Source of the DNA: Anaerolineales bacterium
GTDB taxonomy: Bacteria; Chloroflexota; Anaerolineae; Anaerolineales; UBA4823
Direction of reading: 5' to 3'
DNA: 64,000 nt
Assembly: GCA_020060465.1 (NCBI GenBank)
Contig: JAGVAD010000015.1
Coordinates: 62,001 to 126,000, forward strand
This document shows positions 1 to 64,000 of this stretch, piece by piece (position 1 is the stretch's first letter; every line of letters begins with the position of its first letter). The notes beneath the pieces were generated by a model. The model saw nothing but the letters and a program-made list of their open reading frames with translations, searched no databases and had not been told where the DNA came from. The translations under genes were made by a program, and so were the position numbers.

Positions 1-1
1 T

Positions 2-805
2 CTGGAAAGAAAACCGCGCCTGGTGGCGGTAGGCTATGCTTCCAACGCGCTGGGGACGATCAATCCGGTGAAGAAGATCACGCGCATGGCGCATGAGGCT
101 GGCGCGCTGGTGTATGTTGACGCCGTGCAATACGCCCCGCACGGCCCGATTGACGTGCAAGACCTGGATTGCGATTTCCTGGTTTGTTCATCTTATAAAT
201 TCTTTGGTCCGCACGCTGGCATCCTGTGGGGGCGCTACGATCTGCTGGATAGCCTGATAGCATATAAAGTGCGCCCGGCTTCCAACCGCCCGCCGGGGAA
301 GTTCGAAACCGGCACGCAGAACCACGAAGGCATCGCCGGTGTGTTAGGCGCGCTGGAATACCTGGAGTGGGTCGGCGAGACCTTTGGCGACGTCTATCGT
401 CAGGATTACGCCGAGCGCTATTCGGGTCGGCGTTTGCGACTGAAGCAGGGCATGGCAGCCATCCGCGCCTATGAATATGAGGTCAGCCACCTGTTGTTAG
501 ACATTCTGGAAGAGACCCCTGGCTTGCGACTATATGGGCTGCGCGACCCGCGCCGGCTGGAAGAACGCGTGCCCACCTTCTCGTTCACCCTGCAAGGCTG
601 GCATCCGCGCCGTCTGGCCGAACGTCTGGCGCAAAGCGGCTTTTACGTCTGGGATGGCAACTATTACGCCCTGGCAGTCACCGAGCGGCTGGGACTGGAG
701 GGGAGCGGCGGCATGTTGCGCGTCGGTCCCGTGCATTACAATACGCTGGAGGAGATTCAACACTTTGGCGAGGCATTGGGGAAGATTGCAGCAGAAAACG
801 AATAG
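2..805 (+). CDS. Class V aminotransferase / cysteine desulfurase-like protein, 5'-truncated by the window edge
   Basis: A PLP-dependent fold-type I enzyme of the class V aminotransferase family. The reading frame is open from base 2, so the N-terminal part lies outside the window. The visible part has the PLP aspartate stretch (VYVDAVQYAPHG) and the Schiff-base lysine in SSYKFFGPHAG. The C-terminal small domain (TPGLRLYGLRDP, GNYYALAV, LRVGPVHYNT) is complete. The overall pattern is closest to the cysteine-desulfurase-like subfamily typified by VC1184, whose substrate is not settled, so true desulfurase activity is not claimed. No Fe-S assembly genes follow. About 275 bases separate it from the next gene; they hold a short palindrome at 860-869 and the response-regulator promoter. 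Confidence 0.85.
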   Translation: MERKPRLVAVGYASNALGTINPVKKITRMAHEAGALVYVDAVQYAPHGPIDVQDLDCDFLVCSSYKFFGPHAGILWGRYDLLDSLIAYKVRPASNRPPGKFETGTQNHEGIAGVLGALEYLEWVGETFGDVYRQDYAERYSGRRLRLKQGMAAIRAYEYEVSHLLLDILEETPGLRLYGLRDPRRLEERVPTFSFTLQGWHPRRLAERLAQSGFYVWDGNYYALAVTERLGLEGSGGMLRVGPVHYNTLEEIQHFGEALGKIAAENE

Positions 806-1021
806 AAAGACTGCCGCCTCCCCCTCAAGACAGCAGTCCTTCAAAATAAAGCCTGGTCCCCTCCGGAGGCCATGACAGGCTAGCGAAGTTGTCGGTGCAA
901 TCTCTTTTTGTACCGATAAGCTGGAATGATTACGGTCTTAATATACATGAATCAAGGTTGGTACGTAAATAGACAGACGACCGGGCGGCATAGGCATTTG
1001 TACTTTCTTAAACAATTTGAC

Positions 1022-1050
1022 TTGTTTCCAATCCAAATCTTTGGTATGCT
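1022..1050 (+). promoter_or_regulatory. Sigma70-type promoter of the response regulator
   Basis: TTGTTT at 1022-1027 and TATGCT at 1045-1050 are separated by exactly 17 bases. Transcription would begin about 1057, giving a short leader before the ATG at 1080. Assigned by eye from consensus match and position. Confidence 0.55.
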
Positions 1051-1079
1051 GAATTTACTATTTGGAGTTGTAGAGAAAC

Positions 1080-1760
1080 ATGTCTCCTAAAATCCACGTT
1101 GCCATTCTCGACGATCATCAGAGCATCATTGACGGTTATCTCTTTCGGTTGAGTCAGACCCCTGAAGTCGAAGTCGTTGCCACTTCGTTTTTCGCCTCCG
1201 ACTTAGAACGAATGCTTCAAGAACATCCGGTGGATGTCCTTATTCTTGACATTCAAGTTCCCACTTCTCCCGAAAACCTCAACCCCTATCCAATCTTGCA
1301 TGTCATCCCCCGTCTGCTGCAAAATTATCCTCGGCTGAATGTCCTGGTGATTTCGGTTCACAACCAGGCTGCTATGATAAGAAACGTTATGGAGGCAGGC
1401 GCTTCGGGCTATATCCTGAAAGATGACTATGCCTCCATCCAGCAGCTTGGGAGCATTGTCCGTTCAATCGCTTCGGGAGGCATATATCTCAGCCAGGAAG
1501 CTTACACCCAACTCGCGAAGAAAATGCCTGAGAGCAATTCCCTCACCTCTCGACAATTGGAAATCCTCTCGCTGTGTGCCTCATTTCCAGACGCGACCAC
1601 AGCCGAGCTTGCCAATCGGCTGGGAATCGCAAACTCCACCTTGCGCAACTTATTGTCGGAAGCCTATATACGCTTGAACGTTCGCAACCGCGCTGCGGCG
1701 ATTGCAAAAGCAAGACAACTGGGGATTATCACGCCGCCGCAACCACAGATTGAAATTTAG
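1080..1760 (+). CDS. NarL/FixJ-family response regulator (REC + LuxR HTH)
   Basis: A cytoplasmic two-component transcription factor of 226 residues. The receiver domain (about 4-125) has the acidic pair D11-D12, phospho-acceptor D57 in LILDI and the conserved lysine K114 in GYILKDD. A LuxR-type helix-turn-helix covers about 150-212 (LTSRQLEILSL, then TTAELANRLGI). The recognition helix reads IANSTLRNLLSEAY rather than the usual VSxxTVKxHxxNI, so DNA specificity may be unusual. Its likely partner is the HisKA_3-type kinase at 2409-4655. Between them, on the opposite strand, lies a broken prenyl-synthase gene whose stop overlaps this one by 4 bases. The arrangement recalls ComA in ComQXPA loci; that link is inference. 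Confidence 0.9.
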   Translation: MSPKIHVAILDDHQSIIDGYLFRLSQTPEVEVVATSFFASDLERMLQEHPVDVLILDIQVPTSPENLNPYPILHVIPRLLQNYPRLNVLVISVHNQAAMIRNVMEAGASGYILKDDYASIQQLGSIVRSIASGGIYLSQEAYTQLAKKMPESNSLTSRQLEILSLCASFPDATTAELANRLGIANSTLRNLLSEAYIRLNVRNRAAAIAKARQLGIITPPQPQIEI

Positions 1761-2327
1761 TCGTCTGCTGGAGGCGTATCCAGCATCACTTCCGGGTATT
1801 CCAGACCGATTGCCTCAAACATTTTCATAACGGGGCGGATGACTTCCTCGATCAGATTCTCCAGCCCTGTTCGCTGATAGAAATCAACTAAGTTCAGTGT
1901 CTCTTGGGCAAGTTTTCGTTTTTGTAGTAGAAGATGAATGCCATAGCTAACCGCCCCACAGCGAATTAATATACTCTGCGCTTCTCGCAGGCAGATTGGA
2001 TCCATTGACCTGTGACGTAGTTCCATAAATTTCTCTCTGTCGGGATGTTCCACAATTTGAGCGTATAAGATCGGCAAAGACGAACGCTCCTGTAGCCAAT
2101 CTGGACTGGCTGGCGTTTCCATCGCATCGTTTAAATCATCGTGGATTTGAACCATTTCGCCATAAATGTATCCGAAACGTTTGATAGCCTCTGCTTGATC
2201 CTTTGTGGCGCCTCCCAGCACGGCGCCAGCATACAAAGCGGCCCCGAAAAAGGGTGAGCTTTTCTCTCCTTTTCTGAACCAATCGCGTGGTCAAAATGTC
2301 CAAAGAATGGATGAACAGCACAAACAT
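1757..2327 (-). pseudogene. Truncated, frameshifted polyprenyl synthetase-like gene (ComQ-like?)
   Basis: The C-terminal half of an isoprenyl diphosphate synthase fold is clear. It has KSSPFFGAALYAGAVLGGA, where the family has its KTxxLF...AG helix, then the second aspartate-rich motif QIHDDLND. This frame is blocked upstream by a TGA near 2290. In the neighbouring frame an ATG at 2327, behind an AAGGAGG site, gives IHSLDILTT, resembling the family's (Q)LDL helix, so a 1-base frameshift near 2270-2290 would join the two. Even joined, the product is about 190 residues against roughly 300 for the family, and it lacks the first DDxxD motif. It is therefore probably non-functional. Position between a LuxR-type regulator and a ComP-like kinase suggests it was ComQ-like. 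Confidence 0.65.
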
Positions 2328-2408
2328 TAAGCTATAATTAGATGCCTCCTTTCGCTGGTTGTTCTTTCCGTCATATACACAATCCATCACAACAGGGAAA
2401 GCAGCGCC

Positions 2409-4655
2409 ATGAATCCTCGATCACGCTTCTGGTTGTTGGCTGAACATTCCATCACAATCTTTGTGTTCATCTTCCTGGTCGTTTTTACCTATGCCAGGTT
2501 CTTTGGAATCCCCTACGTCGGTTTTACTTTCAATCCTTCCGACGGAGAGGTGATCCAGGTGTTTGGCGATCCTTCTCCAGAGAACTCTTTACAGCCAGGC
2601 GATCAACTGCTCAAAGTTGGCTCGATTTCTTGGGGAGAATATCGGGGAAATGCGCGCCGCTCTTTTGTTGAAGGCCTCAAAGCAGGTCAGGTGGTCGAAA
2701 TACAAGTGTTGCGGGAAGGTCAGTTGCTCGCTATACCCTGGACGTTGCCCGGCCCCAACCCAAAAGAATTTCGGGATCGTTTGACCAACGTTTGGGTGCT
2801 GGCTTACATTTTTTGGCTGGCTGGCGCTGCCACATCTCTATTGGTCCGCCCTAAAGACGAGCGTTGGGTTTTGCTGATTGCCTTCAATTATTTGACCGCT
2901 GCTTGGCTTATTAGCGGCAGCATATCCGCCTGGCATGTCTGGGAAAGCGCCATTCTCTTCCGGGTTGTATTCTGGTTCTCCGTACCTGTCTATTTACATC
3001 TGCACTGGGTCTTCCCTCGTTCCCTGGGAAAAATTCCAATTCCCTTGATTTGGGGCGGCTATCTTGTCGCGTTCGGTCTAGCTCTCCTGGAATTTCTTCA
3101 GGTGTTGCCGCGCAACGCCTACCATTATGGTCTGATCTTGGCGGTCCTGGGCGTTATTGTCCTGCTTGTGATCCGCCTCATCAAACAGCCTGAACAACGT
3201 AGATGGGTTTGGCCGCTGATTGTAGCGCCAATGACGGCGCTGTTGCCGGCTGTAACGCTGAGCATTGTCAGCGTCCTGGCGGAGTATCCCAATTATTTTG
3301 GCGGCGCTTTACTGGCGTTGCCCATTATCCCCATCACATATTTTTATGTCATCTACCGCCGGCAGTTGGGCGAGCTTGAAGTACGCGCCAACCGCATCAT
3401 TTCTACGTACATATTCTTCATTGTCCTGGGCACGCTCCTGGCAACCATCCTCCCGTGGGTTGGAAAGAATGTCGCCTCTCGCCAATCTTCCGCCCTTTTC
3501 GCGGTTGTGTCGGCTTCCTTAACCAGCCTGCTTGCCGTGACCGCTTATCCCGGGTTTGAAAGGTTCGTGAGCCGACGAATATTCGGCGCGCCGTTGCCCT
3601 TAACCCGCCTCCTGGAAACTTACGCTTCTGAAATCGCCGCCAGCCTAGAAACCTCCAGGATCACCCATTTGCTGAAGAGTGAGATTTTGCCCAGCTTGAT
3701 GGTGCGCCAGTCGGCCTTACTGCTCCTGTCAGATGATGGGCGATTTCTCCCGCTCTACACCAGCGGCATTGACCTGGTTCAAGCGCCGCCCGTCCGCGTC
3801 ATGACAGATTTGCACAATCAGGAAGGAAAATATCTGCCCTCGCCTCCCCATCCTGGCGATCTCCAATGGCTGCGCATCTTCTTTTCGCTGCATACGAATG
3901 GGAAACTGCTTGGTTACTGGTTGTTGGGGCGGAAAGATCCGGATGATTTCTATTCTCAGTCTGAAATTTCCCTGTTGAGAGCCGTTGCAAACCAGACCGC
4001 GATCGCGCTGGTGAATGCTGCACAGTCCGAGCGGCTACGCCTCTACTATCAGGCGAATATCGAACGCCACGAAGAAGAACGAACATCGCTGGCGCGGGAA
4101 TTGCACGACCAGGTACTCAACCAGCTTGCCGCCCTGTCAATGAATACCGACCTGGTAAGCGACCCGGCCTTCTCCGAAAAATATCAGTTGGTCATGAGCC
4201 AACTCAGACGCATGGTTTCGAACTTGCGCCCCGCCACATTGGTGTTCGGTTTGAGAGAGGCTCTGGAGGAGTTGATTGACGATCTCGCGAACCGTGTTGG
4301 CGAGCAGATGATGATCAGCATGGAAATACCCCCTTCTGTGGCGCGTTACGATCCCAAAGTCGAAGAACATCTCTATCGAATTGTGCAGCAAGCCTGTGAA
4401 AATGCCGTTCGACATGCGCACGCCCAAACGATCTGTGTTTCTGGCCTGTTAGAGCCGAACAGGGCTGAAATTCTCGTCGAGGATGACGGCGTAGGGATGC
4501 CTGGACAGGGCGCGCTGGATTTCAATGCGCTGCTGGCGAAAAAACACTTTGGCCTGGCAGGGATGTTCGAACGTGCGGACCTCATCGGAGCGGTCATACA
4601 GATCGAAAGCGCTGCGGGCGTTGGAACCAGGGTAAGAGTGATCTGGTCTGTTTAG
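2409..4655 (+). CDS. Membrane sensor histidine kinase with PDZ, multi-TM, GAF and HisKA_3/HATPase domains (ComP-like layout)
   Basis: A 748-residue sensor kinase. One N-terminal membrane helix (about 10-30) is followed by an extracytoplasmic PDZ-like segment (about 40-115, with NSLQPGDQLLKVG). Then come about seven to eight membrane helices (about 125-380), a GAF-like domain (about 400-545) and a HisKA_3 dimerisation helix whose phospho-accepting histidine is H566 in RELHDQV. The HATPase domain (about 655-748) shows the N box ENAVRHAHA and the G box EDDGVGMP. A TATAAT at 2333-2338 is a candidate -10. TM-PDZ-multi-TM-HisKA_3 resembles Bacillus ComP. The cognate regulator is probably 1080-1760. 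The ligand is unknown, and no ComX-like peptide gene was found in the 80 bases left between the broken prenyl synthase and this start. Confidence 0.88.
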   Translation: MNPRSRFWLLAEHSITIFVFIFLVVFTYARFFGIPYVGFTFNPSDGEVIQVFGDPSPENSLQPGDQLLKVGSISWGEYRGNARRSFVEGLKAGQVVEIQVLREGQLLAIPWTLPGPNPKEFRDRLTNVWVLAYIFWLAGAATSLLVRPKDERWVLLIAFNYLTAAWLISGSISAWHVWESAILFRVVFWFSVPVYLHLHWVFPRSLGKIPIPLIWGGYLVAFGLALLEFLQVLPRNAYHYGLILAVLGVIVLLVIRLIKQPEQRRWVWPLIVAPMTALLPAVTLSIVSVLAEYPNYFGGALLALPIIPITYFYVIYRRQLGELEVRANRIISTYIFFIVLGTLLATILPWVGKNVASRQSSALFAVVSASLTSLLAVTAYPGFERFVSRRIFGAPLPLTRLLETYASEIAASLETSRITHLLKSEILPSLMVRQSALLLLSDDGRFLPLYTSGIDLVQAPPVRVMTDLHNQEGKYLPSPPHPGDLQWLRIFFSLHTNGKLLGYWLLGRKDPDDFYSQSEISLLRAVANQTAIALVNAAQSERLRLYYQANIERHEEERTSLARELHDQVLNQLAALSMNTDLVSDPAFSEKYQLVMSQLRRMVSNLRPATLVFGLREALEELIDDLANRVGEQMMISMEIPPSVARYDPKVEEHLYRIVQQACENAVRHAHAQTICVSGLLEPNRAEILVEDDGVGMPGQGALDFNALLAKKHFGLAGMFERADLIGAVIQIESAAGVGTRVRVIWSV

Positions 4656-5716
4656 GGGAGTGGATGCCAGATCAACGATAGAGCCATAGCTATCAGCGCC
4701 AACAGCGCCCCCACAGCCGCAAAAATGACGCTGATTTCGCTGGTTTCTTCGCGGGTGGCCAGGTAGGTCGGCAATCCGCGGAAGACGTTGTTCAGTTCAT
4801 CCGCGCTGGTTGCCGAATAATACTCGCCGCCGGTCATCGCCGCAATCTCCCGCAGCGTAGGTTCGTCAATGCTGCGGCGAAACCAGCCGCCAAATTGCGG
4901 GTCGCCGCCGAAGCCCTGTCCGCCGCCGAACCAGTTATCCATTTGGAGCTGATCGCCACAATCCATGATCCCGCCGTTCTCCGTACCATAGCCGATGGTA
5001 TAGATACGCACGCCGCGTACGACTGCCTGCTGGGCGGCTTCCAACGGCAATGGGCCGGCGTTGCTTGCCCCATCGGAGAGCAATACGATGATGTCCGGCG
5101 CATACGTTCCTTCGGGGACGGGCGTGGGTTGCGCCTCAATGGCAGGGTTTCTGACGCTTGGGGCGACGTTCTCATTCATTTCTGCAATCGCATCCAGGGC
5201 TTTCAAAATGGCGCTGCCGATCGCCGTGCGCCGTCCGGTGGTCAGAGCGGAAATCGCCGCCTGCAGGGCTTCCTGATCTGTGGTAGGCGGTTGCACCAAC
5301 TCTGCGAAACCGGCGAAAGCTACAATCCCAATCCGAGTGTTCGAGTTTTGTTTTTGTATGAAAGAAAGAGCAGCAGACTTGGCAACCTCCAGACGGTTGG
5401 GGCGAATATCAATCGAGCACATGCTGCGCGAAACGTCCATTGCCAGGATGATCGTCGCCTGACCGGTGGGTACCTGCACAACCGCGTAAGGGCGGCTCAT
5501 GGCAAGCGCCAGGCCTGCCAATGCCAGCAGGAAAAGAGCGAGCGGCAGGTAACGCCGAACGCGCGACATTTGCGGCAATGCTTCGCGCACCAGCATCAAG
5601 CTGGAGTAACGCAGCGCATAACGGCGGCGGCGTCTCTGCATCCAGAAATACGCTGCCAGGATCAAGGGGATCAACCCCAGTAAAAGTAGAAACCAGGGCC
5701 AGTGGAAACCCATCAT
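4652..5716 (-). CDS. VWA-domain membrane protein (BatA/BatB-like), second of two
   Basis: A 354-residue membrane-anchored von Willebrand factor A protein. Two N-terminal membrane helices (about 5-25 and 58-75) precede the VWA domain (about 85-310), whose metal-binding MIDAS motif is DVSRSM. A C-terminal helix (about 325-348) completes the usual Aerotolerance/Bat layout. It is the last gene of a MoxR-DUF58-VWA-VWA operon, a set thought to act as a chaperone or assembly device for envelope or metalloprotein complexes; the client here is unknown. The RBS AGGAGG lies only 2 bases before the first ATG (5716), so the second ATG (5713) is the likelier start. A Cys-containing, Gly-rich insert (MDCGDQ...GGGQGFGGD) near 255-280 is unusual. 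It overlaps the histidine kinase end by 4 bases, tail to tail. Confidence 0.9.
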   Translation of the reverse strand: MMGFHWPWFLLLLGLIPLILAAYFWMQRRRRRYALRYSSLMLVREALPQMSRVRRYLPLALFLLALAGLALAMSRPYAVVQVPTGQATIILAMDVSRSMCSIDIRPNRLEVAKSAALSFIQKQNSNTRIGIVAFAGFAELVQPPTTDQEALQAAISALTTGRRTAIGSAILKALDAIAEMNENVAPSVRNPAIEAQPTPVPEGTYAPDIIVLLSDGASNAGPLPLEAAQQAVVRGVRIYTIGYGTENGGIMDCGDQLQMDNWFGGGQGFGGDPQFGGWFRRSIDEPTLREIAAMTGGEYYSATSADELNNVFRGLPTYLATREETSEISVIFAAVGALLALIAMALSLIWHPLP

Positions 5717-5753
5717 AGCCTCCTGTTTTTGTAGAACGAGCCCGCCAGCGCCA

Positions 5754-6776
5754 TCATGGCAGACGATTGAACCATAAGAGAGAAAACGCGCCGCCGATCA
5801 AGAAGATCAATATGCTCACGCCAGCAAAGATGGGAGTGACCTCCGTTTTCTCTGGGCGGATGACCAGCTCAGGAGTGATGTTTTCGTAGATGGCATTTAG
5901 ATCTTGTTCGCTCTCGGCGTAGAAGTAAGCCCCTTGAGTGAGCTGTGATATTTGACGCAGCGTATTCTCGTCCAGTCGGGTATGAACCAGAAACCCTTCG
6001 ACTTCCAGCGTCGTTCCCGTTGGGCTGCCGACTCCAATCGTATAGATGCGCACGCCACGATCCATGGCAGCCTGCGCCGCCACGAGTGGATCCGGCGGAG
6101 CAGTGTTTTCGCCGTCGGTGAGCAGGACAATGACGGCTGAAGTGTAGCTTCCACGGGGCAAGGGCGTCGGCGTGGGCGCTGGGGTGGGGGTCGGAGCATC
6201 CGGCGCGATGGGGAGACTGTTGGGTGTTCCGGCGATGGCGTCGAGCGAGGCGAAGATGCCGTGCGCTAAGGACGTGCCGCGTTCAGGCCGCAGGCGGTCA
6301 ATCGTTGCCAGGACGGCCTGCTGATCGTTGGTCGGCGGCTGCACGATCAACCCGCTGTCGCTGAACGCTACCACGCCGATCTGCACCGTGGCAGGTTGTT
6401 GTTGCACAAAGCTGCGCGCCGCAGCTTTCGCCGCTTCCATGCGATTGGGCTTCAAGTCATCTGCCGCCATGCTGCCAGATACGTCGAAAGTCAGGATGAC
6501 CGTTCCTTCCACTCTGGGCAGGTTCACCACGGTTTGTGGGCGCGCCAGGGCGACCAGGAGAACGGATAAGCCGGCCAGAAACAGCACAGCGGGAAGATGC
6601 CGTTGGGCATCCGTCGCGCGTTTTACCATTCCGCTGAATAAGCCGGAAACGTTGCGGCTGGCGATCAGCCGTTGGCGTCGCTGTTGCTGGTAAATATAGA
6701 AGGCGACCAGCAGCGGGAGAAGAGCCAACGACCAGAGCATCCAGGGCCAGATGAATGACATCGCCGAACCCATCAC
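5754..6776 (-). CDS. VWA-domain membrane protein (BatA-like), first of two
   Basis: A 340-residue paralogue of the next gene with the same layout: an N-terminal membrane pair, a VWA domain with intact MIDAS motif DVSGSM and a C-terminal helix (about 315-335). A Thr/Pro run (APTPTPAPTPTPLPRG) near 195-210 interrupts the VWA domain between its beta strands, probably as a surface loop. Its ATG overlaps the stop of the upstream DUF58 gene by 4 bases, implying translational coupling. Alternative in-frame ATGs at 6773 and 6761 exist; GGCGGAAG before 6776 favours the first. Confidence 0.9.
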   Translation of the reverse strand: MMGSAMSFIWPWMLWSLALLPLLVAFYIYQQQRRQRLIASRNVSGLFSGMVKRATDAQRHLPAVLFLAGLSVLLVALARPQTVVNLPRVEGTVILTFDVSGSMAADDLKPNRMEAAKAAARSFVQQQPATVQIGVVAFSDSGLIVQPPTNDQQAVLATIDRLRPERGTSLAHGIFASLDAIAGTPNSLPIAPDAPTPTPAPTPTPLPRGSYTSAVIVLLTDGENTAPPDPLVAAQAAMDRGVRIYTIGVGSPTGTTLEVEGFLVHTRLDENTLRQISQLTQGAYFYAESEQDLNAIYENITPELVIRPEKTEVTPIFAGVSILIFLIGGAFSLLWFNRLP

Positions 6777-7672
6777 TTCCGCCGTTGCCGACGCAGCGCG
6801 ACAAAGCGCAGGATGGCGCGCACCAGGTCGCCTTCCGTCGAAAGCGACAACACATCCACGCCAGCGTGCTTGAACGCCTGGTTTAACGCCGCCTCGCGCC
6901 GTTGTGCGGCTTCTTTGAAGCGAGAGCGGAATTTTTTGTCATGAGTGTCCACGTACAACTGTTCGCCGGTTTCGGCGTCTTCCATCACAATCAGACCGAC
7001 ATCCGGCAACTCCACCTCGCGTGGATCCCACACGCGCACCGCGATGACTTCATGGCGTTGATTGAGCAGCTTCAGCGGTCGTTCCCAGCCCGGCGCGCTG
7101 ATGAAATCGGACACGATGAACACCAGCGAACGCTTCTTGAAGGCGTATAACCCACCTTCGATCAGCGGTTTCAGGTCGGTGAATGCGGCGCGCGGCTGGC
7201 GCGGTTGCCTGAGCAGTTCACGGATCAGGCGCAGCGCCTGGATGCGCCCGCCGCGGGCGGGGATCGTGCGCTCGATGCGGTTGTTGTACAACACTGCGCC
7301 CACGCGATTGCCATGCCGCGTCAGCAAGCGCGCCAAAACAGCCACGAAATCCGTCAATATGGAGCGCTTTTCGTTAGAGGCAGCGCCAAAATCCATTGAA
7401 GGACTGAGATCAAGCAGGAACCAGGCGATGATTTCACGGTCTTCGACATATTGACGCACATACGGCGTGTTCAGCCGGGCGGTGACGTTCCAGTCTATAT
7501 AGCGAATGTCATCTTCGGGTTGATATTCGCGCAGGTCGGCGAAATCTACGCCATAGCCGTAAAACAGGCTGCGGTAATCGCCTTGTAGCAGGCCATCCAG
7601 CCGGCGGATGACCTGCCAATCCAGACGCAGCAGGACGCGCTCAGGCGTTAATGCGGATGTCGGAGCGTTCAC
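6773..7672 (-). CDS. DUF58 domain protein (VWA-like, MoxR-associated)
   Basis: A 299-residue cytoplasmic DUF58 protein. The family signature is present: GxDFADLREYQPEDDIRYIDWNVTAR near 43-68, followed by a VWA-like fold with DLSPSM near 89-94. DUF58 proteins almost always sit beside MoxR ATPases, as here, and are thought to be adaptors between the ATPase and its VWA-protein clients. Its start lies 32 bases inside the moxR gene and its end overlaps the next VWA gene, so the four genes are tightly coupled. Confidence 0.92.
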   Translation of the reverse strand: MNAPTSALTPERVLLRLDWQVIRRLDGLLQGDYRSLFYGYGVDFADLREYQPEDDIRYIDWNVTARLNTPYVRQYVEDREIIAWFLLDLSPSMDFGAASNEKRSILTDFVAVLARLLTRHGNRVGAVLYNNRIERTIPARGGRIQALRLIRELLRQPRQPRAAFTDLKPLIEGGLYAFKKRSLVFIVSDFISAPGWERPLKLLNQRHEVIAVRVWDPREVELPDVGLIVMEDAETGEQLYVDTHDKKFRSRFKEAAQRREAALNQAFKHAGVDVLSLSTEGDLVRAILRFVALRRQRRK

Positions 7673-8636
7673 GTAAAGGCACCACCGGTATTGGAATGCG
7701 GTCGAAGATGCGCTTCAACAGATCGTCGCCGGTCACGTTGTCAGAAAGCGCCTCGTAGGAAAGCACAAGACGATGCCGCATCACGTCCAGCGCCATATCC
7801 AACACATCCTGCGGCAGGGCGTAGTCGCGCCCGCGCACGAAAGCCAGCGCCCGCGCCGTCAGGATCAGGTTGATGGAGGCGCGTGGGCTGGCGCCATACA
7901 GAATATAGGGCTGCAATTCGCCCAGGCTGATCTCCTTTGGCTGCCGCGTGGCGGTCACCAGACGCACCGCATATTCGATTAAGGCTGGATCCACATACAC
8001 TTGATCGGCTTCTTGTTGCAAGGCGACCAGTTGTTCGGTGGTCAGCACCTTTTGCACTGCTTGCAACGCTCCGGTCATGCGCTCGACGATGACAAATTCT
8101 TCGGTTGCATTGGGATAGCCCACCAATACCTTGAGCATGAAGCGATCCACCTGCGCTTCGGGCAGAGCGTAAGTGCCTTCGGTTTCGATGGGGTTCTGTG
8201 TGGCCAGCACCAGGAAGGGGTTGGGCGTCTTAAACGTTTCGCGCCCGATGGTTACCTGGCGCTCTTGCATCACCTCCAGCAGCGCGCTCTGCACTTTGGC
8301 AGGGGCGCGGTTGATCTCATCGGCGAGCAGCAGGTTGGTGAAGACCGGCCCCAATGAAGTGTTGAATTCGCCGGTTTTTTGATTGTAGATGCGCGTGCCG
8401 ATCAAGTCCGCCGGCACCAGGTCGGGGGTAAACTGGATGCGTTTGAACTCGCCGCCGATTGCCTCGGCGAGCGTCTTGATGGCCATGGTCTTGGCCAGGC
8501 CGGGTACGCCTTCTACCAGAATGTGCCCGCGCGCCAACAGCGCCACGATCAGGCGCTCCAGGAGATGGTCTTGCCCTACGATGATCTTCTTCACTTCGTA
8601 AAGCACGCGTTCCATCGGTTTTGCGTTTTGATCCAT
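7641..8636 (-). CDS. MoxR-family AAA+ ATPase
   Basis: A 331-residue AAA+ ATPase. The Walker A-like loop is EGVPGLAKT (the GxPGxxKT form typical of MoxR), Walker B is LLLADEINRAP, sensor 1 is VLATQNPIE and the lid domain follows with GASPRASI. The ATG has a good RBS (AAGGAGAAAACGG). It is the first gene of the MoxR-DUF58-VWA-VWA operon and probably supplies the ATP-driven remodelling step. Specific targets cannot be read from the sequence. Confidence 0.95.
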   Translation of the reverse strand: MDQNAKPMERVLYEVKKIIVGQDHLLERLIVALLARGHILVEGVPGLAKTMAIKTLAEAIGGEFKRIQFTPDLVPADLIGTRIYNQKTGEFNTSLGPVFTNLLLADEINRAPAKVQSALLEVMQERQVTIGRETFKTPNPFLVLATQNPIETEGTYALPEAQVDRFMLKVLVGYPNATEEFVIVERMTGALQAVQKVLTTEQLVALQQEADQVYVDPALIEYAVRLVTATRQPKEISLGELQPYILYGASPRASINLILTARALAFVRGRDYALPQDVLDMALDVMRHRLVLSYEALSDNVTGDDLLKRIFDRIPIPVVPLRERSDIRINA

Positions 8637-8696
8637 CCGTTTTCTCCTTAAGGGGAAATTCGTTCTACAGTTGAGCCAGGTTGATGAGCGGCGCAG

Positions 8697-9554
8697 CTAA
8701 TAGGGCGGCAAGCCGGCGCCCGCCGCAGCGGTGGTGATCGGCACGGCGAAGCCGATGCCAATGAAGAAATCCTCATCGGTGGGGTTGACAATGCCAACCA
8801 CGATGCCCACCACCTGACCATAGCGGTTGAGCAAAGGACCGCCGGAATTGCCCGGGTTCACCGCTGCATCTATCTGGATCAAGCCTTCCAGCCTCTGCCC
8901 GCTTTCCGGGTGCTGGAAATAGCGGTCAAAACCGGAGATCACCCCGGCGCTCATGGAACTGTATAAACCGAAGGGGTTGCCAACGGCGAAGGCTTCATCG
9001 CCAACGCGCATGGCATAGGGGTTGCCCAACACCGCGGGGACGAGCAGCGTTGGGAGGCGTTCGGCGCTCAGCAGGGCAATGTCGTTCTCCGGTTGAGCGA
9101 TGACCACTTGCGCCCTGGATTGGGTGCCGTCGGCAAAGGTGAGCTGAATTTCGCTCGCCCCATCCACCACATGCAGGCTGGTGAGGATGTCGCCCATCTC
9201 GCTGATAACTACTCCGCTGCCCAGGCCGTCTTTTTCCTCGCCCTCTACGTCGGGGAAATGCGCCTGAATAAGCACCAGCGAGGGCCGGATGATCTCATAG
9301 ACCTGCGCGGAATAGGCTGGCGCTGGCGTGGCGGAAGCTAAAGCCCTCGCTACAGCTTCGCTCACGTCTTGATTGGTCAATACCGGTGGGGCAGGAAAAA
9401 GCTGCTGATATAGCAGGAGCGCAACCAGAGCAGCGAGCACGCCGCCGACAAAAGGTGCGATTCGCCGGATAAGCAAACGCAGGCGCTGCCAGCGTTCTCG
9501 CCACAGCTCCACATTCGTTAACCGAGTAATTTGTTCGCTTTCCTTAAGCCTCAT
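8697..9554 (-). CDS. Membrane-anchored trypsin-like serine protease (HtrA/DegP-type, no PDZ)
   Basis: A 285-residue S1C-type protease. A single N-terminal membrane helix (about 32-50) anchors it, leaving the protease domain (about 95-280) outside the cell. The triad is readable: His in LTSLHVVDG, Asp in ENDIALL and Ser in NPGNSGGPL. The chain ends just after the protease domain, so the PDZ domains usual in DegP/HtrA are absent. It lies 60 bases upstream of moxR on the same strand and may share its transcript. Role inferred: envelope protein quality control. Confidence 0.9.
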   Translation of the reverse strand: MRLKESEQITRLTNVELWRERWQRLRLLIRRIAPFVGGVLAALVALLLYQQLFPAPPVLTNQDVSEAVARALASATPAPAYSAQVYEIIRPSLVLIQAHFPDVEGEEKDGLGSGVVISEMGDILTSLHVVDGASEIQLTFADGTQSRAQVVIAQPENDIALLSAERLPTLLVPAVLGNPYAMRVGDEAFAVGNPFGLYSSMSAGVISGFDRYFQHPESGQRLEGLIQIDAAVNPGNSGGPLLNRYGQVVGIVVGIVNPTDEDFFIGIGFAVPITTAAAGAGLPPY

Positions 9555-9641
9555 GAGAAGTGCGCTCTAAGTTGCTTTATTACTCCTTGCTGTCTGAGTC
9601 GCCCAATGGTTGTTGTTCGCTGCGGTGGGCTGCTGCATCTA

Positions 9642-9670
9642 GCGCAAGGTATTTGGGAAACACCTTGCGC
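9642..9670. repeat. Perfect 9-bp inverted repeat in a divergent intergenic region
   Basis: GCGCAAGGT (9642-9650) and ACCTTGCGC (9662-9670) form a perfect 9-bp stem with an 11-base loop. It lies between the divergent protease and GrpB genes. There is no T-run on either side, so it is not a classical terminator; it could be an operator. The rest of 9555-9841 shows nothing I can name. Confidence 0.5.
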
Positions 9671-9841
9671 CTGAGGACAACTTTATATTGGCGCGTCCCT
9701 GGCTGGTTGTTGAGGCTACCCAGCCAAAAACGCAGTAGAATATCCATTTATAGAATGTTTTTCTGAGAGGAAAATGAAACCTTGTTCAGCTAACCCTGAG
9801 AATATATACCGATATTGTCTTATTATCTCGCGGAGCGCAGC

Positions 9842-10408
9842 ATGATCGAAATCCTGCCCTATGAGACTCGCTGGCCAGATGAATTTCGGCAGATTGCCGC
9901 CGCGCTGCGAAGCGGGTTGGGCGAGCTGGCGTTGCGCATTGATCACATCGGTTCGACTTCCGTGCCGGGGCTGGCCGCCAAAGACGTGATAGATATCCAG
10001 ATCACGGTCGCTGCGTTTGATGAGCAGCTTCATACGGCAATGACAGCTTTGGGGTATACGCAGCCGGAAAGCCTGGTGCGCGATCACATTCCGCAAAATG
10101 ACCCGCGACCCGAAAGCGAATGGGAAAAATGGTATTTCCGTCCGCCGCCCGGCCAACGTCGCACGAATACGCATGTGCGCGTGCAGGGACGGGCAAATCA
10201 GCGCTATGCGCTCTTGTTCCGCGACTATCTGCGTACCCATCCGGCCATGGCCGCGGCTTACGCCGAACTGAAACGCCGCCTGGCGCAGTACCTTGCCGAC
10301 CCAGAAATATACCCGGAGGTAAAGGATCCGGCGGTGGATCTGATTTACCTGGCTGCCGAGGACTGGGCTGCCGCAGTTGGCTGGCAGCCAGGAGCATCAG
10401 ACGCGTGA
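9842..10408 (+). CDS. GrpB/UPF0157 family protein
   Basis: A 188-residue protein of the GrpB family, a nucleotidyltransferase-like fold. Family landmarks are IEILPYETRWPDEF at the start, LRIDHIGSTSVPGLAAKDVIDIQI, and the HVRV and LLFRDYLRTHP segments. The family occurs alone or fused to dephospho-CoA kinase, as in some Actinobacteria; here it is free-standing, while a dephospho-CoA kinase with a different C-terminal domain lies at 45751. The ATG at 9842 fits the family N-terminus; longer in-frame starts add only unconserved residues. Biochemical function is not established. The FG-GAP gene starts 7 bases downstream. Confidence 0.9.
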   Translation: MIEILPYETRWPDEFRQIAAALRSGLGELALRIDHIGSTSVPGLAAKDVIDIQITVAAFDEQLHTAMTALGYTQPESLVRDHIPQNDPRPESEWEKWYFRPPPGQRRTNTHVRVQGRANQRYALLFRDYLRTHPAMAAAYAELKRRLAQYLADPEIYPEVKDPAVDLIYLAAEDWAAAVGWQPGASDA

Positions 10409-10414
10409 GGTGAT

Positions 10415-12034
10415 ATGAGGCGCAGATTAATTTTTGGCAGCTTTGGGTTGGTAGTGATTGTTCTGGGTCTTTTGGCCGGGACCGCTCGCAGCGCGGATGT
10501 GCAGCGCCTCTACTTGCCGCTGGTGCTTAACTCTTTCGGCGAGCCAATCCTTAAATGGCAATATGGTGGTTGCTATTCCTCCTGGTGCGAGACCGGTTGG
10601 TACTCCTCACCCGCGGTTGCGGATATCAATAACGATGGGCAGAACGAGATCATTGCCTCGGCCTATTCGCTCTGGGCGCTGGACGGGACGAACGGGGCGT
10701 TGCTATGGCGCGCCGGCGCGACCAATTACCGCACCTGGCCTGGCGTGGTGATCGCGGATCTGGAGCAGGATGGCCAGCCGGAGATCGTCATTGCCCAAAG
10801 CGGCGGACTGGTCTCCGCTTATCGGTTGGATGGCAGCCTGAAGTGGCAAAAACAGCCCTCTGGTGGCGTCGGCGAGTTTCGCGGCCTGCTGGTCGTCGAC
10901 CTGGACGGGAACGGTGGCGGCCTGGAAGTCGTTGTAACCCGCGCCTACGGCAGCGCCCGCAACACCTGGGTGTTAGATGCGGCCGGGAATACCCGCCCTG
11001 GTTGGCCGCAGTTGCCGCAGGATAACAACAATCCCAACGGCTACGCCTGGGGCGTTTATAACGCCAATGTCGCCGCAGCCAACATGAGCGGCGATAGCCG
11101 TCTGGAACTGATCGTGCCATCCGATGTACATTACATCAACGCCTTCAACCCCGATGGGACGCCCCTGCCAGCCAACGCCGGTCTGTACCCGAATAAGACC
11201 TGGGGGCAAGTGGGCGTGTGGGAAAGCCTGGCTACCGAGTTGCGCGGCTGGGGGCAATGCGACGGCGCCCGGGCCGAAAGCTACCGCACGAATTTCGCCG
11301 ATGGGCCGGCGGTCATCGCCGATGTGAATGGCGATGATCAGCGAGAAGTGATCGTGACCGGCAATATGTACGATTGCTCAACGGGTTATCCGCCCAGCCG
11401 TTATATGGCGTTGTATATTTTCAACCCCGATCGCAGCCGCTTCAACCTGGGCGGTTATGACTGGCGTGCTATCCCTGTTGACACTGGCGCGCCGCTTAGT
11501 GAGAACTACAGCGTAATCGAGACCGCTCAGCCCAACCCGGTAGTCGCCGACCTGGACGGTGATGGAAAACAAGAGATCTTATTCGCCTCCTATGATGGGC
11601 GGATGCACGCCTTCTGGTTGGACAAGACAGAACACGGTCGCTGGCCATTCGCTGTGTACAATTCGGCGGAAGGCTTTTATCGCTTCGCCTCCGAGCCGTT
11701 GGTCGCCGACCTGAACAACGATGGAAAAGCTGAGGTGCTATTTACCTCCTGGACGCAGAAGGGTTCTCATCAATGGGGCAAGTTGCATATTCTGAACTGG
11801 ATGGGTGAGCCGATCTACGAGAAGATTCTGCCGCCGCCCAAATCTACCTCGGTCACATGGAACGGCGGCCTGGCCGCCCCCACCCTGGCAGACGTGGACG
11901 GCGACCCTGACCTGGAGTTGATCATCAACACCGCTTATGCTGGCGTGGTAGTCTATGACCTTCCAGGCACAGCCGGGGCGCGTTTGTTATGGCGCACCGG
12001 ACGGGGAAATTTTCAACGCGACGGAAGCAAATAA
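10415..12034 (+). CDS. Secreted FG-GAP/VCBS-repeat beta-propeller protein
   Basis: A 539-residue exported protein with an N-terminal signal segment (LIFGSFGLVVIVLGLLAG...ARS). The rest is a series of FG-GAP-like blades, each with a calcium-binding D-x-[DN]-x-[DN]-G loop such as ADINNDGQNEI, ADLEQDGQPEI, ADVNGDDQREV, ADLDGDGKQEI, ADLNNDGKAEV and ADVDGDPDLEL. This predicts a beta-propeller outside the cell, perhaps for binding or scaffolding. No catalytic domain is visible. The RBS is GTGAGGTGAT before ATG 10415. Confidence 0.85.
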   Translation: MRRRLIFGSFGLVVIVLGLLAGTARSADVQRLYLPLVLNSFGEPILKWQYGGCYSSWCETGWYSSPAVADINNDGQNEIIASAYSLWALDGTNGALLWRAGATNYRTWPGVVIADLEQDGQPEIVIAQSGGLVSAYRLDGSLKWQKQPSGGVGEFRGLLVVDLDGNGGGLEVVVTRAYGSARNTWVLDAAGNTRPGWPQLPQDNNNPNGYAWGVYNANVAAANMSGDSRLELIVPSDVHYINAFNPDGTPLPANAGLYPNKTWGQVGVWESLATELRGWGQCDGARAESYRTNFADGPAVIADVNGDDQREVIVTGNMYDCSTGYPPSRYMALYIFNPDRSRFNLGGYDWRAIPVDTGAPLSENYSVIETAQPNPVVADLDGDGKQEILFASYDGRMHAFWLDKTEHGRWPFAVYNSAEGFYRFASEPLVADLNNDGKAEVLFTSWTQKGSHQWGKLHILNWMGEPIYEKILPPPKSTSVTWNGGLAAPTLADVDGDPDLELIINTAYAGVVVYDLPGTAGARLLWRTGRGNFQRDGSK

Positions 12035-12049
12035 CGCACGCCGTTTAGA

Positions 12050-13474
12050 TCACTGGAAGTAAGCCCCAGCCCGGGCTTGCTCGTAAAAGATCTCGATCGG
12101 GTTTAGGTCGTCGGTCAGGATCACACCCTCTTGCGGCGCAGCGGGAAAGGCGATGTCGCTCATCACGCTTTGCGATGCGATCAGGATCAGGTTGGTCAGG
12201 CGCTCGCCCTCCATGTGTGAAGCGCGCACATCCGCGAAGACGCTGGACATCGTGGCGGCGAGCGCTCGAAACGAATTCGATTTTGCTCCTTGAGGCACGC
12301 CGATGAAATTATAGATGAGCCGTCCTCCCGGCTTGAGCGTTCGGTCCACGGCGATAAAGAACTCCTGCGTGGTCAGTTGCACCGGCGCAGAGGCCAACCC
12401 GTCAAAGGCATCCACCAGGATCAGGTCATACTTCGCCTGGGAGTTTTGTTCCAGGTAGGCGCGCCCATCGGTCACAATCACCGCGCCGGCCATTTTCCCG
12501 AAAAACTGATCCGATAACTCGACCACAAAGGGGTCAATTTCTACTTCTGTAACCCTGGCGCCGCGCCTTTCCAGCACCCGCGCCTGGGTATGACCTGCGC
12601 CTCCGATAATCAAGATGTCTTTGCCTTTCACGTCCCCGGCCAGGGCGATCATCTCTGTAGCGTATTTATACAACGGTTCCTGATCCGATAGTCGCATGGC
12701 GGTGTGGAAGGTGGGCCCTAAATCCATGCTGATAAAAGTGCTGTTATCGGTGTAGACGCGGATGGTCTGATAATAACCTTCTCGCTGCGCCAGCAGGATC
12801 AGGTTCTCTGCTTCGCCGCGGCGAAACGACGGAAAGGGAAAAAGGGTGACAGCAATCAAGAGCGCTGCGCCCAGCCAGCGCAGCCTGGGCGTTAGAAAGA
12901 TGATGGCAAACAGCACCGCGCCAACTGAGAAGAGCCGCAGCGAGGATGACAACCCCACCCAGGGGATGAGGAGAAATGCTGCCGCCAACGCGCCCAGCAC
13001 GCTGCCCAATGTACCGATGGCGTAGATGTTGCCCACATCGCGAGAAATCGTCTCAGCAGGACGGTTGGCAGAGATCAGCGAAATCGCCAACGGCGATAAC
13101 ATGCTGAACAACACCGCCGGCGGGAAAAACGCCGCCGTTGCGGTGACCCCAATGGCAAGATACCCCACCGAAGCCACATCCGCCGGCAGGCTCCAGATGA
13201 ACCAACTGATCGCCAACAGCCAGATCGCATTGGCGATGAGGATCACAGGCAGAAAGCGGATGACCAGCTTATGAGGCACGCGCCCACCCAGGAAATAACC
13301 CACGGAAATGCCCACCAGGGTCACCGAGATGATGATCGCCCAGATGATCGTGGTGGAACCGAAGAGCGAAGCCACGAGGCGCGGCCCGATAATCTCTGTC
13401 GCCAGATTGGCAAAGCCCGCGAAAAAGACCAGTGTATAGATCAGGACCTTGAAAATTTTGGAAGGCTGCTCCAT
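12050..13474 (-). CDS. Integral-membrane spermidine synthase-like protein
   Basis: A 474-residue protein with about seven hydrophobic helices in residues 10-225, followed by a cytoplasmic Rossmann domain like spermidine synthase. The domain has the nucleotide-binding loop ILIIGGAGHTQ, an acidic strand end VTEVEIDP and the DLILVDAFDG motif. Such fused proteins are common in bacteria, and aminopropyl transfer has rarely been shown for them, so the substrate is open. It ends 16 bases from the convergent FG-GAP gene. Membrane topology is judged by eye. Confidence 0.85.
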   Translation of the reverse strand: MEQPSKIFKVLIYTLVFFAGFANLATEIIGPRLVASLFGSTTIIWAIIISVTLVGISVGYFLGGRVPHKLVIRFLPVILIANAIWLLAISWFIWSLPADVASVGYLAIGVTATAAFFPPAVLFSMLSPLAISLISANRPAETISRDVGNIYAIGTLGSVLGALAAAFLLIPWVGLSSSLRLFSVGAVLFAIIFLTPRLRWLGAALLIAVTLFPFPSFRRGEAENLILLAQREGYYQTIRVYTDNSTFISMDLGPTFHTAMRLSDQEPLYKYATEMIALAGDVKGKDILIIGGAGHTQARVLERRGARVTEVEIDPFVVELSDQFFGKMAGAVIVTDGRAYLEQNSQAKYDLILVDAFDGLASAPVQLTTQEFFIAVDRTLKPGGRLIYNFIGVPQGAKSNSFRALAATMSSVFADVRASHMEGERLTNLILIASQSVMSDIAFPAAPQEGVILTDDLNPIEIFYEQARAGAYFQ

Positions 13475-13559
13475 ATCTCCCTCGATTGACCGAACGCGCC
13501 GGGTAAATTGATGGGAATGATACTATAAAATGGCTGTGCGGCGTAAATTTTCAACCGCT

Positions 13560-13627
13560 GATCCCCGGCCCGCTTCAAGTGGGCTTCGTAACCTGAAGCG
13601 TCGGTTTCCAACCGATGCCGGGGCGAG
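13560..13627 (+). repeat. Dispersed repeat family B, copy 1
   Basis: The core GCGTCGGTTTCCAACCGATG is itself a hairpin (ATCGGTT against AACCGAC), preceded by a GCGGGCTTCGTAACC-like block. A closely similar copy lies at 57170-57232 and an inverted one near 20500-20555. It sits between divergent genes. Copy limits are approximate. Confidence 0.55.
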
Positions 13628-13731
13628 CTTTTGAGCATGCCCCCAAGTTGACTTCTCCTGGTCGCGCCGGACGGCGATGGGTTATACTATGCTCCTCTCG
13701 CTTCATCTCATGCCCAAACTTCAAGAATGCT

Positions 13732-14634
13732 TTGAATAGCCAGGGTTTTCCGCGTTGGATCAAGATTCGGAAGGGCTACGGGTTGGTGTTCGCCGCCGCT
13801 GTTCTGTGGGGCACCACCGGCACCGCGCAGGCGCTTGCGCCGCAGGGCGCTCAACCGCAGGTGATAGGCGCAGCACGGCTTGCAATCGGGGGTCTGATCC
13901 TGATGAGCATCGCTGTGAGTCGCGGCGCGCTGCGTTCAAATCGCAAATGGCCGTTTGCGGTTACTGCAACGGCCGCGATGAGCATGGCGTTTTATCAGCT
14001 CTTCTTCTTTTCTGCGGTGTCTCGCACGGGCGTGGCAGTAGGCACGATCATTGCCATCGGCAGCGCCCCCATCCTGGCCGGCGTCCTGGGTTATCTGCTG
14101 CGTGGCGAGCGCCCTGGAAGGCGCTGGGCGCTGGCCACGCTTTTGGCTGTGGCGGGCTGCGGCCTGCTGCTCTTGCCGGGTCAACGTGTGACGATTGACC
14201 TCGTGGGGATAATTTTGGCGCTGGGGGCTGGCCTGTCTTACGCCGCCTATACGGTGCTCAGTAAGCGGCTGCTCGAGACCCATCACCCCGACGCGGTGAT
14301 CGCGGTGGTCTTTTGCCTGGCGGCGCTGATTTTATCGCCGGTGTGGTTTCGCACTCGGTTGGAATGGCTGTTGCAGCCGCGTGGCTTGCTGGTTGTCCTG
14401 CATCTGGGGGTGATCGCCACCGCCGCTGCCTATGCATTGTTTGCACGCGGCCTGGCTCTCACCCCGGTCGCTGCGGCAGTCACGATTTCTTTGGCGGAAC
14501 CCCTGACGGCAGGCATGCTGGGGCTGACATTGTTGGGAGAGCAACTCAGCTTGCTGATGGCGCTGGGTATGGGCTGCATCCTCAGCGGGCTGCTGTTGGT
14601 CTCTTTGGGAGGCAGGGGAGAGCAGGGGGCATGA
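13732..14634 (+). CDS. EamA/DMT-family transporter
   Basis: A ten-helix drug/metabolite transporter-type protein made of two repeated EamA halves. The first begins YGLVFAAAVLWGTTGTAQAL and the second begins LVGIILALGAGLSYAAYTVLSK. The substrate cannot be read; members export amino acids, metabolites or drugs. The start is uncertain: no in-frame ATG lies near the first helix. TTG 13732 is chosen because a TTATACTAT -10-like box lies at about 13683-13691, and the longer frame to 13615 would begin inside the dispersed repeat. Confidence 0.8.
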   Translation: MNSQGFPRWIKIRKGYGLVFAAAVLWGTTGTAQALAPQGAQPQVIGAARLAIGGLILMSIAVSRGALRSNRKWPFAVTATAAMSMAFYQLFFFSAVSRTGVAVGTIIAIGSAPILAGVLGYLLRGERPGRRWALATLLAVAGCGLLLLPGQRVTIDLVGIILALGAGLSYAAYTVLSKRLLETHHPDAVIAVVFCLAALILSPVWFRTRLEWLLQPRGLLVVLHLGVIATAAAYALFARGLALTPVAAAVTISLAEPLTAGMLGLTLLGEQLSLLMALGMGCILSGLLLVSLGGRGEQGA

Positions 14635-14643
14635 AGCGCTGCT

Positions 14644-15930
14644 TCATGAAACGGCGCTTCTATTGACCTTGTAAGCCAAGCCTCTAGCGCGCACGAATTG
14701 GATAGACCAGGCCAGTAGAAAAAGATTCAGGGCGAGACCGCTCAATCCCAGCAACAAACCGCCAAAACCTGGAATCAGAGGGGACCCGCCCCAGACCATC
14801 AAAGCGCTCAATAGCAATGTGGCAAACATAACGGACGACGAAAAGAAAGCCCAAAGGGTTAGAAATCGGTCGGGAAGCATCTTTTGCATGTTCGTATAAA
14901 CCAGCAGGGGTATCAGGAGCAGGGCCATGTGAAGATGGGAGTGCCAGGTGGCAGCGCAAGTAGCAGCCAGTGTCCCCAGCAGCGCGGCGCTGTATTCGGG
15001 CGAATGGACTTCAAGCGGTCGAAGCCATAGATAGAGACCCGCCAGGATTGTTGCCAGCGTGCCAACGACAGCGATGCCCCCGCCGATACCTGGGGCGATC
15101 CAACGGCTGAGATGAAAACCCAACATTCGCCAATTCATCATGTTATCCGGGAAGTTGCTAGGCATTCCAGCGACATAACCCAGCCATAGTTTTGTCAGTT
15201 GGATCATGCCGCCTGGCCCGACGAGACCAATGGAAACGATGAGAATGAATGACGCCGCGGATACAAAACCGAGAAGTGTTTTCCAGGAACGATTGAGCAA
15301 TAGAGCAGGAATCACAATTATCAAAGTTTGAGGTTTAATCATTAATCCCCCCAGCCATAAACCGGCAGCAAGGGGCTTGCGGTTCAGGGTTGCCCGCAGA
15401 AATTCGCCCGTGCAGATGAGCAGCCAGACATTGACCTGCCCCATAAAAAAATTATCGTATATTGGAAACCCAAGCAATAGGAATGCCATCATACGTGTTG
15501 GCAAGCGAGAGCCAAAGACACTTTGGGTAAAAAATTGCAGATATAGGATTAATCCTGCCAAGTTGACGATTGTCCACAACCAGAAGCTGAAATCAATATC
15601 TAACAAACCTAAAACTTGAAAAGGTAAGATAAAGATGGGCAAAAAGACGGTCGTGTTCAGAAGAAAATTCTGCTTGGGTGTTTTTTGTACGATGGGTTGT
15701 TGAGTTTTGGCTTGAAGTTCCAGGTCATAAATATAGGGGTATCCCTGTGTATTGGCGATGCGCCCCACACTCCAAAAGGCACGATAATCAAAGCCGAGGG
15801 AGTTGAATAAGTCATTTGTGATGAGGGCACTTCCAATTTGTACGATGTATATCGTAAAGATAGCTACCAGAGCCAGGTTCTGCCAGGCGCGAGCGTCGAG
15901 GTTTTGAAAGGGAAAGCGTCGGTTGTCCAT
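14644..15930 (-). CDS. GT87/DUF2029 polyprenyl-phosphate mannosyltransferase-like membrane protein
   Basis: A 428-residue membrane protein with about ten hydrophobic helices. After the first helix comes the Asp-bearing loop FNSLGFDYRAFWSVGR, where GT-C family enzymes keep a catalytic aspartate. Later blocks (GLWLGGLMIKPQTLIIVIPALL and WHSHLHMALLLIPLL) resemble the DUF2029/GT87 family. It probably transfers a sugar from a polyprenyl-phosphate donor on the outer face of the membrane. No partner genes in the immediate neighbourhood fix the acceptor. Confidence 0.8.
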   Translation of the reverse strand: MDNRRFPFQNLDARAWQNLALVAIFTIYIVQIGSALITNDLFNSLGFDYRAFWSVGRIANTQGYPYIYDLELQAKTQQPIVQKTPKQNFLLNTTVFLPIFILPFQVLGLLDIDFSFWLWTIVNLAGLILYLQFFTQSVFGSRLPTRMMAFLLLGFPIYDNFFMGQVNVWLLICTGEFLRATLNRKPLAAGLWLGGLMIKPQTLIIVIPALLLNRSWKTLLGFVSAASFILIVSIGLVGPGGMIQLTKLWLGYVAGMPSNFPDNMMNWRMLGFHLSRWIAPGIGGGIAVVGTLATILAGLYLWLRPLEVHSPEYSAALLGTLAATCAATWHSHLHMALLLIPLLVYTNMQKMLPDRFLTLWAFFSSSVMFATLLLSALMVWGGSPLIPGFGGLLLGLSGLALNLFLLAWSIQFVRARGLAYKVNRSAVS

Positions 15931-16013
15931 TGCTGCGTTCTGCCTCGATATCAGGAAAATCCCAGAACCTTTAGCCCAAGCCGTGTTCCGGGATTTTGTT
16001 ATCTCTGCCTATT

Positions 16014-17195
16014 CTATTTCCATGTTCTTACCCATCCCACAACTTTTGCGCCAGCTTCTAGGCTTAGTTGGATTGGCTGCCACATACCGACCTCCGCCAA
16101 AAACACCCGATCTCCCAGATACGAAGACGCTCCAGCCGGGGTCTGCGAGAAGACGATAAAGCGACTGTCTGGACTCCACACGGGCGCTACGCCATTGCTC
16201 AGGGGAATCTCCTGGACGCCGTCGCTGCTCAGCATCCAGATTACCGGCGCGGCGCGCCCTGCCTCAGCAAAACTGACCAGCGCCAACCATTTCCCGTCCG
16301 GGCTCCACGTCGCTTCGGGTAGCGTGCCGCCGCCTGCTATCGGCTGGGGGTGAAGCATGATTCCCTGATGAGTGGCTAAATTCAGCACAGCTACGCCATT
16401 CACGCTTTCGGATGTCTGATATCCGCTGAGGACAATCCAGGCGAGCATCTGCCCATCTGGCGACCAGGCCGGGTTGACGGTTTTGCCAGGTGTAAGGCCA
16501 TATTCGGAAAATAAAAGCGGCTGAATTCCCTGATCCAGATCGTAAAGCATTGGCTCGCCGCCGCGGTCATAAGCAATAGCCGTTCCATCCGGCGAGGGCG
16601 CGGCGCTTCCCATCAAGCCGGTTTGATCATCTAACACCTGATAACCACTGCCATCTGTGCGCATCATCGCCAGATAACCAGGAGACATTCCCCCCTCATT
16701 TCCTGGTTGATACTGGAAAATGATCACCCCAGGATTTCCAGGCCACCACCGATAGCCGCTTTCGATCCTGTCCGGCGAATTGGTCAGGTTGCGCTTCGAA
16801 CCCGTCGCCAGGTCGGCCAGCCAAATGTCGCCTTCATAGGCGATATTATAAAGAATTTGGGTCCCATCGGGAGATAGAAGCGGTTGATATTGATCGTTAA
16901 GTAACTGGGGCTTCCCATTTGCATCCACGATCCATAAACCGTTGCCTGCGCCAAGCGTGTAGAGCAAGCCCGGAGGCAACCCATCTCCAGGGGTGTATGA
17001 AATATCGCCTGCGAGCGCGGCGGTGAGAGGTTGTGTCTCCACGATAGCAGGCGTTTGCGTCGCTGCAGGCGCCGCAGCCTGCGTCGAGATGGTGGCTTCT
17101 GTCGCTGGGGCAGTCGTTGAAACGGTAAATGAAGGCTTTAAGCCGCACCCGGATAACGTCAAGGTGAAAACCCATAATAGGATTGTTTTATGCAT
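16014..17195 (-). CDS. Lipoprotein with TolB/PD40-like beta-propeller
   Basis: A 393-residue lipoprotein. The signal peptide ends in a lipobox LSGC near residue 17, followed by a Thr/Ala-rich linker. At least five PD40-type repeats follow (SPDGTQILYNI, SPDGTAIAYDR, SPDGQMLAWIV, SPDGKWLALVS, SPDSRFIVFSQ), forming a TolB-like propeller on the outer surface of the membrane. No enzyme domain is attached. Function unknown; a binding or sensing role is likely. Confidence 0.85.
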   Translation of the reverse strand: MHKTILLWVFTLTLSGCGLKPSFTVSTTAPATEATISTQAAAPAATQTPAIVETQPLTAALAGDISYTPGDGLPPGLLYTLGAGNGLWIVDANGKPQLLNDQYQPLLSPDGTQILYNIAYEGDIWLADLATGSKRNLTNSPDRIESGYRWWPGNPGVIIFQYQPGNEGGMSPGYLAMMRTDGSGYQVLDDQTGLMGSAAPSPDGTAIAYDRGGEPMLYDLDQGIQPLLFSEYGLTPGKTVNPAWSPDGQMLAWIVLSGYQTSESVNGVAVLNLATHQGIMLHPQPIAGGGTLPEATWSPDGKWLALVSFAEAGRAAPVIWMLSSDGVQEIPLSNGVAPVWSPDSRFIVFSQTPAGASSYLGDRVFLAEVGMWQPIQLSLEAGAKVVGWVRTWK

Positions 17196-17622
17196 GCCTC
17201 ACCAAGTTTCTAACAGGATTTGCGCATCTACCTTTGGCGCATGGGGTTCAGACGATACATACCTGCCGGAGGTTCCTGCAACCGTGGGTCTCCCCTATTC
17301 CTCCACTCTTTCTTGATGTCGAGTTTAATAATTGGTGACCGTCTCCCTATTCGGCGTTGATGAACGATAGGATTGATCACTAAGCCACAGAGCGCACAGA
17401 GAAGAGATAAGAAAATCCCCGTGTACTCTGTGCCTGCTTTGAAAATAGACTCTCTGTCACCAACGCTAAAGATGGAGACTATATAATTGTCTCCTTCTAT
17501 AAAATTATTGATATTCCCTGAAATTGGTTTATCTCGTCGGTGCAAAACGCCCCGCAGGTTTCTGATCATACAGGCTGTTTTCAGGGAAACCTGCGGGACA
17601 TTCATGACCATAGATGGCGCGA
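17196..17622. other. 427-base intergenic region with a hairpin and a dispersed repeat
   Basis: No gene is supported here. It holds a small inverted repeat GGAGAC (17474-17479) / GTCTCC (17489-17494) with TATATAAT in the loop, and one copy of dispersed element A at 17507-17607. The rest is AT-richer than the flanking genes and unassigned. Confidence 0.6.
17507..17607 (+). repeat. Dispersed palindromic element A, copy 1
   Basis: It begins ATTGATATTC and contains the arms CCCCGCAGGTTTCTGATCA and AAACCTGCGGGACATTC, which pair to form a long hairpin. Other copies are at 20420-20495, 31671-31756, 57050-57147 and 62273-62395. This copy lies downstream of the HAD-like gene and does not touch its stop codon. 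Confidence 0.75.
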
Positions 17623-18759
17623 TTATATCTCCCCAATGGCATGTGTAGGGGTGTGATGCAAGGGTAAATAGCCCTGCGCAGCCAGTTCAGACGTGGGTAG
17701 CGCAGCTTCATCCGGTTTATCCGAGAGGCCGAAAAGCAGCGCCCCGCGCTCGCGCCACTCCAGAGCCATCTTTCGCACCTCATGGGTGATAACAATTTCC
17801 TGTTCCAGATAACGTTCTACAGGTTCATCTTCAGACAGGCAGCCAAAACGCTGCATAGTGGTCAAATATTCGCGTCGGCGGAAGGATTTGAACGGAGTTG
17901 GATCTCCAGCTTGTACGCAGCGGTAGATTTCAGTGTGAATCCTGGCCAGTTCGGGAGATAACTCGCTACGCCTTTCTTCAACCTGAAGGATGAACTGTTC
18001 AAAAGAAGTCAGCCGTTGGCTGCGAATGTCGGCTGTCAGTTCTTCCAGAGAATAAAGCCCGAACCCCAGGATTAAGCAGACGTAAGCCAGATAATCCTGA
18101 TTATCGCTGGTGAAGGGGTGAAACTCTGGCTGATTGAGCGGCAAATAAGCCGCTCGAAAGGCAGCCAAATCAAAAGCCGAACCTAACAGGTGGGCGACAG
18201 TCTCTTGCACTGCCTGCACCCGCGCCTGGTCAATGACCTTATCATTGCGCCCGCGCGCTCCTAAGGTGGTCTTATCCAGATCAATCACCACGGCGGCGCC
18301 CTGCTCCACCGGAAGCCCTTGCGCTCGACAGAATTGATCGAAATCCGGCAGGGATGCCCAACGATTCGTCTGGTATATCGTTTGCGACGCGCCCACAGCA
18401 GTGATCTGTGCTTCGGTAGGCTGATGGGTCTCCGCTCCAATAAAGGCAATTCCGGGCCACTCGCCAGCCGCGCACAGATTCATAAACGCCGCGCCATCCA
18501 ACAGGCGTGTATCGCCGACAAAGATCAGGCGTTCGATCTTGCCCCCTAATTCCTCTAGATGGTAGGCGTGTTTTAGAAATTGGACCACGATTTGCGCATA
18601 TTCCCTTTCGCTTTTACGGGGGATTTGGTTGTTCGGCAGGCTTAATTGTGAACGGATCTGCTCTAAGCGCGGCAAGCGCGCTTCGCAGGGTTGCAGGTTG
18701 CGGTATAAAACCCAATCGCCTAAGAATTCGGCAACAGTCGCCAGCCCATAGTTTTTCAT
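17623..18759 (-). CDS. HAD-like protein with apparently permuted motif order, coupled to aspartate kinase
   Basis: A 378-residue protein I cannot assign to a named family. HAD-type motifs are visible but not in the usual order. A motif IV-like block, IFVGDTRLLDGAAF (about 79-92), followed by an AGxxPGIAFIG stretch, comes first, preceded by a possible motif III lysine near K49. The motif I-like VVIDLDKTTLG (D160, D162) comes next. A motif II-like LLFGLSDKPDEA lies near the C-terminus. Between the last two is a helical region that could be a cap. Its ATG overlaps the aspartate kinase stop by 4 bases, so the two are co-translated and both fall under the upstream attenuator. A phosphatase or sensor linked to aspartate-family metabolism is a guess. 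Confidence 0.6.
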   Translation of the reverse strand: MKNYGLATVAEFLGDWVLYRNLQPCEARLPRLEQIRSQLSLPNNQIPRKSEREYAQIVVQFLKHAYHLEELGGKIERLIFVGDTRLLDGAAFMNLCAAGEWPGIAFIGAETHQPTEAQITAVGASQTIYQTNRWASLPDFDQFCRAQGLPVEQGAAVVIDLDKTTLGARGRNDKVIDQARVQAVQETVAHLLGSAFDLAAFRAAYLPLNQPEFHPFTSDNQDYLAYVCLILGFGLYSLEELTADIRSQRLTSFEQFILQVEERRSELSPELARIHTEIYRCVQAGDPTPFKSFRRREYLTTMQRFGCLSEDEPVERYLEQEIVITHEVRKMALEWRERGALLFGLSDKPDEAALPTSELAAQGYLPLHHTPTHAIGEI

Positions 18760-20201
18760 TGAGCGCCTCCCGTGTTGGTCGTCACGATCAATTCATGTAA
18801 TGCGCCCAGGGCAAGGTCTGCATCGGAGGCATCCACCACCAGGCTGATGGAGACTTCGGAAGATCCCTGGGCAATAGCGATCACATTGACATTGCGTTGC
18901 CCCAGGGCGCTGAACACGCGCCCGGCGATCCCAGGCGTGCGGATCATCCCTGCCCCCACCACCGTCAAGATGGTGACATCCTCCGTCGCCCAAATACGGT
19001 CAATGTCGTGTTGGGCAAGCTCGATTGCGAACGCTGCCTCCAACGCCTGGATTACTTCTCCATTCGAACTGGCGGGGACGGCGAAGCAGATGGATTGTTC
19101 GGAGGAGGCTTGGGTGATCAGGGGGACGCTGGTGCCGGTTGAAGCCACCGCGCCAAATGCACGCGCCGCCACGCCGGGCACGCCCAACATCCCCCGTCCC
19201 TCAATGGTAATGAGGCGCTGGTTGCGGATCGCCGTGACCGCTTTAATCTCGCCGCGGCTGCGCTCGGCGCTATCGGCCACCAGGCGGGTGCCGGGGTGTT
19301 GCGGGTTGAAGGTGTTGCAGATGCGCAGGCCAACGCCAGCGTCAATCACCGGGCGGATTGTCTTCGGGTGCAGCACTTTTGCGCCGTAATAAGCTAACTC
19401 GGCAATCTCACGATAAGTTAATTCGGGAATCGTGGCGGCGTTCGGTACGGCGCGTGGATCGGCGCTCATCACACCGTCCACGTCCGTCCAGATCCACACC
19501 TCGTCGGCGGGCAAGACAGCGCCCAGGATACCGGCGGAATAATCGCTGCCGCCGCGTCCCAACGTGGTGGTTATCCCTTCGGGGGTGGCGCCTAAAAACC
19601 CCGTCACCACCGGGACGCGTCCCTGCGCCAGGATGGGTTCCAGCACGCGTCGAGTGCGCTCCTGAGTGGCTTTCAGATCGGGATGCGCATTTTGAAAGAC
19701 GCGGTCGGTGACGATCAGTTGCGTTGCCTCCACCGATTGAGCGGGAACGCCGGCCGCCTCCAGCGCTGCCGAGAGCAAACGCACACTCATGCGCTCGCCC
19801 AGCGACGCCACTGCATCCAGGGCGCGCGGCGTCGCCTCGCCCAGAACAGCCATCGCCCGACATAAGTTTGAAAACTCAGCGATCAGGTGTCCGATCTCTT
19901 GTTTCACCTGCACGCTGCGCGCCAGATCCTGTATCAGCCGGTCGGCGATGGCATCGTGCGTGGTGCGCAAGCGGTTCTCGGCTTCATATAGTTGGTGCAC
20001 CTGACCGCGCGCGGACTGATGGGCGCTATCCAACAATAGATTGGTGACCCCGGACAAGGCAGAAGTCACGACAATCAGGCGCGGCCAGTCCTGGCGACTG
20101 TTTTGCACAATTTGCACTGTCTGGCTCATCGCCTCCGCTGTGCCAACGGATGTGCCACCGAATTTCATCACCAATGTAGGAAGCTTATTTTGTTCGGGCA
20201 T
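18756..20201 (-). CDS. lysC: Aspartate kinase
   Basis: Phosphorylates L-aspartate, the first step of lysine, threonine and methionine synthesis. The 481-residue chain has the KFGGTSVGT motif near residues 13-21, the substrate loop [12 protein letters not shown] and two C-terminal ACT domains (about 335-400 and 415-475), the usual sites of allosteric feedback by lysine or threonine. The ATG is preceded by AGAGGATC. A perfect terminator and a Thr-rich leader peptide lie directly upstream, indicating attenuation by threonine supply. No homoserine dehydrogenase is fused. Threonine synthase lies far away at 61213. Confidence 0.96.
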
Positions 20202-20228
20202 AGTGATCCTCTTGAGCGATTGAATGTA

Positions 20229-20257
20229 ATAAAAAACGCCCCAGGCGGTCTGGGGCG
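20229..20257 (-). terminator. Rho-independent terminator in the aspartate kinase leader (attenuator)
   Basis: On the minus strand CGCCCCAG and CTGGGGCG form a perfect 8-bp stem with a 5-base loop (20237-20257), followed by TTTTTTATT. It lies only about 30 bases before the aspartate kinase ATG and after the leader-peptide stop, the classic position of an attenuator. Its 5' arm can also pair with GGGGCGT inside leader codons 22-24. Confidence 0.85.
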
Positions 20258-20290
20258 TAGATGAGTCGGGTTATCATGAATAGAAGCCAT

Positions 20291-20374
20291 TCACCCGCGC
20301 CAACGCCCCGCCCTTCGGCGGTTGGTAGTAGTGCGAATATAGGCGCAGGCAATGCCAGATGAATACTCGTTCAT
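20291..20374 (-). CDS. Leader peptide with three consecutive Thr codons (attenuation of aspartate kinase)
   Basis: A 27-codon ORF, ATG at 20374 and TGA at 20291-20293. It carries ATT CGC ACT ACT ACC at codons 13-17, that is I-R-T-T-T. Downstream codons 17-25 contain a possible hairpin (CCAACCGCC with GGCGG..GTTGG), and codons 22-24 contain GGGGCGT, complementary to the 5' arm of the terminator that follows. Stalling at the Thr codons would cover the first hairpin arm, free GGGGCGT to pair with ACGCCCC and open the terminator. The RBS is weak. The peptide itself is not expected to have a function. Confidence 0.7.
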   Translation of the reverse strand: MNEYSSGIACAYIRTTTNRRRAGRWRG

Positions 20375-20419
20375 GATTTGCGCAACTATATCAGCCCTGT
20401 TTTCAACCGTCAAGGGGTT

Positions 20420-20495
20420 TGGAGCGCGCTTGAAAACAAGCGTGTATGATTAAAAACCTGCGGGATGTTCTTCACCAAATTATCTGAAGGTCAAT
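20420..20495 (+). repeat. Dispersed element A, copy 2 (right half only)
   Basis: GAAAACAAGCGTGTATGAT, then AAACCTGCGGGATG and the right end TATCTGAAGGTCAAT at 20481-20495, match the right half of the complete copy at 62273-62395. The left half is missing. It lies in the 384-base gap between the leader peptide and the L,D-transpeptidase, which also holds an inverted copy of family B and a TATAAT at 20660-20665. Confidence 0.6.
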
Positions 20496-20497
20496 AG

Positions 20498-20558
20498 TTG
20501 GGAACCTGCGTCTTTGGTTGCGAAGCCCGCGTTCAGCAGGTTGGAGTTGGCTGCGCCA
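20498..20558 (-). repeat. Dispersed repeat family B, inverted copy
   Basis: Read on the minus strand it contains GCGGGCTTCGCAACC followed by GACGCAGGTTCCCAAC, matching the blocks at 13560-13627 and 57170-57232. It abuts element A copy 2, just as the 57-kb B copy lies beside an A copy. Limits approximate. Confidence 0.45.
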
Positions 20559-20758
20559 ACTTTGCGCATTTTCACGCGGCAAGCTACCCACAAAAATCCT
20601 TTCTGACTGAGAAAACCGTGGGTTTCGGTTGCAGCACGAAAGTGGCTTTAAAAATACGCTATAATAACCCCTCTTGAAGGCGATTTTCCCTTCTATGGCG
20701 TGTCTTATTTGCGCGCTCCGCGATGAAGATCTGCGCGCAGGTATGTGGAGTATGGTGA

Positions 20759-21976
20759 ATGAAACCAGTTTTAGCGTTACGTATCGCTTTGGTCTTTGCA
20801 ACCTGGATGTTTCAGCCGGCGATCTCTGCGCAGGCGACGCAGCTCGGTTCTTTTGCGGGCGCAAGCCTTCAGCAAGCTTCCACCTACGCTCCGGCGGCGC
20901 TGTGTCTGCCGGGGGTTTATCTCTATGAGCCGGGCGACTGCCTGCCCGACGGACCCTCGGCGTATTTGAGCCGCATGGCCGAAAAAGGCATTCTCCTTCC
21001 CATACCGCCGTTGGCTTATACCCCGATTGACCCAGCCTTAGGGGAAGTCAACGTCCGCTACGGCGAAGTGCGCAATCTTCCGGCTCCAGTGTACAGTTCG
21101 ATTGAGGATGCGAGGAGGGGTAGCAAGAAAGCCGCTGCTCAGAGGTTGAACGGCAGCTTCGTTTTCATTTCGTACGCCAATGAGCAGGTGGTGGACGGCA
21201 AACGTTTCTACGAAATTTCGCCCGGCGAATGGATGACCGCTAACGACGTTTCCCGCATCGGGGTTCTGCCGCGGCCGCAAGGCATTACCTTCAGCAGCAC
21301 ACCGACCAGCGCCTTTGGCTGGGTGTTGACGTATTTCGCCCAGGGGCCTCAGATTGAAACCAAACGCACACCCGGCGGCGCAAATCAGGACTTTACCGGA
21401 CGTCTGCTGAATTTATATGACATCGTCCCAGTATTTGGCGAACAGCAAGTGGACGAGGAAAATTGGTATCTGATCGGCCCTGATGAATGGGTGCCGGCTA
21501 AGTATATTGCCCGCGTTACCCCCAATCCCACGCCGCCTCAAGGAGTGACATCCAATCGTTGGATCGAAATCAATCTGCATGAGCAGACTTTAGCCGTGTA
21601 TGATCAGCGTCGGCTTGTCTTCGCCACGATTATTGCCAGCGGCGTGGAACCTTTCTGGACTCGACCAGGTCTCTTTCAAATCTACGAAAAACACGAAACC
21701 ACGCCGATGACCGGCTCATTTGAAGCCGACCGCTCCGATGCTTATTACCTGGAAGACGTACCCTGGACAATGTATTTCGATAAAGCCCGCGCGCTGCACG
21801 GCGCATACTGGCGCGCCAAGATGGGTTTCCCACAGTCGCACGGCTGCGTGAATCTGACGGTCGGCGACGCCCACTGGCTATACAACTGGGGGCAGATCGG
21901 CGATTGGGTTTATGTGTGGGATCCTTCCGGCGAGACGCCCACCGACGAGAGCCTGTACAGCTCTGGCGGGTACTGA
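20759..21976 (+). CDS. L,D-transpeptidase (YkuD domain) with N-terminal SH3-like region
   Basis: A 405-residue exported enzyme with an N-terminal signal peptide (ALRIALVFATWMFQPAISAQA). Residues about 85-250 resemble two SH3-like wall-binding units. The YkuD catalytic domain covers about 265-390: the invariant histidine is in LHGAYWRAKMG and the nucleophilic cysteine is in SHGCVNLT. It would form 3-3 peptidoglycan cross-links or attach proteins to the wall. A TATAAT at 20660-20665 and a GGAG eight bases before the ATG support this start. The S41 protease gene follows after 9 bases, so both are probably co-transcribed. Confidence 0.9.
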   Translation: MKPVLALRIALVFATWMFQPAISAQATQLGSFAGASLQQASTYAPAALCLPGVYLYEPGDCLPDGPSAYLSRMAEKGILLPIPPLAYTPIDPALGEVNVRYGEVRNLPAPVYSSIEDARRGSKKAAAQRLNGSFVFISYANEQVVDGKRFYEISPGEWMTANDVSRIGVLPRPQGITFSSTPTSAFGWVLTYFAQGPQIETKRTPGGANQDFTGRLLNLYDIVPVFGEQQVDEENWYLIGPDEWVPAKYIARVTPNPTPPQGVTSNRWIEINLHEQTLAVYDQRRLVFATIIASGVEPFWTRPGLFQIYEKHETTPMTGSFEADRSDAYYLEDVPWTMYFDKARALHGAYWRAKMGFPQSHGCVNLTVGDAHWLYNWGQIGDWVYVWDPSGETPTDESLYSSGGY

Positions 21977-21985
21977 TCTGGCAAG

Positions 21986-23428
21986 ATGGCAAAACTGATC
22001 CGTTATTCTGGCTTGCTGGCGCTGGCTCTTGCTATCCTGTCGTGTAAGCTGGCTGCCAATCTCCGGCAGTCGCCAACCCCGCCAACCTTCAACGCGCAAC
22101 CGAGCCAATACCCCACGCTCCACCTGGCAACGATTGCCCCTACCGCGACCTCGCTTCCTTCGGCGACGCTCCCCCCTACACTCCCTGCTGCTCCCACTTT
22201 TACATTCACGCCAATTCCTTCACCCACCGAGCTGGCGCCAACTACGGCGCTTGATCCCAACACCGTTGCACGCCAACTGAAGGTGTTTGAAGAGCTATGG
22301 CAGATCGTGCGCGACCGATACCTGTATCCAGATTTCAACGGTCTGAACTGGGAGACGGTTGGCGCAGAGTATCGTTCGCGCATCGCCGACGGCATGACGG
22401 ATGAGGACTTCTATCAGACATTGCGCGAGATGATCCGCCGCCTGGGGGACGAGCATTCGGTCTTTTTCTCCCCCCAAGAGGCGGCAGAACGCGACCGCGA
22501 GTTCCAGGGTCAATACAATTACGTGGGCATCGGCGTGATGACTGCACTAATCCCGGAGAGGCAGCGCCTGGTGATTCTCCTGACCTTTCCTGGTAGCCCC
22601 GCAGAGGAAGCCGGGCTGCGCGCCCATGACAGCATTCTGAGCGTGGATGGCTTACCGGCGGTGGATGAAAGCGGGCCGCGCCAGAGCCTGCTACGCGGCC
22701 CAGAAGGCTCCATCGTGGAGTTGAGCGTACAGACGCCCGGCGAACCTCCGCGCCAGGTGCGCATCACGCGCCGCCCGGTGAACGCGCAACTTCCTTTACC
22801 GCATACTGCGCTCACTTCGCCAGGTGGCAGGCGCATTGGCTATTTGTTTATCCCCACCTTCAACGATACATTTATTGATGAGATGGTTGGGCAGGCGCTG
22901 GACGAATTGAGCGCCGGTGGCGCTTTGGAAGGATTGGTGATAGATAACCGCTACAATGGCGGCGGCGCCAGCGATGTGCTGCTCAACACGCTGGGTTATT
23001 TCACTACCGGGCCGGTGGGAACGTTCATTGAAAACCGCCAACAGATTCAGCTGCGCGCCGGCCGCCAGCAGGAAACCCGTTTCCAGAATCTCCCGCTGGT
23101 CGTTTTGATCGGGCCGGGCACCGCCAGCTTTGGTGAAGTGTTCGCTGGCGCATTGAAGGATTTGGGCCGCGCTTATCTGATCGGCGAGCAAACCGAAGGC
23201 AACGTGGAGGTTCTCTCTATCTTTGACCTTTCTGATGGTTCGCGCGCCTGGATCGCCACCTCCACCTTCCGCCCTCTGAACCACCCCAATCAGAACTGGG
23301 AAGAGACCGGCATCATTCCCGATCGGACTGTGCGCAGCGCCTGGGATGAATTCACCCTGGAAACGGATCCAGCCATCCTGTCTGCCTTGCAATATTTTGA
23401 TGGAACATTGTCCAACGCCAATCCATAA
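21986..23428 (+). CDS. S41-family carboxyl-terminal processing protease, lipoprotein, with Lys-to-Asn at the dyad position
   Basis: A 480-residue lipoprotein with lipobox ILSC near residue 20 and a Thr/Pro-rich linker to about residue 90. A PDZ domain (about 185-260) is followed by the S41 domain. The nucleophile is S381 in GTASFGEVFAG. The catalytic lysine expected 25 residues later in the family's GE.TFGKG motif is N406 here (GEQTEGNVE). The spacing is exactly conserved, so this is substitution rather than misalignment. The enzyme may be inactive, use another base, or bind only. It follows the L,D-transpeptidase by 9 bases, suggesting an envelope role. Confidence 0.85.
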   Translation: MAKLIRYSGLLALALAILSCKLAANLRQSPTPPTFNAQPSQYPTLHLATIAPTATSLPSATLPPTLPAAPTFTFTPIPSPTELAPTTALDPNTVARQLKVFEELWQIVRDRYLYPDFNGLNWETVGAEYRSRIADGMTDEDFYQTLREMIRRLGDEHSVFFSPQEAAERDREFQGQYNYVGIGVMTALIPERQRLVILLTFPGSPAEEAGLRAHDSILSVDGLPAVDESGPRQSLLRGPEGSIVELSVQTPGEPPRQVRITRRPVNAQLPLPHTALTSPGGRRIGYLFIPTFNDTFIDEMVGQALDELSAGGALEGLVIDNRYNGGGASDVLLNTLGYFTTGPVGTFIENRQQIQLRAGRQQETRFQNLPLVVLIGPGTASFGEVFAGALKDLGRAYLIGEQTEGNVEVLSIFDLSDGSRAWIATSTFRPLNHPNQNWEETGIIPDRTVRSAWDEFTLETDPAILSALQYFDGTLSNANP

Positions 23429-23577
23429 TAAATTTCTCTGTGGCTCTGTAATTTGTCTCTATCCATCACTCACCAATACCGAAGAGAGGGGCGATCCAAC
23501 ATTGAGTTTGTGGTAAACTCCAGGCATCCAAATTTAAAAACCAAATAAATTGACCATTTATTCCCAGGAGAAATCTC

Positions 23578-25581
23578 ATGCTCACAACGGCTGAAAAAAT
23601 AATATTCGCCCTGGCAATTCTTGCGTCCATTTACGCTGTCTATCGGGTAGCTGAGCGCATCCTCCGCATCCTGGCGCGTGGACACGGCAAGCCCGATTTT
23701 GATCTGGCTCGCAAGCGTTTCATCTCCGTGTTGATCAAAGTGGGAACGCTGCAGCCCACATTCAAGATCCGCTTCTGGCCTAGTTTGTTGCACGGCTTCA
23801 TTGCCTGGGCATTCGTTTATTATCTATTGGTGAACCTGGGCGACTTCCTGGAAGGTTACATCCCCGGCTTTGTGTTCCTCGGTCAAGGGGCGATAGGGAA
23901 CATCTACCGCTTCATCGCAGACATTCTCTCGGTAGCAGCTTTGTTCGGCATGGCTGCCATGTTGATGCGCCGTTTCGTCTTCAAATCGCCAGCGCTCACC
24001 ACCCGTCAGGAAGTGTTGCTGCACCCCAGAGCGCGGGCTGGCATTCAGCGCGATTCGGCTATTGTGGGCAGCTTTATCCTGGTGCATGTCGGCTCGCGCT
24101 TTTTGGGGCAAAGCTTCGAGATCGCCGGTCGCGGTGCAGATGCCTGGCAACCTTTTGCCTCCCTCGTCGCCGGACTGTGGCGCAGTTGGAGTGAAACAGC
24201 TCTCATCGCAGGCGAGCATGTCACATTTTGGCTGGCGCTGGGCACCATCCTGGGCTTTATGCCATATTTTCTGATTTCGAAGCATATCCATCTGTTCTTT
24301 GCCCCGCTGAATTTCCTGCTAAAACCGGAGCGCCGCTCGATCGGGGAATTGAGCAAGCTGGATTTCGACGATGAAAGCATCGAACAGTTTGGCGCGACGC
24401 GCCTGGAAGACCTGGGCTGGGAACAGTTGATGGATGCCTACGCCTGCATCATGTGCTATCGTTGTCAGGAGGTGTGCCCGGCGTATAACACCGGCAAAGT
24501 GCTCTCGCCCGCAGCTCTGGAGATCAACAAACGCTACTTCTTCAACTCTGAAGGGGCGCGGTTAGCCAGAGGCGAGCCAAGTTCGCAAACGCTGATCGAA
24601 TTTGCTATTTCTGAAGAAGCTGTGTGGGCTTGCACCGCCTGCGGCGCGTGTGTGGATATTTGCCCGGTGAACAATGAACCCATGCGCGATATCCTGGATA
24701 TTCGCCGCGCCCTGGTGTTGATGGAGAACCAATTCCCCAAGCAACTGCAAGCAGCATTTCGCGGCATGGAGCGGCAGGCGAACCCCTGGGGTGTGCCGCC
24801 GGCCGAACGCATGAAATGGGCTGAAGGGCTGGCTGTGCCAACCATTGACGAAGTTCCAGAGCCGGAAATTCTTTGGTGGGTGGGATGCGCGCCAGCGACG
24901 GACGCGCGGGCGCAAAAAACCGCCCGCGCCTTTGCCGAAATATTGAATAAGGCCGGGGTCAAATATGCGGTGTTGGGCGAAGGCGAGCAATGCACTGGCG
25001 ATTCGGCGCGCCGGGCTGGGAAGGAAGACCTCTTCTTTGCGCTGGCTAGCGCCAATGTGGAGATGCTCAACGAAATAAATCCTCCCCGCATTGTCACCAC
25101 CTGTCCTCACTGTCTGCATACGCTTAAAAACGAATATCCGGCGTTCGGCGGAAACTATACGGTGATCCATCATACCCAACTGATCAATGAGTTGATCGGG
25201 GCAGGAAAGCTCAAACTGAAACGGGATGGGGCATTGAAAGCAACTTTTCATGACCCGTGTTATTTGGGCCGTCACAATCAAGTGATTGATGCGCCGCGTC
25301 TGGTTCTAGAAAACGTCGGAACGAATCTGATAGAAATGCCGCGCCATGGTATGCAATCCTTCTGCTGCGGAGCAGGAGGCGCCCAAATGTGGAAAGAGGA
25401 AGAACATGGTGTGGAGCGGGTCAGCGCCAACCGCTTTGCCGAAGCGCAGGCCACCGGGGCGCAAACCATCGCAGTCGGCTGTCCCTTCTGCATGGTGATG
25501 CTCAACGATGCCCGCAAGGATGCAAACAGCGAGATCGAAGTGCTGGACGTGGCGGAAATCGTGGCGCAGGTCATCGAATAA
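23578..25581 (+). CDS. Membrane-bound Fe-S oxidoreductase (HdrD/GlpC-like with CCG domains)
   Basis: A 667-residue respiratory-type electron carrier. Four to five N-terminal membrane helices (to about residue 235) resemble the nitrate reductase gamma/cytochrome b region. A 4Fe-4S ferredoxin domain follows with CIMCYRCQEVCP and CTACGACVDICP. The C-terminal half has two CCG domains: CPHCLHTLKNEYP and, at the end, FCCGAGGAQMW. Such proteins pass electrons between soluble dehydrogenases (acyl-CoA, glycolate or lactate type) and quinone. No dehydrogenase partner is adjacent, so the donor is unknown. The start has an AGGAGAAATCTC site before ATG 23578. Confidence 0.9.
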   Translation: MLTTAEKIIFALAILASIYAVYRVAERILRILARGHGKPDFDLARKRFISVLIKVGTLQPTFKIRFWPSLLHGFIAWAFVYYLLVNLGDFLEGYIPGFVFLGQGAIGNIYRFIADILSVAALFGMAAMLMRRFVFKSPALTTRQEVLLHPRARAGIQRDSAIVGSFILVHVGSRFLGQSFEIAGRGADAWQPFASLVAGLWRSWSETALIAGEHVTFWLALGTILGFMPYFLISKHIHLFFAPLNFLLKPERRSIGELSKLDFDDESIEQFGATRLEDLGWEQLMDAYACIMCYRCQEVCPAYNTGKVLSPAALEINKRYFFNSEGARLARGEPSSQTLIEFAISEEAVWACTACGACVDICPVNNEPMRDILDIRRALVLMENQFPKQLQAAFRGMERQANPWGVPPAERMKWAEGLAVPTIDEVPEPEILWWVGCAPATDARAQKTARAFAEILNKAGVKYAVLGEGEQCTGDSARRAGKEDLFFALASANVEMLNEINPPRIVTTCPHCLHTLKNEYPAFGGNYTVIHHTQLINELIGAGKLKLKRDGALKATFHDPCYLGRHNQVIDAPRLVLENVGTNLIEMPRHGMQSFCCGAGGAQMWKEEEHGVERVSANRFAEAQATGAQTIAVGCPFCMVMLNDARKDANSEIEVLDVAEIVAQVIE

Positions 25582-25615
25582 TGACTCGATAGAAACTTCA
25601 GACAGGTCGGGAGAG

Positions 25616-26794
25616 ATGAAAAAATCATACGAGTTTATTGTGTTAGGGCTGGGCGGCATTGGCAGCGCCGCCTTGTATTGGTTAGCGCGCCGCGCCAGCG
25701 AGGAGGTGCTCGGATTGGAGCAATTCCGCCTGGGGCATGATCTTGGCGCATCGCAGGATCACTCACGCATCATCCGTCTCGCCTACGACGAACCGAACTA
25801 TATCGCATTGACGCCTCATACCTTCATTCACTGGCAGGAAGTTGAAGCAGAGAGCGGCGTGCAGCTTGTTCATCGCACCGGTTCTTTGATATTTGGTCCG
25901 GATATTGTCAGCCCTGAAAACCATGTGCGGGCGTATATTCTGGCAATGCATCAAGAGGGCATTCCCTTCGCCCTCCTGGACTCACGTGAAGCCATGGCGC
26001 GCTTCCCCCAGTTCCGCTTTGTGGAGGATGACTTAATTCTGTATTCAGCCCACGATGGTTTTGTGGACGCCCGTAAAGCCAACGCGGTGCATATTGCATT
26101 GGCGCGTGCACGCGGCGCGACGGCGCTGGAAAATACGCCCGTCCGGCGCGTGCGACCGCTGCCTGACGGGGTGGAATTAGATACCTCGGAGGGAACATTT
26201 CGCGCCAAACGACTGGTGATCGCCGCCGGCGCCTGGAGCAATCAGGTGTTACAGGGATTGGGGCTTCAGCTACCTTTAACTGTCACTGAGGAGCAGGTGA
26301 CCTATTTTTCTACACCCCATCTTCGTCAATTCGCCCCCGATCGCTTTCCGGTGTGGATTTATCATGGAGAGGACTGCTTTTACGGTTTCCCGGTCTATGG
26401 CGAGGTTGCCACAAAGGCTGGCCAGGACGTGGGCGGAGACGAGGTGACCGTCGAGACGCGCAAGATGAAACCCAACCCGCGCCCATTGGAACGCCTGATC
26501 AGCTTTCTGGAATGGCGCATTCCAGATTTTCTCGGCCCGGTGTTATATACCAAGCCCTGTCTGTACACCTTGCCGCCCGATCGCAACTTCATTCTGGACA
26601 CACTGCCCGATTATCCGCATATCTCGATTGTGGTGGGCGCCGGACACGCCTTCAAATTCGCCAGCCTGCTTGGGCGCATCCTGTCCGATCTGGCGGTTGA
26701 CGGCCACACGGTGTTTCCTATCGAGCTGTTTCGCCTGAATCGACCGGCCATCACCGACCCGAATTTCCAGCCAGTCTTTCGGACGCCAGGGTAA
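25616..26794 (+). CDS. FAD-dependent amine oxidase (sarcosine / N-methyl-tryptophan oxidase-like)
   Basis: A 392-residue flavoprotein of the DAO/MSOX family. The FAD-binding Rossmann motif is VLGLGGIGSAALYWLARR at the N-terminus, and GASQDHSRIIRLAY matches the monomeric sarcosine oxidase signature. The C-terminal FAD segment is GAGHAFKFASLLGRILSDL. The cysteine that attaches flavin covalently in MSOX corresponds to the region around TKPCLYTLPPD, where Cys is present. The substrate is likely an N-methylated amino acid. ATG 25616 is chosen for its GGGAGAG site and family N-terminus; the longer frame runs into the preceding gene. Confidence 0.88.
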   Translation: MKKSYEFIVLGLGGIGSAALYWLARRASEEVLGLEQFRLGHDLGASQDHSRIIRLAYDEPNYIALTPHTFIHWQEVEAESGVQLVHRTGSLIFGPDIVSPENHVRAYILAMHQEGIPFALLDSREAMARFPQFRFVEDDLILYSAHDGFVDARKANAVHIALARARGATALENTPVRRVRPLPDGVELDTSEGTFRAKRLVIAAGAWSNQVLQGLGLQLPLTVTEEQVTYFSTPHLRQFAPDRFPVWIYHGEDCFYGFPVYGEVATKAGQDVGGDEVTVETRKMKPNPRPLERLISFLEWRIPDFLGPVLYTKPCLYTLPPDRNFILDTLPDYPHISIVVGAGHAFKFASLLGRILSDLAVDGHTVFPIELFRLNRPAITDPNFQPVFRTPG

Positions 26795-26859
26795 TTCCGC
26801 TATCCGCGCCGGATTTCGTGCTAAAATAGAGTTATATAGTCCGATTTCGGGAGCGCGAA

Positions 26860-27957
26860 ATGCCGGCTGCATATTTCTTTCTTTCGGATATCACGGGTTA
26901 TACTGCCTACCTGACTGCCAGCGAGTTAGAGCACGCCCAGGAAATCTTAAGTGCCCTGTTCGAGACCCTTTTAAACAGCATAAAACCGCCGCTGCGCGTG
27001 GCTAAGCTGGAAGGTGATGCAATTTTCGCCTATCTGCCAGCGGAAGCCATTGGCTACGGTCAAACCATCCTGGACACAGTTGAAAATATGTATAGCGGCT
27101 TCCGCCAGACGCAGCAGGTGATGCGCCTGAACACCACCTGTACATGCCGGGCATGCAATGGAATTGACAGCCTGGACTTAAAGTTCTTCCTGCACTATGG
27201 AGAATATGCGCTCCAGCGTTTGATGGGGCAGGAGGAATTGGCTGGATCGGCAATCATCCTGGCGCATCGGCTGATGAAGAACACTGCGAGTGAAAAGACC
27301 GGCCTGCGCGCTTATGCGATGTTCACTCAGGCTGCCCTGGAAGCCATGCAAATTCAGTCGGAGTTCCAATCCTTAATCCCACACCAGGAGCGCTATGAGC
27401 ACTTGGGGGAAACGTCGGTGTTTTTATACGATTTGCACGCGTTCTGGGAACGCTCACGCCAGCAACGGCGGGTGTTCGTCGCGCCAGAGCAGGCTGAAGC
27501 CAACGCCCATATCCACGTCGCGGCCCCGCCAGCGGTGGTGTGGGATATTATGACCAATCCCGCCACCCGCGGTCTGGTGGTCGCCGGCGAGATGAGCGTG
27601 AGCGGGCGGCAGGATGGGCGCATTGGCATCGGCGCAACTTATCATTGCTCGCATCATGATGGCAGCGCTACAGATCAGTTGATCCTGGATTGGCAGCCGC
27701 TGGAATATATCACCACCCGCGACCGGATGCAAATTTTAGATATGGAGTTTTCGCTTTTATGCACAGATTGGATAAAAGCAAATTCAGATGGAACCAGCCA
27801 GGTGATCTTCAGTATCAGCGTGCCGCAGGCTGAGGATGCGCTTACACAGGCGCAAATTGACGAAATGTGGCTGGAATTAAAAGCTGAGCTGGTTCGCCAC
27901 GTTGAAGGACATGCAGGGCAAGCGTATGCTGAAATCCTGGTCGGGCGGGGTTATTGA
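26860..27957 (+). CDS. DUF2652 (nucleotide cyclase-like) and SRPBCC two-domain protein
   Basis: A 365-residue cytoplasmic protein. Residues about 5-195 match the DUF2652 pattern (FFLSDITGYTAYLTASELEHA, KLEGDAIFAYLP), which resembles class III adenylate cyclases but lacks clear catalytic metal and base-binding residues. Residues about 215-360 look like an SRPBCC/START-like lipid-binding fold (HIHVAAPPAVVWDIMTNPATR). A CxCxxC cluster (TCTCRACNG) near 87-95 might bind a metal. ATG 26860 follows a GGGAGCG site. It overlaps the convergent secreted-protein gene by 7 bases. Confidence 0.8.
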   Translation: MPAAYFFLSDITGYTAYLTASELEHAQEILSALFETLLNSIKPPLRVAKLEGDAIFAYLPAEAIGYGQTILDTVENMYSGFRQTQQVMRLNTTCTCRACNGIDSLDLKFFLHYGEYALQRLMGQEELAGSAIILAHRLMKNTASEKTGLRAYAMFTQAALEAMQIQSEFQSLIPHQERYEHLGETSVFLYDLHAFWERSRQQRRVFVAPEQAEANAHIHVAAPPAVVWDIMTNPATRGLVVAGEMSVSGRQDGRIGIGATYHCSHHDGSATDQLILDWQPLEYITTRDRMQILDMEFSLLCTDWIKANSDGTSQVIFSISVPQAEDALTQAQIDEMWLELKAELVRHVEGHAGQAYAEILVGRGY

Positions 27958-28898
27958 GAGGGATTGCCGTCCCAACCCGCCAGGCGCGCCATCAACCACC
28001 AAAACGCTTGAGCCTTGAGCGTGCATTGTAAACCATGTGTATGGGCGCAATCCTGGGGTACATTCTGGCAGGCAAAGCTGCTGGGGTGATCGGCGCACCA
28101 GTCATCGCACCATTCACAGGCATCCGAAGCGTTTGGATAGAACGTCCCCCCCGGATCATAGCTCTCAATATCCGCAAAATCGAATAGCACACCGCCGTTC
28201 TGTTGAACGTACTGGCGCGCCATCTCGTTATGCCGCCAGAGCGCGCTGCCGGGCGCCGATCCGTCGGTGTGTCCGGTGAAGTAAATCCAATGTACAGAGG
28301 GGTATTCTGACTGCAATTGAGCCAGCGCATCCAGATAGCGCTGCACCTGCTGGTCGCTGTAATAGGACATTTGTCCACACCAGGTCCACAGCGAAATATC
28401 GAACCAGCCGGTAGCGACTACGCTGCGCGTATAGTTGAGACCGGCGGCGGTTTCCCAATACATATCCGGCGTAATGTAAGTATTGTTGGGGTAGTTATTG
28501 CCGTCGTAGATATTCAGCGCATCAATTGCCTGCGGGTGAACGACCACCCCGCTGACTTCAATATGGACGGCATAGGTTGGGATGCGCGCTTCCATCCATT
28601 GCAACCCGGTGAGCACCTGACTGCCATGCGAGGTATGGGCAAAGTGCACGGTGAGCTGTTTTGCTGCCGCTACCCATTGCGGCGGGATTTTGCTTGCATC
28701 GGTATGGCGATGGTCTATGATGATCGTCGAGGTGGATTGCCGCCTGAGGACAACGGGAAGATACAAAAGATGATCCCCTTGCAGCTTTTGAGAGGTAATC
28801 CCGTTTGCCCCGCTCAGCACACATGACAATAACACCGCCGTTCCCAAAGCCGCCAGGAGCAGCGCCCGGCGCGGCAAAATTTGAAGCCTTCCTTCCAT
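27951..28898 (-). CDS. Secreted protein of unknown function (possible SGNH-like fold)
   Basis: A 315-residue exported protein with an N-terminal hydrophobic signal (LLLAALGTAVLLSCVLSGA). I do not recognise the family securely. The conserved-looking blocks HFAHTSHGSQVLTGL near residue 90, IYFTGHTDG near 205 and the Cys-rich DACEWCDDWCADHPSSFAC near 260 suggest a globular extracellular domain with disulfides. An SGNH-type hydrolase is possible because of the His/Ser/Gly-rich strand ends, but a catalytic set cannot be assigned. It is a single gene, convergent with DUF2652. Confidence 0.6.
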   Translation of the reverse strand: MEGRLQILPRRALLLAALGTAVLLSCVLSGANGITSQKLQGDHLLYLPVVLRRQSTSTIIIDHRHTDASKIPPQWVAAAKQLTVHFAHTSHGSQVLTGLQWMEARIPTYAVHIEVSGVVVHPQAIDALNIYDGNNYPNNTYITPDMYWETAAGLNYTRSVVATGWFDISLWTWCGQMSYYSDQQVQRYLDALAQLQSEYPSVHWIYFTGHTDGSAPGSALWRHNEMARQYVQQNGGVLFDFADIESYDPGGTFYPNASDACEWCDDWCADHPSSFACQNVPQDCAHTHGLQCTLKAQAFWWLMARLAGWDGNPSQ

Positions 28899-29251
28899 AA
28901 AAACCCTCCCACTATTTACATTTTAATCCATGTGCGAAAGTTCACAACAGCCAATTGAGCGATCAATCCTCTTGATATAGAAAACCGTCCACGAACAAGC
29001 CGCGAATACGCAAATTTTCCTGTCAACCGCTTCGCTCGTCAGGCGAAATCAGGCACACTGACAATGGATTTGTGGGTTCGTGCAATCCATTCGTGGACGA
29101 TTTCCGAATATTTTCCTGTTCATCAATCAGATTACAACCCGTGAAAAGCCATTGATTCATGACGCTATTATCGAAAACAACATAAAAGGGCGATATAATT
29201 TATATATGACCGCCTCGGTCTGATTGCACATTGGAAAAGCGAGGAGAGCGC
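28899..29251. other. 353-base intergenic region with a 10-bp inverted repeat and a promoter-like box
   Basis: CGTCCACGAA (28986-28995) and TTCGTGGACG (29090-29099) are perfect inverted repeats 94 bases apart. A TATAAT lies at 29194-29199, about 50 bases before the E1 ATG, without a good -35. No ORF is convincing. Confidence 0.55.
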
Positions 29252-31675
29252 ATGAGCGATACGATGGTGAGCGGTGAAGCGTTAGGTCTCTCTTTAGGTC
29301 CCCAGGAAATATTACAAGATTATCGTCTGGCGTATCAAAGTCGGCAAGCCAGCTATGTTGGGCGGCGAGAAGTGATGAGCGGCAAAGCCAAGTTTGGAAT
29401 TTTTGGCGACGGCAAGGAGCTTCCGCAACTGGCAATGGCGCACGCAGCGCGCCCCGGCGATTGGCGTTCTGGTTACTACCGCGACCAGACGTTCATGTTC
29501 GCCACACAGACCAGTACACTGGAGGCGTTCTTTGCCCAACTTTACGCTCATGCAGATGTGCAGGCTGATCCCGCCTCCGCTGGGCGCTCAATGAATGCTC
29601 ACTTCGCTACCCGCAGCCTGAACCCGGATGGAAGCTGGAAAGACCTCACCGTCCTGGTGAACAGCGCGGCAGATGTCTCCCCAACTGCCTCGCAAATGCC
29701 GCGCGCGGTGGGGCTGGCATACGCCTCCAAGCTCTTCCGCCAACTCGATGAGCTGCGCCCTTTTCAGCAGCTCTCTAAAGACGGAAATGAGATCGTCTTT
29801 GCGACCATCGGCAACGCTTCCGCCGCGGAGGGCTTGTTTTGGGAGTCCATCAACGCCATTGGCGTGTTGCGTTGCCCGGCAATCGTTACGATTTATGATG
29901 ATGGCTACGGCATCTCCGTCGCCAACGAGCATCAAGTGGCAAAGGAAAATCTCTCCGAATTGCTGGAGGGCTTCCGCCGCCCGCCAGGCGAATGTTGCGA
30001 CGGATTTGACATCTATGTGGTCAAAGGTTGGGATTACCCCGCTCTGATTGACGTGTATCAGAAAGCCGCTATGGTCGCCCGCCAGGAACACATGCCTTCG
30101 ATTGTGCATGTAACTGAACTGACTCAGCCTCAAGGACATTCCACCTCCGGCAGCCATGAGCGTTACAAATCCCCGGAACGGCTGAAATGGGAGGCTGAAT
30201 TCGATTGCGTCAAGAAGTTCCGCGAGTGGATTCTGGCCGAGGGCGTCAGCGATGAAAAAACGCTGGAACGCCTGGAGGCTGAGGACCGAAAGACCGTGGA
30301 GGAAGCGCGTAAGCGCGCCTGGGAAGCCTATCAATCGCCCATAAATGAAGATCGGCGGAAGGTGGTCGCTTTAATAAATGACCTGGCCCGCACTTCCGCA
30401 GCAAATGCGGAACTGACGCAGACGACGACCAAATTGATGGGCATCCCCACTCCGCTGCGGCGGGATGTTTCCGCGGCTGCGCATCGGGCGTTGACGCTTA
30501 CCCGCGATGAACATTCTCCGGCGCGGGCCGCGCTGGTAGAGTGGGTGAGGCAATTGGAGAAAGAAAGCATTGAGCGGTATGACTCTCATCTCTATCTTCA
30601 AGGGGCTCGGTCAGCCCTGAATGTCGAGGAGATTAAACCGGTTTATTCGGATACTTCTCCCACACTTTACGGCTTTGAGGTGCTCAATGCGTGTTTCGAC
30701 GCCGCCCTGGCGCGTGAGCCGCGTTTCATCGCCTTTGGCGAGGATGTAGGGCGGCTGGGTGATGTCAACCAGGCTTTCCGCGGCTTGCAAGACAAATACG
30801 GCCCCTTGCGCGTGTCGGATACTGGCATTCGCGAGGCGACCATTGTCGGGCAGGCAATTGGCATGGCGCTGCGCGGTCTGCGCCCGCTGGCCGAGATCCA
30901 ATATCTGGACTATTTGCTTTATGCGCTGCAAATCCTCTCGGATGATCTGGCTTCGCTTCTCTGGCGCACCAAAGGCGGGCAGATCGCGCCGGTCATTGTG
31001 CGCACACGCGGCCACCGATTGGAGGGCATCTGGCATTCCGGTTCGCCGATGGGGGCTATCCTGCATCTGCTGCGCGGGATGCACGTGCTTGTGCCGCGCG
31101 ACATGACCCGCGCAGCCGGTTTCTATAACACCCTGCTGCGCGCCGAAGAGCCAGCGTTGGTGATCGAAGTGCTCAATGGCTATCGCATCCGCGAACGTTT
31201 GCCAGATAACATTGGCGAGTTCACTGTGCCGCTGGGCGTTCCTGAAACGCTGCGCGTCGGTAGCGATATTACGTTGGTGACCTACGGGGCGTGTTGTCGC
31301 ATCGCTCTGGAAGCGGCAAACTTGCTCAGCGAGGTCGGCGTGGAGGCGGAAGTGATAGATGTGCAATCGCTGTTACCCTTCGACATTCATGGCCGTATCC
31401 TCGAATCATTGAAAAAGACCAGCCGCATCATTTTTATTGACGAAGACGTGCCCGGCGGCGCTACCGCTTTTATGCTGCAAGAGGTGATCGAAAAACAGGG
31501 CGGGTATTATTGGCTTGATGCGCCGCCGCGCACATTAACAGCCAAACCCCATCGCCCGGCGTATGGTTCAGACGGGGACTATTGGTCAAAGCCTAACGTT
31601 GAGCAGGTGTTCGATGCGGCTTATGAAATGATGCGCGAAGTTGACCCAGACGCATTTCCTGAACTGTACTATTGA
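29252..31675 (+). CDS. Branched-chain 2-oxoacid dehydrogenase E1, fused alpha and beta subunits
   Basis: The thiamine diphosphate-dependent E1 of a 2-oxoisovalerate-type dehydrogenase complex, in one 807-residue chain. Residues about 1-330 are the alpha subunit, with the ThDP-binding region [16 protein letters not shown]. After a helical linker, residues about 475-807 are the beta subunit ([51 protein letters not shown]). The first catalytic reaction is decarboxylation and acyl transfer to E2. ATG 29252 has a GAGGAGAG site. The stop TGA lies inside the left end of dispersed element A copy 3. E2 follows after 115 bases. Confidence 0.92.
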
Positions 31676-31756
31676 TATGATATTCGTTGGTGCAAAACGT
31701 CCCCCAGGTTCCCCAAAAACAGGCCTGTGTGATCAGAAACCTGCGGGACGTTCGTA
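31671..31756 (+). repeat. Dispersed element A, copy 3, supplying the E1 stop codon
   Basis: Starts ATTGATAT at 31671; bases 31673-31675 are the E1 stop. The arms CGTCCCCCAGGTTCCCC and AAACCTGCGGGACGTTCG form the same hairpin as other copies. The canonical TCAAT right end is missing. It sits between E1 and E2 and may act as a weak terminator or mRNA processing site. Confidence 0.75.
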
Positions 31757-31790
31757 AATAACCACAAGCGAAGGATCATGAGGAGGATCC

Positions 31791-33044
31791 ATGCCTACAC
31801 AAGTCATCATGCCTCAACTCGGCGAATCGGTGATTGAGGGGACGATTACCCGCTGGCTCAAATCCGTCGGCGACCCGGTGGAAGAGTACGAGCCCCTGGT
31901 AGAAATCAACACCGATAAGGTGGACACGGAAGTGCCCAGCCCGGCGTCTGGCGTGATTCTGGAAATTCTGGTGCCCGAAGGCGTGACGGTTCAGGCAGGT
32001 AAGCCTTTGGCGGTGATTGGCCAGGCTGGCGAGGTGGTGAGCGCGCCGCAGATCAGCGGCGAGAGAGCGCAACCCGCGCAGTCCGCTGAATCTCCAGCGA
32101 CAACAACCGCGGCGCCGTCCCCGCGCCGCGACCTGGGATTTATCTCGCCCGTGGTGGCAAAGATCGCCAGCGAACATCAAATTGATCTATCCCAGGTCGT
32201 GGGGACCGGTCAGGGAGGACGGATCACCAAGAAGGATGTGCTCAACTATCTCGAGCAGCGCAGCAAAAAACCCCCGGTCCTTGCGCCTGTAGCGGCGCCC
32301 CAAGTTTCCTCCACCACGCCAGCCGTTGCGCCGCCAGCCGTTATGCCCGGAGAAGAGGAAATTCTACCCCTCACCGCAGTGCGCCGCTCGATTGCCGAAC
32401 ACATGGTACATAGCAAGCATACCTCGCCGCATGTTACCACCATCATGGAGGCGGATCTAAGTCGGATCATGGCGCATCGCCAGGCCAATAAAGACGCCTT
32501 TGCGAAAGACGGCGTCAATCTGACCTTCACCGCATATTTTGTGACTGCGGCGGTGGCAGCATTGAAGGCTTATCCGATTGTAAATTCCTCCTGGACAGAC
32601 AACGGCATTCGCCTGCACCGCGCCATCCATATCGGCGTCGCCGCCTCGCTGGGCGAAGCAGGGCTGATCGTGCCAGTGATCAAGAACGCCGACAGGTTAT
32701 CTTTGCTGGGGCTGGCGCGCCTCATTAACGACCTGGCGCAACGCGCCCGTTCCAAACAACTCAAGCCCGACGAAGTGCAAGGCGGCACCTTCACCATCAC
32801 CAACCACGGCGTGACCGGTTCGCTATTTGCCACGCCAATCATTAACCAGCCGCAATGCGCCATTTTGGGAGTGGGAAAGATCCAGAAACGCGTGGTGGTG
32901 GTGAGCGATGCGGTCGGCAATGACAGCATTGCCATTCGCCCGATGGTTTATCTGGGGTTGACCTTTGACCATCGTATTTTGGACGGCGCGATCGCGGATA
33001 ATTTTTTGGGAAAGGTCGTAGAAACGTTGCAAAATTGGGTTTAA
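31791..33044 (+). CDS. Dihydrolipoamide acyltransferase (E2) of a 2-oxoacid dehydrogenase complex
   Basis: A 417-residue E2 core protein. One lipoyl domain (about 1-77) has its lipoyl-lysine in EINTDKVDTEVPS. An Ala/Pro-rich linker leads to the peripheral-subunit-binding domain (about 113-150, FISPVVAKIASEHQIDLSQV). A second linker joins the catalytic domain (about 190-417), whose active-site motif is FDHRILDGA. It transfers the acyl group from E1 to CoA. The ATG has a perfect GAGGATCC-preceded site. Context with the branched-chain-type E1 and E3 supports a branched-chain complex. Confidence 0.95.
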   Translation: MPTQVIMPQLGESVIEGTITRWLKSVGDPVEEYEPLVEINTDKVDTEVPSPASGVILEILVPEGVTVQAGKPLAVIGQAGEVVSAPQISGERAQPAQSAESPATTTAAPSPRRDLGFISPVVAKIASEHQIDLSQVVGTGQGGRITKKDVLNYLEQRSKKPPVLAPVAAPQVSSTTPAVAPPAVMPGEEEILPLTAVRRSIAEHMVHSKHTSPHVTTIMEADLSRIMAHRQANKDAFAKDGVNLTFTAYFVTAAVAALKAYPIVNSSWTDNGIRLHRAIHIGVAASLGEAGLIVPVIKNADRLSLLGLARLINDLAQRARSKQLKPDEVQGGTFTITNHGVTGSLFATPIINQPQCAILGVGKIQKRVVVVSDAVGNDSIAIRPMVYLGLTFDHRILDGAIADNFLGKVVETLQNWV

Positions 33045-33221
33045 CGCATTGAATTGGCGCGCACAGAGGCGGAATTTCTGCAGATCGAGCGCGCAATCGT
33101 CGGATAAACAGGAATTTTGTCCCATTCGAGCCGCTGTCCAACGAACAAAATTGCTGAATGAATTATAATGTTGCAAAACCAATGGATAAATTGATCATTG
33201 CTCTACAACACAGGAGATCCC

Positions 33222-34619
33222 ATGAGTGAATATGATGTCATCGTAATCGGCGCTGGGCCAGGCGGCTATGTTTGCGCCATCCGCGCTGCCCAGCTTGGAC
33301 TGAAGACCGCGATCATTGAGAAACAATGGCTGGGCGGCGTTTGTCTGAACGTTGGCTGCATCCCGTCTAAGGCGTTGTTAAAGAACGCCGAAGTCGCCCA
33401 CACATTGCGCGAACGGGCGAAAGAATTCGGCTTTTCCTTCGAGAATTTAAAACTGGATTACAGCGTGGCGGTCAAACGCAGCCGCCAGGTATCCGACCGC
33501 CTGGTCAAGGGCGTGGGTTTTCTGATGAAGAAAAACGCCATTGATATATATAACGGCGTCGCCAAAGTTACCGGGCGCAACAGCGTGGCGGTGACTGATA
33601 AAGACGGCAAAGAGACCGAATTGAAAACCAAAAACATCGTCATAGCGACTGGGGCCAGCGTGGCTGTGCCGCCGGGCTGGCAGATTGACGGAGAGAAGAT
33701 CGTCACTTACCTGGAGGCGATCTTGCAAGAGAAACTGCCCAAGTCGGCGGTGATTATTGGGGCGGGCGCCATCGGAGTAGAGTTCGCCACGGTGTGGAAT
33801 TCCTATGGCGTCGAGGTGACAATCGTCGAGATGCTGCCCCGCCTGCTCCCGTTGGAGGATAGCGAGGTCAGCGATGAACTGGCGAAGGCTTTCAAAAAGC
33901 GCAAGATCAATGTTTTAGTTGGCCACCGCGTCCAGGAAATCCAGGCGACCGAGGCCGGGGCGCTGGTGAAGGTTGCCAATGAGCAAGGCGAAAAGACCAT
34001 CGAGGCGGAGCAAGCGCTGGTGGCGATTGGTTTCCGGCCCAATGGACGCGGCTTGGGGTTGGAAGAGATCGGGGTCAAGCTCAGCGAGCGCGGCGCAGTG
34101 GAAATTGACGAGCGCATGGCGACCAATGTCCCAGGCATCTGGGCGATTGGCGATGTAACCGCCAAACTCATGCTGGCGCATGTTGGCTCGGCTCAAGGAA
34201 TCATCTGCGCTGAAAATATCGCTGGCGTGGAAACCACCACACTGGATTATGAAATGATGCCCCGCGCCACATATTGCCAGCCTCAGGTCGCTTCTTTTGG
34301 TTTGACCGAAGCCCAGGCCAGAGAGCGCGGCTACGAGATCAAGATTGGCCGTTTCCCCTACCAGGCAAACGGCAAGGCGCTTGGCATGGGCGAGTCGGCG
34401 GGCTGGGTGAAGATCATCACCGACGCCAAATATGGCGAAATCCTGGGCGCTCATCTGATTGGGCCGGAGGTGACTGAATTGCTGCCAGAACTGACCCTGG
34501 CTCAGATGATGGAATTGACCCCGGCGGAGATCGCCCGCAACGTTCATGCCCATCCCACGCTGAGCGAAGCGATTATGGAAGCAGCTCACAGCGCAGAAGG
34601 GCATGCCATCAACATCTGA
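33222..34619 (+). CDS. lpdA: Dihydrolipoamide dehydrogenase (E3)
   Basis: A 465-residue FAD/NAD enzyme that re-oxidises the lipoyl groups of E2. It shows the FAD loop [17 protein letters not shown], the redox disulfide CLNVGC within [13 protein letters not shown], an NAD loop [11 protein letters not shown], the second FAD motif GIWAIGDV and the C-terminal catalytic [12 protein letters not shown] 33222 follows AGGAGAT; the earlier in-frame start adds only 8 unconserved residues. A TATAAT at 33164-33169 suggests its own promoter in the 177-base gap after E2. Confidence 0.96.
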
Positions 34620-34693
34620 AGCAACGCGCCGTCAGGTCTTTCACAGAGGTGGCGATAGGTTTCGCAGGCCAGGGCGCCAGACCGGATTGAAAG

Positions 34694-36508
34694 ATGGCTG
34701 ATAAAAAGCTCGATAGGCTCCTGGCTGAAGCCGAAAAAGCTTACGAAAAGCGGGACAAACGCAAAGGGGCCAAATTAATTGATGAAATCCTGCGCCAGGA
34801 TTACAACTACCCTGGCGTCTGGCAGTTGCTTTACCGTCTATTCGGCAGCGGACGGGGATTTGCAGAATTTCAGCGCTCGTTCACCCTGCAATATTATCCA
34901 GATCAATTGCACCAACTGCGCAAGCTTGCCGAGACGCCAGCGGCGACGCCACCGCCGCCGGAGAAGAAGCCCTCGCTTTTGGCGCGCATTTTTCGGCGCA
35001 AAAAAACCCCTGCGGCGAGGGTTGCGCCAGAACTTGAAACGGGAACCGGCGCTGAAGTTCAGCCCCTCAACGCCCAGGCAACCGCTGAGGCAACCCAAAC
35101 TGCCGTCGCCCGACAATCCGCGACAGCCCTGGCGCCGCCGTTGGTAGAACGTCCTGCGCCCACTGCGCCAGCCAGACCGCCCGCCATTCCCGGCGCAGGA
35201 AGGACGCCGGCAGCCGCTCCCCCGCCCGCCGATGCCGCTGAATTGCAGCGCGCGGCGCGTTCGGTCGCGGCCCTTCGCCGCGCAGAAGCCTCCAGCGGGC
35301 GAGAGAAAATCCATGTGGTCGTTGTGGATGATATTCCCCAAACTCGCGAGACGGTGATCCGCACCCTGCGCTTTCAAGAAGATATCGAAGTAGATGGCAC
35401 TGCCACCAACGGCGTGCAGGCGATCCATTTGGTGCGCGAATTACAACCGGATGTGGTCATCATGGATGTGAACATGCCGGATATGGACGGCATCGCGGCC
35501 ACCGAAATCATCAAGCGCGAGGTGCCACACACCCAGATCATTATCCTCACCGTGCAAGATGATGTGGATTACATTCGCCGGGCGATGAATGCCGGAGCGC
35601 GCGACTTTCTGGCAAAACCCCCGGTGATTGAAGAACTGGTCGCCGCGGTGCAGCGGGCGGCGAACCTCGCCCGACAGGAGCGGGAGAAGATTCCGCCGCC
35701 GGGAGCGATCTCTCCCAGCGCGCCGGCGGCGTTGGCAGGGAAGGGGAAGATCATCTCCGTTTATAGCCCGCGCGGCGGTGCTGGCTGCACCACCTTGGCT
35801 TGTAATCTGGCGGCGGCTTTGTATAACCCAGACACGCCCGTAACGGTGGTGGACGGCAATCTGCAATTCGGGGATGTGGAAGTCTTTTTCAATGTTCAAA
35901 GCCGCTCAACGATCCTTGACCTTGCGCCGCGCGTGGATGTGATGGATCTGGAGCTGGTCGAAGAAGTGTTGACCGTGCATCCTTCAGGCATCAAATTCCT
36001 CTCCCCTTCCCGCCCCGAACGCTCAGAGCTGGTCACCGGGCCGCAATTCAGCCAGATTTTGAATTTCATCAGCCAATATTACCCTTACGTCATTGTTGAC
36101 GCCAGCCATCGCTTGACCGACGTGACACTGGCGGCTCTGGACACCAGTGACATAATCCTGTTGGTGACCACTCAGGATATCCCCTCAATTGCCCGCACAC
36201 GCAAATTCCTGGATCTGATGCCTCTGCTGGGCATAGACGCCAAACGAGTGTTGATTGTGATGAATCAATTCGACCAGCGCGTGGGAATTGACGTTGAAAA
36301 GGTCAATCAAGCTTTCCATCGTAAAGTCGCCGCCGTCTTACCGCTTTCCAGCGAAGTCGTCATTCCCTCCATCAACCGCGGCGCGCCGTTCATGCTGAAC
36401 AAAGAAATGGTCGCCCGCCCGATTGGACGTGCCTTTCTCAGCATGGTGGAGGCGTTGCGCAAACAGTTGGTGGAGCTGGATCAAGCAGTCGCTGTTTCAA
36501 CCAAGTAA
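34694..36508 (+). CDS. CpaE/TadZ-like protein: receiver domain plus MinD-like ATPase with degenerate P-loop
   Basis: A 604-residue cytoplasmic protein. The N-terminal 75 residues are helical, followed by an Ala/Pro-rich linker to about 205. A receiver domain covers about 213-330 (VVVVDDIPQTRE, phospho-acceptor in DVVIMDVNMPDMDG, ITVLTVQD-like strand). A MinD/ParA-type ATPase domain (about 350-590) follows. The deviant Walker A reads S-P-R360-G-G-A-G-C365-T-T, so both lysines of the usual KGGxGKTT are replaced. CpaE/TadZ proteins position type IV pilus-like Tad secretion machines. No other tad gene is in the window; downstream begins the opposite-strand glycosyltransferase cluster. Confidence 0.85.
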   Translation: MADKKLDRLLAEAEKAYEKRDKRKGAKLIDEILRQDYNYPGVWQLLYRLFGSGRGFAEFQRSFTLQYYPDQLHQLRKLAETPAATPPPPEKKPSLLARIFRRKKTPAARVAPELETGTGAEVQPLNAQATAEATQTAVARQSATALAPPLVERPAPTAPARPPAIPGAGRTPAAAPPPADAAELQRAARSVAALRRAEASSGREKIHVVVVDDIPQTRETVIRTLRFQEDIEVDGTATNGVQAIHLVRELQPDVVIMDVNMPDMDGIAATEIIKREVPHTQIIILTVQDDVDYIRRAMNAGARDFLAKPPVIEELVAAVQRAANLARQEREKIPPPGAISPSAPAALAGKGKIISVYSPRGGAGCTTLACNLAAALYNPDTPVTVVDGNLQFGDVEVFFNVQSRSTILDLAPRVDVMDLELVEEVLTVHPSGIKFLSPSRPERSELVTGPQFSQILNFISQYYPYVIVDASHRLTDVTLAALDTSDIILLVTTQDIPSIARTRKFLDLMPLLGIDAKRVLIVMNQFDQRVGIDVEKVNQAFHRKVAAVLPLSSEVVIPSINRGAPFMLNKEMVARPIGRAFLSMVEALRKQLVELDQAVAVSTK

Positions 36509-36528
36509 GCCAGCCATCTTATCCCCCT

Positions 36529-37716
36529 TTATCCACTTGCAATGATCTGTTGGTAAAACTGCCTTGCCTGCGCCATCACGCGTTCATAGGCGGCGCGCTG
36601 CGCCACCAGGCGCAGATTGATTTCACGAGCGCGAGCGCACAGATCATCATCTTGCAGAGCTTGCAAAATGGCCTGCGCCAGCGGCTCTGGCTCATTCAGC
36701 GCCGTCAGCAAGCCGTTTTCGCCGGGCGTAATCCATTCGCGCACCGATTCCAGGTCGCCGGCCACCGGCACGCATCCGCAGGCCATCGCCTCCAACAATG
36801 TGTTTGGCGTCCCGTCGTGGGTGGTAGGGGAGATCACCACGCGCGCCCTGCGAAACAGATCGGCCATCTGCGCCCGTGTCTGGCGCGGCAGAAGTTCAAC
36901 CGCCCGTTGAAGTCCTAATTCTCGTACCCAGGCCAGGATTTGCGGCTCGTCTGCCATGTTGGGGCAAATGAAAAGCGCCTGTGGGCAGCTTTGCAACACC
37001 AATGGAATGGCTTGGAAGAAGATCCGATTCTGGACATAGGCGCGCACGCCGCGCGGCTGAACTGCCAACGGCGCTTGAATAATCTCCTCCGGTGGGGTAA
37101 AAAGCTCCGTTTGCACCCCACCCGCCCCCGGTAAAACGAACGCCAGTCGCTCGGCGGGAAAACCCCATTCCCGCGCCAGTCGCACATCCCGGCGACAATC
37201 CGCATGTAAGGCGGCGGCGCGCGACAGGGTCAGGTGGGTATAATGGCGCATCAACCGTGTGGAAGGAGCGTGCAGTGTGAAATCATTGCCCCACACAGAA
37301 AGCAGGAGCGGCGGCGTTGCCCTTGCTAGCGCTGCCAGCATCCCTTCATACGGAATGCGCATGGCGTGCACCAGGTCGGGGGAGATGGCGTCAATGTGGG
37401 CGCGCAGACGGCGGGCGGCTGCTGGCAGGGTCAAAGGTCCCAGCCGCTGGCGCAGCGCAGTGCGTAAACCAACTGCTGCGTCGCTCCAGATGCCTTTCGA
37501 GAGAACGAGGTTCGCCGCCCGGTTACCTGGTGAAGACTTGTGTTGCTTCAGACCGCTGAACGCTGCCGGCAAGAACGTGTAAGAAGCCAGCCGCGGATCG
37601 GGTATGCTATCGAATGTAGAGACCAGATGCACCTCATCGCCGCTGGACAAAAAATATTCGATCCAGTTCAAGGCAATGGGCGAACGGCCGTCGGCGACAA
37701 ACAATAAGCGCATCAC
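36529..37716 (-). CDS. Glycosyltransferase, GT4-like
   Basis: A 395-residue GT-B glycosyltransferase. The C-terminal donor-binding domain has SPTTHDGTPNTLLEAMACGCVPVAGD, the E-x7-E-like signature of the GT4 family. The N-terminal acceptor domain (LLFVADGRSPIALNWIEYFLSSG, VHAMRIPYEG, LSVWGNDF) is typical as well. Last gene of a minus-strand operon of five polysaccharide genes. Sugar and acceptor are unknown. Confidence 0.88.
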   Translation of the reverse strand: MMRLLFVADGRSPIALNWIEYFLSSGDEVHLVSTFDSIPDPRLASYTFLPAAFSGLKQHKSSPGNRAANLVLSKGIWSDAAVGLRTALRQRLGPLTLPAAARRLRAHIDAISPDLVHAMRIPYEGMLAALARATPPLLLSVWGNDFTLHAPSTRLMRHYTHLTLSRAAALHADCRRDVRLAREWGFPAERLAFVLPGAGGVQTELFTPPEEIIQAPLAVQPRGVRAYVQNRIFFQAIPLVLQSCPQALFICPNMADEPQILAWVRELGLQRAVELLPRQTRAQMADLFRRARVVISPTTHDGTPNTLLEAMACGCVPVAGDLESVREWITPGENGLLTALNEPEPLAQAILQALQDDDLCARAREINLRLVAQRAAYERVMAQARQFYQQIIASG

Positions 37717-37722
37717 TACGGT

Positions 37723-38880
37723 TTAGACCCCAGAGCGAACGCTTGCCAGAGCGCGTAAAAATTGCGCCGCCATGTTCTCGATATTTGCTTCTTGGACAGC
37801 AATGCGGTAAGACTCTGCGCCCATGCTGCGCAGGCGCTCCGGCGCAGAGAGCGCCTGAAGCAACACGGCCTGTAGGGCTGGCAGATCGTTTGGTGGGATG
37901 AGCCAGCCATTCTGTGGGCGCACCAGGTCGTTCTGCGTGCCGTCTCCCTGGGCGACAATCACGGGCAAGCCATAGGACATGGCTTGCTGCACCGCCAATC
38001 CGCCGCTGCCAGGCAAGACGAATAGATCTGCAGCAACGAAATAACTTTCCAATTCATTGCCATAGCGAGCGCCGGTAAATTCAGCCTGTGGATAAACCTG
38101 ACGCGCCAACGTTTCCAGCGCGGCGCGAGCAGGACCGTCACCTACGATAACCAGGCGCGGCTGCACTTCGGGTGGTAAGGCAGCGCAAGCGTACAGCAAA
38201 TGATCAATGCGCTTACGCTCTTGCAACCTCCCCACATACAGCGCTGTAAGCCGACGGTCATCATTTGCGCTGCGCCGCAGAGGTGGCCTTTCTGGCGGAG
38301 GAGATAGAGGGCGCGCGGCGACCGCGTTGGGAGCGACAAACACCCGCTGCGGCGGAAAACCTGATTGGATGTATTCTTGCGCGCCCCGTTGACTGTAGGC
38401 GATCAGACCGTCCAGAGATTTTAGGAAATTCCAGCGCGCCCGCCGACGCCAGGCGGCCAACGGCCCGTACAGAGGCGGCGCTCCCAGCCCCCAGCCAAGC
38501 ACAGGACGGTTGCGCGCATGCATCCAACGCACCGCGGCCGGCGTGCTGCGATAGCGCGGGTTGGCTTCCACGATTAAAGCATCCGGCTGCCAGGCCTCCA
38601 GCCATTCGATCAACCCGAATTGCCAGCATTGATAAAACGGCGAATTCACATTTAGAAAATGGCGGTTGCGCGCAGATACATACTGGGCTTTCTCCAGCCG
38701 CTCAATGCGGGGGATCTGCTCATCCGGGCGCGGCTCACCGGCAAAGACGCTCAGACCGCCGCTGCAAGACTGAGCCAACAGGTCGAAAAATGGGGCGCGA
38801 TAGGCGGGCAATACTCGTTGTTGAATGCCCAAACGTCCAATAAAAGGCGGCGGCGTGATCTGATCCATGAGATAAACCAT
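37723..38880 (-). CDS. Glycosyltransferase, GT4-like
   Basis: A 385-residue GT-B enzyme. TALYVGRLQERKRIDHLLYA opens the C-terminal domain and GSGGLAVQQAMSYGLPVI carries the donor-binding segment (EAMA replaced by QQAMS). The N-terminal part (VLPAYRAPFFDLLAQ) resembles transferases acting on rhamnose- or fucose-type sugars, but substrate assignment is not possible. It ends 6 bases before the next glycosyltransferase and starts 4 bases after the FkbM gene. Confidence 0.85.
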   Translation of the reverse strand: MVYLMDQITPPPFIGRLGIQQRVLPAYRAPFFDLLAQSCSGGLSVFAGEPRPDEQIPRIERLEKAQYVSARNRHFLNVNSPFYQCWQFGLIEWLEAWQPDALIVEANPRYRSTPAAVRWMHARNRPVLGWGLGAPPLYGPLAAWRRRARWNFLKSLDGLIAYSQRGAQEYIQSGFPPQRVFVAPNAVAARPLSPPPERPPLRRSANDDRRLTALYVGRLQERKRIDHLLYACAALPPEVQPRLVIVGDGPARAALETLARQVYPQAEFTGARYGNELESYFVAADLFVLPGSGGLAVQQAMSYGLPVIVAQGDGTQNDLVRPQNGWLIPPNDLPALQAVLLQALSAPERLRSMGAESYRIAVQEANIENMAAQFLRALASVRSGV

Positions 38881-38884
38881 AGTC

Positions 38885-39763
38885 TCAATGCTGTGGATCG
38901 TGCGTTGGCAGACCCACCAGATAAGCTTTCCAATCCAGCGTCTTCAACGAGGCGACGGGGGGAAAGTTGGGGCGCATCTGGCACAGGCGATAACCGACCT
39001 CTGTCAATAGCTCCCAGGCGACCTGGGCGGATTGCGGCCCGTGCAATTCCAGCAATAGTATGGGACGCGCTTCCATCAAGAGCCGCTTCATCCCCGGCAA
39101 AGCCAGCGTCTCGCCGCCCTCGATGTCCATCTTGACGAGATGCGGCAAAGGATGCCCCTGCTGATAGACAAACGCATCCAGGCTGACGCCGTGGACGATC
39201 AGGCTTTCTCCATAAATATCCCCTTGACGGCCGGCGGAGCCCTCGACCTTCCCCATCTCATTCGAGGGGCCAACCAGGAATTGCACCGGGCGTTCGGCGT
39301 CTGCCACGGCTGCCGGGATGATCTCCACGACGCCCAGTTTTCCGTTCAAATCCAGGTTCAGGCGCAAGCGTTCCAGGTTGGCTGGCAGCGCCTCAAAAGC
39401 GAACACACGCCCGCCGTCACCCACACGGCGCGCCAGCAACAGGCTGATATAGCCGATGTTTGCGCCCACGTCATAGGCGATCATCCCCGGTTCAAGCAAT
39501 GCTTCCAGCGCAGCTTGCAGCTCCGGCTCGTAAGTACCCAGCCAGTAATCCTTCTCGCTTTGCAGATCGAGTTGCATTCGAAAACCGGCCAAACCACCTG
39601 CTGCCACTTCCACAACGGTCAACCCCTGGGGCGCGGCGCGGTTCAGGCTGCGCCGGATCAGGTCTGCCAGCGGCCGCGCCTGATATAACCGTTGTTTTAG
39701 CGAGACGGGCAAGATGCGCGCTGCCCAACTCGCCAACGAGAGCAAGGAGCGTGAAAAGCTCAA
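38885..39763 (-). CDS. FkbM-family methyltransferase
   Basis: A 292-residue SAM-dependent methyltransferase. Motif I is MIAYDVGANIGYISLLLARRVG, and VFAFEALPANLERLRLNL and HLVKMDIEGGETLALPGMKRL are the characteristic FkbM blocks. In polysaccharide loci such enzymes usually methylate sugar hydroxyls. It overlaps the upstream glycosyltransferase by 4 bases. Confidence 0.92.
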   Translation of the reverse strand: MSFSRSLLSLASWAARILPVSLKQRLYQARPLADLIRRSLNRAAPQGLTVVEVAAGGLAGFRMQLDLQSEKDYWLGTYEPELQAALEALLEPGMIAYDVGANIGYISLLLARRVGDGGRVFAFEALPANLERLRLNLDLNGKLGVVEIIPAAVADAERPVQFLVGPSNEMGKVEGSAGRQGDIYGESLIVHGVSLDAFVYQQGHPLPHLVKMDIEGGETLALPGMKRLLMEARPILLLELHGPQSAQVAWELLTEVGYRLCQMRPNFPPVASLKTLDWKAYLVGLPTHDPQH

Positions 39764-40845
39764 GCGTGCCCTCCCACCAATACATCCAGATAGGCTTCAA
39801 TCATCCGATCCAAACCAAATACTTGCTCGGCGCGTTGCCGTGCGCCGCGGCGCAGGCCCTCACCCGCTTGAAGGATCTCTAAAGCGCCCCGTGCCAGGCT
39901 GTTCACATTGGGCGGTTCCAGCCTCCATGGGTCGCCGCCATAGGGGACGATGCGGCCCGCGTCCGCGGTTACCATCTCTGGCAATGCGCCAGTGGCGAAA
40001 GACAGGACGGGCAGACCGCACGCCAGGGCTTCGATCACAGAGTTGGGGCAAGCAGCGTTGATGTCTGCTGAGTATAACAGGTGCGCCGAGCGATCCAGGG
40101 CAGGGATCTCCTGGCGGGCAACCAGCCCGGCCCAAACAAGCCGCGCTCGCGGAGCATGTTGCTGCAAATGCTGTTCCCAACGTTGCTGCAACTCGACCGG
40201 AACGCGACCGGCGACCAGCAACTCGACCGGGCGCGCCAGGTCAGCCGGGCTGGCGCGCATCTGCTCAGCGAGTTGCGCCGCCAGTTGGACAGCGGTTTGT
40301 AATCCCAGTTCATACCCGCCCATCAGGCTGCCTTCAACCACCAGGACGCGCCAGCAATCTTGGGGCGGCTGCTCCGCGCCCAACGGTGTGTATTGATCCA
40401 GGTCAACCCCATTATAGATCACGCTGCTGGAGGCGGGCGTCGGTCCGCAAGCGCGTTCCCACCAATCGCGCACGAACTTGCTCTGATAAATAATGTGAGT
40501 AGCCAGCCTGGAACGGATCAAGCGCAACACCAGGTTGCCGTATTCGGCGCGCAGATAATGGCGCACCCCGGCGCGGGCAATTCCTCGTCGGCGATGAAGC
40601 CAGTTCATTCCATCCAGCCGTTGAACAACCGGAATGCCTAGCTGACGTGCGCGGCGCAAGCTCCAAAAATGGCGCGTCCCGCCAATCACTAGCACTGCTC
40701 GATAATTCCACTCCGCCAGATCACAACATACCTCATAGCCGCGGGCGCTTAAACCGCTGACCAGCTTTTCACGAAATGTGACCATCCCCCCCACGCCAGA
40801 TACGTGGGGTGTAATACAGATTTTACGAGCCTGAGCCGCGTCCAT
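39760..40845 (-). CDS. Glycosyltransferase, GT4-like
   Basis: A 361-residue GT-B enzyme. The donor-binding segment is NAACPNSVIEALACGLPVLSFATGALPEMV, and LLYSADINA precedes it. The N-terminus (ITPHVSGVGGMVTFREKLVSGL) fits the GT4 nucleotide-sugar loop. It overlaps the FkbM gene by 4 bases and follows the acetyltransferase gene by 3 bases, so it belongs to the same operon. Confidence 0.9.
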   Translation of the reverse strand: MDAAQARKICITPHVSGVGGMVTFREKLVSGLSARGYEVCCDLAEWNYRAVLVIGGTRHFWSLRRARQLGIPVVQRLDGMNWLHRRRGIARAGVRHYLRAEYGNLVLRLIRSRLATHIIYQSKFVRDWWERACGPTPASSSVIYNGVDLDQYTPLGAEQPPQDCWRVLVVEGSLMGGYELGLQTAVQLAAQLAEQMRASPADLARPVELLVAGRVPVELQQRWEQHLQQHAPRARLVWAGLVARQEIPALDRSAHLLYSADINAACPNSVIEALACGLPVLSFATGALPEMVTADAGRIVPYGGDPWRLEPPNVNSLARGALEILQAGEGLRRGARQRAEQVFGLDRMIEAYLDVLVGGHA

Positions 40846-40848
40846 CGC

Positions 40849-41292
40849 CTAGCGTTCCCGTTTCCCGATGCAACGCGCCGGCACGCCGGCCCAAATCTCC
40901 TCTTCGCCGGTTGATTCGAGAAGGACCGCGTTTGCGCCCACAATACTGCCACGGCGCACGCGCAGCACGCCTTCTTTGCACAATACTTTCGCGCCTGGCG
41001 ATAGGATCACATCATCTTCAACCACAATCCCTTCAAATCGAGACTGCTCTATGGGGAGATGAATATCTGCCCGGCCCAACGTTACGCCGGGATAAATCTT
41101 CACCCGGTCGCCGATCGTCGCCCGTGGGTGGATGACCACGCCCACGCCGCCATGAGCAAGCTCGAAATCTCGACCAATAGCTACGCTGCGGGGGATCTCT
41201 ACGCCTAATAATTTGAGCAGATAATAGGCAAGCTTCCCAAACAGCGGCAGGCTGCGGGCATAAACCAGGGTGGTGGGTAGATCACGCGCCAT
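40849..41292 (-). CDS. Hexapeptide-repeat O-acetyltransferase (serine acetyltransferase-like)
   Basis: A short 147-residue left-handed beta-helix protein. Hexapeptide repeats begin at IPRSVAIGRDFELAHGG and continue through VIHPRATIGDRVKIYPGVTLG. It resembles the C-terminal half of CysE but lacks that enzyme's N-terminal helical domain. In this operon of three glycosyltransferases and an FkbM gene it probably acetylates a sugar. It is the first gene; CATAAT on the minus strand at about 41335-41340 is a candidate -10. Confidence 0.85.
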   Translation of the reverse strand: MARDLPTTLVYARSLPLFGKLAYYLLKLLGVEIPRSVAIGRDFELAHGGVGVVIHPRATIGDRVKIYPGVTLGRADIHLPIEQSRFEGIVVEDDVILSPGAKVLCKEGVLRVRRGSIVGANAVLLESTGEEEIWAGVPARCIGKRER

Positions 41293-41660
41293 ATACGGAG
41301 ATGGACATGCGTTCAGCTCACGAAAATCTCATCCGATTATGCCACAAACCAGCGTTCCTGGGAGCCTTTCCTATAGCTCGACAAAATTGTGATTGTTAGG
41401 GTGAATGATTGTTCGCCCTGAGGTAGCCTGTTTGCTGAGGCGTTAGCAGTTTGAAGTGCAATTGCCGGAACAAGGCAGGATGACTTGACACAAACTTACC
41501 TATACGTATAATGAGTAATCATCCTTAAGACCCACCGCGGTTTCGCAACACAATCGTACAGGTTTTCGAAAGGAGGTGGCGCCCTAAAAGTAGATATTGA
41601 AGCCACTCTGTCGAGTAACGAAATTGACGATCAAATTTTTCCTTACTAAGGAGGAGGACG
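41293..41660. other. 368-base divergent regulatory region
   Basis: It holds the minus-strand promoter of the glycosyltransferase operon and the strong plus-strand promoter of the peptide-transport operon (41485-41512). The transport mRNA leader is about 140 bases and contains a perfect AAGGAGGTG at 41571-41579. That site is followed by no credible start codon, about 80 bases before the real AAGGAGGAGG site at the ATG. Confidence 0.6.
41485..41512 (+). promoter_or_regulatory. Consensus sigma70-type promoter of the peptide transporter
   Basis: TTGACA at 41485-41490 and TATAAT at 41507-41512, both perfect consensus, spacing 16 bases. This is the best promoter match in the window, consistent with an abundant binding protein. 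Confidence 0.85.
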
Positions 41661-43442
41661 ATGAAACGAAATTTGCTGTACACCCTTACTGCAGCAGTGG
41701 TTTTGCTGAGTATGGTCTTGGGTGCATGCGCTCAACCGCCTGCAGCTACGGAAGCGCCTGCTATGACGGAAGCGCCTGCTATGACGGAAGCGCCTGCTAT
41801 GACGGAAGCGCCAGCAGCGACCGAAGCCCCTGCGGCGACCGAAGCCCCTGCGGCGACGGAAGCTCCGGCGATGGCCTTCGAACCCCTGTCATTGAGCGCG
41901 CCAGATTGTGAATACGGCGGTCTGTTCAAATCCATTGAAGCAGTGGATGAATTCACCGTCAAGTTCACCATGTGCACTCCTGACCCGGCGTTCCTGGCCA
42001 AGATTGCCTTCTCTTCTTTCGCCATTCAACCGAAGGAATGGCTGGAAGAGACCGGCGGTGGTGGCGCTGGCAGCCAACTGCTCGAAAAGCCCATCGGCAC
42101 CGGGCCGTACATGATTAAAGAGTGGCGGCGCGGCGACCAGTTGATCCTCGAAAAGAACCCCGATTACTGGGGCGAGCCTGCGAAGAACCAGACAGTGGTC
42201 TTTAAGTGGAGCTCGGAAGCTGCGCAGCGGTTGCTGGAGCTGCAAGCTGGCACAGTGGACGGCATTGACAACCCCGGGCCGGATGACTTCGCCACCATCG
42301 AAGCGGATGCCAACCTGCAGTTGATCCCTCGCCAGGCGTTGAACATCTTTTACGTTGGCATGAATAATACCTTTCCGCCCTTCGATAACGAGAAGGTGCG
42401 CCAGGCAATCGCCATGGGTATTGACCGCAAGCGCATTGTAGAGAACTTCTATCCACCCGGTTCGGAAGTCGCCACGCACTTCACCCCTTGCGCTATCCCC
42501 AATGGCTGCACAGGCGAACCGTGGTACGAGTTCGATCCTGAGGCGGCGCGCGCCTTGCTGGCTGAAGCAGGTTACCCAGATGGCTTCGAAACCGAAATTG
42601 CCTACCGCGATGTGGTGCGCGGTTACCTGCCGCAGCCCGGTGTAGTAGCACAGGACATCCAGGCGCAACTCAAGGAAAACCTCAACATTGACGCCAAGAT
42701 CAATGTGATGGAATCCGGCGCATTCCTGGACGCGGCCGACTCCGGGCAGCTTTCCGGCTTGCACCTGTTGGGCTGGGGTGCTGACTTCCCGGATATGGTC
42801 AACTTCCTGGATTACCACTTTGGCGCTGGTGCCTCCAAGCAATTCGGCAACAAATTTGATGACATCATTGAACAACTGAAGCAGGGCGCTGCTCTGGCCG
42901 ATGACGAGGCACGCGCGCCGTTCTACACCGCAGCCAACAATCTGATCAAGCAGCATGTACCTATGGTACCCATCGCTCACGGTGGTTCAGCTACGGCTTA
43001 TAAAGCCGCTGTCGAAGGCGCTCACTCCAGCCCGTTAAGCAATGAGAACTTCGCCGTGATGGGTATCCCCGGACAGGATACCTTTGTTTGGATGCAAAAC
43101 GCCGAGCCGATTTCCCTGTACTGCGCCGATGAAACCGACGGCGAATCGCTTCGTCCTTGCGAGCAGGTGACCGAATCGCTATACGGCTATGAAGTCGGTG
43201 GCACGGCTACGGAACCCCGTCTGGCTGAGGTCTGCGAGCCGAACGCCGACTTGACCGAATGGACTTGCAAGCTGCGTCAGGGTGTCAAGTTCCACGACGG
43301 CTCAACGTTGGACGCCAACGATGTAGTCATGTCGCTGATTATCCAATGGGACGCTTCGAACCCCTTGCACAAGGGTAACACCGGCGCATTCACTTATTGG
43401 AACGCCCTGTGGGGTGCATTCCTGAACGCGCCGCAACAGTAA
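41661..43442 (+). CDS. Peptide/solute-binding lipoprotein (SBP_bac_5), apparently circularly permuted
   Basis: A 593-residue ABC-transporter binding protein. The signal peptide ends in lipobox LGAC (C23), followed by seven T-E-A-P-A-type hexapeptides (about 30-71). In ordinary SBP_bac_5 proteins the order is an N-terminal EPISLDP-type segment with LRQGVKFHDG, then IKSVEAVDDYTVRF, then the middle and C-terminal lobes. Here the mature chain starts at YGGLFKSIEAVDEFTVKF (about 84), runs through RNPDYWG-, GIDRKRI- and SPLSNENFAVMG-type blocks to the normal C-terminus (about 465), and continues into NAEPISLYCADETDGESL (from residue 480), LRQGVKFHDGSTLDANDVV and WNALWGAFL. Old C- and N-termini are thus fused and new ends lie in a loop. 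Two permeases follow. Confidence 0.85.
   Translation: MKRNLLYTLTAAVVLLSMVLGACAQPPAATEAPAMTEAPAMTEAPAMTEAPAATEAPAATEAPAATEAPAMAFEPLSLSAPDCEYGGLFKSIEAVDEFTVKFTMCTPDPAFLAKIAFSSFAIQPKEWLEETGGGGAGSQLLEKPIGTGPYMIKEWRRGDQLILEKNPDYWGEPAKNQTVVFKWSSEAAQRLLELQAGTVDGIDNPGPDDFATIEADANLQLIPRQALNIFYVGMNNTFPPFDNEKVRQAIAMGIDRKRIVENFYPPGSEVATHFTPCAIPNGCTGEPWYEFDPEAARALLAEAGYPDGFETEIAYRDVVRGYLPQPGVVAQDIQAQLKENLNIDAKINVMESGAFLDAADSGQLSGLHLLGWGADFPDMVNFLDYHFGAGASKQFGNKFDDIIEQLKQGAALADDEARAPFYTAANNLIKQHVPMVPIAHGGSATAYKAAVEGAHSSPLSNENFAVMGIPGQDTFVWMQNAEPISLYCADETDGESLRPCEQVTESLYGYEVGGTATEPRLAEVCEPNADLTEWTCKLRQGVKFHDGSTLDANDVVMSLIIQWDASNPLHKGNTGAFTYWNALWGAFLNAPQQ
41748..41873 (+). repeat. Seven 18-bp tandem repeats in the lipoprotein linker
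   Basis: Units of 18 bases from ACGGAAGCGCCTGCTATG; the first three are identical, the next four are variants. They encode T-E-A-P-A-M/A hexapeptides just after the lipidated cysteine. They are likely to vary in number by slippage without frameshifting. Confidence 0.9.
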
Positions 43443-43473
43443 CCGCGTTCTTTTGTAGGTTGTAGTATCTGTC

Positions 43474-43539
43474 CCGGCGAGGAGCAGCGGTAGAAACGGC
43501 GCTTCCCATTGCTTGTTGAACCTTTCGCCCCTCGCCGGG
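43474..43539 (+). repeat. Intercistronic 10-bp inverted repeat between binding protein and permease
   Basis: CCCGGCGAGG (43474-43483) and CCTCGCCGGG (43530-43539) pair perfectly across a 46-base loop. A stem here could protect the binding-protein mRNA and lower permease expression, as intercistronic stem-loops do in other transporter operons. A TATATT box follows at once, 6 bases before the permease ATG region. Confidence 0.6.
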
Positions 43540-43553
43540 GTATATTATCAAAC

Positions 43554-44633
43554 ATGACCACATATATCCTTCGTCGTTTGCTCACCAGCATCCCTGTTCT
43601 TCTGGGCATCTTGTTTGTAACCTTTGCGCTTGCGCGCTTGATCCCCGGCGATCCATGCCGGGCGATCCTGGGCGAAAAAGCGACCGATGTCATTTGCGAT
43701 GAATTCATTCGTCGCCATGGTCTGGATAAACCTATTCCAACTCAATTCATCATTTACGTAACAGAAATCCTGCATGGTGATTTGGGTACTTCCATTCGAT
43801 TGGGCAAACCGGTCACCGAACTATTGGTTGAACGCCTGCCCACCACGCTGGAACTGAGCCTGGCCGCCATGATCTTCAGCATTCTGATTGGCATCCCGCT
43901 TGGTATCATCTCCGCTGTGCGCCACAACTCTGCGATAGACGTGGGGACAATGGTGCTGGCCAATGTGGGCGTCTCGATGCCCGTCTTCTGGTTGGGACTG
44001 ATGCTGGCGTATATCTTTGCATTGGTCTTGAAAGGGACGCCATTGCAACTGCCGCCATCCGGCAGGCTCTCGCCCGGACTGATGATCCCGCCGTTTTACG
44101 ACGTTTGGGGTTGGCAACTGGGCAAAGAAGGATTAATTAAATCGCTGTTTGTCTTTATCAGCCAGATGAATGTGATCAATTCGCTTTTGATCTGGCGAAT
44201 GGATTTGCTGTGGGATGCCCTCAAACACCTGATCCTGCCAGCCGTGGCGGTTGGCACCATTCCACTGGCGATCATCGCCCGCATGACGCGCTCCAGCATG
44301 TTGGATGTTTTAGGGCAGGATTACGTCCGCGCCGCGCGAGCGAAGGGCTTGCCGCGTGGCATGGTGGTGATTAAACATGCCCTGCGCAACGCTTTGCTGC
44401 CCCTGGTCACAATCATTGGCCTATCATTTGGCGCGTTCTTAGGCGGCGCGGTGCTAACAGAAACCATTTTTGGCCTTTCGGGCGTTGGCAGGATTATGTA
44501 TGACTCGATCACTGCGCGGGATTACGGAGTGGTGCAATCCTTCACCGTTGTCATTGCAGTGTTCTTTGTCATCCTGAATCTGATTGTGGATATTTCCTAT
44601 ACCTTTCTGGACCCACGCGTCCGTCTGGATTGA
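43554..44633 (+). CDS. Peptide ABC transporter permease (DppB/OppB family)
   Basis: A 359-residue membrane protein. The N-terminus MTTYILRRLLTSIPVLLG and LIPGDPC are classic for DppB/OppB. Six membrane helices are apparent, and the ATPase-contacting EAA loop reads DYVRAARAKGLPRGMVVIKHALRNAL. It forms the membrane channel with the next gene, fed by the upstream binding protein. ATG 43554 is chosen from the family N-terminus; the preceding TATATT suggests a short or absent leader for any internal transcript. Confidence 0.94.
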   Translation: MTTYILRRLLTSIPVLLGILFVTFALARLIPGDPCRAILGEKATDVICDEFIRRHGLDKPIPTQFIIYVTEILHGDLGTSIRLGKPVTELLVERLPTTLELSLAAMIFSILIGIPLGIISAVRHNSAIDVGTMVLANVGVSMPVFWLGLMLAYIFALVLKGTPLQLPPSGRLSPGLMIPPFYDVWGWQLGKEGLIKSLFVFISQMNVINSLLIWRMDLLWDALKHLILPAVAVGTIPLAIIARMTRSSMLDVLGQDYVRAARAKGLPRGMVVIKHALRNALLPLVTIIGLSFGAFLGGAVLTETIFGLSGVGRIMYDSITARDYGVVQSFTVVIAVFFVILNLIVDISYTFLDPRVRLD

Positions 44634-44641
44634 ATCATCAA

Positions 44642-45619
44642 ATGGCTGCACTAAAAGAAGAAAGCATTGAGAAACGGCCCAAAGTGGCGCGCCTGGAAGC
44701 AGAGGGCCTGCGCACCAGTGAGAGTATATCCTTCTGGGGAACGGTTTGGAGACGTTTATTTCGCCGCAAATCGGCTGTAGTGGGGTTATGGATCCTGGCC
44801 TTTCTGGTGTTGATCGCCCTCACCGCGGATTGGATCGCCCCATACGACCCGGTGCAGGTATTAATCGGCGTCGAACCGGTAAAGATGCGCCAGAAACCCT
44901 GCATTCACCTGCTCGGTTGTCCGGAGGATCAACCTCAGCACATCATGGGCATTGACGGCAATGTGCGTGATCAGTTCAGCCGCATCCTGTATGGAGCGCG
45001 CTTGAGCTTGCTGGTGGGTTTAAGCACCGTCACCTTTGCCATCATCATCGGTACATTTTTGGGAGCAATTGCGGGTTATCTGGGGGGTGTGGTAGATAAC
45101 GTTATCATGCGGTTCATGGATGTGTTGCTGGCGTTTCCGTCGCTGTTGCTGGCGATCGCCATTGTCACCATTCTGGGACCGGGCCTCATCAACGCCCTAC
45201 TGGCGATTGCCATTGTGTCTATCCCCACCTATGCGCGGGTGACGCGCGCCACAGTGCTTTCGGTGCGGGAAATGGATTTCGTGGAGGCGTCTCGCGCCAT
45301 GGGCGGGGGGTGGGGATATATCTTGTTTGGGCGCATTTTGCCCAACTCTTTGACGCCGCTCATCGTGACAGGCACTTTGGGGATCGCTACCGCCATCCTG
45401 GATGCGGCTGCGCTATCCTTTCTGGGGCTGGGCGCTCAACCGCCAACCCCCGAATGGGGCACCATGCTGGGCGCTGAGCGCAACCAGGTCTTCACTGCGC
45501 CGCATCTGGTGTTCTTTCCGGGCTTTGCCATCATGTTGACTGTGCTGGCTTTCAATCTGCTGGGAGACGGGTTGCGGGATGCTCTGGATCCGCGCCTGGC
45601 GCAACGCGGCGAAGAATAA
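44642..45619 (+). CDS. Peptide ABC transporter permease (DppC/OppC family)
   Basis: A 325-residue partner permease. It shows the OppC_N helix (RRKSAVVGLWILAFLVLIALT), GTDxxGRD-equivalent MGIDGNVRDQFSRILYGARLSL and the EAA loop DFVEASRAMGGGWGYILFGRILPN. The ATG at 44642 is 9 bases after the DppB stop; a TTG at 44630 overlapping that stop is an alternative. A terminator at 45636 closes the operon, so no ATPase genes are co-transcribed. Confidence 0.93.
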   Translation: MAALKEESIEKRPKVARLEAEGLRTSESISFWGTVWRRLFRRKSAVVGLWILAFLVLIALTADWIAPYDPVQVLIGVEPVKMRQKPCIHLLGCPEDQPQHIMGIDGNVRDQFSRILYGARLSLLVGLSTVTFAIIIGTFLGAIAGYLGGVVDNVIMRFMDVLLAFPSLLLAIAIVTILGPGLINALLAIAIVSIPTYARVTRATVLSVREMDFVEASRAMGGGWGYILFGRILPNSLTPLIVTGTLGIATAILDAAALSFLGLGAQPPTPEWGTMLGAERNQVFTAPHLVFFPGFAIMLTVLAFNLLGDGLRDALDPRLAQRGEE

Positions 45620-45635
45620 CCAGGCACGACCATCC

Positions 45636-45660
45636 GCCCCTGAACAACAGGGGCTTTTTA
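45636..45660 (+). terminator. Rho-independent terminator of the peptide transporter operon
   Basis: GCCCCTG (45636-45642), loop AACAA, CAGGGGC (45648-45654), then TTTTTA. A perfect 7-bp stem 17 bases after the permease stop. Confidence 0.9.
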
Positions 45661-45750
45661 TTCGCTTTTCTCCCTTACCTTTGACATTCTGGGCAGGGCG
45701 GAATACAATGGGAAGGCAGTAACCCTGACACGCCGCAGCTTGGAGGACAA

Positions 45751-46884
45751 ATGGGAGCCTGGCCAGGCAAATATGTTATTGGGCTGACCGGGAACATCGG
45801 CACCGGGAAAAGCGTTGTTCGTAAAATGTTGGAACACCTGGGAGCTTATGGCATAGACGCGGATGCGTTAGCCAATCGGGCGATTGCCAAAGGCGCCCCT
45901 GGCTTTCAGCCAGTCGTTGATACCTTCGGTCGGTGGACCCTGGGACCCGACGGGCAAATTGACCGCGCCCGTCTGGGACGCCTGGTTTTCAACGATCCAG
46001 AAGCATTGCAACAACTGGAGGCGATTGTTCATCCATTGGTCTTTCAGGCGATTGATATCCTGATTCGCCGCTCGAGTCAAAATGTGATCGTGATTGAGGC
46101 GATCAAACTGCTCGAATCGGGGCTGGCGGAGCAGTGCGATTCGATCTGGGTGACGTACGCGCCGCAGGAACTGCAAATATCTCGCCTGGTGCAAAAGCGC
46201 AAGATGGATGAGGCTGCGGCTTTGCAACGCATTCGCGCTCAACCGCCGCAAGAAAAGAAGGTCAGTGCTGCCCACATTGTCATCCGTAACGACGGCGCCT
46301 TTGAAAGCACCTGGATGCAGGTGGTCAGCTCCTGGAACAAGCTTTTCCCCACGGTGGAAGTCGAGGCGCCTGAAGCGGTCGAAGCGGCGCCAGGGGAAAT
46401 CCTGGTGCAGCGCGCCCGCCCGCGAGAGGCGGATGAAATCGCCATGCTCATCACCCATCTCAGCCAGGGGAAACGCCGCATGAGCCGTGAAGATGTGATG
46501 GCAGCCTTTGGCGAAAAAGCCTTCTTGCTGCTGCGCGTGGCTGGTCGGCCAATGGGCGTGGCTGGGTGGAAAGTGGAAAACCTGGTGGCGCGCACCGATG
46601 ACGTGTATATTGACAATGGCCTGACATTCGTGGATGCCTTGCGCACGTTGCTGGCAGAAGTGGAACGGGTATCGCGGGAGCTGCAATGCGAAATATCGCT
46701 GCTCTTCTTGCCCGAAAGCTTCGCAGAACAAGAAACGCTCTTCCGGTCGTTGGGTTATCAATTACGGACGATCCAAAGCCTGGGAGTGCGGGCGTGGGAA
46801 GAAGCCGCGGAAGAATCAATGCCCGCTGATTCGATCATGCTGTTCAAACAACTTCGACAGGATCGCGTGCTTCGACCTGTATAA
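45751..46884 (+). CDS. coaE: Dephospho-CoA kinase fused to a C-terminal acetyltransferase-like domain
   Basis: Residues about 1-205 are dephospho-CoA kinase, the last step of coenzyme A synthesis. Its P-loop is GLTGNIGTGKS, the substrate motif DADALAN, and IVHPLVF and VIEAIKLLESG are family blocks. Residues about 215-377 form an extra domain (ILVQRARPREADEIAMLI, LRVAGRPMGVAGWKVENL, LFRSLGYQLRTI) that looks like a GNAT fold, though no acetyl-CoA loop is obvious. Free CoaE is about 200 residues, so the fusion nearly doubles it. ATG 45751 follows TTGGAGGACAA. The next gene, cdaA, begins 28 bases downstream. Confidence 0.9.
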   Translation: MGAWPGKYVIGLTGNIGTGKSVVRKMLEHLGAYGIDADALANRAIAKGAPGFQPVVDTFGRWTLGPDGQIDRARLGRLVFNDPEALQQLEAIVHPLVFQAIDILIRRSSQNVIVIEAIKLLESGLAEQCDSIWVTYAPQELQISRLVQKRKMDEAAALQRIRAQPPQEKKVSAAHIVIRNDGAFESTWMQVVSSWNKLFPTVEVEAPEAVEAAPGEILVQRARPREADEIAMLITHLSQGKRRMSREDVMAAFGEKAFLLLRVAGRPMGVAGWKVENLVARTDDVYIDNGLTFVDALRTLLAEVERVSRELQCEISLLFLPESFAEQETLFRSLGYQLRTIQSLGVRAWEEAAEESMPADSIMLFKQLRQDRVLRPV

Positions 46885-46912
46885 ATATTCTGTATAAATT
46901 ATAGAAAAGACC

Positions 46913-47794
46913 GTGCTTGAATTTCTTAGCAATCTGATTGCAAATCTGACATTTATATTTGAACGTCTGAACTGGCTCAGCCTGATTGATATTCTATTGG
47001 TTGCAGCAGTCTTTTTTGGCATTCTGCAATTCATTCGCGGCTCCCAGGCGGTGGTGCTGCTGCGGGGAGTGCTGTTATTGATCGCCCTGGTAGGAGTGTT
47101 GACCAGTCTGGAAGTGCTGCCGGCGTTGACCTGGCTGGTGCGGACGACGTTGCCGGCGCTTCTGTTTTCCATCCCGGTAATCTTTGCGCCAGAAATTCGC
47201 CATGCTTTAGAACGGTTGGGGCGCGCAGGAGTCAGCCAGCCAGATGTAAAAACCGCGGCGCAAATGCAAGATACAATTGGCAGCGTTGTATCGGCCGCGG
47301 CGCGCCTTTCGGAGCGGCAGCACGGCGCTTTGATCGTGCTGGCGCGTCGGGATAGCCTGGAAGAATATGTGCATACAGGCGTACGCATGGATGCACGCGT
47401 CTCGGCGGAATTGTTATTGCAAATCTTCTATCCAAACACGCCGCTGCACGACGGCGCGGTGGTCATTTCTGGTCAGCGACTGATTGCCGCGGCTTGCGTG
47501 ATGCCCCTGTCAGCCAGCGGCGTCTTGACGCCCACACCCGACCGGCAGATGGGCTTGAGACATCGGGCCGCGTTGGGCATTTCTGAAGCCAGCGACGCGG
47601 TCGCAGTGGTCGTCTCAGAGGAGACAGGATCCATCTCCGTTGTCCATTCCGGGCGAATGATCCGCCGCCTGGAGCCGGAACGCTTAGAGAATATCCTGCG
47701 AGCTTTCTTCAAGCCTGCCCCGCGCCGTGGTTTAATCGAGGCGTTGAGCCGATTCCTCTCAGATATTCAAGCCAAAGATCAGGAGGGCTTTTGA
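46913..47794 (+). CDS. cdaA: Diadenylate cyclase CdaA
   Basis: Makes the second messenger c-di-AMP from two ATP. Three N-terminal membrane helices (about 20-95) precede the DAC domain (about 110-270), with the catalytic LHDGAVVISG and RHRAALGISEASDAVAVVVSEETG. The start is GTG 46913, with only a weak site (AGAAAAGA). The stop overlaps the YbbR start by one base, the standard cdaA-cdaR arrangement. c-di-AMP controls osmolyte transport and wall homeostasis in other bacteria. Confidence 0.95.
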   Translation: MLEFLSNLIANLTFIFERLNWLSLIDILLVAAVFFGILQFIRGSQAVVLLRGVLLLIALVGVLTSLEVLPALTWLVRTTLPALLFSIPVIFAPEIRHALERLGRAGVSQPDVKTAAQMQDTIGSVVSAAARLSERQHGALIVLARRDSLEEYVHTGVRMDARVSAELLLQIFYPNTPLHDGAVVISGQRLIAAACVMPLSASGVLTPTPDRQMGLRHRAALGISEASDAVAVVVSEETGSISVVHSGRMIRRLEPERLENILRAFFKPAPRRGLIEALSRFLSDIQAKDQEGF

Positions 47795-49092
47795 TGCGCG
47801 CTGTGTTTAGCTGGCTGGCACGTAACCTGGGCACGCTGCTTCTCTCGCTATTGCTTGCCCTGGTCGTATGGGTATCCGCAGTTATTACGGCAGATCCCAA
47901 TCGCCAGCAAACCTCACGCCCCATAGAAATTCAGGTGATGGGGCAGGACCCCAACCTGCTTCAGGTTGGCTCGGTGCCGCGGCAGGCGGTTTTGACCTTA
48001 CAAGCGCCTCAGTCTATCTGGGATCAACTGAACAATAACCCGGGGCTAATGAGCGCCTGGATTGATTTATCAGGGCTTGGAGCAGGAAAACATCAGGTGG
48101 AAGTAAAAGCGCGAGTGGATGCCAGCCCTGTGCGTTTGATTAAAGTTGAGCCAGAAGAGGTGAGCGTTGTTTTAGAACCATTGCTGCGGAAAACCTTTCC
48201 AGTTGAACTGAGGTTGCGTGGCTCTTTGCCCCTGGGTTATCAAAAGTCCAACCCCACCATCGTCCCCACCGAAGTCATAGTGACAGGAGCAGAGTCGATG
48301 GTGAATCAGGTGGTGCGCGTCCAAACCACGCTGGATATTTCTGGAGCCACGCAAAATATCCAACAAACAGCGCCGGTGGAGGCGGTGGACGAAAACGGCC
48401 TTCCAGTGACCGGAGTTACCCTCTCGCCGCGCGAGGTGAACGTTGAAATGTCGGTAAGCCTGTTGGGAGGTTTCAAGAATGCAGCGGTCAAAGTGGTCAC
48501 CAAGGGTCAGGTAGCCAACGGATACCGTTTGACCAATATTATCGTCTCCCCGCCGACGGTGACGCTCTTCTCCGATAACCCAAAACTGATCGAACAAATT
48601 CCTGGGTTTGTTGAAACCATGCCGGTGGATTTGACCAATTTGACGGATGACCTCGAAATTGCGGTGGATCTGAACTTACCCAATGGCGTTACCCTGGTGC
48701 GCGAGCCGAATGTGCTGGTGCAGGTCAGCGTGGCGGCTATAGAAGGGACAATGACCTTATCTGTGCCGGTGGAGATCGTCGGATTGTCGCCTGAATTGCA
48801 GGCCATCATCTCCCCAGAGACGGTGGATGTCATTGTTTCGGGACCCATCAATATCCTGGAAACACTGACCCCGGCAAACTTTCGCGTGATTCTGGACCTC
48901 ACCGGATTGCCAGCCGGCGTCTATCAGCGTTCCGTTGAAGTTGATTTATCGCCAAAAGACGTGCGCGTGCAGACGACGCTGCCAGAAAGCGTTGAAGTGA
49001 CGATAGAATTAGTGTCTGCTCCAAACCCGACCGGGACCCAGACGCTTTCGCCGACGCCCACCTTCACGCCGCCTCCTGCACCTTCTTCCTGA
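47794..49092 (+). CDS. cdaR: YbbR-domain protein, CdaA regulator (CdaR)
   Basis: A 432-residue protein with one N-terminal membrane helix (about 10-28) and about four YbbR repeats facing outside (blocks such as RPIEIQVMG, RKTFPVELRLRG, FKNAAVKVVTKG, SVPVEIVGL). CdaR proteins bind CdaA and modulate it. A Thr/Pro tail (TQTLSPTPTFTPPPAPSS) ends the chain. ATG 47794 shares its A with the cdaA stop and follows AGGAGGGC. The Der gene starts 12 bases after the stop. Confidence 0.9.
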   Translation: MRAVFSWLARNLGTLLLSLLLALVVWVSAVITADPNRQQTSRPIEIQVMGQDPNLLQVGSVPRQAVLTLQAPQSIWDQLNNNPGLMSAWIDLSGLGAGKHQVEVKARVDASPVRLIKVEPEEVSVVLEPLLRKTFPVELRLRGSLPLGYQKSNPTIVPTEVIVTGAESMVNQVVRVQTTLDISGATQNIQQTAPVEAVDENGLPVTGVTLSPREVNVEMSVSLLGGFKNAAVKVVTKGQVANGYRLTNIIVSPPTVTLFSDNPKLIEQIPGFVETMPVDLTNLTDDLEIAVDLNLPNGVTLVREPNVLVQVSVAAIEGTMTLSVPVEIVGLSPELQAIISPETVDVIVSGPINILETLTPANFRVILDLTGLPAGVYQRSVEVDLSPKDVRVQTTLPESVEVTIELVSAPNPTGTQTLSPTPTFTPPPAPSS

Positions 49093-49104
49093 GGTAGTAT
49101 TTCA

Positions 49105-50481
49105 ATGCGAACTCCTATTGTAGCGCTGGTTGGCCGACCGAATGTCGGTAAAAGCACTTTGTTCAACCGTCTGGCAGGGGAACGGCTGGCGGTGGTGGAT
49201 GACACGCCAGGCACCACGCGCGACCGGCTGGTGGCCGAAGCCGAGTGGAGCGGGGTGAACTTTATGATTGTGGACACCGGCGGTATAGACCCGATGCAAT
49301 ATGGCGCTGGCCGCCAGCCGCTTTCAGTGGGCTCCGCCGACTATATTGCCCAAATCCGCTATCAGGCGGAAATAGCCATACAGGAAGCTGATGCCGTCTT
49401 GTTTCTGGTTGATGCAGCAAGCGGAATTACGCCTGCCGATCATGAGGTGGCTCAGATATTACGCGAATATCAAGTAGAAAAGGGCGGAAAATGGCTCCCA
49501 CCGGTCCTGTTGGTGGTGAATAAAGCCGATAGTGCAGCGCGGCGTGAGCAGGCGCTGCAATTTTACGAGTTGGGCATGGGCGAGCCTTACCCGATTTCCG
49601 CGCTGCATGGAACCGGTACAGGAGATCTGTTGGATGCATTAGTGGCGCAATTGCCGCAACGGAGCGAGCAGGAGGAAACGGAAGAGGAAGAAAGAGTCAA
49701 GATCGCCATCGTGGGCAAGCCCAACGCCGGTAAATCCAGTCTGCTCAACCGATTGCTCGGACAAGAACGCGCCATTGTCAGCCCAATCCCTGGTACGACG
49801 CGAGATGCAGTGGACACACCGATGGAATACAACGGCGTGCCCATCACGCTGATAGATACTGCTGGCATTCGACGACGCGGGAAAATCGAGCCAGGAGTGG
49901 AGAAATACAGCGTTCTGCGCGCGCTAAACGCCATTCAACGCGCGGATGTGGTTCTATTGGTGGTTGACGCCGTCAGCGGCGTCACCGCGCAAGATACACA
50001 TATCGCTGGCTTTATCCTGGATGCCTGGAAAAGCGCCGTTTTGTTGATTAACAAATGGGACGCAATCGAAAAAGATGCGTTCACGATGGAAGAATATACC
50101 CGCCGCATCCGCCAGCAATTGAACTTTATGGATTACACGCCGGTTCTTTTCATCTCCGCCAAGACCGGGCAGCGCATTGACCAGGTTCTGCCCCTGGCTT
50201 TGCAAGTGCAAGAAGAGCGGCTGGTTCGCCTGTCCACTTCGCAGCTCAACCAACTGTTTCAAAAAGCCCAAGATCAGCACTCGCCGCCCACCCATGCAGG
50301 GCGCCAGTTGAAAATCTATTATGCTACTCAGGTGCGCAGCGATCCGCCGACATTTTTGCTTTATGTAAATGATCCGAAACTGGCGCATTTCAGCTACCTG
50401 CGCTACCTGGAAAATCGCTTGCGGGAGGTTTATCCATTCTTAGGAACGCCGGTGCGCCTGGTGCTGCGCCCCCGTCGCTGA
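49105..50481 (+). CDS. der: Ribosome biogenesis GTPase Der (EngA)
   Basis: A 458-residue double GTPase needed for 50S subunit assembly. G domain 1 has GRPNVGKST, DTPGTTRD, DTGG and NKAD. G domain 2 has GKPNAGKSS, PGTTRDAVDT, DTAG and NKWD, followed by the KH-like C-terminal domain (LKIYYATQVRSDPPTFLLYVND). Length and motif order are standard. Confidence 0.97.
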   Translation: MRTPIVALVGRPNVGKSTLFNRLAGERLAVVDDTPGTTRDRLVAEAEWSGVNFMIVDTGGIDPMQYGAGRQPLSVGSADYIAQIRYQAEIAIQEADAVLFLVDAASGITPADHEVAQILREYQVEKGGKWLPPVLLVVNKADSAARREQALQFYELGMGEPYPISALHGTGTGDLLDALVAQLPQRSEQEETEEEERVKIAIVGKPNAGKSSLLNRLLGQERAIVSPIPGTTRDAVDTPMEYNGVPITLIDTAGIRRRGKIEPGVEKYSVLRALNAIQRADVVLLVVDAVSGVTAQDTHIAGFILDAWKSAVLLINKWDAIEKDAFTMEEYTRRIRQQLNFMDYTPVLFISAKTGQRIDQVLPLALQVQEERLVRLSTSQLNQLFQKAQDQHSPPTHAGRQLKIYYATQVRSDPPTFLLYVNDPKLAHFSYLRYLENRLREVYPFLGTPVRLVLRPRR

Positions 50482-50518
50482 GCCGCTTTTGGATGAATGC
50501 ACTCTAATATTTCGAACC

Positions 50519-50547
50519 TTGCCCATGCATTCAAGCGGCTTTATAAT
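50519..50547 (+). promoter_or_regulatory. Promoter of signal peptidase I, giving a nearly leaderless mRNA
   Basis: TTGCCC at 50519-50524 and TATAAT at 50542-50547, spacing 17. Transcription would begin at about 50554, only 3-5 bases before the ATG at 50558. Confidence 0.6.
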
Positions 50548-50557
50548 CCGCGATAGA

Positions 50558-51175
50558 ATGAATAACCAACCCTTTGACGACTTGTTAAAACCTTCCTCTG
50601 AAAACCCGGTCAATCCAAGCGAGGCAGAACCGCGCAACAGCGGCGGTGTGCTGCGGTTCTTTTTGGATATGCTAGAAACGGTGGTGTTGGCAGCCATACT
50701 TTTCGCCGGCATCAACATGATTTCGGCGCGCATCCGCGTGGATGGCTACAGCATGGAACCCACGCTTCACGACGGCGAATTTGTGATCGTCAACAAGCTG
50801 GCTTATCGCTTCGGCAGCCCTCAGCGCGGAGATGTGATTGTATTTCGCTATCCCCGCGACCCGCAACAAGAGTATATTAAGCGGGTGATTGGGCTTCCTG
50901 GCGACCGTATTCGCATCGTGAATGGCCATGTATATGTGAACGATCAGTTGATTGACGAACCTTATGTCGCTTCGGCACCGCGCTATCAAAGCGAGTGGAG
51001 CGTCCCAGAAGATTCGGTGTTTGTCCTGGGCGATAACCGAAACAATTCCTCCGACTCGCACAATTGGGGACCTGTGCCGTTGAACAATGTCATCGGTCGG
51101 GCGTTGTTTGTTTACTGGCCTCCTCACTCCTGGGGCGCCATTGAGCATCCGCCTGCGGCAAGCGCGGCGCATTAG
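50558..51175 (+). CDS. lepB: Signal peptidase I
   Basis: A 205-residue membrane-anchored signal peptidase that removes signal peptides after Sec export. A single helix (about 40-62) leads to the catalytic serine in GYSMEPTLHDGE, and the lysine general base is in YIKRVIGLPGDRI. The GDNRNNSSDSHNWGPV block is typical. ATG 50558 is chosen because of the promoter just upstream; earlier in-frame starts at 50489 and 50525 would lie before the promoter. Confidence 0.94.
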   Translation: MNNQPFDDLLKPSSENPVNPSEAEPRNSGGVLRFFLDMLETVVLAAILFAGINMISARIRVDGYSMEPTLHDGEFVIVNKLAYRFGSPQRGDVIVFRYPRDPQQEYIKRVIGLPGDRIRIVNGHVYVNDQLIDEPYVASAPRYQSEWSVPEDSVFVLGDNRNNSSDSHNWGPVPLNNVIGRALFVYWPPHSWGAIEHPPAASAAH

Positions 51176-51228
51176 TTCGTTTACGGTAAACGATAGACAG
51201 ATGAGCTGCCAGACTGGGAGCCGATACA

Positions 51229-51513
51229 ATGGATGATGATAAAAACGTTTCGCAACTGCCCTACCCGGGGCTATGCTCGGAATGTCAGACTGGTGTACTG
51301 CGCCTGAAATCTGTGACCTATTTCACCTGGCTGGATGATGAACTGGTAACCGTGCAAAACTTCCCTGCCTGGGTGTGCGATGTATGTGGACGGCGTGAAT
51401 ACGATGCGCGAGCGATCGTGCGCTTGAATACGCTGCTGAGCCACGATGTCGGCCGCCGCGCGCATTACCGCCGCCGCCCTGGCGCTTCACGCGCCGATCA
51501 GGCGCGGACCTAG
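51229..51513 (+). CDS. YgiT-type zinc-finger protein
   Basis: A 94-residue protein with two CxxC pairs (LCSECQTG and WVCDVCGRRE), as in the N-terminal zinc domain of MqsA/YgiT antitoxins. The C-terminal part is short and basic (RRAHYRRRPGASRADQ), without the helix-turn-helix of MqsA. No toxin gene (MqsR or DUF4258) is adjacent, so a toxin-antitoxin role is not supported. ATG 51229 lies 53 bases after lepB. Confidence 0.8.
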   Translation: MDDDKNVSQLPYPGLCSECQTGVLRLKSVTYFTWLDDELVTVQNFPAWVCDVCGRREYDARAIVRLNTLLSHDVGRRAHYRRRPGASRADQART

Positions 51514-51518
51514 ACCGT

Positions 51519-52061
51519 CTAGGCCCAACCCATTTTCTCCAGATGGGGGCGCGCCCAAAAAAGCGCAACCAGCGATTTCGAATCTTGCAAACCGCCCTGT
51601 TCGGCCAGACGCAGCGCACGTCTGGCTTCAATTTTTTCCACCCGCAAGATTTCGGTTTCATCCCCTGGCAACGGCGATGGATTTAAGCCAACCGCCAGAA
51701 ACACATGCATATATTCGGTCGAATAGCCAGGCGCAAGGTAAAACCCGCCGATCTTTTCTAGCCCATCCGCTGCCATGCCGATTTCTTCGCGCAGTTCTCG
51801 TTGGGCGCAGACTTCAGGGGCTTCGCCTTGCTCCGCCACACCAGCCGGCAATTCGAGCAATTCTTGCCCCGCAGCGTGACGATACTGGCGAATGAACCAG
51901 ATCCAACCATCTGCGTCCACCGGCAAGATGGTAACAGCGTCGCGGTGAGCGACTATATCTAAAAGGATCTGACGCCCATCCGGCAGGAGCAGGCGATCCT
52001 GGCGCACGTCGAACACCCTGCCTTGAAATACGGTATTGGAATTTAACAATTGTATGCCCAC
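51519..52061 (-). CDS. NUDIX hydrolase (ADP-ribose pyrophosphatase-like)
   Basis: A 180-residue NUDIX enzyme. The Nudix box matches the pattern GX5EX7REUXEEXGU exactly: G-VAEQG-E-APEVCAQ-RE-L-R-EE-I-G-M. The flanking blocks IRQYRHAAGQELLELPAG and YLAPGYSTE are typical of ADP-ribose pyrophosphatases. It hydrolyses nucleoside diphosphate derivatives such as ADP-ribose. The start is GTG 52061, 8 bases after GGAG; the longer frame adds a Cys-rich stretch unlike the family. Confidence 0.9.
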   Translation of the reverse strand: MGIQLLNSNTVFQGRVFDVRQDRLLLPDGRQILLDIVAHRDAVTILPVDADGWIWFIRQYRHAAGQELLELPAGVAEQGEAPEVCAQRELREEIGMAADGLEKIGGFYLAPGYSTEYMHVFLAVGLNPSPLPGDETEILRVEKIEARRALRLAEQGGLQDSKSLVALFWARPHLEKMGWA

Positions 52062-52186
52062 AAGCTCATCTCCGTTGAAGGGTAAAACGAAACAATCAAA
52101 GGAGCAGCCAGGAGACAGATCTGGCTGCTCCCAGAGAGCAGGTTCTGCAAAACAAGGGCAACAGCAAGTTGCCCCCAAAAGGCGAC

Positions 52187-52876
52187 TTACGGGATTTGCA
52201 ACACCTGGCCGGGGGTCAGGCGATACGGCGGTTGCAAATTGTTGACCACGGCGATCGCGTTCGGGTCCACATCGCCAAAGGCGCAGGCGATGGTATGGAT
52301 GGTGTCGCCCGCGCGCACCGTATAGCTGGTGGGATGGGGCAGCAATGCACGCCCCCCAGGGAAGCCACGCCCGGTTTGTGGAATGCGCAACACCATACCG
52401 GCGTAATAGACCGAGTAACTGCTCAAGCCGTTCAGGCGCAACAGTTCGCTGGGATCGAGGTTAAAACGCCGCGCAATGCAGAAGGGGAATTCACCTTTCT
52501 GCAACGTGTAAGTTGCCGGTACCACCAACGGCGGCGCAGTAGCCAACACCACTGGTTCAACTACCTGCACAGGTTGGGTTGGGGCGGCGGCGCCAGGCTC
52601 GGTTGCAGGGGCAGCGGGTGTTACTTCAGGCGCAGTGGGGGTTTCTTGCCCTACTGGAGCCATGGGGGTGATCAATCCTTGTGTCGCCAGCGCAGTCTGG
52701 GTGGCGAAAATATAAATCTGGCTTAAGACATCGGTCGCATCCGTAGGCAGCGCTTCTGCCGTACCTTCAGGCGCTTTGGTCGCTTTCGCCCCGCCTGCAA
52801 TGGAGCGAGTACAGGCAGACATGCCGATCAACAATAAGCCAACGATTACAAACAGATAAGCGCGCTTGGTCTTCAT
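52187..52876 (-). CDS. Lipoprotein with two LysM domains
   Basis: A 229-residue lipoprotein; the lipobox is MSAC near residue 21. A Thr/Pro/Ala linker (to about residue 115) leads to two LysM modules: YTLQKGEFPFCIARRFNLDPSELL (about 122-165) and YTVRAGDTIHTIACAFGDVDP (about 180-228). LysM binds peptidoglycan glycan chains. Each module carries a cysteine (FCIA, IACA), possibly a disulfide. Its promoter (52979-53007) carries an operator-like inverted repeat. Confidence 0.9.
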   Translation of the reverse strand: MKTKRAYLFVIVGLLLIGMSACTRSIAGGAKATKAPEGTAEALPTDATDVLSQIYIFATQTALATQGLITPMAPVGQETPTAPEVTPAAPATEPGAAAPTQPVQVVEPVVLATAPPLVVPATYTLQKGEFPFCIARRFNLDPSELLRLNGLSSYSVYYAGMVLRIPQTGRGFPGGRALLPHPTSYTVRAGDTIHTIACAFGDVDPNAIAVVNNLQPPYRLTPGQVLQIP

Positions 52877-52966
52877 CTCTGTCTCCTTGAGTTATCAGAT
52901 GACCCGTCTGGCCTGGCTAGGTTTTACGCAAGATAGATCCACCCGCAAATAGCAGGATTTGTATCA

Positions 52967-53040
52967 ATCTTTGCAATGATACTAGCACAAACCCTTTTGT
53001 GCGTCAAGTTATTTGCACATTTTATTCTCGTTGCAAAGAT
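52967..53040. promoter_or_regulatory. LysM-gene promoter with nested inverted repeats
   Basis: On the minus strand, -35 TTGACG (53002-53007) and -10 TAGTAT (52979-52984) have 17-base spacing. Exactly in the spacer region lies GCACAAA (52985-52991) / TTTGTGC (52996-53002), a 7-bp inverted repeat with a 4-base centre. A second pair, ATCTTTGCAA (52967-52976) / TTGCAAAGAT (53031-53040), 10 bp perfect, brackets the promoter. The plus-strand kinase promoter begins 11 bases beyond. Confidence 0.65.
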
Positions 53041-53050
53041 CGTACCAGGG

Positions 53051-53078
53051 TTGACAGTTCGAACGCCTAAGGTATAAT
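53051..53078 (+). promoter_or_regulatory. Promoter of the Ser/Thr kinase
   Basis: TTGACA (53051-53056) and TATAAT (53073-53078), perfect consensus boxes, spacing 16 bases. Divergent from the LysM-gene promoter. Confidence 0.8.
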
Positions 53079-53126
53079 GATTGCATTCGTGATCTATTTT
53101 GTCTTGTTTTTGCGCGCCAGGAGCAC

Positions 53127-54896
53127 ATGATGATTAATGACCGTTGGTTAGGTCAGACGCTGGGGGGGAGATACAGAATAGAGGAACTGCTCGGTCAAGG
53201 TGGGATGTCATCGGTGTACCGCGCAGTTGACCCCAACCTGCGCCGCGTTGTAGCGGTCAAGATGATCCATCCGCATCTTTCCAATAACGAAGAGTTTGTG
53301 CGCCGTTTCGAGGAGGAGGCCTCCTCAGTGGCTCAACTTCGTCACCCTAACATTATCCAGGTTTATGATTTCAACCACGACCAGGGCCTCTATTATATGG
53401 TGATGGAGTTTGTGCTTGGCGAGACGCTGCAGCAACGTATGAAACGCTTGAGCGCCAATCAGCGCCGCTTGCCTTATAGCGAGATCATCCGTTACATCAT
53501 TGACGTTTGTGAGGCGGTTGACTATGCCCATAAGCGGCAGATGATCCATCGAGACATTAAACCGGCCAATATCATGTTAGATGTAAACGGCCACGCCATC
53601 TTGATGGATTTCGGAATTGCCAAGATCATCGGGGGGCATAAACATACGGCTACCGGGGCTGTGATTGGCACAGCTATGTATATGTCGCCGGAGCAGGTGC
53701 GCGGCGACCGTTTCGATCATCGCACAGATATCTACTCAATCGGGATTACGCTTTTTGAAATGGTGCATGGTCGTCCGCCCTTTGATGCGGACTCAACCAT
53801 GACTTTGATGATGAAACATCTCAATGAGCCGGTGCCAGATTTACGGCAACTGCAACCAGATGCGCCCGAGGATTTGATCCGAGTCATTGAGAAAGCCCTG
53901 GCGAAAGATCCAGCCGAACGTTATCAAAGCGCGGCGGAAATGTCCGCCGCTTTGCGGAAAGTGAACGCCAGCCTCCAGGGGCAAGCGCTGGCTGGCAATG
54001 CATCTGCAGGCATGGTGCAGGTTTACGCTTCCACCACTCCGCAGTCAGCGGCGATTGAATCGGCGGTTCGCCCTTTAATCGCCGCCGGAAACGGTCCCTC
54101 GGCTTCTGCCTCGGCGGAGACCAGCGCAGTCCAGAGCGGCGTATTGCCCGGCGCGCCGAGCGCTGGCGCGCTTGCAGAGCCATCCAGGCGGCGCAACTTG
54201 CTGATGGTGGGCGGCTGTGCACTGATCCTGGCGGCGTTGATCTGTTTCGTCGGCGGCGCAGCGTATTTGTTTAATCAGTTCTTTCCTGGCCTCAATACTC
54301 AGGCTACAGAAATGGCTTCGATTGCTACCCAAACTGCCGTCGCTCAAACACGCAGCGCCCTTTTCACTGCGGCGGTCGTTGGCATGGTCTCTCCGATACC
54401 GACTTTGACCCCCGCTGTGGCTGTGCAACAGGCATCGCCGACCTCAGCGCCGACGCGGACGCCGACCCTGGACGCGAATAAACCCACCCCTTTGCCGCCC
54501 GGATTTCCATTTGTGCAGATCATATCCGTGAAGCAAGAGGGCGATTTCTATCAGGTTGAATATGAAACCGTTGGGTTTATCGAGTCCTCGACCGGACGGC
54601 ATATTCACTTCTTTTTCAACAATATCAATCCCAATGATGCTGGCTTCCCAGGCCCGGGGCCATGGTTCATGCATACCGGCCCGCGACCTTTTATTGCGGC
54701 CACTCTTGCCGACCGCCCGCCGGATGCGACGCAAATCTGCGCTCTGGTAGCCGAAGTGAACCATGAAGTCATCCCGGACAGCGGCAACTGCCTGGATTTG
54801 CCGCCCATCGTTGTATCCGATGCGCTCACTCCTTCGCCAGGAGCGACGCAACCCACGCCGAAGCCAACCAAAGAGCGCCGCGAACCCGGCTATTAA
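53127..54896 (+). CDS. Membrane Ser/Thr protein kinase (PknB-type) with an extracellular domain
   Basis: A 589-residue Hanks-type kinase. The catalytic domain (about 15-275) has the glycine loop LGQGGMSSVY, lysine in VAVKMI, catalytic HRDIKPANIML, DFGIAKI and activation segment GTAMYMSPEQ. A single membrane helix lies at about 357-382. After a Thr/Pro linker, the extracellular region (about 455-570) has no PASTA repeats. It has a compact beta-rich domain with FIESSTGRHIHFFFNN, PGPWFMHTGPRPF and one cysteine pair (QICALV, GNCLDL). That domain presumably senses a ligand. ATGs at 53127 and 53130 are both possible. Confidence 0.9.
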   Translation: MMINDRWLGQTLGGRYRIEELLGQGGMSSVYRAVDPNLRRVVAVKMIHPHLSNNEEFVRRFEEEASSVAQLRHPNIIQVYDFNHDQGLYYMVMEFVLGETLQQRMKRLSANQRRLPYSEIIRYIIDVCEAVDYAHKRQMIHRDIKPANIMLDVNGHAILMDFGIAKIIGGHKHTATGAVIGTAMYMSPEQVRGDRFDHRTDIYSIGITLFEMVHGRPPFDADSTMTLMMKHLNEPVPDLRQLQPDAPEDLIRVIEKALAKDPAERYQSAAEMSAALRKVNASLQGQALAGNASAGMVQVYASTTPQSAAIESAVRPLIAAGNGPSASASAETSAVQSGVLPGAPSAGALAEPSRRRNLLMVGGCALILAALICFVGGAAYLFNQFFPGLNTQATEMASIATQTAVAQTRSALFTAAVVGMVSPIPTLTPAVAVQQASPTSAPTRTPTLDANKPTPLPPGFPFVQIISVKQEGDFYQVEYETVGFIESSTGRHIHFFFNNINPNDAGFPGPGPWFMHTGPRPFIAATLADRPPDATQICALVAEVNHEVIPDSGNCLDLPPIVVSDALTPSPGATQPTPKPTKERREPGY

Positions 54897-56092
54897 TCAT
54901 CGGCGCGGTTGCCGAGATTATTTTGCAGCGCCTCGCTCATCCGCTCCAGACCTTGCTGTAACAACGGGCGCGGGCAAGCGAAGTTCAAGCGCACAAACCC
55001 CTCTCCTCCGGGCCCGAATTTTTCTCCATCGTTCAAAGCCACTCGGGCTTTCTCCAGGAAAAACTGGTATGGCTTGATTGGTAGATTTGCTTGCCGACAA
55101 TCCAACCAGGCCAGGTAAGTCCCTTGTGGGTAACCAATGTGAACGCCGGGCAAATGTTGGCGGGCGAAATCCAGCAAATAATCCCGGTTGGCTTTCAGAT
55201 AAAGCAGCACTTCTTGCAGCCACTCCTCACCCTCTTGATAGGCAACCTGGCCGGCCAAGAGTCCAAAGATGTTCACCCAGGGTATGAGACTTCGTCCAGC
55301 AAACATATAGCGCTTGCGCAACTCCCGATTGGGAATAATGGCAAACGAGACCTGCAGTCCAGCCAGGTTATAGGTCTTACTGGGCGACATTAACGTAATC
55401 GTGTTTTGGGCAACCTCGTTATCCAATGTCGCGATGGGCGTATGGCGGCTTTCAGGATAGATCAGATCGCAATGTACCTCGTCCGCAACAATGGTCACGT
55501 TGTGTCGGAGACAGATTTCCGCCAGATGAGCCAGCTCTTCCGGTTGAAACACCTTGCCGACCGGGTTATGGGGATTGCACAGGATAAACAGGCGGGTTTC
55601 CGGCGTGATGCTGGCCTCGAATGCGTCCCAATCCACCGAGTATGAGCCGTCTGTGTTGCGGGTGAGCATCATCTTTTGGCCCTGAATGCCGGTCTCGTGG
55701 GCAGCGGCGAGGATCGGCGGATAGACAGGGGTCTGCACCAGGACGGCCTCATGCGAATGCGCCAGAGCCAGGCATGCCAGATGGAAACCTACCACCACGC
55801 TGGGAGCAAAGACGATTTCTTCTGGGGTAATTTGCCATTGATAATGTCGCGCCAGTCGCTCCATGATCATTTGTCGAAACTCGGAAAGTTGGTGAGACGT
55901 ATCATCATAGATGCTATCCGGGTAGCCAAAAACGCCGTGTTGAGCGCGGGCGACAAGCGCTCGAATGACCGGCTCTGGCGAGGGGAAGTCCATGTCGGCG
56001 ATCCACATGGGGATCACATCCGGGGCGTAAGCGTTCCATTTGACGCTATCGCTGGCGCGTCGATCAATGACCTGGTCGAAGTTATATTTCAT
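54893..56092 (-). CDS. MalY/PatB-type C-S lyase (class I/II aminotransferase fold)
   Basis: A 399-residue PLP enzyme. The N-terminus YNFDQVIDRRASDSVKWN and the IPMWIADMDFPSP block are diagnostic of MalY/PatB cystathionine beta-lyases. The PLP lysine is in LMSPSKTYNLAGLQ, and LCNPHNPVGKVF binds the cofactor. It cleaves cystathionine or cysteine to pyruvate, ammonia and a thiol; some members act as aminotransferases. The stop overlaps the kinase end by 4 bases, tail to tail. Confidence 0.93.
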   Translation of the reverse strand: MKYNFDQVIDRRASDSVKWNAYAPDVIPMWIADMDFPSPEPVIRALVARAQHGVFGYPDSIYDDTSHQLSEFRQMIMERLARHYQWQITPEEIVFAPSVVVGFHLACLALAHSHEAVLVQTPVYPPILAAAHETGIQGQKMMLTRNTDGSYSVDWDAFEASITPETRLFILCNPHNPVGKVFQPEELAHLAEICLRHNVTIVADEVHCDLIYPESRHTPIATLDNEVAQNTITLMSPSKTYNLAGLQVSFAIIPNRELRKRYMFAGRSLIPWVNIFGLLAGQVAYQEGEEWLQEVLLYLKANRDYLLDFARQHLPGVHIGYPQGTYLAWLDCRQANLPIKPYQFFLEKARVALNDGEKFGPGGEGFVRLNFACPRPLLQQGLERMSEALQNNLGNRADD

Positions 56093-56163
56093 AGATTGGG
56101 TTTCCTGGGGCGTGCAATAGGTTGTGTTTTAGATAAGGCTGATTATAGGGTTAAAATGACGAT

Positions 56164-57054
56164 ATGATCAAGGTCAAGAGGATTGTTGCTCTTTCCCTGA
56201 AATCCTTTAGAAGGCTGCTCTTCTCTTATCTGCTGATTTTCTTGGGAGCTGGGTGCATCGCCCCAACGCAGCAACCGCCGCCTCCTGCAGATACTGCTGT
56301 TTCGCTTATCACTTCTACATCAACCCATACTCTGGCGCCAGCGCCTACTCGCGCCGCTGCCATGCCCACTGAGGAACCTGCTCCGGTCCCGACATTGGAG
56401 ATCTGCCCGCCGCTGCCCGGTTACTCGCGTCAGAATCTGTTAGAAGCTATCAGCAACCCTTATCAACCACCGCGCTTGGGCAGCGACGACCCTCATCAAG
56501 GCGTAGATCTAGCGGTGACGCAAGACGGGATTGCGCTGGCGGGGAATCCGATCCAGGCGGCGCTGGTGGGTCGAGTAGCGATGATATTAAACGACCGCTT
56601 CCCATACGGGAATGCCGTTTTGATCGAGACGCCTCTGCGCTCACTACTTGCTCCAAACGATGATCTTCGTCTGGCAATCCCCACCCCGGCGCCGACGCTG
56701 CCTGCCCACCCTTCGCTCACCTGCCCGGCGGTCAAAACTACAGGCGGTCTGTCTCAACAAAATCGCTCACTCTATCTGCTCTATGCACATCTCTCGGAAA
56801 CAGCAGTGCTTCAGCCGGGGGATGCCGTGGCTTGCGGCGAATATCTGGGAAAAATTGGTCAGAGTGGGAACGCCCTCAACCCACACTTGCATCTGGAAGC
56901 GCGGGTGGGTCCCAGCGGGGCGCGGTTTTCCAGCATGGCGCATTACACCACCTCTGCAAGCGCAGAAGAAATGGGCAATTACTGTCTGTGGCGAGTGAGC
57001 AACCAATTTCAACTGGTCAATCCTCTGGATTTGCTGCGCCTGTTGCCTGATTGA
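56164..57054 (+). CDS. M23-family peptidase lipoprotein
   Basis: A 296-residue lipoprotein with lipobox LGAGC near residue 31 and a Thr/Pro linker. The M23 (LytM) zinc-peptidase domain has the first ligands in DDPHQGVDLAV and the last in NPHLHLEARVG, with YAHLSETAVLQPGD between. An insertion of about 60 residues (near 165-215) separates the halves. It cuts peptidoglycan cross-links. The stop TGA lies inside the left end of dispersed element A copy 4. Confidence 0.9.
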   Translation: MIKVKRIVALSLKSFRRLLFSYLLIFLGAGCIAPTQQPPPPADTAVSLITSTSTHTLAPAPTRAAAMPTEEPAPVPTLEICPPLPGYSRQNLLEAISNPYQPPRLGSDDPHQGVDLAVTQDGIALAGNPIQAALVGRVAMILNDRFPYGNAVLIETPLRSLLAPNDDLRLAIPTPAPTLPAHPSLTCPAVKTTGGLSQQNRSLYLLYAHLSETAVLQPGDAVACGEYLGKIGQSGNALNPHLHLEARVGPSGARFSSMAHYTTSASAEEMGNYCLWRVSNQFQLVNPLDLLRLLPD

Positions 57055-57147
57055 TATTCACCGAAATTGGTTCATCTCGTCGGCGCAAAACGTCCCGCAG
57101 GTTTCCGATCGCACAGGCTCGATTTTAGGGGAACCTGCGGAACGTTC
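57050..57147 (+). repeat. Dispersed element A, copy 4, supplying a stop codon
   Basis: ATTGATATTCACCGAAATTGG starts at 57050; bases 57052-57054 are the peptidase stop. The arms CGTCCCGCAGGTTTCCGATC and GGAACCTGCGGAACGTTCC pair. The TCAAT right end is absent. Confidence 0.75.
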
Positions 57148-57164
57148 CTTGAGAGAAAGTTGCC

Positions 57165-57232
57165 GCTCCAGTCTGCCGTAATGCGGGCTTTGCAAGCCGT
57201 GGCGTCGGTTTCCGACTGATGCCGGGCGAGCG
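57165..57232 (+). repeat. Dispersed repeat family B, copy 3
   Basis: TAATGCGGGCTTTGCAAGCC followed by GGCGTCGGTTTCCGACTGAT matches the copy at 13560-13627. It lies 18 bases after element A copy 4. Confidence 0.5.
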
Positions 57233-57312
57233 CCAACAACAACTTTTGAATACACATCCCAGGGTTGGCGAGGGCGCGCCCAACCATCACCAGCCGAAGT
57301 ATAATCAGCCCA

Positions 57313-58263
57313 ATGTTGACTTCATCCGAAGCGAAGCTGAATTTGGCGCGGGCGCGACAGCAGCGCCTGCAAGCTGACCTGATCTTGTTGACCGTGGCGT
57401 TGATTTGGGGCAGCGCGTTCGTTGTTCAACGTCTGGCGGCGGCGCAGGTGGGCGTTTACACCTTCAATGGCGCGCGCTTCTTATTGGCAGCGCTGGCGCT
57501 GACGCCGCTGGCGCGCCTTCGGCTATTCCATGTCTCAGGCGCAGCCGGCCTCCATCGGCGAACACTGCCTGGCGCGATCCTGGCTGGCTGCATTCTGGCA
57601 GCCGGAGCCGGTTTTCAACAGGCTGGCTTGAAAATCACCACCGCCGGCAACGCCGGTTTTATCACCGGACTATATGTGGTGTGGATCCCGATCTTTATGT
57701 CCGTTTTCTGGCGTCAAAAAATACGCCCGACGATCTGGATCGCTGCGCTCATGTCGGCTGGCGGTTTGTATCTGCTCAGCGCCAGCGGACCGTTGCGCCT
57801 GAACCGCGGCGATGCTTTGGAACTGGTCGGCGCGGTTTTTTGGGCGCTGCATGTCATTGTCACCGATCGCATGGTGAAACGGATGCATGTAGCGCATTTT
57901 GTCATCGCCCAGTACGCTGTGTGTGCGCTGATTAACCTGGTGATCGGCGCCTGGCTCGAACCCGGTGTTCTGCCACAAATTCTGGCTAACGGCTGGATGA
58001 TCGCTTACGCTGGCTTGCTCTCGGTGGGCGTGGGTTATACGCTACAAGCTGTGGGACAGCGGGTGGCGCCGCCGGCGGATGCGGCCATCATCCTGAGCAT
58101 GGAGGCGGTCTTTGCGGCAACCGCTGGTTGGTTTTTCTTGGGCGAAACGCTCACCCCGCTTCAAATGCTGGGGTGTGCAATCATGCTGGGCGGCATGTTG
58201 CTTTCACAATCGGCTTTGTGGAACGAACGATCCCTGGCAAATGAACGGCAGGATGCAACTTAA
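57313..58263 (+). CDS. EamA/DMT-family transporter
   Basis: A 316-residue ten-helix transporter of the drug/metabolite superfamily (LILLTVALIWGSAFVVQRLA, then GDALELVGAVFWALHVIVTDR opening the second half). Only about 30% similar by eye to the other EamA protein in the window. ATG 57313 is preceded by TATAAT at 57300-57305 and no RBS, so the mRNA may be leaderless. The LysM/M23 lipoprotein gene overlaps its end by 23 bases. Confidence 0.9.
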   Translation: MLTSSEAKLNLARARQQRLQADLILLTVALIWGSAFVVQRLAAAQVGVYTFNGARFLLAALALTPLARLRLFHVSGAAGLHRRTLPGAILAGCILAAGAGFQQAGLKITTAGNAGFITGLYVVWIPIFMSVFWRQKIRPTIWIAALMSAGGLYLLSASGPLRLNRGDALELVGAVFWALHVIVTDRMVKRMHVAHFVIAQYAVCALINLVIGAWLEPGVLPQILANGWMIAYAGLLSVGVGYTLQAVGQRVAPPADAAIILSMEAVFAATAGWFFLGETLTPLQMLGCAIMLGGMLLSQSALWNERSLANERQDAT

Positions 58264-59809
58264 GCGAAACCGCGCTCTGATTGGGTTCTGGGGCGGCTGG
58301 ATCATAATCAGCCTGGCGTGTAATTACCCCGCCCGCCTTGCTCCACCTACGCATCCGGCGGTTGAAGCTTTGCGTCAGACGCTGAATGCAGCCGCTTTAA
58401 CCAAGCAGCCAGAGAACAATGCCACACAATCGGCGACGGCGGGCGCGCTTTTGCCCCCAGGAACTATGCCGCAACCGCTCGTTGAATCTGGCCGCATGGT
58501 TATAGAAGGCGAAATTGCGCGTTATATCGCCCGCTCCGGCGACACGTTACCGGCGCTGGCGAGCCGATTTGGCGTGGATGCGGCCAGCATTCGCTCCGAT
58601 CAGCCGATCCCCTCCAGTGGATTGATCCCTGAGGGGCAGGTATTGTTCATTCCCTATACCCTGAGCGGTGTAACGCCCCAGCCCGCATTGATGCCAGACA
58701 GCGAAGTCATTGAGTCGCCCTCCACGGTGGATTTCGCCCCGGTTGATTTTATAAACCAGGCAGGCGGTTACCTTGCGTCTTACCACGAACTAGTCAATGG
58801 GCAAACCCTGAGCGGCGCGCAGATCATCCAGCGAGTGGCGCGCGAGTCGTCCCTCAATCCACGCCTGTTGCTGGCTCTGCTTGAATTTCGCTCTGGATGG
58901 GTCACTCAAAACCAGCCGCCGACGAGCAGTGAGACCTACCCCCTCGGATTTCGCATCCCGGCCTGGCAAGGGCTGTACCGCGAAATGGTCATAGCAGCCA
59001 CGCATCTCAATGCTGGCTATTATGGCTGGCGCAGTGGATCGCTTATCGAGATTCAATTCGGCGATGGGCGCAGGTTGCGCCTTAGCCCCGAACAAAATGC
59101 TGGAACAACTGCCTTACAAAATCTTTTCGCCAAACTCTCTCCTTCGGAGGCAAGCTGGCGCGAGGGGCTCTATGGAGCGCAAAACTTTTCCATGTTGCAC
59201 CAACGCATGTTTGGCGACGCCTGGTCGCGTGCAGCTTCTTTTGAGCCCTTATTCCCGCCTGGGGTGACGCAGCCGGTGCTCGAATTGCCGTTTCCGCCGG
59301 GAGAGCGATGGAGCTTCACCGGTGGGCCTCACCCTTCCTGGAAGACAGGCAGCCCGCGCGGAGCGATTGATTTTGCCCCGGTCACTGGCGAGCCGCGCTG
59401 CGCCGTTTCGCGCGCCTGGGTCACCGCCTCAGCCCCTGGAATTACGACCCGCTCAGAACGCAACGTTGTGGCGTTAGACCTGGATGGGGACGGTTATGAG
59501 CAAACCGGCTGGGTATTGATTTACCTGCACATCGCAGATTTGGAGCGCGTGGCAGCAGGGCAGTGGCTGGCGCAAGATGAGCGCATCGGGCATCCCTCTT
59601 GCGAAGGCGGTACAACGACCGGGACGCATGTACATATAGCGCGAAAATATAACGGCGAGTGGATTGCCGCCGATGGGCCGCTGCCCTTTCTCCTGAGCGG
59701 ATGGCAGGTGTTTGCAGATGAACGCGACTATTTGGGGGAAATGCGCCGCGATGAGCAAGTGGTGGTCGCCAGTCCGGTTGGGCCGCGCACTTCGATCATC
59801 GTTCGCTGA
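58241..59809 (+). CDS. LysM and M23 peptidase lipoprotein
   Basis: A 522-residue lipoprotein with lipobox SLAC near residue 26. A LysM-like module lies at about 90-140 (YIARSGDTLPALASRFGVDAAS). A long middle region (about 170-350, TLSGAQIIQRVARESSLNPRLLLALLEF) resembles lytic-transglycosylase-type helices. A C-terminal M23 domain carries PHPSWKTGSPRGAIDFAPV and GTHVHIARKYNG. It would bind and cut peptidoglycan. ATGs at 58241 and 58253 both overlap the EamA gene; neither has a strong RBS. Confidence 0.88.
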   Translation: MNGRMQLKRNRALIGFWGGWIIISLACNYPARLAPPTHPAVEALRQTLNAAALTKQPENNATQSATAGALLPPGTMPQPLVESGRMVIEGEIARYIARSGDTLPALASRFGVDAASIRSDQPIPSSGLIPEGQVLFIPYTLSGVTPQPALMPDSEVIESPSTVDFAPVDFINQAGGYLASYHELVNGQTLSGAQIIQRVARESSLNPRLLLALLEFRSGWVTQNQPPTSSETYPLGFRIPAWQGLYREMVIAATHLNAGYYGWRSGSLIEIQFGDGRRLRLSPEQNAGTTALQNLFAKLSPSEASWREGLYGAQNFSMLHQRMFGDAWSRAASFEPLFPPGVTQPVLELPFPPGERWSFTGGPHPSWKTGSPRGAIDFAPVTGEPRCAVSRAWVTASAPGITTRSERNVVALDLDGDGYEQTGWVLIYLHIADLERVAAGQWLAQDERIGHPSCEGGTTTGTHVHIARKYNGEWIAADGPLPFLLSGWQVFADERDYLGEMRRDEQVVVASPVGPRTSIIVR

Positions 59810-61040
59810 CGCGCATCGAATTCGAGTCCACCGCGTTTGAAGCGCGCCGATCAACCAGTTGAAGCAATGTCCAGGCGAACTGCAGCGTGTTCTCCAGATC
59901 TCGTTCGCGGATCGTCTCCAGCGTATCGGTCATGCGGTGCCAATGCGAGACAATCCCCGACCTGGGCGCGGGAACCGTGCATACAGTCAGCGCCATCAGG
60001 CCGCGTTTGGTGGCTTGCAAAGCGTCGGTGTAAGCCAGGCCGACCCCTTCAACGATTTCTATCTCAGGCAAAGCATGTTTCGCCTGGCGCGCCAGCTCAA
60101 GGGCGCGGGGATGCGTCTTGTGTTTGAAGATCAAGCCGTCCGCGGTCAGATATTTCAAACCGCCGAGACCAACTTCGTCCAGGATAATGTACGTTGTATC
60201 TTTACCAAGCTTTAGAGCATTTTTATCCAAATAAGCGGCGATTCCCCAATCGCCCACCTCTTCGCATCCGGTAAAAGCCAGATGAATCTCGGTGTGTTTC
60301 AGAGGCAGGCGTCGCAACCGCTGCGCCAAAGCCAACGCCGCCCCCACGCCTGTAGCGTTGTCGTTCGCCCCTGGCGAATATGGAGTGAAATCGGCGTGCA
60401 GACACATCGCCAGGCCAAACAATTGCACCGGCAGCAAAACCAAAGACACCCAGCGCGCGCTCATCCACCCCTGGTATATGCTCAGCCCCAATGCCGCTGC
60501 GCCAACGATCATGCTCAGAAAAGAAAGGCTGACCAGGGCAGTAAACGCCGCATACCAGGCCTCGGACGAATAAAAGATCGGCGTGCGATGAGTGTCCAAA
60601 TGAGCGCATAGAACGATGCGCGCTCGAACATCGCTCTTGGCAGGGATCACTCCACAAACGTTTTGGCTCTCTTTGCGGGAAAGCGCCCAGCGCGTCCAAC
60701 TGGGAGCGAATTCGGTCTCAGCCAGAAAGCCCCACACGCCCGCCAGATTGAGCAGCATCGCCAACGTCCTCTCTCCCTGTCTGTCGGATAACAGCACAAT
60801 CAGCAAGCCGGTCAACGCGGCGGCGAAGGAGAGCGCATAGCCCCAATATGTGGAAGGGATGGCAGTGAAAGGTTCGACGCATATCTCTTTCACTCCGATC
60901 TGCTGCATTTGCTCGGCGGTGTATTCGCCCGCCCGGCGCTCCTGCACAGTACAGCTTCCTCGCCCGCCAATTGTCTGAGATAAGTAGCGGACATGTTGCA
61001 GCGCTTGTTGGACATCTTCAGAAAAGCTGGCGGATGGCAT
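59796..61040 (-). CDS. M28-family metallopeptidase with membrane helices
   Basis: A 414-residue di-zinc aminopeptidase-like protein. Metal ligands are readable: His in LCAHLDTH, Asp in GANDNATGVGAAL, Glu pair in TGCEEVGDWG, Asp in IILDEVGLGG and His in VSHWHRMTD. Hydrophobic helices at about 75-110 and a pair at about 185-230 insert before and within the domain, suggesting a membrane-bound form. It overlaps the convergent M23 gene by 14 bases. Confidence 0.88.
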   Translation of the reverse strand: MPSASFSEDVQQALQHVRYLSQTIGGRGSCTVQERRAGEYTAEQMQQIGVKEICVEPFTAIPSTYWGYALSFAAALTGLLIVLLSDRQGERTLAMLLNLAGVWGFLAETEFAPSWTRWALSRKESQNVCGVIPAKSDVRARIVLCAHLDTHRTPIFYSSEAWYAAFTALVSLSFLSMIVGAAALGLSIYQGWMSARWVSLVLLPVQLFGLAMCLHADFTPYSPGANDNATGVGAALALAQRLRRLPLKHTEIHLAFTGCEEVGDWGIAAYLDKNALKLGKDTTYIILDEVGLGGLKYLTADGLIFKHKTHPRALELARQAKHALPEIEIVEGVGLAYTDALQATKRGLMALTVCTVPAPRSGIVSHWHRMTDTLETIRERDLENTLQFAWTLLQLVDRRASNAVDSNSMRVSER

Positions 61041-61145
61041 GATAGAACGCCTCTTGTTGATCGAACGTCTGGCGAAACAGGATGATAAATCGAACGTCGC
61101 ACGATTGCGAGCGCAGATGCACAGGAGATTCTCAGATGGTTTGCA

Positions 61146-61191
61146 AGGTGATCACCTCCTGGGCGTGGGTGAAGATGCGCTCAATTATAAT
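61146..61191 (+). promoter_or_regulatory. Threonine synthase promoter region with a 12-bp palindrome
   Basis: AGGTGATCACCT (61146-61157) is a perfect palindrome. TATAAT follows at 61186-61191, and no good -35 box is present at the usual distance, so an activator bound at the palindrome is conceivable. The mRNA leader is only about 15 bases and ends in AGGAGG. Confidence 0.5.
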
Positions 61192-61212
61192 TGGATTTTA
61201 TCAGGAGGCTCG

Positions 61213-62277
61213 ATGACCCACACAGGTGTTTACACTCATTACCGAAGTCTTTTAGATATTCCCCCTTATAGCCAGGAGATAACCTTGCTGGAGGGAAATA
61301 CGCCGCTCATCCCCATGCCGCGCCTGGCGCAGCAATTGGGCGGAGGGTTTGAATTATGGGTGAAGTTTGAAGGAACGAATCCAACCGGCTCCTTCAAAGA
61401 CCGCGGCATGACGATAGCCATTGGCGAGGCGCTTGGGCGTGGCGCTCGCGCGGTGATCTGCGCATCCACGGGCAATACGGCTGCTTCTGCAGCGGCTTAC
61501 GCCGCCCGCGCTGGTATGCGCGCCATCGTGCTGATCCCACAAGGGAAAGTGGCCGCGGGCAAGTTGGCTGGCGCGGCAGCCTACGGCGCTCAGGTGGTGC
61601 AAATTGACGGCTCTTTCGACGATGCGTTAGCGATGGTGGTTCAAATCACACAAAAACATCCCATCGCGTTGGTCAACTCGCTAAATCCCTATCGGTTGGA
61701 GGGGCAAAAGACAGCCGCTTTCGAAATCTGCGACACGCTGGGCGCTGCCCCCGATTGGTTATGCCTGCCGGTGGGAAACGCCGGAAACATCACCGCCTAT
61801 TGGATGGGCTTTCAACAGTACCATCGAATCAACGAAACTGGTTTGCCGCATTTGCTGGGGGTGCAGGCAAACGGAGCAGCGCCTCTGGTGATTGGTCGTC
61901 CGGTGGAACATCCTGAGACTCTGGCGACCGCCATCCGCATTGGCCGCCCGGCGCGCGGCGAGCAGGCATTGCAAGCCATAGAAGAATCCGGCGGGCGCAT
62001 GATCGCTGTGAGTGATGACGAAATCCTGGCAATGCAGCGTGCCCTGGCGCAAGAGGGGGTGTGGGTGGAGCCGGCTTCTGCGGCGGGTCTGGCCGGGCTG
62101 GCTGCAGAGATTCGCGCGAAGCGGCTGAACGTGCGCGGTCAGCGCGTGGCGGCGGTTTGCACCGGGCATGGTTTGAAGGATCCCGAGATCATCAGCCGCG
62201 CCTTTCCTGCGCCGCGGTTGCTCCCAGCGAGGCTGGATGCCCTGGAAGAGTTGCTCCTCGCCGGGCAGGATGATTGA
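61213..62277 (+). CDS. thrC: Threonine synthase
   Basis: Converts O-phosphohomoserine to threonine, the last step of the pathway begun by aspartate kinase. The 354-residue PLP enzyme has TLLEGNTPLIPM, the PLP lysine in NPTGSFKDRGM, the phosphate loop PVGNAGNITAYWMGF and VEPASAAGLAG. ATG 61213 follows AGGAGG at 61203-61208; the longer frame from 61039 is not conserved in the family. The stop TGA lies inside the left end of element A copy 5. Confidence 0.94.
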   Translation: MTHTGVYTHYRSLLDIPPYSQEITLLEGNTPLIPMPRLAQQLGGGFELWVKFEGTNPTGSFKDRGMTIAIGEALGRGARAVICASTGNTAASAAAYAARAGMRAIVLIPQGKVAAGKLAGAAAYGAQVVQIDGSFDDALAMVVQITQKHPIALVNSLNPYRLEGQKTAAFEICDTLGAAPDWLCLPVGNAGNITAYWMGFQQYHRINETGLPHLLGVQANGAAPLVIGRPVEHPETLATAIRIGRPARGEQALQAIEESGGRMIAVSDDEILAMQRALAQEGVWVEPASAAGLAGLAAEIRAKRLNVRGQRVAAVCTGHGLKDPEIISRAFPAPRLLPARLDALEELLLAGQDD

Positions 62278-62395
62278 TATTCACCGAAATTGGTTTATCA
62301 CGTTGGCGCAAAACGTCCTGCAGGTTGCCCTAAAAACAAGCCTGTGTGATCAGAAACCTGCGGGACGATCATAACCGAATGATCTGAAGGTCAAT
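62273..62395 (+). repeat. Dispersed element A, copy 5 (complete, 123 bp), supplying stop codons to both flanking genes
   Basis: Ends are ATTGA (62273-62277) and TCAAT (62391-62395). Left ATTGATATTCACC and right-end complement ATTGACCTTCAGATC are imperfect terminal inverted repeats. Inside, CGTCCTGCAGGTTGCCC pairs with AAACCTGCGGGACG. Bases 62275-62277 are the threonine synthase stop; 62391-62393 read on the minus strand are the stop of the phosphatase gene. No ORF is inside. Confidence 0.8.
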
Positions 62396-63986
62396 AGGAT
62401 TCGCGCCGAATCGCCAGTAAGGTAATATCATCCGCCTGGGGCATGCCACCGGTGAAACTTCGCACATCTTGCAGGATTGCGTCCAGCGTATCCTGCGCGG
62501 AGCAAGCGCAACGGCGAATCACGTTGAGCAGACGCTGCTCTCCGTAAAACTCCCCATATTTATCCTGAGCGTCGGTCACGCCGTCCGTGTACATCACCAG
62601 CAGATCGCCAGGCAACAGGCGGACGACTTTTTGCTTCCAGATGAGATCGCCCATCACGCCCAACGCCATGCCAGTGGGTTGCAGACGGTCGAGAGATTTG
62701 CTTTTCTGGCTGCTGATCAGGATCGGCGGGTTATGCCCGGCGTTGACGTAGCGTATGCGCGCAGTGAGCGGATCCAACACGGCATAAAAGGCGGTGACAA
62801 ACATGCCACTGCGCGAGTCGGTCAATATGCGCTCGTTGACAGTGCTGATGGAGAGCGCCGGTAGTGTGGGGTATTGCTTGGCGTAAGTGCGGATCAAGGT
62901 GCTGGCCAGCGCCATAAAGAGTGCTGCCCCCATGCCCTTGTCAGAGACATCGGCAATTACCAGCCCCCAATGGTTGTTGAGCAGTGGGATAAGATCGTAA
63001 AAATCGCCTGAGGTCTCCAGCGCTGGCTCCAACCGAGCTGCCAGGTCCCAGCCGGGCAATACCGGCATGCGCAAGGGGAGCAGATCGGTTTGGATTTTAG
63101 CTGCTGCCGCCAATTGCTGAGCCAGGTTTTGCGAGGCGGGCTGCCTGGCGGCGGCCAGAATGTGCGCCATAGGGCGGGAAAATAACTCCGTCAGCCTCTT
63201 CACCGTCCACAGCAAATTATTCATTTCGTCGCTGGCGTTTGCCGACCAGACTGCAAGTCCACCAACCATTTTGCTGGTCTCACCGAACACCGGCGCCAGG
63301 AGCAGGTCACAATCGCATGGCAATTCAGGTCCCCAGGGAATAGGGTCGCCAGCATAAATGATCTGAAGCTCTGCTTGCTCCTGAAGCCAGCGCCAGCCGT
63401 CTTCAGATAGCCGATGAATGCTCTCCGCCGGAAACTTTAGCAATTCCCTGGCGGGCAACAGTCGGACTTCAATCTCACAATCTGGCAACGCCGCCGGTAG
63501 ATGTTTGCGCAACAGGCCGGCCAATCGGCTGGCGTCTATATCCTCTTCGTTTAAGGATTGTCCGATGCGCTCGAGGCTGGTCTCCTGGCTGGAGAGCGCC
63601 CGGGGAGTGACCGGACGCCGTTCATGGTACGCTTGATGGATGGCGGCTGTCAACTCTTCAGCGGTGAGATCTTTGATCAAATAGCCGATTGCGCCAGCCT
63701 CCAGGGCGCTTTGTGCCAGGCCCTTTTCGAGGAAGTTTGTCAGAACCAGCACCTGGATATTCGGCCAACGGGCGCGGATGGCGCGCGTCGCCGTGATCCC
63801 ATCCATCACTGGCATCTTTAGGTCCATCACCAGGATGTCGGGCTGCACCAACTCGCAAAGCTGGATGGCCTCTTCGCCGTTCACGGCTTCCCCCACCAGC
63901 ACAAGTCCTTCGGCAGCCATGATAAATGCGGTCAGCCCGCTGCGGATGAGGGGCTGGTCATCTGCGATTGCTACTCGTATAGGCAT
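62391..63986 (-). CDS. Receiver-domain PP2C (SpoIIE/RsbU-type) phosphatase
   Basis: A 531-residue signalling protein. The N-terminal receiver domain (about 3-125) has DDQPLIR, phospho-acceptor in DILVMDLKMPVMDG and the lysine in GYLIKDLT. A GAF-like segment covers about 150-275. The SpoIIE-type PP2C domain (about 300-530) has metal-binding GDFYDLIPL, ADVSDKGMGAALFMA, NAGHNPP and YTDGVTDAQDKYGEFYG. Such proteins dephosphorylate anti-sigma antagonists when the receiver is phosphorylated. No kinase or anti-sigma partner is in view. ATG 63986 follows AGGTGAG. Confidence 0.92.
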   Translation of the reverse strand: MPIRVAIADDQPLIRSGLTAFIMAAEGLVLVGEAVNGEEAIQLCELVQPDILVMDLKMPVMDGITATRAIRARWPNIQVLVLTNFLEKGLAQSALEAGAIGYLIKDLTAEELTAAIHQAYHERRPVTPRALSSQETSLERIGQSLNEEDIDASRLAGLLRKHLPAALPDCEIEVRLLPARELLKFPAESIHRLSEDGWRWLQEQAELQIIYAGDPIPWGPELPCDCDLLLAPVFGETSKMVGGLAVWSANASDEMNNLLWTVKRLTELFSRPMAHILAAARQPASQNLAQQLAAAAKIQTDLLPLRMPVLPGWDLAARLEPALETSGDFYDLIPLLNNHWGLVIADVSDKGMGAALFMALASTLIRTYAKQYPTLPALSISTVNERILTDSRSGMFVTAFYAVLDPLTARIRYVNAGHNPPILISSQKSKSLDRLQPTGMALGVMGDLIWKQKVVRLLPGDLLVMYTDGVTDAQDKYGEFYGEQRLLNVIRRCACSAQDTLDAILQDVRSFTGGMPQADDITLLAIRRESY

Positions 63987-64000
63987 TGCTCACCTGTTCT

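Follow-up and report, generated by a model that had tools for sequence, protein, structure and literature searches.

The 123-bp imperfect palindrome at positions 62273-62395 (+) of the window, the 64,000-nt stretch of DNA analysed here, is a full-length member of a new MITE family of known kind, and the link of this family to stop codons is explained as a side effect of target choice, not as a purpose-built stop signal. We consider it very probable that the element is a non-autonomous MITE of ~123 bp that targets TA within YTAR, hits stop codons through this choice of target and decays thereafter. The copy starts with ATTGATATTC and finishes with GGTCAAT, in agreement with the original prediction that the full copy ends in TCAAT. 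Its left-end TGA (62275-62277, +) is the stop of a gene of the threonine synthase type (61039-62277; PALP by Pfam), while its right-end TGA (62391-62393, -) is the stop of a convergent gene encoding a SpoIIE-type phosphatase with a receiver domain by Pfam (62391-63986, -). Of the two flanking TA dinucleotides, the right one (62395-62396) is intact, whereas the left one (62272-62273) has mutated to GA. A strong hairpin is predicted when either this copy or the family consensus is folded, and the predicted inner stem of the copy pairs GTCCTGCAGGTT (62315-62326, +) with AACCTGCGGGAC (62355-62366, +).

The window holds copies starting at 17507, 20433, 31671, 57050 and 62273, and the four besides 62273 are partial. 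Five copies with a common left end had been proposed; four indeed carry ATTGATAT, while the one placed near 20420 is a right half (20433-20495, +) that comprises the second stem arm with the right end and lacks the left end. The copy at 17507-17602 (+) retains its left end and hairpin, has a degenerate right end, and no coding frame runs into it from its left. Two further copies have lost their right ends: one lies between the E1 dehydrogenase gene and the next gene (31670-31760, +; start 31670/31671), where the E1 stop reads TAT TGA (31673-31675, +) and the congener G001 has TAA, and the other (57050-57145, +) provides TGA 57052-57054 as the stop of an M23 peptidase gene. Open reading frames terminate on an element TGA at 31675, 57054 and 62277 (+) and at 62391 (-), exactly as originally described for the E1, M23 peptidase, threonine synthase and phosphatase genes, and Pfam confirmed the identity of all four, including the E1 dehydrogenase and M23 peptidase at the 31670 and 57050 contacts. 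Neither congener, G001 or G002, has at the collinear position the segment of ~1.1 kb (window 56180-57277) in which the 57050 copy and the M23 peptidase gene lie, so that neither offers a comparison for the M23 peptidase stop.

Beyond the window, BLAST with the full 62273 copy as query recovered ~40 places in the genome under study (G000; 3.18 Mb, assembly 83% complete), and a covariance model derived from 25 copies, combined with BLAST, raised this to ~57 distinct copies. The same model found ~48 copies in G001, 3-4 in G017 and zero in G002. A terminal pattern of 27 bases, with up to 3 mismatches allowed, gave 25 matches in the genome versus 0 for a reversed-pattern control; together with the ~57 genome-wide copies, this shows that the family is not a product of chance. 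The left terminal repeat is restricted to G000, G001 and G017 among 400 genomes of the order, as is the right-end pattern among 101 relatives searched. An exact 20-mer from the left end had two single matches in unrelated taxa, which were taken as chance.

The copies are many, short and non-coding, full ones measuring 118-125 bp and the closest being 85-91% identical to that at 62273. Their terminal inverted repeats are related but imperfect (TTGATATTCACCGAAATTGG / TTGACCTTCAGATAATTTGG; ATTGA...TCAAT plus inner matches), with family end sequences TTGATATTCACC (left) and TTGACCTTCAG (right). The consensus is palindromic, reading ATTGATATTCACCGAAATTGGTTTATC from the left and ATTGACCTTCAGATAATTTGGTTATGAACG from the right when read inward, and has a 15-bp inner stem (AACGTCCCGCAGGTT / AACCTGCGGGACGTT); this structure is a fold of the consensus sequence, as RNAalifold on the alignment yielded no useful consensus. 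Many copies have lost one end, and several sites are apparently common to G000 and G001 (L009/L041 and L025/L082 with matching flanks, L026/L081 aligned). The family is thus probably old and now decaying, and the divergence and truncation of the copies, along with the absence of covariation described below, suggest that this decay is neutral.

Inspection of the ends revealed the target. At 72 of 104 recognisable ends a T is kept before ATTGA, and in 69 of these 72 it is preceded by C or T, giving the consensus YTAR (C/T-TA-A/G), with reconstructed targets that are chiefly CTAA and TTAG. The cleanest empty/filled pair is L069, empty in G000 (...GGATTATTAGTTGTCG...) and filled in G001 (...GGATAATTA[TTGATC...ATCAG]TAGTTGTCG...), where the TA is exactly duplicated relative to the empty site. 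The element therefore takes the TA of YTAR as its insertion site and duplicates this TA, which bears out its description as MITE-like. Since TAA and TAG are themselves TAR, stop codons of these types that follow C or T are target sites. Duplication of a TA target is known from IS630 and ISY100 of the Tc1/mariner family (PMC2170065), and the preference of IS630 for TA in CTAG, as cited there (Tenzen and Ohtsubo 1991, cited in PMC2170065), is close to the YTAR seen here. Our element is IS630/Tc1-like by its target only, and a transposase of this type most likely mobilises it. IS630 and ISY100 are autonomous and carry a transposase gene, whereas none is linked to the present family.

An autonomous transposase gene with matching ends, which the original prediction had proposed as a check, was looked for with the end pattern and not found in G000 (at its 83% completeness), G001, G017 or the 400 genomes of the order, nor in two extra terminal fragments that we inspected. 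Such an element would be helpful for the MITE call but is not required for it. In a search with NF033545 at the family cut-off, the sole IS630-family gene of the genome lies at G000:C60:174181-175057 (L112, L114), is disrupted across frames and adjoins a second transposase-like open reading frame. We rejected it as a partner, as it is disrupted and its ends differ from those of the MITE.

How do the stops arise? In relatives without the element, a TAA or TAG lies exactly at the inserted TA in all seven resolved cases. The phosphatase gene ends in AAC TAA in G001 and in TCC TAT TGA here, and the E1 gene in TAT TAA in the relative and TAC TAT TGA here. Likewise, CGT TAA became CGT TAT TGA at L018, and TAT TAG in the relative corresponds to AAT TAT TGA at L069. 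The element end is mutated in two further cases, L003 (relative TAC TAA; filled TAC TAA CGATATTC) and L021 (relative GAT TAA; filled GAT TAG TGA). The seventh, L059 (relative TTT TAA; filled TTC TAC TGA), has other DNA between its flanks in G001 and is thus empty of the element without being a perfect empty site. When the flanks are joined, TAG is restored at L033 and TAA at L078 (G001), both without a confirming relative. The insertion point thus sits inside pre-existing stops, in line with the proposed insertion into gene ends. Because the ends begin with TTGA, a TA at codon positions 1-2 followed by TTGA reads TAT TGA, and a stop that is hit is rebuilt one codon later. An eighth case, the threonine synthase gene, differs: the stop of its relatives lies two codons further upstream (TGA in G001, TAG in G002), at a codon that reads CAG here, and the element TGA now serves as stop.

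Taking two genomes together, we found 18 genes with a frame that ends inside an intact-ended copy. Of these, 15 stop at the terminal TGA or at a stop derived from the TA, two of them with weak coding scores, while the other three read on into the element. Random frames would give one third, from which a binomial probability of ~2e-5 was calculated by hand. The proposed "four of four" thus holds for the contacts in the window and is not a rule. The truncated right end at L244 ~1512 (G000:C21:32234), where a gene reads into the element as CGT TTA TTG ACC TTC AGA TAA, is a counter-example to any claim that the stop is always the TGA. Stop codons account for ~14 of 70 insertions. Among YTAR sites outside coding sequence, 10 of 48 in the window are stop codons, as are 15 of 129 on the collinear contig of G001; with genes taken from codon-score predictions, this is a rough estimate of the expected share. 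Since the stop-hit rate is close to YTAR availability outside coding sequence, target preference together with removal of in-gene insertions suffices to explain it, and the suggested selection at gene ends is not borne out.

These results bear directly on the proposal that the element is a portable stop plus terminator, or an mRNA-stabilising hairpin, selected at gene ends because it benefits the upstream gene. The strong predicted hairpin and the 15 of 18 frames ending on the terminal stop would fit such a role, but the stop is already present at the same position in relatives without the element, an outcome that the original prediction had itself named as refuting, and stops are hit at the rate that target availability predicts. 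That copies are rarer between divergent gene pairs than target sites are (24 of 104 copies versus 41 of 87 YTAR sites) would fit the role too, yet such a scarcity is also expected from purging of promoter insertions. Furthermore, covariation in the stem was not above that of shuffles (3 versus 2.5 pairs; 89.9 versus 89.8% paired), no terminator was predicted at the element, a T-run after the stem is absent, and ends are frequently lost. We therefore rejected such selection as very improbable on the basis of the empty sites, the target availability and the absence of covariation and of a T-run; a small effect of the element on 3' ends is possible. A known RNA family was likewise rejected as its identity, as Rfam returned no significant match.

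A different origin could be imagined from the core of the hairpin. Of 298 genomes of the class, 46 contain the pattern TCCCGMAGGTT-N(2-32)-AACCTKCGGGA, which reaches 72 matches per genome (G218 72, G169 63, G174 44, G323 32; example loci L193-L212), while the reversed control gave zero matches. Many core loops are very short (often 2-6 nt) or ~28 nt, the latter as in this family, and in G169, G218 and G261 the core lies within elements that end in other sequences, for example AGTAACTCACCTTACGCAGAACG. The distant genome G246 carries a RAYT-like Y1 transposase gene (L139 1295-2082; G246:C87) with two CTCCCGCAGGCT hairpins directly upstream and one directly downstream, forming a REPtron-like unit. 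This directly flanked gene and the wide occurrence of the core would be expected if the element were of the REP type, with a RAYT (Y1) transposase mobilising the inner hairpin as the unit and the outer ends being incidental. By contrast, the insertion boundaries coincide with the TTGA ends and the TA duplication, a DDE-type signature, and not with the hairpin, and no such hairpin lies close to the Y1 genes found in G000 and G001. We thus give this reading little chance. As in CGTC and GTAG REPs with RAYTs, there is a palindromic hairpin with CGTC at the base of the stem, and G246 has its RAYT-like gene with similar flanking hairpins. However, the published tag of CGTC REPs, which were reported without a transposase, is unpaired (PMC3733652), whereas CGTC is paired with GACG in our element, which lacks the unpaired GTAG/CGTC tag of REPs and has terminal repeats and a TA duplication. 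Tentatively, the core (TCCCG[C/A]AGGTT, ~28-nt spacer, AACCT[T/G]CGGGA) might be a class-wide module of several palindromic families whose ends are unrelated; it would have begun as a RAYT-associated REP hairpin and been captured by TA-targeting MITEs.

To return to the TA-targeting MITE with decaying copies, it is most likely moved in trans by a transposase of the IS630/Tc1-mariner type. It inserts at the TA of YTAR, so that some TAA and TAG stops are hit and usually become TAT TGA. Insertions within genes would be purged, while those in stop codons would be nearly neutral and hence retained. The terminal TGA can also take over when an older stop is subsequently lost, as seen for threonine synthase, and the copies would thereafter decay neutrally. 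The family resembles RUP (which has IS630-Spn1 ends) and ERIC/RU-1, the TA-duplicating bacterial MITEs (PMC2229807, PMC2759123), in its size of ~100-130 bp, its palindromic and non-coding nature, its TA target and its many intergenic copies. It differs from them in that its sequence and host group are unrelated, no autonomous partner was found here, and its ends start with TTGA, so that a stop that is hit becomes TAT TGA. A repeat supplying stop codons is also known from Streptococcus pneumoniae, where BOX gives the stop codon of 36 genes with no clear protein truncation (PMC3049150). The sequence and modular structure of BOX differ from those of our element, and here empty sites show that the original stop was the insertion site.

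That element families differing in their ends have a core hairpin in common is a puzzle of its own; if the module was indeed captured, such elements would be chimeric, their conserved part differing from the part that the transposase cuts. For the family itself, the filled and empty sites amount to a multi-locus natural experiment, in which a stop-like target lets a transposon land in genes almost without cost, the price of landing in a stop codon being about one added residue and a new TGA. This offers a simple explanation for bacterial repeats that "encode stop codons" and cautions that the association of small repeats with stop codons should not be taken as function.
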